From a virus: a DNA stretch of 23,278 nucleotides. The stretch lies in the IMG/VR virus record IMGVR_UViG_3300029267_001278, positions 1 through 23,278 of that record, one strand, 5' to 3'. The notes under the pieces were generated by a model. The model was not told the DNA's origin and searched no databases. It saw only the letters and a list, made by a program, of their open reading frames with translations. This document shows, one piece after another, positions 1 through 23,278 of this stretch (positions are counted from its first letter, which is position 1; every line of letters begins with the position of its first letter). The position numbers were made by a program, and so were the translations under genes.

Positions 1-1
1 A

Positions 2-1837
2 TCAACGGGCGTAATTGAAAGCGGTGGAAGCGAAACGATAGTTGCGCCCGATGCGCAAGTCTTTTCCAACAATACGGCCGGGAGCTTGCCGGGTACAACA
101 AATGTACCAAGCGGTGCTTTTACAAACATAACCTACCCCGATGCGAGCGTAACAGTTGACGACCAAGATGGCAATGAATTAGCTCAACAGGACGTTCCAA
201 GCGGTGTGCCATCGACAATTGTCGTTACGATTCCCGAATACGACCTATCCATCCCCCAAGCCCCGCTAACAGTTGATGTTGATGAAAACAAAACGCTGAC
301 GGTGCGAGATAGCGCGGGCAATTCGTTTCTATCGAGCCAAGTTTCAGCGAGCGAGTCGGTGAGTGATGTGTTTGTTGATTTGGCTGATTACAAAGCGACA
401 GTTCAAGGTTTAACACCGAACATTTACAACGTACTACGGACAGATAGTCCATCCTTTAGACTATTCGACACCGACGGCACGCAAATAAGCATTGACTCGA
501 TAGACGACTCCGCTAACCCCATTTTCGACGTAACGCTCGCAAATATCCCGCTGCAAGTCAATAGCGGCGTAGAAGGCGCGCTGAAATTGGGTTGGGATGT
601 GTTTAACATTATACTGGAAGACCCATCCGGCGCAACCGTCACACCAAATTCGATTGATACGGGAACGGCGAAGCAGGTTACAATTGAAGTACCCGCATTG
701 GCGCTCGACGTGTCGCTCGCAGTAGATGACACGAACCCAACCGTTGGCGAAGAAATTACAGCGACCGTAACCGCATCCGGCGCGGACAGCTTTTGCGTAT
801 CATTTGACAACGGCACATCCGTAGCGGGAACCAGTGCAACGGCCAACAATACCTATATGATTCCAGGCGTTTATACCGTTGGCGCACTTGCGGGAATTGA
901 CGCAACAGGGGTAGGCGGCGCAGTTCCTGACGCGAACAAAGTTGACGTGACTGTTGATGGTCTGCTCGACACCTACGCTTTAAGTGCATTTATTGCAACC
1001 GCTCCGGTGTTGCTGCAACGGCTGTATTCGGGTGATGGATTAGAAGTTCGTAAAACGGGGCCCGGTGGTACTTCTGACTTCGGATATACAGATGGCGTTT
1101 TAGACGACTTTACGACCTACGTTGGTAGCGGGGATGGCTTTGTCAGAACCCTATACAATCAAGTTGGTAATGACTTTGTGCAGACCAATAACGCTGACCA
1201 GCCGCAAATAATAAATTCGGGAACGCTGCTGACAAATCCGTTCGGCGGTTGGGTGATGCGGTTTAATAACAACGAATTTTTACAGGCAACCCGTGAAAAC
1301 TTTTGGGGTGCGGATAGAACAAAACTATTTTTGGCATTTGCCTTTAGTTTGGACTCGTCGAGTTCTGGAAATACTAACAACATAATTTCACAAGCAAACT
1401 ACACAACATCCAATGAGTTCTCATGGAGGGTTGCTTACATAAGGGATACAGAAAGACTGTTTGTTGATTATAGCGCAAATGGAAACGTATCGAACCGGCA
1501 AAACATTCAATTTAGCGGCGTTTCAGCAGACGAGTTTAATGGATGTGTCGTTCAGATAGACACGGATGAATCCGTAAACGACAGAATAAAAGCGTGGAAA
1601 ATGACATCTTCTGGTCTGTCTGCTCTAACAAGGGTTTCAACAGGAGGAAACATTACTGGAAACTTACATAATTCAACTTCGGATGTACTAATAGGTGCTG
1701 CCAATCCTGTTGCGCCTGAAGGATTATTTAAGGGCGACATCTCACCGCACCACATTGTAACGCCTGAGCTACTTTCAACCGCTGACAGAGACGCTGTTGG
1801 TGAGTACCTATACAACATAATTTCACAATCACTATAA
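2..1837 (+). CDS. Phage tail-fibre-like structural protein, 5' partial
   Basis: The frame is open from base 2, so the true N-terminus lies outside the window; a TTG at 86 is only an internal codon. The visible part (about 611 residues) begins with Ser/Thr/Asp/Val-rich beta-sandwich-like stretches. A PKD/Ig-like segment follows at roughly bases 710-960 (NPTVGEEITATVTASGAD). From about base 970 the C-terminal part carries the pattern LQRLYSGDGLEVRK ... GSGDGFVRTLYNQVGND. That pattern is typical of the concanavalin-A/arabinofuranosidase-B-like domain found at the ends of many phage tail and fibre proteins. Expected role: virion tail tip or fibre, binding host glycans; enzymatic activity is not shown. 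It overlaps the next gene by one base (TAATG), so the two are probably cotranscribed. Phage structural protein: fairly sure. Exact position in the virion: unsure. Confidence 0.75.
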   Translation, partial: STGVIESGGSETIVAPDAQVFSNNTAGSLPGTTNVPSGAFTNITYPDASVTVDDQDGNELAQQDVPSGVPSTIVVTIPEYDLSIPQAPLTVDVDENKTLTVRDSAGNSFLSSQVSASESVSDVFVDLADYKATVQGLTPNIYNVLRTDSPSFRLFDTDGTQISIDSIDDSANPIFDVTLANIPLQVNSGVEGALKLGWDVFNIILEDPSGATVTPNSIDTGTAKQVTIEVPALALDVSLAVDDTNPTVGEEITATVTASGADSFCVSFDNGTSVAGTSATANNTYMIPGVYTVGALAGIDATGVGGAVPDANKVDVTVDGLLDTYALSAFIATAPVLLQRLYSGDGLEVRKTGPGGTSDFGYTDGVLDDFTTYVGSGDGFVRTLYNQVGNDFVQTNNADQPQIINSGTLLTNPFGGWVMRFNNNEFLQATRENFWGADRTKLFLAFAFSLDSSSSGNTNNIISQANYTTSNEFSWRVAYIRDTERLFVDYSANGNVSNRQNIQFSGVSADEFNGCVVQIDTDESVNDRIKAWKMTSSGLSALTRVSTGGNITGNLHNSTSDVLIGAANPVAPEGLFKGDISPHHIVTPELLSTADRDAVGEYLYNIISQSL

Positions 1838-3096
1838 TGTCACGATACAACTTAAAAGACTATTTAGGGCAATACCCAAGCGAAACAGCCGCTTTGCAGG
1901 CTTGTTTTAACGACATTCAAGGCGACACTTTTGCGCTAATTGATGGCGAGGATGCAACCATAAAAACGACCGAAACGGTGTACTACCCTATCGGTACGGG
2001 TGCGCCCGAAATCAAGCTGCAAAACCTGCGGATATTTGCCGAGGGCGACCACGACATTTTAGCGCCTGATCCGAAACTGAAAGGGATGGCCATTGCATAC
2101 GGCAGCGATGACAACAACGCCATTAAATACCTGCACAAATTCGACTGTGAGCGCGTATGGTTCAAAGGCGGGCGAAACCAATTGGTGCTGGCCGTGCAGC
2201 GCGGTTCGGTCATTCGCAACTGTAATTTCCTGCAAGGCGTTCGCGGCGTTTTAGCCGTGTTCGTTCAACATGGTATAATTGACAATTGCCGCTTCCAGTT
2301 TCACGACGTTGAAAGCGCAGCCATCCGCACGGGTGTTTCGGACGGCACCTTAATGGATGAGTGGGGCGTAACGCCAGACGAGAACAACGGCGACTGGTTC
2401 AGCAATGCCACGACATCAAACAGTCAATCCAACCGTTTTACCGTCCGCGATTCATGGTTCTTTAGCAAGCCCGGTCAAATTACACAAGTGCGCGTGCAGG
2501 GTTCGGACGGTGTAACTCTTTACAACAACATCCACGAGGGTGCGCCTGCAAAGTGGGCAATCTACGCCGACAGCCGCAACAGCACAACCACTCACACCAT
2601 TAACATCGAAAAGCCTCACATCGAGCAGGGCGGCGCAGCAACCGAGTCGCTAATTTACACACGCGAGTACAAGAACGTGTATATCGACAAACTGTATAGC
2701 CAAATCCCCGGCGTGAAGGTGTTGCACGTTGATGGTAATATCGGTCAGGTTGTAATGGATAACCTGGAGTTCATCCCGTGGGACAACGAGTCTTTCTACT
2801 CGCATCCGCAAGTTAAATGGATTTTCCGCGAACCTGTTCAGGACATTTCGAACGCGGCAAGTTGGGATAGATGGGAGGGATCTATGCCAAAAGAGGTATT
2901 CTACCAACGCGACGTGGACATCTATTCACTCGGAACGCAAGGCATATCGCTTCGCTCGGACACTTTCATAAACGGGCGCAAACAGCGGTGTTATATGCTG
3001 ATGCACGGCCACAGCGTAACGTGGCGAGGTATCAACTATTGGAGCAGGCCGACCAATTTTACGGTCTTCAAAAAGTCTAACCTAAATGATTTGTAA
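1837..3096 (+). CDS. Right-handed beta-helix tail spike-like protein
   Basis: A 419-residue protein. After a short N-terminal segment (SRYNLKDYLGQYPSETAALQ) there are successive short beta-strand rungs such as IRNCNFLQGVRGVLAVFVQ, IIDNCRFQFHDVESAAIR and FTVRDSWFFSK. Their spacing (Asn/Asp turns, small hydrophobic strands about every 20-25 residues) is characteristic of pectate-lyase-like parallel beta-helices. In phages such proteins are tail spikes or glycan depolymerases. It starts at the ATG of TAATG overlapping the upstream fibre gene, which supports a joint role in host recognition. I cannot point to a catalytic triad, so depolymerase activity is inference. There is no signal peptide. 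The C-terminus (from about residue 330) no longer looks like helix rungs and may be a trimerisation or capping region. Confidence 0.65.
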   Translation: MSRYNLKDYLGQYPSETAALQACFNDIQGDTFALIDGEDATIKTTETVYYPIGTGAPEIKLQNLRIFAEGDHDILAPDPKLKGMAIAYGSDDNNAIKYLHKFDCERVWFKGGRNQLVLAVQRGSVIRNCNFLQGVRGVLAVFVQHGIIDNCRFQFHDVESAAIRTGVSDGTLMDEWGVTPDENNGDWFSNATTSNSQSNRFTVRDSWFFSKPGQITQVRVQGSDGVTLYNNIHEGAPAKWAIYADSRNSTTTHTINIEKPHIEQGGAATESLIYTREYKNVYIDKLYSQIPGVKVLHVDGNIGQVVMDNLEFIPWDNESFYSHPQVKWIFREPVQDISNAASWDRWEGSMPKEVFYQRDVDIYSLGTQGISLRSDTFINGRKQRCYMLMHGHSVTWRGINYWSRPTNFTVFKKSNLNDL

Positions 3097-3100
3097 ATTG

Positions 3101-3108
3101 TATATTTG
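3101..3108 (+). promoter_or_regulatory. Candidate Bacteroidota -7 element (TATATTTG)
   Basis: TATATTTG matches the Bacteroidota -7 consensus TAnnTTTG. It lies in the gap between the beta-helix gene and the metalloprotease. I see no TTTG at the expected 19-21 bases upstream, so this is a half-match only. If used, it would make the protease block independently transcribed. Confidence 0.3.
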
Positions 3109-3112
3109 AACC

Positions 3113-3196
3113 GTGCACATACTCGGAGTCATATTTTTCGCAGCGGTATTTTTGACTTGCATTCACTACATTCTAAAACAGATTGATGGTGACTGA
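3113..3196 (+). CDS. Putative 27-aa membrane peptide upstream of the protease
   Basis: A GTG-started ORF of 27 codons encodes a hydrophobic stretch (ILGVIFFAAVFLTCIHYIL) followed by a short charged tail. Its stop overlaps the first codons of the metalloprotease (ATG at 3186). It begins five bases after the -7-like TATATTTG. It fills an otherwise non-coding gap and could be a single-pass membrane peptide or a translationally coupled leader. No homology is recognised, the start is non-ATG, and a chance ORF of this length is quite possible. Confidence 0.2.
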   Translation: MHILGVIFFAAVFLTCIHYILKQIDGD

Positions 3197-4073
3197 AAGC
3201 AAATTACACTATATCGACCGCTTATTGTCATTTTTGGCTATATGCTTTCTATTGGCCTACTGCACGCGGCCAACCCTCGCACAGCAGCCATGCGCATTTG
3301 ACTACCTCGAACAGCCGCGACTGGAAGTTCCCGAAAACTACACCCGCGATACGGATACCATCCACACTATACCGCTTGTCGTTCACATCCTGCACAATGC
3401 CGCCGACCCGGTGGGCGTTGGCTCAAACATTTCTGACGCGCAAGTGCAGACAATGATTAACGACCTGAATTTGCGACTTGAAAACAACGCGGAAGGCGAC
3501 GTTGGCTTTCGGTATTGCATCAACCGCACGACGTACAACCAAACGTATCAAGATGGCGGGGTAAGTGTAGGCGGCTCGGTCGGGGTCCCCGATGCGGACA
3601 TGAAACTCGACCTGCATTGGCCGCAGGAAAACTACTATAATTTGTACGTGGTAACCACGATCAACTACTACAGCTCCACGGGCGTAACTGGCTATGCGTA
3701 CTTCCCCGTAAACAACCACATCGACGGAATTGTGATTCGCTACGACCGGATGGTTTTGCCGTTCACCACGCTTATCCACGAGGTCGGCCATTCGCTCGCA
3801 CTCTACCATACCTTTGAAAGCGCGAACAATTGCGACCCCGAAATAGATTGCAGCATACAAGGCGACCGAGTTTGCGACACTAACCCCGCACCGCTTTGGT
3901 ACGGTTGTTCGAACAATTGCCCGGCTCCATCTCCGGTTGCGGAGTTCACCAACTACATGAGCTACTCCAGTTGCCGCCCGACCCGGAGCCAACGTTATGT
4001 GAACAACTATCAGATGGGGATTGCCTTAACCCGATTTGTGAGGATGCTATACCCGTTGATTGCCGAATTGTAA
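3186..4073 (+). CDS. M43-family secreted metalloprotease (catalytic part)
   Basis: Counting from the ATG at 3186 (a TTG codon earlier is less likely), the product has a hydrophobic signal-peptide-like segment at residues 13-32 (LLSFLAICFLLAYC, then LAQQ). An M43/pappalysin-type domain follows. TIPLVVHILH at about 61-70 is the usual opening strand. HEVGHSLALYH at 198-208 gives the zinc ligands H198, H202, H208 and catalytic E199. The downstream GDRVCDTNP motif and the Met-turn NYMSYSSC near M258 also fit. Family members (cytophagalysin, ulilysin) are secreted endopeptidases. The reading frame ends about 17 residues after QMG at residues 276-278. At that point the -1 frame continues with a Cys-rich region to 4894, so this is probably only the first half of a roughly 569-aa protein. 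A metalloprotease next to tail genes could act on host surface proteins, but its role in the phage is unknown. Confidence 0.8.
   Translation: MVTESKLHYIDRLLSFLAICFLLAYCTRPTLAQQPCAFDYLEQPRLEVPENYTRDTDTIHTIPLVVHILHNAADPVGVGSNISDAQVQTMINDLNLRLENNAEGDVGFRYCINRTTYNQTYQDGGVSVGGSVGVPDADMKLDLHWPQENYYNLYVVTTINYYSSTGVTGYAYFPVNNHIDGIVIRYDRMVLPFTTLIHEVGHSLALYHTFESANNCDPEIDCSIQGDRVCDTNPAPLWYGCSNNCPAPSPVAEFTNYMSYSSCRPTRSQRYVNNYQMGIALTRFVRMLYPLIAEL
4016..4019 (+). other. Apparent -1 frameshift point in the metalloprotease (GGGG)
   Basis: The codons CAG ATG GGG ATT span a run of four G. Slipping back one base after GGG gives GAT TGC CTT, and the reading then stays open to 4892. Re-pairing of a glycine tRNA on GGG is perfect after a -1 slip. 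However, the site is not a canonical X XXY YYZ heptamer. A missing G in the assembly, or a real single-base deletion, would look identical. Confidence 0.5.
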
Positions 4074-4894
4074 ATTTTGACAATTGCGATTGCGACAACT
4101 TGGAACAGGAGTGCATCTTGCCGCATCCGTGGAATGGCTCTTGCTGTAACCCTTTGCAATACGGGCGACAATGGTTTTCTTTTTACAGTCAATACGAAGG
4201 CCCGTATGTGCTATCGATAAATACCAACTTTGAAAACAATACGCCTACATACGGGGCTAAATGGTGGCTTGCGAAGGGCGATTGTGATAATTTGGAGTAT
4301 CTCGCTTATGATGCCTGTCCAAGCAGGGCGACTCATCTTTATTGTCTACACTCGTCTGGCAATTACATTGAGTGGGCTGGTAGTTATGATGAACCTGCGC
4401 CGTGTTCTAACCCCGACACGTTGCAAAATTATTGGCACGACTTGGGATTCTACCCATACGGAACATGGGAGCCGTACGACCCAACGCAGCAAAACCATGA
4501 AATGCATTTTTGGTTTGAGGCAAACACGCAATACTATATCGCAGTTGGGGGATTCTTGTCAGGAAATGAACCTTCTTTGGGTAGCGGGAGCATATCTATT
4601 TGCCCCGAAGCACCGCTTTCAACCAATCCTGTCCTAACAAATACAGGTCTAACGCTTTCGTGGCAGGGCATCACTGAGACAGATTGGGCGGTCTTTCGGT
4701 ACGATGGCGTGCAATGGGTGGAGCTATTACGAACAATTCGTAACGAGCATCGCGTAACGGAGGGAGGTATTTACATGGTGGCCGGATCAACTGGCTTTTC
4801 AAACATGGTCAATATCGACGTTCAGCAAATTGATAACTACACGCCGCGCTTTGACGTGTTGGGGCGCGATGGTGCAAAAATGTGGATTAAGTAA
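4019..4894 (+). CDS. C-terminal region of the metalloprotease in the -1 frame
   Basis: The frame is open from 3896, but only the part after about 4019 looks coding, because upstream of that the M43 frame is the real one. It encodes about 291 residues. A Cys-rich segment comes first (DCLNPICEDAIPVDC ... CDCDN ... GSCCNP). A beta-rich region follows with many aromatic residues (YGRQWFSFYSQ, HFWFEANTQYYIAVGG). The last ~80 residues read like a beta-sandwich (LTLSWQGITETDWAVFRYDG) ending in FDVLGRDGAKMWIK. The DVLGR string recalls the C-terminal sorting regions of Bacteroidota type IX secretion substrates, but the resemblance is short and I do not rely on it. There is no convincing start codon, so this is best read as the continuation of the protease rather than a separate gene. 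It ends with TAATG shared with the next gene. Confidence 0.55.
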   Translation, partial: DCLNPICEDAIPVDCRIVNFDNCDCDNLEQECILPHPWNGSCCNPLQYGRQWFSFYSQYEGPYVLSINTNFENNTPTYGAKWWLAKGDCDNLEYLAYDACPSRATHLYCLHSSGNYIEWAGSYDEPAPCSNPDTLQNYWHDLGFYPYGTWEPYDPTQQNHEMHFWFEANTQYYIAVGGFLSGNEPSLGSGSISICPEAPLSTNPVLTNTGLTLSWQGITETDWAVFRYDGVQWVELLRTIRNEHRVTEGGIYMVAGSTGFSNMVNIDVQQIDNYTPRFDVLGRDGAKMWIK

Positions 4895-5175
4895 TGGGAA
4901 TTTGGGGAATTGTAGCGACGGTAATCGGTTCGATGGGTATCGGTGGTATCATTATGCACCTGCTCAAGCGCAGCCAGTACAGAGCGCAGACGGCAGCGGA
5001 CTGGCAGAAGGTCTACAATGACACCGTGGACTTCATCAACAGACAACTCGAAGCGGAGCGCAAAATGTGCGACGTGAAAATCGAAGCGCTTCACAAGGAG
5101 GTCGAGGCCCTGAACAAGGAAATGCAAATTGTGAAGAATCGCTGCAAAAACAACTGCTTTGAAGACGCTGCTTAA
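4894..5175 (+). CDS. Small membrane protein with coiled coil (holin/lysis-like candidate)
   Basis: 93 residues. One N-terminal hydrophobic segment (residues 2-24: IWGIVATVIGSMGIGGIIMHLL) is followed by a long charged helix (about 32-85) with heptad-like Leu/Ile/Val spacing. The C-terminus is Cys-containing (CKNNCFEDAA). The topology of one transmembrane helix plus a coiled coil is seen in phage accessory membrane proteins, including some holin-like or spanin-like ones. No lysis enzyme is adjacent, so function is open. It starts within the TAATG overlap with the upstream frame and its end overlaps the glycosyltransferase start by 17 bases, so translation is probably coupled. Confidence 0.65.
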   Translation: MGIWGIVATVIGSMGIGGIIMHLLKRSQYRAQTAADWQKVYNDTVDFINRQLEAERKMCDVKIEALHKEVEALNKEMQIVKNRCKNNCFEDAA

Positions 5176-6478
5176 CCTGCCACGTACCGCAAACATCGCA
5201 ACGCGACTCGGACGAGAAGAACCGCTGCGCCGTTGCATCGAATCGCTACACGACCAACTCGACGAAATTCGCATCTACTTCAACGACTTTCAACCTTACG
5301 ATTGGCTGCAAAATTACCCGCGCGTTACGGCGATTCGCGGCAAAGACCTCGGCGCATCGGCTCGGTACACTTTTCTCGATCCGTCTCGCCGCGAGTACTA
5401 TTTCACCTGTGACGACGACCTGATCTACCCACCAGACTACGTTGAGCGAACCGTGGCGGCCCTGCAAAAGTACGGCGGCATCGTAACGTATCACGCACGA
5501 AAGTTGACCGGCACACCCAAGCGGTACTACGGCGGCGGGCATCAGGTGTTCATGTGTCTGCGCAACGTGGACCGGGACGTTGAGGTTGACATTCCCGGCT
5601 CCGGCGTTTCGTGTTTCGTTTCGTCTCGATTTGCTCGGCCTGTTGGCGACCATCAGTACCGAAATATGGACGACATCGTGAACGGACTACTCGCCGCAAA
5701 ACAAGGCGTTCGCATCATGTGCCTATCGCATAAGGAGGGCTGGCTGCAAATGTCGCCGGAAGGTCAAGATGACGGAATTTGGGCAACGTGCCACCGAAAC
5801 GAAACGCACCAAGCGGATCTGGCCGCACAAGTTTACCGCGATCGAAAAGCACCAGACGTTGCGGTAATAATCCCATACGACCGGGACCGGGGATGGCTCG
5901 ACGAAGCGATTCGTTCCGTGGAAAATCAGCACTATCGTGGGCATATCGAGTTGATCTTGTCAGAGTCTCCAGCGAACGTATCGACCAACATCAATCGCGC
6001 TGTATCGATTGCGGAATCTTCGATTATCACGTACCTATCCGAAGACGACATCCTACCACAAGGCGCGATAGAAGGTAAAGTCGAGGCTATTTGGGGCCAC
6101 GATTTTTCGCACGGCGGCGCAACGAATTGGTACACCGACGGGCGCATGGAAGCGCACCGAACACAACACCCGGTTTCGATGGCCGCGATGCTAAATTCTA
6201 ACCAAATACACGGCGGTTCGTTGGCTTACCGAAAATACATCTTCGACGAAATTGGAGGATTCGACGATACGCTGACCAGTGCGGAAGAATATGAGTTTAA
6301 TTTGCGCTGCCTCGATGCGGGCTATTCGCTCGGATTCAACCCGCAATCGCTCTACATCTACCGACGACACGACGCGCAAAAGTCGCTCGGTAAAGGAGTG
6401 GATCAAAAACGGCGCGCAAAGGTGCGACGCGAGGTGGTTAGTCGTTATCAACCAAAACAACCCGCCCGGACTCGATAA
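5159..6478 (+). CDS. Two-domain GT2-type glycosyltransferase
   Basis: 439 residues with two GT-A folds in tandem. Domain 1 (about 1-225) opens with ANIATRLGREEPLRRCIESL and has the nucleotide-sugar/metal motif CDDDLIYPPDYVE at 84-96. Domain 2 (about 231-415) opens with VAVIIPYDRDRGWLDEAIRS, has YLSEDDILP at 292-300 and the acceptor-side segment GGFDDTLTSAEEYEFNLR at 366-383. These are the usual GT2 landmarks: DXD-like metal site and ED catalytic region. The TTG start at 5159 places the first beta strand right at the N-terminus and overlaps the upstream gene by 17 bases; no ATG fits as well. It probably transfers sugars in the host cytoplasm, to host surface polysaccharide (superinfection exclusion) or to a phage component. 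Sugar and acceptor cannot be read from sequence. The 3' end overlaps a convergent minus-strand glycosyltransferase. Confidence 0.85.
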   Translation: MKTLLNLPRTANIATRLGREEPLRRCIESLHDQLDEIRIYFNDFQPYDWLQNYPRVTAIRGKDLGASARYTFLDPSRREYYFTCDDDLIYPPDYVERTVAALQKYGGIVTYHARKLTGTPKRYYGGGHQVFMCLRNVDRDVEVDIPGSGVSCFVSSRFARPVGDHQYRNMDDIVNGLLAAKQGVRIMCLSHKEGWLQMSPEGQDDGIWATCHRNETHQADLAAQVYRDRKAPDVAVIIPYDRDRGWLDEAIRSVENQHYRGHIELILSESPANVSTNINRAVSIAESSIITYLSEDDILPQGAIEGKVEAIWGHDFSHGGATNWYTDGRMEAHRTQHPVSMAAMLNSNQIHGGSLAYRKYIFDEIGGFDDTLTSAEEYEFNLRCLDAGYSLGFNPQSLYIYRRHDAQKSLGKGVDQKRRAKVRREVVSRYQPKQPARTR

Positions 6479-6917
6479 GTTCCCGCTGCATTCCGTACTC
6501 GTGATACCAAGCGTGAACGCCGCCTTTGCCGAATCGCGGTACTTTGGATAGATCAAAACCGCACCAATGCACTTCGTGGCCACGGTTTAAAAAGTGGTAC
6601 GTTGCGGCCATTCCAGACGTTGGTGATTTGCCTACCGGATAGGGCGTTTCGCTCAGGTCGATCAGTTCAATGTTCGGATCAACCGATCGAACGTCGTCCG
6701 GCCAACCGACCGAGATCACCTTTTTAACGCGCTTCGCAGGTTCATTCCATCGGTACGTTCCGGCCTTTACAACGCCGATAAATTTTCGCACCGCCATGAT
6801 CGTTTTATCAAACGGGGTCTTGTCCAGGTGAGGTGCCGACGTGAAGTGCACGTACAAATCGTATCCTTCGTTCGGTACTTTTGCGTCAGGATTTGACGAG
6901 ATTAGCAGAATTTTCAT
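6438..6917 (-). CDS. Sialyltransferase-like (GT29/GT42-like) glycosyltransferase
   Basis: A longer frame is open upstream, but the ATG at 6917 gives a typical start (MKILLISSNPD) and avoids translating the repeat-rich non-coding DNA. The 159-residue product has DLYVHFTSAPHLDK at about 20-33 and VGKSPTSGMAATYHFL at 95-110, followed by HEVHWCGFDL at 114-123. This Ser/Thr-Gly-rich helix followed by EVHxxGFD resembles the sialyl motif of GT29/GT42 enzymes, and the later His/Glu pair (VHAWYHEYG) is also similar. It is shorter than typical sialyltransferases. It is the only convincing minus-strand gene and overlaps the end of the GT2 gene by 41 bases tail-to-tail, so the transcripts would be antisense. 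TACTTTCG at 6922-6929 (minus strand) is a near match to the Bacteroidota -7 box. Glycan-modifying role likely; substrate unknown. Confidence 0.65.
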   Translation of the reverse strand: MKILLISSNPDAKVPNEGYDLYVHFTSAPHLDKTPFDKTIMAVRKFIGVVKAGTYRWNEPAKRVKKVISVGWPDDVRSVDPNIELIDLSETPYPVGKSPTSGMAATYHFLNRGHEVHWCGFDLSKVPRFGKGGVHAWYHEYGMQRELIESGRVVLVDND

Positions 6918-7138
6918 GGTTCGAAAGTACGATTTTTCCCGTGCCGAAAAATTATTTACTACTAATTGTTCCCGAAAAGTTGCGAAAAAAGCCGTTTCAA
7001 ACGGATAAATTTCAACTCGATTTGGGTTGATTTTTTCTGTTTTATTACGGCCGTTCAAGTCTGTTGCGACACAAAGCGTTGCAAAAAGGCCGAAGCGTTG
7101 CGAACTGTTTCGGAAGTGTTGCGTCTGCGTGGCGCAAC

Positions 7139-7305
7139 TGGCGCGGGTTTGCGTGTTCACGCAACGGAACAACACTTCACTTCCCTATACTATATAGGAA
7201 AATACATTTTTTCAAAATCGATGTTTTTTCACGCGCGCGCGCGAGGCTTTGAAGCGTTGTTGCGTTGCGTTTCTTCTGTATCGCACGATTGGCGCGGGTT
7301 TGCGT
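7139..7305 (+). repeat. Direct repeat of a 16-mer (TGGCGCGGGTTTGCGT)
   Basis: The 16-mer is identical at 7139-7154 and 7290-7305. Each copy lies among GCGTTGCG motifs, so the region looks like a degenerate duplication of a roughly 150-bp unit. Confidence 0.7.
7184..7198. repeat. Short palindrome CCTATA-CTA-TATAGG
   Basis: A perfect 6-bp inverted repeat with a 3-base centre in an AT-rich island between the two direct-repeat units. It could be an operator or a melting element; nothing more can be said. Confidence 0.35.
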
Positions 7306-7416
7306 TTTTTCCGAAGCGTTGCGGAAGCGTTGCGGAAGTGTTGCGCGCTTCACGAAAACGCACGAAAAGCCCGTCAATACAAGCGTTTCGCGTTTTTACC
7401 GATGCGTTGCGTCAAA

Positions 7417-7456
7417 AAAGTTGCGTTTCGTCTTGGAAAGTTGCGTTTCGTCTTGG
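7417..7456 (+). repeat. Perfect 20-bp tandem duplication
   Basis: 7417-7436 and 7437-7456 are identical 20-mers (core AAAGTTGCGTTTCGTCTTGG), followed by a partial third unit (TAGTTTCG). The unit contains the same GTTGCG core as the iteron-like repeats upstream. Confidence 0.85.
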
Positions 7457-7488
7457 TAGTTTCGTTTTTTCTTAGTTGATTTGAACCC

Positions 7489-7612
7489 GTGAAACATCAC
7501 AGGACAAAAAAGATTATAGAACAAAAGGCGTAAAAGGCCCTGTCAGCTTTCCTGTGGGCGGCAGTAGCCCGGTCATCACTTCCCCTGTTTCACACCAGAG
7601 ACCACGCCTTTT
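7489..7612 (+). promoter_or_regulatory. Interleaved inverted repeats upstream of the primase (possible structured leader)
   Basis: GTGAAACA (7489-7496) pairs with TGTTTCAC (7586-7593). AAAAGGCGT (7523-7531) pairs with ACGCCTTTT (7604-7612). The order is A-B-A'-B', which is pseudoknot topology if both form in RNA, or alternative structures if exclusive. A smaller GGGC/GCCC hairpin (7556-7559 with 7567-7570) lies between. It does not match a riboswitch I recognise. It may be an RNA control element, a protein-binding site or part of the origin. Confidence 0.45.
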
Positions 7613-7619
7613 ATCTTTG
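7588..7619 (+). promoter_or_regulatory. Candidate Bacteroidota promoter for the primase gene
   Basis: TATCTTTG at 7612-7619 is a full match to the -7 consensus TAnnTTTG. TTTC at 7588-7591, 20 bases upstream, is one base off the TTTG -33 box. Transcription would begin at or next to the ATG at 7626, giving a leaderless or nearly leaderless message. The right arm of the second inverted repeat overlaps this element. Confidence 0.45.
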
Positions 7620-7625
7620 CCTTGA

Positions 7626-9974
7626 ATGCAGATTAGCATCTTCAAAGACGTCCGCGACGTATCTAACCCGTACCACCGCCCGGTGGAATACGCTCTAAAC
7701 CGAATCAAAGAGGGTAAGTCGCGCAAGTTGGTCGAGCAGTATCGGTCCACCAAAGACGACAAATTCAAACGCGCACTCCCTGGCTATTGTTTCGCCGGTA
7801 CTTTTTCGCACCGATCCGCATCTGGGTTGATAGCTCACAGCGGATTAATCGTCTTGGACTTCGATAACGTACAGAACCTACCCAATTTTAAACGATCTGT
7901 ATCGGAACTACCCTTTATACTATCCGCGTTTATTTCGCCGTCAAATAACGGCTTAAAATGCGTCGTTCGGATTCCACCCGAACCGGAAAAGCATGAAGGG
8001 TACTTTCGCGCGCTGCAAGATGCCTTCGATCAACCGCTCGATCCGAGTGGTAAAGACGTGTCTCGCTTTTGCTTTGAGTCTTATGATCCTGAAATTTACA
8101 TCAACCTCAACGCCGAGGTATGGACAAGCTACGCCGAACCGGAGCAGCACAACGTCGGTTCGTTTCGGGAGGAGGTAGTCGTTCCGCTGACATCCGAAGC
8201 GCAAATAATCGACCGGCTTCAGAAGTGGTTCGACTCGAAGTACGGCATGTCGCAGGGTCAGCGAAATGAAAACCTGTTCAAATTCGCGGCGGCACTGTCC
8301 GATTTTGGCGTACCGCAACGGGTGGCTGAGTCGCATTTGTCGCAATACGCCGCGTCGGACTTTTCCGTGAATGAAATCAACCGAACGATTCGGTCGGCTT
8401 ACAAACGGGGTCAAGCAAATTTCGGAACGCAATGTTTCGAGGACACCGACAAACGCCGCGAATTGGAGCGGGAAATTCGATCCGGTAAAAAGAACAGCGA
8501 GATAAAGCGACAACTGAAAGAGGAACAGTCGCCAATAGCGAACGAAGCAGACAAGGTGATCGACTCGATCAAATCCACAATGGAAGTGGACGAGTTTTGG
8601 TATTACAACGAAAAGAATAAGATCAATTTGTCTCCGCACAAGTTCAAGTTCTTTTTGGAAGGCCACAATTTTATGAAGTACTACCCGACCGATTCGGATA
8701 CATTTACCTTTATTCAGAAGTCGGGGAACCTCATCGAAGAAACCAACGAAGACCGCATCAAAGACTTTGTACTGGATTACCTTTTGAAGCGCGACGACAT
8801 CGGGTTCGGCCCTTACGATTTCATTGCGAATCGAACCTCAACTTTTTCGCTCCAATTTTTGTCAATGCTGAAAAGTGCGAACATTGAAATACAAAGCGAC
8901 ACGCCAACCGAGGCGTATTTGTACTACCAAAACTGTGCCGTTCGGGTTACTCGCAACGAGGTAGAGGAAATCGACTACCTTGATTTGCCCGGTTACGTTT
9001 GGCGCAAACAGGTCATCCAACGCGACTATCACCCTACCGATCACCACCCGTCGGAATTTAGGACGTTCCTTTGGAAAATAGCCGGGGAAGACAAAGAGCG
9101 GTACAATTCGTTTAAGTCAATCATTGGGTACTTTTTGCACTCCTACAAAACCTCATCGAAGAATAAGGCAGTGATCTTGAACGATGAAACGATTTCTGAA
9201 AATCCCAATGGTGGTTCCGGTAAGGGTTTGTTTTGGAACGCTCTGGCAAAAATGAAGAAGGTTTCAATGATAGACGGTAAGACGTTCGACTTTAACAAGT
9301 CGTTTCCGTATCAAACTGTATCGACCGACTGTCAAATTCTGGTTTTTGACGACGTCAAAAAGAACTTCTCGTTCGAGTCGCTTTTCTCGGTTATTACCGA
9401 AGGAATCACAATCGAGTACAAAGGACAGGACGCGGTACACCTCCCGGTTGAGCGGTCGCCGAAAATACTGATCACCACGAACTACACCGTTGGTGGTTCT
9501 GGTGGATCGCACGAGCGGCGCAAATTCGAAGCGGAACTTTCGAGCCACTTCAACACGAACCACACGCCGGAGGATGAGTTTGGCCACATGCTGTTTGACG
9601 ACTGGGACGAGAATGAGTGGCGTCGGTTCGATGCGTTCATGATCAATTGTCTCCAGGGGTATCTGGAAACGGGTTTGGTTGCGCACGAGTGGACAAACTT
9701 GGAGACGCGCAAATTCATCAAGACGACATCACCGGAGTGGTACGACTACACCAAAGCGCACGATTGGTGCGAGGTTGGTGAGCGCATTCCGAAAAAAGCG
9801 GCCTACGACAAATTCATTGAGGACTACCCAGATTTGCGAAAGTGGTTGTCGCAGCGTAAATTTAAAACGTGGGTCGAAGCATACTGCAAATTCTACGAGT
9901 TGGAATACAAAGAATTGAACACACAAGGTACCAGATACTTTGTGATCGGGGAAGAAAAAGAACAACCTTTTTGA
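7626..9974 (+). CDS. Primase-helicase (VirE/BT4734-like N-terminus, SF3-like helicase)
   Basis: 782 residues. The N-terminal domain (about 1-165) has the BT4734/VirE-N pattern: GYCFAGTFSHRSASGLIAHSGLIVLDFDN at roughly 53-81, then FILSAFISPSNNGLKCVVRIP. The acidic LDFD and the following SPSNNGLK are typical of the archaeo-eukaryotic-type primases in Bacteroidota elements. A linker helical domain follows (about 195-265). The C-terminal ATPase has Walker A NPNGGSGKG (526-534), Walker B ILVFDD (571-576) and a sensor-like ILITTNY (614-620), as in phage/plasmid D5- and P4-type helicases. It should unwind and prime phage DNA. It is the first gene after the repeat region, which supports origin function there. 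Length suits a fused primase-helicase and no break is seen. Opposite-strand ORFs here are shadows. Confidence 0.88.
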   Translation: MQISIFKDVRDVSNPYHRPVEYALNRIKEGKSRKLVEQYRSTKDDKFKRALPGYCFAGTFSHRSASGLIAHSGLIVLDFDNVQNLPNFKRSVSELPFILSAFISPSNNGLKCVVRIPPEPEKHEGYFRALQDAFDQPLDPSGKDVSRFCFESYDPEIYINLNAEVWTSYAEPEQHNVGSFREEVVVPLTSEAQIIDRLQKWFDSKYGMSQGQRNENLFKFAAALSDFGVPQRVAESHLSQYAASDFSVNEINRTIRSAYKRGQANFGTQCFEDTDKRRELEREIRSGKKNSEIKRQLKEEQSPIANEADKVIDSIKSTMEVDEFWYYNEKNKINLSPHKFKFFLEGHNFMKYYPTDSDTFTFIQKSGNLIEETNEDRIKDFVLDYLLKRDDIGFGPYDFIANRTSTFSLQFLSMLKSANIEIQSDTPTEAYLYYQNCAVRVTRNEVEEIDYLDLPGYVWRKQVIQRDYHPTDHHPSEFRTFLWKIAGEDKERYNSFKSIIGYFLHSYKTSSKNKAVILNDETISENPNGGSGKGLFWNALAKMKKVSMIDGKTFDFNKSFPYQTVSTDCQILVFDDVKKNFSFESLFSVITEGITIEYKGQDAVHLPVERSPKILITTNYTVGGSGGSHERRKFEAELSSHFNTNHTPEDEFGHMLFDDWDENEWRRFDAFMINCLQGYLETGLVAHEWTNLETRKFIKTTSPEWYDYTKAHDWCEVGERIPKKAAYDKFIEDYPDLRKWLSQRKFKTWVEAYCKFYELEYKELNTQGTRYFVIGEEKEQPF

Positions 9975-10081
9975 TGAAAAGAAACACATACCACCCCCGC
10001 CGGGCCATAAACTACGACGGTTTTTTTGACGGATTACCGGGAATAGTTCCCATCCGGCGGGGGTTAATCGTCAACCCATAA
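9974..10081 (+). CDS. Putative 35-aa protein downstream of primase
   Basis: The ATG overlaps the primase stop (TGATG), and 35 codons follow, with a basic start (MKRNTYHPRRAINYDG) and the ending PIRRGLIVNP. Most of the ORF lies inside a strong GC-rich inverted repeat, so it may be a small protein, or the DNA may be conserved for its structure instead. Coupling to the primase stop favours translation. No family is recognised. Confidence 0.4.
   Translation: MKRNTYHPRRAINYDGFFDGLPGIVPIRRGLIVNP
9993..10064. repeat. GC-rich 11-bp inverted repeat with internal hairpin
   Basis: ACCCCCGCCGG (9993-10003) pairs perfectly with CCGGCGGGGGT (10054-10064). Inside the 50-base loop, GGGAA-TAG-TTCCC (10040-10052) forms another perfect 5-bp hairpin directly next to the right arm. 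No T-run follows, so it is not a standard intrinsic terminator. It could be a structured RNA or a DNA recognition site. Confidence 0.6.
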
Positions 10082-10124
10082 CCTGACAAAATTGTAACTT
10101 AGTCAATCTATAAACTGACAAACC

Positions 10125-10505
10125 ATGAAAAGAATACCAATAGAAGTACCCGAAGGCGTTGAATTGCCAGAGCGCCAAAAGAAGTTGAGCTTCACGGAGT
10201 GGGTTTTACAAGACCGATCGAGAGATTTTATTGTGGCAAATCACACTGAGCGAGACGAAATGGTGGATAAATATGTATCCTACCTCAACAACCTGCCCGA
10301 AGAAAAGGCGAGTGTGATTGAGCGTTACGCATTATATTTAGACGGAGAGATTGAAGTTTCTTCGGACACAACTGGAGTTACTAAGGTGTTCTATAATGGA
10401 AGGCATAACGATGGTACTGATTTATTTACAGTCGTGTTTTATGATGAATGCCCTAATCACGCTCAAGGCACCCTCAACGGATTGTTTATTGAAATAGATG
10501 AATGA
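10125..10505 (+). CDS. Hypothetical protein, acidic, 126 aa
   Basis: Starts MKRIPIEVPEGVELPERQKKLSF and ends GLFIEIDE. The composition is mixed alpha/beta and acidic, with no membrane segment or recognised motif. It is somewhat more AT-rich than its neighbours. A weak -7-like TAACTTAG lies at 10095-10102, with no -33 partner, so independent transcription is doubtful. Its last bases overlap the spanin start (ATGATG), suggesting the two are translated together. Function unknown. Confidence 0.65.
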   Translation: MKRIPIEVPEGVELPERQKKLSFTEWVLQDRSRDFIVANHTERDEMVDKYVSYLNNLPEEKASVIERYALYLDGEIEVSSDTTGVTKVFYNGRHNDGTDLFTVVFYDECPNHAQGTLNGLFIEIDE

Positions 10506-10969
10506 TGGAACGACCCATCTACACCACCATAACACTAATAGCGATTACCGCGCTACTTCTTAGCGGGTGCAAACTCACCAAAGAAGAGCGGCGAATGAAC
10601 CGCGCTACAAAGAAGCTCGAAAAGCTCACCGCGAAGTACCCTGAATTGGTGCGAACCGACACGATCCGCGACACGCTGCACACCAACCGCGTTCACATCG
10701 ACACGGCCTTTGTGTGGCAATCCGACACGGTTGAGGTAGAGCGGGAAAATTTGCGCGTTCGCATTGTTCGGCTGCCAGGGGATAGCGTATTGATCGACGC
10801 GGAATGCGACACGGTGTTCGTTCCGGTACAGGTTCCATGCGATACCATACAACCCATCCGATACGAACCTTCCGAAAAGCAGCGCCAAAAGACGGACAGG
10901 TGGCGAACTGTCGCTCTGGTGTTCATTGCGATTAGTGTTGTGTTGGGATTGGGGTATTGGTTTAGGTAG
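10502..10969 (+). CDS. Unimolecular spanin (u-spanin) candidate
   Basis: 155 residues. An N-terminal lipoprotein signal ends in the lipobox LLLSGC (Cys23 from the first ATG, Cys22 from the ATG at 10505). A periplasmic region of about 110 residues follows, with regular Asp-Thr/Val alternation (TDTIRDTLHTNRVHIDTAF). The C-terminal transmembrane helix (about 136-154, TVALVFIAISVVLGLGYWF) ends in Arg. One protein with an outer-membrane lipid anchor and a C-terminal inner-membrane anchor is the diagnostic architecture of u-spanins such as T1 gp11. These fuse inner and outer membranes in the last step of lysis of Gram-negative hosts. It lies among replication genes, with no endolysin adjacent. The assignment rests on topology, not on sequence homology. 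Confidence 0.75.
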   Translation: MMERPIYTTITLIAITALLLSGCKLTKEERRMNRATKKLEKLTAKYPELVRTDTIRDTLHTNRVHIDTAFVWQSDTVEVERENLRVRIVRLPGDSVLIDAECDTVFVPVQVPCDTIQPIRYEPSEKQRQKTDRWRTVALVFIAISVVLGLGYWFR

Positions 10970-11020
10970 GCAACGGTTTACGGCTATGCGGTCGTTTTTT
11001 ATGGATTAAAAAAATAAGTT

Positions 11021-11161
11021 ATGAAAGAAGCACTAAAAGAATTACAAGAGATTGAAAAATGGCTCAATAGTTTGGGTCAAGGATGGAACTACTTTGGACA
11101 CGTTGACCGTGCTAAACAAAGATTGAAAAATGCAATGGAGTTAATAAAAAATGCCGTATAG
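11021..11161 (+). CDS. Small helical protein, 46 aa
   Basis: Encodes MKEALKELQEIEKWLNSL ... WNYFGHVDRAKQRLKNAMELIKNAV, two amphipathic helices around a Gly/Tyr turn. It is preceded by an A-rich stretch (AAAAAAATAAGTT) rather than a clear Shine-Dalgarno. Codon and base use match the AT-rich methyltransferase downstream, not the phage. It lies in what would be the loop of the attC-like palindrome. The composition looks like a real protein, but the family is not known. Confidence 0.5.
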   Translation: MKEALKELQEIEKWLNSLGQGWNYFGHVDRAKQRLKNAMELIKNAV

Positions 11162-11166
11162 CCATT

Positions 11167-11739
11167 GTTAGCTGTATGTATTGGCGATTTAGAATCACAG
11201 ACTTATGAAGTACAAAATAATTTATGCCGACCCTGCTTGGAAATATAACGACAAGCAAAATACTCCTAAATTAGGGGGTGCGGCAAAACACTATTCTACA
11301 ATGACGATAAAAGAATTGTGTGCCCTACCAATTAAGAATATGACCGAAGATAATGCTGTACTTTGGTTGTGGACTACAAGCCCATTGCTCGAGGATACTT
11401 TTAAGGTAATTAAGGCTTGGGGCTTTAAGTACAAAACTTCGTTTATTTGGGATAAGGTTAAACACAATATGGGGCACTACAATTCTGTAAGGCACGAACT
11501 TTTGTTGATATGCACAAAAGGTAGTTGCACCCCCGAAAAACGAAAACTTTATGATAGCGTGGTGTCTATACCAAGAACTAAACACTCTAAAAAGCCTGAG
11601 TATTTTGCGAACTTGATAGATGAACTATATCCAAGCGGAAACAGAATTGAGTTATTTGCACGAGATAAAAAGCAGGGTTGGCACGTTTGGGGGAATGAGG
11701 TTGAAGATAGCATAGAACTAAGCCAATATTACAGCTAAC
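11167..11739. repeat. 10-bp inverted repeat flanking MT-A70 (GTTAGCTGTA / TACAGCTAAC)
   Basis: The left arm is 11167-11176 and the right arm 11730-11739, a perfect match. The methyltransferase gene fills the interval almost exactly, and its TAA stop lies inside the right arm. A second imperfect pair (GGCTATGCGG 10982-10991 and CCGTATAGCC 11154-11163, 9 of 10) flanks the 46-aa ORF. Confidence 0.75.
11205..11738 (+). CDS. MT-A70 family DNA adenine-N6 methyltransferase
   Basis: 177 residues. Near the N-terminus IIYADPAWKYND contains the catalytic motif, here DPAW instead of the commoner DPPW. FIWDKVKHNMGHYNSVRHELLLICTKG follows, then the C-terminal SAM-site segment HSKKPEYFANLIDELYPSGNRIELFARDKKQGWHVWGNE. 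This order is typical of small phage and bacterial MT-A70 enzymes, which transfer a methyl group from SAM to adenine N6. A phage copy may protect its DNA from host restriction or mark it; no restriction enzyme is alongside. Base composition differs from the flanking phage genes, and inverted repeats bound the gene, so it was probably acquired as a cassette. Only the target sequence is unknown; the family call is firm. Confidence 0.88.
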   Translation: MKYKIIYADPAWKYNDKQNTPKLGGAAKHYSTMTIKELCALPIKNMTEDNAVLWLWTTSPLLEDTFKVIKAWGFKYKTSFIWDKVKHNMGHYNSVRHELLLICTKGSCTPEKRKLYDSVVSIPRTKHSKKPEYFANLIDELYPSGNRIELFARDKKQGWHVWGNEVEDSIELSQYYS

Positions 11740-11782
11740 TCCGGATAAACTAAGTTCACTAAATTTCACCAACACCAATCAC

Positions 11783-12229
11783 ATGACCCACCTCCGACCA
11801 TACCAACTCGATCTGGTCAACCGGCTTCGATCCGCGATACGTTCCGGCGATCGTCGAGTTATGCTGTGCGCTCCGACCGGGGCTGGCAAGACGGTAATGT
11901 TTGGTTACATGATTTCACGGCATTTGGAACGAGGCGGTCGAGCCGTTGTCTTCACGCACCGGGAAGAACTATTGCGACAAACGGGAGGCGTGTTTGACAA
12001 TTACGAACCGATCCGGTCCAATACGAAACCGGACCTATCCGCTGCTCTGCATATCGGGATGGTAGAAACAGTATCGAGGCGGTTGTCTCGACCGGAGTGG
12101 AGCGAGTGGTTGGCGTCGCGTAGCATGGTAGTGATCGACGAAGCGCACCTGTCGATCTTTGATAAGGTCTTCCCGTGGCTATCTGACGACACCATCGTGA
12201 TCGGAGCCAGCGCGACACCGTACACCTGA
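11783..12229 (+). CDS. SF2 DEAD/DEAH helicase, N-terminal fragment
   Basis: The 148-residue frame begins LRPYQLDLVNRLRSAI (Q-motif-like) and has Walker A CAPTGAGKT (29-37), motif Ia-like VVFTHREELLRQ, DEAH (119-122) and motif III GASATPY (141-147). It then stops. In related phage helicases about 25-35 residues follow SATP before a segment like DLIEKGYL. Here the continuation LIEQGYLAPARTYG appears at once, but in another frame from 12223. Some tens of bases therefore seem to be missing, with the frame lost as well. Alone it would be RecA lobe 1 without lobe 2 and so is unlikely to be active. The gene follows the methyltransferase insert directly. Confidence 0.75.
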   Translation: MTHLRPYQLDLVNRLRSAIRSGDRRVMLCAPTGAGKTVMFGYMISRHLERGGRAVVFTHREELLRQTGGVFDNYEPIRSNTKPDLSAALHIGMVETVSRRLSRPEWSEWLASRSMVVIDEAHLSIFDKVFPWLSDDTIVIGASATPYT

Positions 12230-12279
12230 TTGAGCAGGGCTATCTCGCACCGGCCCGAACGTATGGAATAGACATCGAC

Positions 12280-12819
12280 TTGTCCGGTGTGAAGTTGCGC
12301 GGTAACGATTACGACCTGTCGGGAGTGTATGAAGAGAACCGAACCTACGAGGGCGTGGTGAAAAACTGGAAGCGCCACACGCCCGGAACCAAGACGCTTC
12401 TATTCGCTGCAAACGTGGACGCATCGAAACGTGTGGCGCGCGAGTTTTGCGCGAACGGAATCGAGGCGAAGCACATCGACGGCAATACTTCCGCTGCGGA
12501 ACGCGAAGCGGCGCTGGAATGGTTCGCGTCAACCGACGACGCGGTGCTGTGCAACTGCGGTATTTTGACAGCGGGATTCGACCAGCCCGACATTAAGACA
12601 ATAATTCTGTACCGCGCCACAACGTCGCTGCCTTTGTTTCTTCAGATGTGCGGTAGAGGTTCTCGGACGGCACCTGGTAAAACGCATTTCACGATACTGG
12701 ACTTCGGCAACAACATTCGCCGCCTCGGTCATTGGGAACGCCCCCGCACATCGACACGCGGCGAGTGTCCCGAAACGATGCCGCCCCGGTGCGAATCTGT
12801 CCGAGTTGCGACGCAATGA
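12280..12819 (+). CDS. SF2 helicase, middle fragment (RecA lobe 2)
   Basis: Helicase-like coding in this frame actually begins at about 12223 (HLIEQGYLAPARTYGID); the TTG at 12280 is merely the first usable start. TKTLLFAANVDASKRVARE is motif IV-like, AEREAALEWFASTDDAVLCNCGILTAGFDQPDI is motif V, and LFLQMCGRGSRTAPGK is motif VI with the arginine finger. FTILDFGNNIRRLGHWE follows, as in phage helicases. After about 12740 the reading becomes implausible (RTSTRGECPETMPPRC), while the -1 frame carries the expected continuation. So this is the second of three pieces of one gene covering 11783-13154. A C5 run at 12741-12745 marks the likely break point. Confidence 0.65.
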   Translation: MSGVKLRGNDYDLSGVYEENRTYEGVVKNWKRHTPGTKTLLFAANVDASKRVAREFCANGIEAKHIDGNTSAAEREAALEWFASTDDAVLCNCGILTAGFDQPDIKTIILYRATTSLPLFLQMCGRGSRTAPGKTHFTILDFGNNIRRLGHWERPRTSTRGECPETMPPRCESVRVATQ

Positions 12820-13154
12820 ACTTCGCGGGTGCGTCGGTGTGCGTTGGTTGCGGGTACGAGTTTCCGCGAAACAAGCAGGAGGGAAGCGAAGAAGTAGACC
12901 TGTCCGAATTGGCGTACAATGGCGCGGTATTGCCTGACGAGTTGGACAAGCCAACGTCGGAAATGAACGTACTGGAGTTAATCGAACGCGCCCGGCACGG
13001 ATCGGTTGAGACTGGTAGACCGTACCGGGTAGGGTGGATCGTGTCACAGTTACGCGGTCGCCCTACATTCGAACGGGACTTGTGGACGCTGGCCAAAGTG
13101 AAGGGGTACAAAAAAGGCTGGGTGTTTATGCAGAAACGATTGCACGGGAGATGA
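12732..13154 (+). CDS. SF2 helicase, C-terminal fragment with Cys4 zinc finger
   Basis: The frame is open from a TTG at 12732, but its homologous part begins at about 12750 (HIDTRRVSRNDAAPVRICPSC). CPSCDAMNFAGASVCVGCGYEFP is a four-Cys zinc ribbon that commonly closes this phage helicase family. The tail LWTLAKVKGYKKGWVFMQKR also fits the family. A one-base insertion at the preceding C5 run would join it to the middle fragment. The ATGA overlap with the next gene at 13151 shows that the original gene end is intact. Confidence 0.6.
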   Translation: MGTPPHIDTRRVSRNDAAPVRICPSCDAMNFAGASVCVGCGYEFPRNKQEGSEEVDLSELAYNGAVLPDELDKPTSEMNVLELIERARHGSVETGRPYRVGWIVSQLRGRPTFERDLWTLAKVKGYKKGWVFMQKRLHGR

Positions 13155-13339
13155 CACACACCAACCGAGCCGGTCGACCGTTCATAATCATTGGACAGGG
13201 CCGCCCTGAATCCGCATCGAGTGAAGGCGTTGAGGACTGGTGGGTTTCGATACGGTACACCGACACGAACGAAGTTGTAACGATGGCTTACTGGAAGTGT
13301 CAGGAGTATATTGATAGGGAGTGGGAGGCACGAGGATGA
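13151..13339 (+). CDS. Hypothetical protein, 62 aa
   Basis: A longer frame is open upstream, but the ATG at 13151 overlaps the helicase stop (ATGA) and is the natural start. The product (MTHTNRAGRPFIIIGQGRP ... WKCQEYIDREWEARG) has no recognisable motif. It looks like a small alpha/beta protein with several Trp. Its own stop overlaps the VRR-NUC start, so it is part of the same translationally coupled chain. Confidence 0.6.
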   Translation: MTHTNRAGRPFIIIGQGRPESASSEGVEDWWVSIRYTDTNEVVTMAYWKCQEYIDREWEARG

Positions 13340-13683
13340 ACGACACCGAATCCCGCATACAACAGCAATGCGTGATGTGGTATCGCAACACGTTCTGTTT
13401 GCGCCATCACGAACCGAGGCACGTGATCTTCTCGATTCCGAACGAGCGCGAGTCAGAAGCGGAGCGCATCCGGCTCGTGTCGATTGGCTTGCTCCGGGGC
13501 GTTGCGGACCTATGCGTGCTGAGACCGGACGGCGTTTGGTTCGTTGAGGTCAAGACACCAACAGGTATCCAATCAAAAGCGCAGCGGTCATTCCAAGAGC
13601 AATGCGCGGCGTTGGGGATTCGATACGAATTGGTGCGGTCGGTTGAGGAGTTTCAGGAATTGTTCGCAGAAAATTCCGAGTAA
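13336..13683 (+). CDS. VRR-NUC domain nuclease
   Basis: The ATG at 13336 (not the frame-open GTG at 13321) overlaps the upstream stop and gives 115 residues. The fold follows the VRR-NUC/PD-(D/E)XK pattern: an N-terminal helix ESRIQQQCVMWY with the first glutamate, PNERESE, GLLRGVADLCVLRPDGVWFVEVKTPTG with catalytic Asp and the E-V-K core, then SKAQRSFQEQCAALG with the conserved Gln. These stand-alone phage nucleases are thought to act as Holliday-junction resolvase-like or structure-specific endonucleases in replication and recombination. Its position between the helicase and YqaJ modules agrees. The transcription unit appears to end here, since a new promoter follows. Confidence 0.85.
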   Translation: MNDTESRIQQQCVMWYRNTFCLRHHEPRHVIFSIPNERESEAERIRLVSIGLLRGVADLCVLRPDGVWFVEVKTPTGIQSKAQRSFQEQCAALGIRYELVRSVEEFQELFAENSE

Positions 13684-13685
13684 AG

Positions 13686-13716
13686 TTTGGAAACTAACAA
13701 AATTGTGTTACCTTTG
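13686..13716 (+). promoter_or_regulatory. Bacteroidota-type promoter (TTTG-N19-TACCTTTG)
   Basis: TTTG at 13686-13689, a 19-base spacer and TACCTTTG at 13709-13716 match the -33/-7 consensus of Bacteroidota sigma factors completely. The next ATG is at 13740, leaving a leader of about 20 bases. It sits in a real intergenic gap and probably drives the recombination operon from 13740 onward. It is the best promoter in the window. Confidence 0.7.
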
Positions 13717-13739
13717 GTGTGAACAAATAACACAGAACT

Positions 13740-13853
13740 ATGAATTTCGACGTACACAGAGACAACCAGCTACACGATTATCTCGAATCAATCGAGGAAG
13801 ATGAATACGATGACGATGACAATCAGTCGTTGGATCGTCACGAGGATTATTAA
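13740..13853 (+). CDS. Acidic 37-aa protein
   Basis: Encodes MNFDVHRDNQLHDYLES followed by an acidic run (EEDEYDDDD) and a short tail. It is the first ORF after the strong promoter, with a clean ATG and a TAA stop. Very acidic small phage proteins can mimic DNA or inhibit host nucleases or regulators, but nothing here proves that. Function unknown. Confidence 0.55.
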   Translation: MNFDVHRDNQLHDYLESIEEDEYDDDDNQSLDRHEDY

Positions 13854-13870
13854 CCCAAAACACAGGAACA

Positions 13871-14104
13871 ATGAGAATCACAACGCAAGCGCATTTGCGA
13901 CCGGGCGAATCGGTCAGCGATGCTATCAAAAAACTGCACCGGATGGGTCTGTTTTACGACACAAAGGAAACCATCGGTGACACGACAATCATTCACGCAT
14001 CACGAACGATCGACTTGACCGTGCCGGACCGCTCCGATATACCAGACCGCTCCGACGCACCAACCAGCCACGAAGGGTCCGATTCAAATCCATCTTGGAC
14101 ATGA
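13871..14104 (+). CDS. Hypothetical protein, 77 aa
   Basis: MRITTQAHLRPGESVSDAIKKLHRMGLFYDTK looks like a small folded domain. A low-complexity tail follows with a repeated PDRSD motif (LTVPDRSDIPDRSDAPTS). No family is recognised. It is preceded by an AGGAAC stretch near the start that could act as a ribosome binding site, and its stop overlaps the next start (ATGA). Confidence 0.6.
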   Translation: MRITTQAHLRPGESVSDAIKKLHRMGLFYDTKETIGDTTIIHASRTIDLTVPDRSDIPDRSDAPTSHEGSDSNPSWT

Positions 14105-14316
14105 CAAGACCAAACAGCGCGGGCCGACCCGCACCGAAATCTTACAGCGACAAACTACTCCGAACCGCTCAAAGCGCGTGGAGTGTGTCGCAAATAAAAG
14201 CAGCAATTCGTTTTGGTGAGTTGTACCAAGCGATGTTCGGACACGTACCGCATCGCTTCTGGCAAATCATCGAAGCCAATCAGCTATTGTTGAACGAACA
14301 AAATCAACCGACATGA
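14101..14316 (+). CDS. Hypothetical protein, 71 aa
   Basis: The ATG at 14101 overlaps the upstream stop and is preferred over the TTG at 14095. The protein has a basic N-terminus (TRPNSAGRPAPKSYSDKLL), then helical segments (VSQIKAAIRFGELYQAMF, FWQIIEANQLLLNEQ). It may bind nucleic acid given its charge and location, but there is no recognised motif. Coupled by ATGA to the next gene. Confidence 0.6.
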   Translation: MTRPNSAGRPAPKSYSDKLLRTAQSAWSVSQIKAAIRFGELYQAMFGHVPHRFWQIIEANQLLLNEQNQPT

Positions 14317-14477
14317 AAAAGAAATGGTATGCCGTGCCGCCTTACAGCGGAGCGGACTGGAAAATCGTAGACATCAACGGGGAACACGTTGCTGACTTCG
14401 AAGACCAGGAGGAGTGCGAACACGTTGTCGCGCTGCATAATGAATCATTAACCGCTGCACAGCAGCACAAATCATAA
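14313..14477 (+). CDS. Hypothetical protein, 54 aa
   Basis: Begins MKKKWYAVPPYSGADWKIVD and continues with an acidic HVADFEDQEECEHVVALHNE. Short antiparallel beta strands followed by a helix resemble the small phage DUF-type proteins of about 50-60 residues, with a W-x-V ... C-x-x-V-x-L-H-N pattern. The start overlaps the preceding stop. Function unknown; the coding call is supported by tight packing and composition. Confidence 0.55.
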   Translation: MKKKWYAVPPYSGADWKIVDINGEHVADFEDQEECEHVVALHNESLTAAQQHKS

Positions 14478-14481
14478 CACC

Positions 14482-14991
14482 ATGAATAATAAAACACACT
14501 GGAAAAAATTCCACAACCCGGACTACATCGGAGCGTATGCGTTCCAACCGGAAGAATCGAAAGTATTAACCATCCGCGAGGCGAAGCAGGAAAAGGTGCA
14601 AGGCTCGACAGGAAAGAAAGAAGACTGTTTGGTTGTCTACTTCACCGAACCTGAAAAGCCGCTCATTTGCAACGTGACCAACTCGAAAGCGATTGCGAAA
14701 GTAGTCGGGTCGAACTTTATTGAGGATTGGCCCGGCACCCGAATCGAATTGTACGTTACGATGGTATCGGCATTCGGCGATCAGGTAGAAGCGGTTCGCG
14801 TTCGAACCGTACCGCCTCGCGCCGCGTCGGTTGACCCTGCCGCTGCGATCAAGACACTGAACGCTGCGAAGACTATCGACCAGCTCGCGGCAGCTTGGAA
14901 AGGGTTAAGCAAAGAAGAAAAGGCCAACGCGAAAGTAGCTGCGGCTAAGGACGGACGGAAAGATGAACTACAAACACCTGATAAGAAATGA
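14482..14991 (+). CDS. YqaJ-associated recombination protein, 169 aa
   Basis: The N-terminal 115 residues (KKFHNPDYIGAYAFQPEES ... KKEDCLVVYFTEPEKPLICNVTNSKAIAKVVGS ... DWPGTRIELYVTMVSAFGDQVEAVRVR) form a beta-rich domain. I know this pattern from phage proteins that regularly precede YqaJ exonucleases. A C-terminal helical tail follows (AAIKTLNAAKTIDQLAAAWKGL ... EEKANAKVAAAK). A role as single-strand-binding or annealing partner of the exonuclease is likely from context but not proven. It overlaps yqaJ by ATGA. Confidence 0.65.
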   Translation: MNNKTHWKKFHNPDYIGAYAFQPEESKVLTIREAKQEKVQGSTGKKEDCLVVYFTEPEKPLICNVTNSKAIAKVVGSNFIEDWPGTRIELYVTMVSAFGDQVEAVRVRTVPPRAASVDPAAAIKTLNAAKTIDQLAAAWKGLSKEEKANAKVAAAKDGRKDELQTPDKK

Positions 14992-15650
14992 AAACCTACA
15001 ACCTACAACAGCAAACACCGGAGTGGCACGAATTGCGCCACGGTAAGATCGGAGGCACTACATCCGAGCAACTTCACACGTCTGGAGACGCACTGCTCAA
15101 TCAAATGATCGCAGAACGAGTCGAGCCGTTCGATCCGATGTCCTCCCAGTCTTTCGTGTCCGACGCGATGCAGCGCGGAATAGACATGGAACCGCAGGCA
15201 CGAGCGTACATGGAAGAGTACCTGTCTACAAAACTGGAGGTCCCCGGATGGTGTCAATCGGACGAACTCGATTTCATGGGATTCTCCCCGGACGGCATCA
15301 CATCGGACTACCGCACAGCAATTGAGATCAAATGCCCGACCGCGAAAGTACACGTCGAGTACATTCGCCTCGGTGATCAAGTGCCGCAGAAGTACACGCA
15401 CCAACTCGCTCAGATGTTTGCCGTATGCGAGCAACTCGAAGCGGTCTACTTCGTATCGTACCGACCAGAGTTCACCGCGAAGCCGGCTCACATCGTTAAG
15501 GTCACGCGGCACACGATGGCTCCGGTGATCGCAAAACTGGAAAAGAAGCACGGGCCGATGACGTTCGGTTCGCTTGCTCAAATTAAAATGGAAGAGGCGT
15601 GGGATCTGAATGATCGCATCACCTTAGAACTCATAAAGCTGGAAGGATGA
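14988..15650 (+). CDS. YqaJ/lambda-exonuclease-family recombinase
   Basis: 220 residues with the family signatures in order. TPEWHELRHGKIGGTTS is at 10-26. GIDMEPQARAYME at 64-76 has the first metal glutamate. FMGFSPDGI at 96-104 has the catalytic Asp102, and AIEIKCPTAK at 111-120 has the E-x-K core. KYTHQLAQMFAVC at 135-147 has the conserved Gln. These enzymes degrade one strand of duplex DNA from the end, giving 3' overhangs for annealing by a partner, and so support phage recombination and concatemer formation. Its partner gene lies directly upstream with an ATGA overlap, and the DnaA-like gene follows with the same kind of overlap. The length is usual for the family. Confidence 0.88.
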   Translation: MKTYNLQQQTPEWHELRHGKIGGTTSEQLHTSGDALLNQMIAERVEPFDPMSSQSFVSDAMQRGIDMEPQARAYMEEYLSTKLEVPGWCQSDELDFMGFSPDGITSDYRTAIEIKCPTAKVHVEYIRLGDQVPQKYTHQLAQMFAVCEQLEAVYFVSYRPEFTAKPAHIVKVTRHTMAPVIAKLEKKHGPMTFGSLAQIKMEEAWDLNDRITLELIKLEG

Positions 15651-16072
15651 CACTAAACCAAATCAACAAAGAGATCAATGAGCTGCAAGAGCAGTTAATG
15701 AACCTGTACCGAATGCGCAACTCGCCGCGGATGGAACAGAAATCAATCGAAGCGACCGACGTAATTGTCGATACAGCGAACCGATTTGACGTAAGCCTAT
15801 CTGAACCGAATTTTCTATCTCGCAAGTCTCGGTACACGGCGGTTCGAACCGTTACGGCATGGAGACTTCGGAAGCTCGGATTGCCTTTGCGCGAAATCGG
15901 CGAGGTGATGGCGCGAGTGTATGGTCGTAAAGAACCGTATCACCACGCTACCATTCTGAACTACCTCAGCGCGATGAAATCTTACTCACGTTTGAGAGAC
16001 CCAGAATCAAAAGAAATTAGTATTATTGCATCACAAACACCAGAATACAAATTACACCCTCATGGAATTTAA
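15647..16072 (+). CDS. DnaA domain-IV-like DNA-binding protein
   Basis: 141 residues. The N-terminal helix (NQINKEINELQEQLMNLYRM) looks like a coiled coil that could dimerise. The segment SRYTAVRTVTAWRLRKLGLPLREIGEVMARVYGRKEPYHHATILNYLSAMKSY at about 61-113 follows the DnaA C-terminal layout. R-x-V-x-x-x-L-R is followed by LPLREIGEVM, then YHHATILNYL in place of the DnaA signature DHSTVLHA. It lacks the AAA+ domain, so it would bind DNA but not remodel it. It could recognise the phage origin repeats or regulate transcription. It overlaps yqaJ (ATGA) and the next gene by 11 bases. Confidence 0.7.
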   Translation: MTLNQINKEINELQEQLMNLYRMRNSPRMEQKSIEATDVIVDTANRFDVSLSEPNFLSRKSRYTAVRTVTAWRLRKLGLPLREIGEVMARVYGRKEPYHHATILNYLSAMKSYSRLRDPESKEISIIASQTPEYKLHPHGI

Positions 16073-16370
16073 AGCACGAATCACACACATCGGCGACGTT
16101 CAACAGGTCGGCCAGAATAACACAAGTAAACTCAACTTCCTCGCCGAAGAAATCGCACCAGGAAAACAATACCTCGACACCGGTTGCTTCGAAGTATTCG
16201 GAGACGACAAGGTCGAAGCGTTCCAAAGCGCCCACAAGGTCGGCGACGAAGTTCTGATCAAGTTCAACCTGCGCGGTCGAGAACACAACGGTCGGTTGTA
16301 CGGCTCATGTCAGGCTTGGAAGGTTGAGTCGCTCGCATCAAACCACTCAGGGTCGGACGACAAATTCTAA
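16062..16370 (+). CDS. DUF3127-family OB-fold protein, likely ssDNA-binding
   Basis: The start is set at the ATG at 16062, although the frame is open further upstream, because MEFKARITHIGDVQQVGQ is the natural beginning of the family. The 102 residues include LDTGCFEVFGDDKVEAFQSA and GDEVLIKFNLRGREHNGRLYGSCQAWKVE, matching the DUF3127 pattern of beta strands with a conserved NGRxY and AWKxE ending. DUF3127 is common in Bacteroidota and their phages and resembles single-strand DNA-binding OB folds. Next to yqaJ it probably serves as the phage SSB. Biochemical role inferred. Confidence 0.75.
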   Translation: MEFKARITHIGDVQQVGQNNTSKLNFLAEEIAPGKQYLDTGCFEVFGDDKVEAFQSAHKVGDEVLIKFNLRGREHNGRLYGSCQAWKVESLASNHSGSDDKF

Positions 16371-16836
16371 CATTCTGCCGCGCGCCATCGACATAATCGC
16401 AAACGATCCACACTATCTACGGATGGCGCGGGTCGTTTGCGCCGATGACATCGAGGCGGCGAATGAAGTCTACCAAGAATCGGTGCTTCGAATAGCCGAA
16501 GCAGAACGGTCCGGTAAGGTCATTAAGTCCTTGCCGGACTATTTTTTTATGACGCTTCGCAACACCTACCTCGAATACAAGCGATACGGGCAACGCTTCA
16601 TCGCATACGACCAACTGCCTGAACAGGTCGCGCCGCAACCAACCGAACCACTACCAATGGACGTGTTGAACGAACCTGCCGCATCGAAGCGGGATTTCTA
16701 CAAACAAGAAGTGGTGAAGCGCACGCTCGAAATTGGTTCGGTCAAAGAGGCGGCAAAGAAACTCGGAATCAAAAAGTCATCAATCTACTACTGCATCCGG
16801 TGCATCCGGGAGCGGGTTAAAAATGAAACGGAATGA
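16324..16836 (+). CDS. Sigma-70-like transcription factor
   Basis: The conserved part runs from about base 16375. VVCADDIEAANEVYQESVLRIAEAE and SLPDYFFMTLRNTYLEYKRYGQRF resemble sigma region 2 (DDxxQEVFxRxxE, then YF..TLRN.Y.D..R). VVKRTLEIGSVKEAAKKLGIKKSSIYYCIRCIRERV near the C-terminus is a region-4-like helix-turn-helix. A linker rich in Pro joins them. The start is uncertain: TTG at 16324 makes a 47-base overlap with the previous gene, while ATT or CTG at 16372-16377 would give a cleaner start. Small sigma-like proteins in phages can redirect host polymerase to late genes, and structural genes follow downstream. Function inferred. Confidence 0.65.
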   Translation: MSRSHQTTQGRTTNSNILPRAIDIIANDPHYLRMARVVCADDIEAANEVYQESVLRIAEAERSGKVIKSLPDYFFMTLRNTYLEYKRYGQRFIAYDQLPEQVAPQPTEPLPMDVLNEPAASKRDFYKQEVVKRTLEIGSVKEAAKKLGIKKSSIYYCIRCIRERVKNETE

Positions 16837-17114
16837 CACTACTGGACACCATACCCATCCTGCCCACCCTCGCCGGAATCGGCTTCGCAATCATTTGGTA
16901 CTACATTATCGATATGCCGTTTCGCATCAAACTACTGCTGCGCATGGCCCCGCATCGCCCGGTCAAAGGATTGGATTGCCTGTTCTGCACCGCCACGTGG
17001 TTCTCGGTCGCCTCGGTCGCTGCGCATTACTACTTGCCGATTCCAAATTTTATCACTATTTTTCTGGCCATTATCGCCGTAACGAAAATTTACACCAAAA
17101 TCATAGAGAGATGA
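16833..17114 (+). CDS. Small integral membrane protein, 93 aa
   Basis: Hydrophobic segments at about 8-28 (ILPTLAGIGFAIIWYYIIDM), 51-68 (LFCTATWFSVASVAAHYY) and 70-86 (IPNFITIFLAIIAVTKIY) suggest two to three membrane helices. A DCLFC motif precedes the second. Membrane proteins with a CxxCxxxW element recur in Bacteroidota phages, and some may be holins, but I cannot confirm this. A different frame is open across this stretch but encodes His/Arg-rich nonsense. It is coupled to both neighbours by ATGA overlaps. Confidence 0.7.
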   Translation: MTLLDTIPILPTLAGIGFAIIWYYIIDMPFRIKLLLRMAPHRPVKGLDCLFCTATWFSVASVAAHYYLPIPNFITIFLAIIAVTKIYTKIIER

Positions 17115-17497
17115 CCCTCCCTAAAGACCTCCAGGACGCACTACTCGAAATCCGACACATTCCGCGCAATTCGCTCAACAGCGATCAAATTCGTATCTAC
17201 AAAGCGGTGTATCACAACGTCACGCGAAAAGTACCCCCGACCGGGTGCAGCCAACTTTGCACTACCGTCTATCTTCTGGTGCGGAACGTAATCAAGAAAC
17301 TTGAAGCGATCCATCCCGTTGCCGAACCCAATAGAAAAGCAAAGGTTGAGGTGAAGCGGGTCGAGCCAACAGCGCCAACCGACCTATCTGGCAAAACCGC
17401 GAAACAACTCAAAGCGATCGCCGACGAACGCGGCATTAAGTACGCCCGTAACGCTACCAAAACTAAGATGCTCGAACTGCTTAAATCAATCAAATGA
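17111..17497 (+). CDS. HeH/LEM-like domain protein, 128 aa
   Basis: A long frame is open from 16733, but the true start is the ATG at 17111, which overlaps the upstream stop; before it the reading is out of character. Residues 1-70 are helical (LQDALLEIRHIPRN ... CSQLCTTVYLLVRNVIKKLE). The C-terminal 40 residues are LSGKTAKQLKAIADERGIKY followed by KTKMLELLKSI. That is a helix-extension-helix (HeH/SAP-like) DNA-binding motif known from phage proteins near the packaging genes. It may hold DNA or terminase. Function unknown. Confidence 0.65.
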   Translation: MTLPKDLQDALLEIRHIPRNSLNSDQIRIYKAVYHNVTRKVPPTGCSQLCTTVYLLVRNVIKKLEAIHPVAEPNRKAKVEVKRVEPTAPTDLSGKTAKQLKAIADERGIKYARNATKTKMLELLKSIK

Positions 17498-17718
17498 CCT
17501 ACGCAAAAGCACCATCTATATCACCCGGATGGGGGTCGCGTCGAAAACGCAAACTGTTCGGTGCTATTCCGACGGTCAAACAGGAACGAGCGATGCGAGC
17601 TGCATATTCACGAGCAGCCGCGAAACACTCCGCTTCGAAAGAGACAACCTCTGCCGCTCCAAAACGTCAATCATTGTTGAACCGCGTCACAACGCGGATA
17701 TCTAATTTTATCAAATGA
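17494..17718 (+). CDS. Basic hypothetical protein, 74 aa
   Basis: Strongly basic, with SRRKRKLFG near the N-terminus and repeated Ala/Arg/Lys stretches (AMRAAYSRAAAKH). No fold is recognised. Charge and position just before the small terminase gene suggest nucleic-acid or scaffolding contact, but this is only context. It is coupled by ATGA at both ends. Confidence 0.55.
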   Translation: MTYAKAPSISPGWGSRRKRKLFGAIPTVKQERAMRAAYSRAAAKHSASKETTSAAPKRQSLLNRVTTRISNFIK

Positions 17719-18161
17719 GCAAACCGAAAAATATCGAAACGCCTGAAGCCCTATGGCGCTACTTTAACGAGTATCGCGATGAGAAAAAATCGGACCCGAT
17801 ACTAATCGTTGAGTTTGTCGGTAAAGACGGTAGGCGCGAAGAGGTACCGAAACAAAGACCGCTCACAATAGATGGGTTCGCGTCGTGGCTGCACGAGAGA
17901 GGAATCACATCTAATCTACATGATTATCTGGCTAATACACGGGGCGCATACGACGACTATTCGAGCATCTGTCGCGCGATTAAGGACATAATTCGAGCCG
18001 ACCAAATCGAGGGCGGTATGGCCGGAATCTACAACCCATCCATCACTCAACGGCTCAATGGCCTCGTAGACAAGTCGAACGTATCTATTTCGACCGAACA
18101 GCCGCTCTTCCCTGACACACCGCAAAGCGATGAAATTCCGTCGGACGACGGCGATCAATAA
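17715..18161 (+). CDS. terS: Terminase small subunit
   Basis: 148 residues with the layout of Bacteroidota phage small terminases. IETPEALWRYFNEYRDEKKSDPILI is followed by PLTIDGFASWLHERG, then CRAIKDIIRADQIEGGMAGIYNPSITQRLNGL and an acidic tail. The IRADQIEGGMAGIYNPSITQRLNGL block is highly characteristic. The protein binds the packaging site on concatemeric DNA and presents it to the large subunit. It overlaps the large-subunit gene by 32 bases, a common arrangement. Confidence 0.85.
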   Translation: MSKPKNIETPEALWRYFNEYRDEKKSDPILIVEFVGKDGRREEVPKQRPLTIDGFASWLHERGITSNLHDYLANTRGAYDDYSSICRAIKDIIRADQIEGGMAGIYNPSITQRLNGLVDKSNVSISTEQPLFPDTPQSDEIPSDDGDQ

Positions 18162-19302
18162 ACTACTTCGGCTCACCAAGCGAAAGCGAGTCGTTCAGGG
18201 TGGCACCTGGGCGGGTAAGACGTTTGGGATCGTGGCGTGCATAATCGACTACGCCGCGAAGCACCCCAACGCGAGGTGCACCGTCGTGGGTGAAACGATC
18301 CCAGCGATCAAAGAAGGCCCGCTCCAAGACTTTATAAACATCATGCACGAGACGAAGCGGTTCGTGCCGACTCGTTTCAATCGGAACAGCCTAACGTATC
18401 ACTTCGCCAACGGAGCCAAAGTGCAGTTCAAGTCGTTCGATTCGGAAGGTAAGGCGAAGACAGCGGGGAAGCGCCAATTACTGTTTCTGAACGAGGCGAA
18501 CCACATACCGTTTCGGATCGCTGATACGCTGATGACCCGAACCGATGACATCGTTTGGATTGACTTCAACCCGGATAATGAGTTTTGGGCGCACACGGAA
18601 ATACTGCCACTTGCTGACAGCGAATTTCTACTGCTGAAATACACCGACAACGAGGCGCTACCAGAGAACATCCTGAACGACCTCAACCAAAAGCGGGAGA
18701 AGGCTAAAACAAGCGAGTACTGGGCGAACTGGTGCCGGGTGTATATCGACGGCGAAATCGGGAACCTTCAAGGCGCGGTTTATACACATTGGAAAGAGAT
18801 AGATCGGCTACCTGACGAAGCGCGACTGGAGCGCGTCGGGTTGGACTTCGGCTACACGAACGACCCGACCGCAGCCGTGGCGATCTACAAGTGGAACGGC
18901 GCGTACGTCGTGGACGAGGCAATCTACCAAACCGGATTAACCAACCAAGAAATTGCCAAACTACTCAACGACCGTGTGCCTGGCGCAACGGTGATAGCCG
19001 ATTCAGCCGAGCCGAAATCAATACGCGAATTAAAGCGGGCCGGTATTCGCTGCCTGCCATCCGAGAAGGGCCGAGATTCCATTACCAACGGCATCCAAGT
19101 ATTGCAGGCCGTGGACATCTACGTGACGAAGCGATCCGAGAATATCAAGGACGAATTGCGCAAATACCGATGGCGCGAAGACCGCGACGGAAACACGCTG
19201 AACGTGCCGGTTGATGCGTTCAATCACGCGATGGACGGCATGCGGTACGGGATTTGTGACCTCGAAGTGCGCCCGAATCGCGGAAAATATGTAAGTTTGT
19301 AG
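18130..19302 (+). CDS. terL: Terminase large subunit (ATPase/nuclease)
   Basis: 390 residues. The ATPase has Walker A GGTWAGKT at 24-31, Walker B LLFLNEA at 117-123, and a coupling-type segment IVWIDFNPDNEFW at about 141-153. The RNase-H-like nuclease has VGLDFGYTNDPTA at 236-248 with the first acidic residue, VIADSAEPKSI at 288-298 with the second, and DAFNHAMDGMRY at 362-373 with the third. All landmarks of a complete terminase are present, so it should cut and pump phage DNA into the prohead. The length is at the shorter end for the family. It overlaps terS and is read straight into the next block. Confidence 0.93.
   Translation: MKFRRTTAINKLLRLTKRKRVVQGGTWAGKTFGIVACIIDYAAKHPNARCTVVGETIPAIKEGPLQDFINIMHETKRFVPTRFNRNSLTYHFANGAKVQFKSFDSEGKAKTAGKRQLLFLNEANHIPFRIADTLMTRTDDIVWIDFNPDNEFWAHTEILPLADSEFLLLKYTDNEALPENILNDLNQKREKAKTSEYWANWCRVYIDGEIGNLQGAVYTHWKEIDRLPDEARLERVGLDFGYTNDPTAAVAIYKWNGAYVVDEAIYQTGLTNQEIAKLLNDRVPGATVIADSAEPKSIRELKRAGIRCLPSEKGRDSITNGIQVLQAVDIYVTKRSENIKDELRKYRWREDRDGNTLNVPVDAFNHAMDGMRYGICDLEVRPNRGKYVSL
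19292..19299 (+). promoter_or_regulatory. Candidate -7 element TAAGTTTG before the structural block
   Basis: TAAGTTTG fits TAnnTTTG and overlaps the last codons of the large terminase gene. The following ATG is at 19321, a leader length similar to that of the strong promoter at 13686. No TTTG lies 19-21 bases upstream, so it may be chance (Val-Ser-Leu codons). Confidence 0.25.
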
Positions 19303-19320
19303 AAATCAAAACTCAAAAAC

Positions 19321-19422
19321 ATGAACGTACTATTTATTGGGCTGCTCGTAATCGCAGCCATTTCGTTGATCTCAACTCTATCTGGTAAGCCTAAACCAAC
19401 CGATGAGAATGAGCAAGGATAG
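19321..19422 (+). CDS. Single-pass membrane peptide, 33 aa
   Basis: MNVLFIGLLVIAAISLISTLSG is a clear hydrophobic helix followed by a polar tail (KPKPTDENEQG). The ATG is preceded by an A-rich leader (TCAAAACTCAAAAAC). It overlaps the next gene. Small transmembrane peptides occur in phages as holin-like or unknown proteins; I cannot assign it. Coding is plausible because of its clean start and coupling. Confidence 0.5.
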   Translation: MNVLFIGLLVIAAISLISTLSGKPKPTDENEQG

Positions 19423-19717
19423 CATCCTTACCCAGGCGATCCGCGACATGGCGCAGCGGCTCGATGACATTAAGAATGAAATCGAGTTGATCGTCACGAA
19501 GCGGGTGTATGGCGACCATTACAAACCGCACCAGCGCGTAAAGGTTACGGCCCTGCTCGACCCGGAGCGCGGCGGCACGATGGGTCAGGTCTTATCGCCT
19601 CGCGGCGTAGAGGCTTGGTTCGTTCTGTTCGCTGACACCGAAAAGGGTGAGGCGGGGTACGAGTTGTATCATTTAAGTGAACCTAAAAAAATAACCGATG
19701 GTAAAAATCACACTTGA
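19403..19717 (+). CDS. Hypothetical protein, 104 aa
   Basis: ATG at 19403 (or 19409, MSKDS). The N-terminal helix (ILTQAIRDMAQRLDDIKNEIELI) is amphipathic. The rest is beta-like, YKPHQRVKVTALLDPERGGTMGQVL followed by AWFVLFADTEKG, reminiscent of an SH3-like barrel. No family is identified. It overlaps both neighbours and is part of the block after terminase. Confidence 0.6.
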   Translation: MRMSKDSILTQAIRDMAQRLDDIKNEIELIVTKRVYGDHYKPHQRVKVTALLDPERGGTMGQVLSPRGVEAWFVLFADTEKGEAGYELYHLSEPKKITDGKNHT

Positions 19718-20033
19718 ATTAACCGAAGAGGAATACAAAGAGTGGTATAATCTCCAACGATTAAAAAGGAATATATCTGAATTAAACGATGGCGAATCTG
19801 TTAGATATACCGTGTTAGATTATATGCATGAGAACGGCATAAATGAAGGTATAGTTACGAAAGATGAAACGCACCGCATTTTACAGGATGAAAACCAACA
19901 ATTAAGACGAGAAAAGGCTGAACTATTCAACCTGTTATACAAAGTCCACGACATTCTTACTTCATTTGGTTTTGCAAGTGGAGCAAAAAAGAGGGCTGTG
20001 GCTTTGATAGAGAAAGAGCTTTTTGGGGTATGA
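19698..20033 (+). CDS. Hypothetical coiled-coil protein, 111 aa
   Basis: Starts MVKITLELTEEEYKEWYNLQRLK. A charged coiled-coil-like helix (ILQDENQQLRREKAELFNLL) follows, with a C-terminal hydrophobic helix ending in EKELFGV. It is visibly more AT-rich than the surrounding genes, so it may be a recent acquisition. No family recognised. It overlaps the preceding gene by 20 bases and the next by 4. Confidence 0.6.
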   Translation: MVKITLELTEEEYKEWYNLQRLKRNISELNDGESVRYTVLDYMHENGINEGIVTKDETHRILQDENQQLRREKAELFNLLYKVHDILTSFGFASGAKKRAVALIEKELFGV

Positions 20034-20656
20034 AACGAATACACCTCCCCGCATCAATCGACTCGCTTCGGGTTAAGCACTTGAAAACGATCAAGCGCGC
20101 CGCGAAAGATCAGGACAATTTCTATAAGCTCGAAACACGCCTGCGAATGGTGAGCGACTTTAGCGGTATCTCCGAATCGAAATTGCGCGACTATTCCGCA
20201 TCGGACGTTGGTAAAGTGTTCAACCACATCCTGAGTCTGTACAACAGCTACGAGCAGTCCGACCCGCCCCGGTCGATCACGCTCGATGGCCAACGCTACG
20301 ACCTGATAAACGACATCGGTAAAACCATGCCAGCCGGTTGGTTTATTGATGTCGATTCTTTCAAAGATGACTTTGAGGACCGGCCCGAACTACTCGCGGC
20401 GTTCAGCTATCTCGAACACGGCACGAAGTACGGCGAGGCGAACGAACACGACGCGCTGCTATATCCATTGGAGGACCGCGCCAAAGTCATGGCCGAACAC
20501 TTACCGCTGCCAATCTATCTCGATCTATCCGCTTTTTTTTTGACCAAATTCAACAAGTTAGAACTCGGCTACCTAAGTCTGCAGGCGGTTCGACTTCGGG
20601 AGGCGACGGATCAGGTAAAAGTAATGGCAAAGGAACTGACTGGCTCAAAGTCATAG
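20030..20656 (+). CDS. Tail-assembly-chaperone-like protein, with possible -1 extension to 20793
   Basis: 208 residues in the zero frame. SITLDGQRYDLINDIGKTMPAGWFIDVDSF and, later, LPIYLDLSAFFLTKFNKLELGYLSLQ recall the phage family whose members pair an IDGxxY-type domain with a hydrophobic FFF/L helix and act as tail-assembly chaperones. After the stop, the -1 frame stays open to 20793. It encodes a Gly/Ser linker (GGSTSGGDGSGKSNGKG) followed by DWLKVIDILSNAYNCDWDEVTRWNIYKLHNRL, which resembles the C-terminal helical part of the same family. Tail chaperones often make a longer product by programmed -1 slippage. A T9 run at 20533-20541 (T TTT TTT in frame) is the obvious candidate. The shifted product would be 254 aa. 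The chaperone call is by pattern, not certain. Confidence 0.6.
   Translation: MKRIHLPASIDSLRVKHLKTIKRAAKDQDNFYKLETRLRMVSDFSGISESKLRDYSASDVGKVFNHILSLYNSYEQSDPPRSITLDGQRYDLINDIGKTMPAGWFIDVDSFKDDFEDRPELLAAFSYLEHGTKYGEANEHDALLYPLEDRAKVMAEHLPLPIYLDLSAFFLTKFNKLELGYLSLQAVRLREATDQVKVMAKELTGSKS
20533..20541 (+). other. T9 run: candidate slippery sequence in the chaperone gene
   Basis: Zero-frame codons are GCT TTT TTT TTG. The heptamer T TTT TTT is a perfect -1 slippery site, and nine T also allow polymerase slippage or read errors. A slip here would enter the frame that stays open to 20793. The zero frame after the run still looks coding for about 15-20 residues, so the real shift may lie later, in 20585-20640. 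Confidence 0.45.
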
Positions 20657-20866
20657 ACATCCTTTCCAATGCGTACAACTGCGACTGGGACGAAGTGACC
20701 CGGTGGAATATCTACAAACTACACAATAGACTCTCTTTTTACAACAAAAAAATCGAAGAAGAAAATCGAAGAAGAAAGAGTAAACGCGCGTAGAGAATAT
20801 ATCTTGTACGGTTAGGCGCGCATAAAGAAACGTGAAAAAAACGAGACGAACCGACTCTTTACAACG
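20657..20866 (+). other. Gap holding the -1 frame extension of the chaperone
   Basis: In the frame one base earlier than the chaperone, 20657-20793 is open and encodes a helical, positively charged end (NKKIEEENRRRKSKRA) built partly from a short repeated ATCGAAGAAGAAA unit. The remaining 73 bases are A-rich leader to the next ATG. I see no terminator. Confidence 0.55.
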
Positions 20867-21412
20867 ATGGCACAACTTGACCTCACCGGGATAGGCCGAT
20901 CGGCTGACTTGTTTCAAACCGGACCGACCAGTTCGCTGTCTCGGTTCCTGATGAACTGGGCCGAGGAAATGGCGTACCGATTGAGGGAGGCCGCACCGAA
21001 GGCAACAGGTGGGTTAGGACAGTCTATCGCGCCGAACGCTGAGTCGGAGGACAAGGCTGTGGCGGTTCAGATCGAGATGGATGAGTACTGGGACTTTGTG
21101 AACGAAGGTGTCGATGGCACGCAACGGTCGTTTGGTTCGCCATACAAGTTCACGCAAAGCACGAAGGTGGCCGGAATATTTCACGGGTTGCGCGAATCAA
21201 TGTGGCCCGCGACGAAATCGCTTCACCCCCAACCGGATCAGACCATAGACGAAATGACTTGGGCCATTGCCCATGGGGTAAAGAAGGGCGGTATTGAGCC
21301 GACCTACTTTTTTGAAAACATAATGACCGACGAAGTGATCGATCAACTGCAAAGACAACTGTTGGATGAGTTCGGTCGGGCCTTATTGGAAAAGACATTT
21401 GATAACCTGTAA
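20867..21412 (+). CDS. HK97 gp10-like head-tail/tail protein
   Basis: 181 residues. LSRFLMNWAEEMAYRLREAAPKATGGLGQSI at about 26-55 is followed by a segment with MDEYWDFVNEGVDGTQRS and SPYKF. A long middle (PATKSLHPQPDQTIDEMTWAIAHGVKKGGIEPTYFFENIMTDEVIDQL) ends the protein. Helical start with ATGxLxxSI, then the YxxFVNxGVxG turn and the GIxPTxF segment near the C-terminus, is the signature of gp10-like or neck proteins in Bacteroidota phages. It likely sits at the head-tail joint or tail terminator. The start ATG at 20867 is preceded by an A-rich leader without a clear Shine-Dalgarno. Followed after 9 bases by the next structural gene. Confidence 0.6.
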   Translation: MAQLDLTGIGRSADLFQTGPTSSLSRFLMNWAEEMAYRLREAAPKATGGLGQSIAPNAESEDKAVAVQIEMDEYWDFVNEGVDGTQRSFGSPYKFTQSTKVAGIFHGLRESMWPATKSLHPQPDQTIDEMTWAIAHGVKKGGIEPTYFFENIMTDEVIDQLQRQLLDEFGRALLEKTFDNL

Positions 21413-21421
21413 CACCAAACC

Positions 21422-23278
21422 ATGCCACTCGTAATAACACCACCGAGCGAAACGCCAACACCGAGCGACAACCGAATTGTGTTTTCCCTGGCCGGTGATG
21501 TCGGCGTAGGCCAAACGCTCGACCCGCAGGAAAACAACTTCGTCGGGCTGATGCTTGAAAACGTGTCGGGCGATTACACCGACGGCGTGTGGAACGTGGT
21601 CGATCCGTTACCGGAAGGACCGGTCAAGTACATCAAGTTGCCCAACGTCGGAACGGAACTAATCATTGACCTTTACAACGCGGCGGGAGTTCCGGTGCCA
21701 GACGACCTGCCGGACGACCTCGATCGATACACGCCGAACAATTTGACGTTGACATTTGTGAGCGGCACGACCGCAACGCTTGAAGGCGAATTTGTAAGCG
21801 TGGACAACTCGGATTATGTTTGGACGGTTGACATCGAATTTGATTCTCCCGTCAACTGGGCGACTTGGTCTGGGGGCGGCGGAACGTATTGCGAGCCGGT
21901 CGAGGACTTCCCGTTGAACCGGATCGTGTTTAACGATGGGCAGGCGGCGACGGAAGAAACGATAGAGAGTTTCATCGGCGAAACCCCGACCGACTTCACC
22001 AGCGACGGCACGACAGTAACCTTTTCGAACGACGCTTGGGATGTAGGTCCATTGGATGCGGGTGAAACTGTTGCGATGCAGAGCAACGCGGTCGAAATGT
22101 ATTTGCGGTGCAATAACGTACCATCAACTCGCACTTTCAGCGGCTACACAAACCTGCAAAAGATACATTTCCTGAACGTCGATTTTTTTAGCTACTCCGG
22201 CACCGCACTATTTAACGACAACCCGGCGCTCACAGAAGTGTACTGGTCTGGAGATGGAATGGACATTGCCAACCTGTTCGGCACGTCCGGCGGGGGCGGC
22301 CTCGACGCGGTTCGCACCGTGTTCATCCCCAACGCTGGGAGTATTGCCGGAGCAGATACAGGGTGGTTGGGCGACGTACCAAAAGCGACGCTCACAATTT
22401 ACGCGCCGACCTCGCTCGAAACGAACAACGGCGGTGGCGTACAAGCAGAATTGGCAGCCGTAACCGCTGCGGGCGGAACGGTTGAATACACGGATTGCTT
22501 CATCGACCCGAACAAGACTACAAGCGACGGTGAAATCTTCACAACCCTTTGGGAGGTCAACTCGGCCAATTCTTCCCTGACTGGCAAAACCGGGTCGCCG
22601 CTGGAGGGCATCACGCTGACCGTAGACGGCCCACTCGGAACGCAAGCGTCGATGGCAACCGAAACGGCGAATGCCGCTATGGTGTTGGACGGCACGAACG
22701 TGTCGCCCGCGAAAGACACGGTCGCAATGAACTTCACCATTACGGGCGCGACGACCGGTTCGATTTTCTTTGGCTTGAACTCGTATAGCTACGAGGTCGG
22801 CGTTTATATCAACGACACGCTGCACAGCGTGGTGAACTTTGACGTGAGCCGCATCACTCGGTCTGTGATAGGCCGGCCACTCATCACAACGGGCGGTGTC
22901 GCATCAACCAAAGCATACGGCACGGTACACTTGGTTGTTCAGGTGCGCGCAGGTTCGACTCTGCTCGACGAGACGTACACTTCGGATAAAATCGTATTTT
23001 GGAAAGCGCGACTCGACGAGGTAGACTTCAACAACTGGGACGCTTCGGATTGGACACCAGGTCCGGGTAGTGCGGGCAAATTCCTGACGAACTACCCGGA
23101 AGGCCAACAGCGGTTGATACAGCGCGGTGCAAACTTCTACCTCACCACGTTCTACCCCGGATTGCCCGTGGACATCGACGACGATCTACGCATACGGCGA
23201 CGCGGTTACACGAGCGACGGGGGCAGTTTGGTGCAGACTACGCAAATTGGAACGTCTTCGGTTTACAGCGACGGACTT
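21422..23278 (+). CDS. Large phage structural (tail) protein, 3' partial
   Basis: Open from the ATG at 21422 to the end of the window: at least 619 residues, with no stop seen. It opens MPLVITPPSETPTPSDNRIVF, followed by Gly/Asp/Thr-rich beta-sandwich-like regions. A stretch around bases 22130-22270 (GYTNLQKIHFLNVDFF, then ALTEVYWSGDG) resembles BspA-type leucine-rich repeats seen in surface and tail proteins. Later repeats (PLEGITLTVDGPLG and a VHLVVQVRAGS strand) look like further Ig-like domains. It is probably a secreted-like tail or decoration protein involved in host contact; enzymatic features are not visible. The minus-strand frames opposite are shadows. Confident it is coding, unsure of exact function. 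Confidence 0.7.
   Translation, partial: MPLVITPPSETPTPSDNRIVFSLAGDVGVGQTLDPQENNFVGLMLENVSGDYTDGVWNVVDPLPEGPVKYIKLPNVGTELIIDLYNAAGVPVPDDLPDDLDRYTPNNLTLTFVSGTTATLEGEFVSVDNSDYVWTVDIEFDSPVNWATWSGGGGTYCEPVEDFPLNRIVFNDGQAATEETIESFIGETPTDFTSDGTTVTFSNDAWDVGPLDAGETVAMQSNAVEMYLRCNNVPSTRTFSGYTNLQKIHFLNVDFFSYSGTALFNDNPALTEVYWSGDGMDIANLFGTSGGGGLDAVRTVFIPNAGSIAGADTGWLGDVPKATLTIYAPTSLETNNGGGVQAELAAVTAAGGTVEYTDCFIDPNKTTSDGEIFTTLWEVNSANSSLTGKTGSPLEGITLTVDGPLGTQASMATETANAAMVLDGTNVSPAKDTVAMNFTITGATTGSIFFGLNSYSYEVGVYINDTLHSVVNFDVSRITRSVIGRPLITTGGVASTKAYGTVHLVVQVRAGSTLLDETYTSDKIVFWKARLDEVDFNNWDASDWTPGPGSAGKFLTNYPEGQQRLIQRGANFYLTTFYPGLPVDIDDDLRIRRRGYTSDGGSLVQTTQIGTSSVYSDGL

Follow-up and report, generated by a model that had tools for sequence, protein, structure and literature searches.

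An MT-A70 methyltransferase gene in a phage record is very probably the cargo of an inverted integron-type cassette of Bacteroidota phages

Introduction

Integrons are known bacterial gene-capture systems, and their attC sites have a direction. The choice of attC strand is held to secure the correct orientation of cassettes (PMC8946536). Integron cassettes are also reported to be inserted at non-classical attG sites (Loot et al. 2024, cited in PMC11023631). In Bacteroidetes, IntegronFinder 2.0 found few integrons (PMC9024848).

Phages carry attC as well. Qi et al. 2023 (PMC9892861) described phage attC clusters (CALINs, i.e., attC without intI) with methyltransferases, for example in Polaribacter phage P12002L. 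These were clusters of at least two attC, and the only remark on direction concerned "divergent" attC in P12002L; no systematic inversion, attI-like site, phage recombinase, loop open reading frame (ORF), or single cassettes were reported there. The Forsetiviridae phages Freya and Danklef (Bartlau et al. 2021, PMC8776804) are also relevant, because their genomes provided the exact empty sites described below and have an integrase directly after the variable region. In the passages of that paper that we consulted, this enzyme was treated as a possible lysogeny integrase and as a sign of a temperate lifestyle, and cassette structure was not mentioned.

Here we analyzed a virus record of 23,278 bases in which terminase and primase-like genes are present (IMG/VR record IMGVR_UViG_3300029267_001278; the whole stretch is called the window). 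Like the phage CALINs, the window has phage-borne attC sequence of the same family next to a methyltransferase gene, but it has a single attC, whereas CALINs have at least two. We concluded that the window very probably holds a single integron-type cassette from a pool that circulates among Bacteroidota phages, a cassette that would move as a circle with one attC.

Results

Anatomy of the MT-A70 block

The block at positions 10972 to 11739 consisted, in order, of AAC, an attC palindrome with a 46-aa ORF in its loop, an MT-A70 gene, and the complement of the palindrome's 3' box. The features were as follows.

10972-10974, minus strand: AAC of the left junction; the minus-strand reading G^TT is the attC R' box at the cassette boundary
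10972-11176, no strand assigned: attC palindrome, made up of AAC, arms, loop, and box GTTAGCTGTA
10975-10981: spacer GGTTTAC, 7 nt, between AAC and the left arm
10982-10991: left inner arm GGCTATGCGG
11021-11161, plus strand: 46-aa ORF in the attC loop, with its stop codon within the right arm
11154-11163: right inner arm CCGTATAGCC
11164-11166: spacer ATT, 3 nt, between the right arm and the box
11167-11176, plus strand: end box GTTAGCTGTA, attC R'' on the minus strand, on the 5' side of the MT-A70 gene
11205-11738, plus strand: gene for an MT-A70 family DNA adenine methyltransferase (177 aa; DPAW motif), which is the cargo of the cassette
11730-11739, plus strand: end box TACAGCTAAC at the right end, with the MT-A70 stop inside it (TAC AGC TAA)
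10975-11739, no strand assigned: predicted mobile unit of 765 bp, placed from the edges of exact insertions in the Danklef and Freya phages
11740-11757, minus strand: possible degenerate attI-like half-site TCCGGATAAACTAAGTTC, weak

The MT-A70 product matched PF05063 (E value 8.8e-26) and phrog_359 DNA methyltransferase (E value 1.3e-62), and the 46-aa loop ORF had no match in Pfam or PHROG. The outer boxes were complementary at 10/10 positions and the inner arms at 9/10. Read directly, these pairings bear out the proposal of a first-pass annotation that the ends of an MT-A70 cassette would rebuild an attC-like palindrome. That annotation had described the arm pairing as having a 7-base bulge and two mismatches; the pairing stood, but there was one mismatch, and the "bulge" is the asymmetry between a 7-nt spacer and a 3-nt spacer. 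It had correctly placed the methyltransferase stop inside the AGCTAAC box, and it was also right that the block is more AT rich than its surroundings (G+C content of 36-39%, compared to 53-57% in the nearest flanks).

The block was said to sit between a u-spanin gene and a helicase gene, and its position was as described: a spanin-like gene stops at 10967-10969, and a ResIII/DEAD helicase starts from 11783. However, the spanin is plausible by eye and had no Pfam or PHROG match, and the helicase frame is broken. Specifically, within positions 11783-12819, the first part of the helicase stops at 12229, and homology resumes at 12280 in another frame. Both parts share one frame in the related locus L352, and the break is either a sequencing error or a real pseudogene in the window. 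Viral relatives of the helicase fragment were not found.

As in an attC site, the outer boxes (R''/R') of the unit pair with each other, and so do its inner arms (L''/L'). The unit also had the asymmetric spacers that give an attC its direction: on the minus strand, the spacer next to R'' is 3 nt long and the one next to R' is 7 nt long. The same asymmetry was seen in the Bacteroidota integron attC adjoining IntI. The rebuilt 212-nt attC folded better than shuffled sequences on both strands (z scores of -3.8 and -2.1). The core at the cut is GTTAGCT, which, as noted previously, departs from GTTRRRY at one base; the only constant core in the attC family of the window was GTTA (rarely GTTG). The cut AGCTAA^C is nevertheless not a deviant one: read on the minus strand, it is G^TTAGCT, where integrons normally cut. 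This reading means that gene and attC have opposite orientations compared to the usual cassette, i.e., the gene is inverted, and the attC does not follow the gene's stop codon. An attC body after the right end box at 11730-11739 was absent.

The block could also be a chance palindrome around a horizontally acquired methyltransferase, and more distant phage MT-A70 relatives, at about 72% identity or less, did lack such boxes. However, the pattern AACG..stem..TGTT plus a 10/10 complementary end box occurred once in the window and a mean of 0.017 times in 60 dinucleotide-shuffled windows. Together with the compensating changes and the empty sites reported below, this finding made the probability of a chance palindrome negligible.

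Recurrence of the layout

The four closest viral MT-A70 genes found in IMG/VR (L012-L015, 80-83% identity; 82-83% in the search itself) had the same layout in different sequence contexts. Their boxes (GTTATGCGTA/TACGCATAAC) and palindrome bodies differed from those of the window, and the box changes were compensatory: a change at one end was matched at the other end, as expected of attC boxes. The same anatomy was observed around unrelated cargo in many phage loci, and more than 100 IMG/VR phage loci share it. At the level of sequence, the unit structure and its recurrence in unrelated phages were clear.

Narrow scans of viral sequences for patterns based on the arms in the window mostly turned up chance matches, but L001 proved to be a real array. 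With the palindrome as the query, blastn yielded nothing meaningful in phage and plasmid sequences, and no Rfam family matched.

A compact version of the palindrome, with the same arms and loop start, was found in L009 and in P12002L, whose site AACGGCTACGGCTAAACGGTCGTTTTAATGCCGTTTTAGCCATTGTTAGG closely resembles the window attC. Comparison with the P12002L site showed that the window arms and first loop bases (GGTCGTTTT) make up an ordinary small attC whose loop contains additional sequence. Loop ORFs at L199 3652-3908 and L216 6845-7104 (strand as analyzed), in P12002L, and in Freya_6 were always in the sense of the cassette gene. In Freya_10, one ORF began in the loop and read through the end box into the cassette.

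The first-pass annotation had offered the remnant of a two-cassette array as an alternative, in which the 46-aa ORF would be one cassette, the MT-A70 gene would be another, and parts would have been lost. Such a remnant would account for the single palindrome left, the unusually long loop, and the right end without an attC body. However, the 46-aa ORF is not flanked by end boxes, and the arms are a family-typical pair that includes the conserved TATGCG/CGTATA mismatch, which was also seen in L009. Loop ORFs also recur (in P12002L, L199, and L216), and the comparison of Freya_6 with Freya_5 showed a loop-ORF unit that moved with both genes together. The latter result refutes the remnant for the family and leaves it as a very improbable account of the window.

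Exact insertions in cultured sister phages

Natural empty sites were found in cultured phages. The MT-A70 cassette was present in Polaribacter phages Danklef_1 and Danklef_5 and exactly absent from Danklef_2, Danklef_3, and Danklef_4. When Danklef_1 was compared with Danklef_3, a 778-bp MT-A70 cassette was located exactly between CTCTAAC and TAAAAAGTATATG; the flanks in the Danklef comparisons were 100% identical (99.9% on one side of Danklef_2). A single unit of about 307 bp set Freya_10 apart from Freya_9, and a single unit of about 474 bp set Freya_6 apart from Freya_5. The two units were inserted exactly at ACCAAC|ACCCCTATAACAAC, a site 50 bp upstream of a gene for a 271-aa tyrosine recombinase. 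Like the window cassette, the Freya_6 unit combined a loop ORF (71 aa) with a second ORF enclosed by the boxes, and it was moved whole.

The position of the AAC at 10972-10974 agrees with the left edge of the exact Danklef and Freya insertions. The predicted empty site of the window is GGTTTAGGTAGGCAAC|TCCGGATAAACTAAG, with the junction GGCAAC|TCCGG, and the uninterrupted form would be GGTTTAGGTAGGCAAC|TCCGGATAAAC. An insert-free phage with the window's flanks was not found among the relatives compared; in the nearest relatives (L352, L339, and L343), the primase gene adjoins the helicase gene, and the two genes preceding the insert are also missing. The window unit presumably entered by cassette insertion. 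The earlier proposal that a circular, one-palindrome cassette entered phage DNA after being opened at AGCTAA^C gained support from the recurrent anatomy, the compensating boxes, and the sister-phage empty sites. The first-pass annotation had stated that close relatives with the MT-A70 gene but without the boxes, relatives with the same flanks and no sign of clean insertion, or a palindrome that did not recur near unrelated cargo would count against it; none of these was observed in the relatives.

These comparisons also bear on whether the block is a transposon-like unit, that is, an MT-A70 gene between 10-bp terminal inverted repeats that is moved by a transposase, with the palindrome being incidental. 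The boxes GTTAGCTGTA/TACAGCTAAC do bracket the gene like short terminal repeats. However, the units that moved in Danklef and Freya include the palindrome, there was no target duplication past the shared core AAC/TAAC, and the boxes vary among cassettes yet always match within one, as attC boxes must. We therefore considered a transposon-like unit extremely unlikely.

Gene orientation in phage and chromosomal cassettes

In three chromosomal Bacteroidota loci whose array adjoins a true IntI (L135, L127, and L136), the strand reading AACG..TGTTA carried attC, cassette, attI, and integrase in that order, with the cassette genes on the other strand. The phage system has the same order. Long chromosomal arrays (L169, L171, and L172) whose attC belong to the sequence family found in phages had the same gene direction as the L135-type loci. 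With cassettes called by rule in one script, the gene was on the same strand as AACG..TGTTA (i.e., inverted) in 125 of 130 viral cassettes and 0 of 37 chromosomal Bacteroidota cassettes, the viral loci being mostly metagenomic contigs that were classed as viral and the palindrome patterns biasing the sample toward one attC family. Chromosomal cassette genes thus pointed away from attI (37/37), whereas phage genes pointed toward it. The window, L012-L015, L001, and P12002L were all of the inverted kind.

The attC pattern used to gather the viral loci was blind to gene direction. All cassette counts required a palindrome stem and a complementary end box, and the longest ORF was taken as the gene; the stem was required because a box-only scan gave many false cassettes. 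The five canonical phage calls were mostly short antisense ORFs. At a looser threshold, the sole inverted chromosomal call, L125, was an AT-rich false call. In L381 and L451, the longest ORF in the cassette adjoining the recombinase was canonical (149 and 81 aa, respectively), which is either a spurious antisense ORF or a rare exception.

Our own explanation for the inversion is that it lets the array, the attI-like site, and the recombinase share a direction, which the canonical orientation would not. With the cassette gene flipped relative to attC, an array upstream of attI and the recombinase would all run along the phage operon.

attI-like right ends

Phage arrays ended in a bare box followed by a common sequence that approximates TANTNTATANNCGCAANA. 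The consensus of 69 right ends held 6.1 bits over 24 positions, compared to a control mean of 2.2 and maximum of 3.1. Four held-out right ends, taken from phages that were collected afterward through a different gene, scored 11.8-13.5, and the best of 987 AAC sites in the window scored 3.1. Chromosomal attI sites, in which the cassette end is about 195-226 bp from the IntI start, read TAAC|ATATTAATATGCGAAT and TAAC|ATAATATTATACGAATA. Because the phage right-end sequence has a layout like that of chromosomal attI, we named it attI-like.

The right end of the window was weaker. It failed the ungapped phage attI matrix (score of -18.8), and with one gap it scored 4.2 and ranked 16 of 987 AAC sites. 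Because it fits only with a gap, the right end of the window may be a decayed attI or a looser target. The attI distance was not counted as evidence for the window, since the right end fails the ungapped matrix. Insertion of the type described for attG would place a single cassette at G^TT outside attI and would explain the weak right end.

The weak right ends of P12002L (GTGCCTAAC|AACGGATAAAACAAG) and the window (TACAGCTAAC|TCCGGATAAACTAAG) share CGGATAAA at an equal distance from the box, and this shared sequence is perhaps a second attI variant. Near-alike right flanks were located behind different last cassettes in L201, L194/L202, L199/L237, and L243/L271, suggesting turnover of the cassette adjoining attI.

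A compact recombinase beside the attI-like site

The Freya recombinase matched Xer and integron models below every cut-off (for TIGR02249, 96.5 bits compared to a cut-off of 265), and none of the 46 phage records with arrays had an IntI (TIGR02249 above the cut-off). The phage recombinase has kept the catalytic R, K, HxxR, H, and Y residues. In the alignment, the IntI-specific insert before HxxR was missing, and HxxR was located at residue ~217-222, compared to 265-326 in the IntI proteins examined. L272, a relative of the Freya recombinase, matched the IntI4 crystal sequence in stretches only. In a tree whose deeper branches were uncertain and in some cases long, 13 chromosomal IntI formed one fully supported group separate from the phage enzymes. 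The best matches of the phage recombinase were to Xer structures (XerA, XerC, and XerD) and models, but it was below every Xer equivalog cut-off and, unlike Xer, it adjoins an attI-like site and a cassette array.

Homologues of the recombinase were found directly after array ends in L205, L242, L245, L272, and L277. A recombinase-first search yielded 72 loci with upstream DNA, most of which had a box TAAC|TATTATATATAAAC.. ending 42-54 bp before the gene; in a few, the box ended 32-38 bp before the gene. A complementary partner box and an ORF were present just upstream in 49 of the 72 loci, and 46 of these 49 were codirectional. An attI matrix score of at least 5 was obtained for 32/72 recombinase upstream regions and 2/280 control stretches, and the comparison indicated a conserved attI-like site near the recombinase. 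Cassettes entering at an attI site beside a recombinase were seen in Freya but not in the window, which has no recombinase gene.

The main rival holds that host IntI acts in trans on attC, sometimes into phage DNA, and that the phage tyrosine recombinase is an uninvolved lysogeny integrase; the paper on the Freya and Danklef isolates took their integrase as a sign of a temperate lifestyle (PMC8776804). Host IntI was common: of the 395 Bacteroidota genomes sampled, 105 had a true IntI that exceeded the family cut-off. In addition, one P12002L attC was recombined with attI1 by IntI1 in Escherichia coli (PMC9892861), and most array-bearing phage records tested had no recombinase close to IntI. 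However, phage and chromosomal sets shared no cassette protein and had opposite gene orientations, the entry point of the variable Freya units was precisely the site that adjoins the phage recombinase gene, and recombinases that are only ~34-36% identical to each other have the same short and constant spacing. We regarded action by host IntI in trans as possible but doubtful. The phage recombinase (or host IntI in trans) presumably catalyzes the reaction, to judge from its position and the variation at its site. As a side observation, the IntI frequency of 105/395 is far above the few Bacteroidetes integrons of PMC9024848.

Cassette cargo

Among cassette proteins with a length of 150 aa or more, 28 of 52 from phages had a methyltransferase-type motif, compared to 0 of 40 from chromosomes, and no proteins were common to the two sets. 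Among ten phage cassette proteins that were checked, five were C5-cytosine, N6/N4, or D12 DNA methyltransferases, and one was Mom. MT-A70 was uncommon as a chromosomal cassette, with two weak relatives in 296 genomes. The MT-A70 cargo probably modifies phage DNA against host restriction.

Discussion

The phage system to which the window cassette probably belongs is integron-like, except that its cassettes are flipped and that the recombinase presumed to act on them is not IntI. A circle with one attC would be joined by the tyrosine recombinase at G^TTA to an attI-like site or a looser phage target. The attC family is common to chromosomal arrays (L169, L171, and L172) and the phages, and the attI layout is similar. 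The differences from chromosomal Bacteroidota integrons lie in gene direction and in the integrase, which is a true IntI of about 320 aa in the chromosomal loci. Searches of the open-access journal literature turned up no description of cassettes inverted in phages, of attI sites in phages, or of a cassette recombinase other than IntI.

Bacteroidota phages seem to run a private gene-swapping system, with inverted cassettes often beside their own recombinase. We think it reasonably likely, from the sequence comparisons, that these phages have their own class of integron, in which a compact Xer-like recombinase without the IntI insert shuffles flipped, methyltransferase-rich cassettes, some with a loop gene, at a downstream attI-like site, and that the window holds a stray or relict cassette of this class.

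If true, a separate phage integron class with a DNA-modification pool would explain fast, correctly oriented swaps of antirestriction genes. It is also relevant to the question of whether a recombinase must have the IntI-specific insert to handle folded attC, as an insert-less recombinase seems to serve attC-like sites. Freya and Danklef are cultured phages that differ by single cassettes, which makes the system directly testable, and many "lysogeny integrases" of flavobacterial phages may need reannotation.
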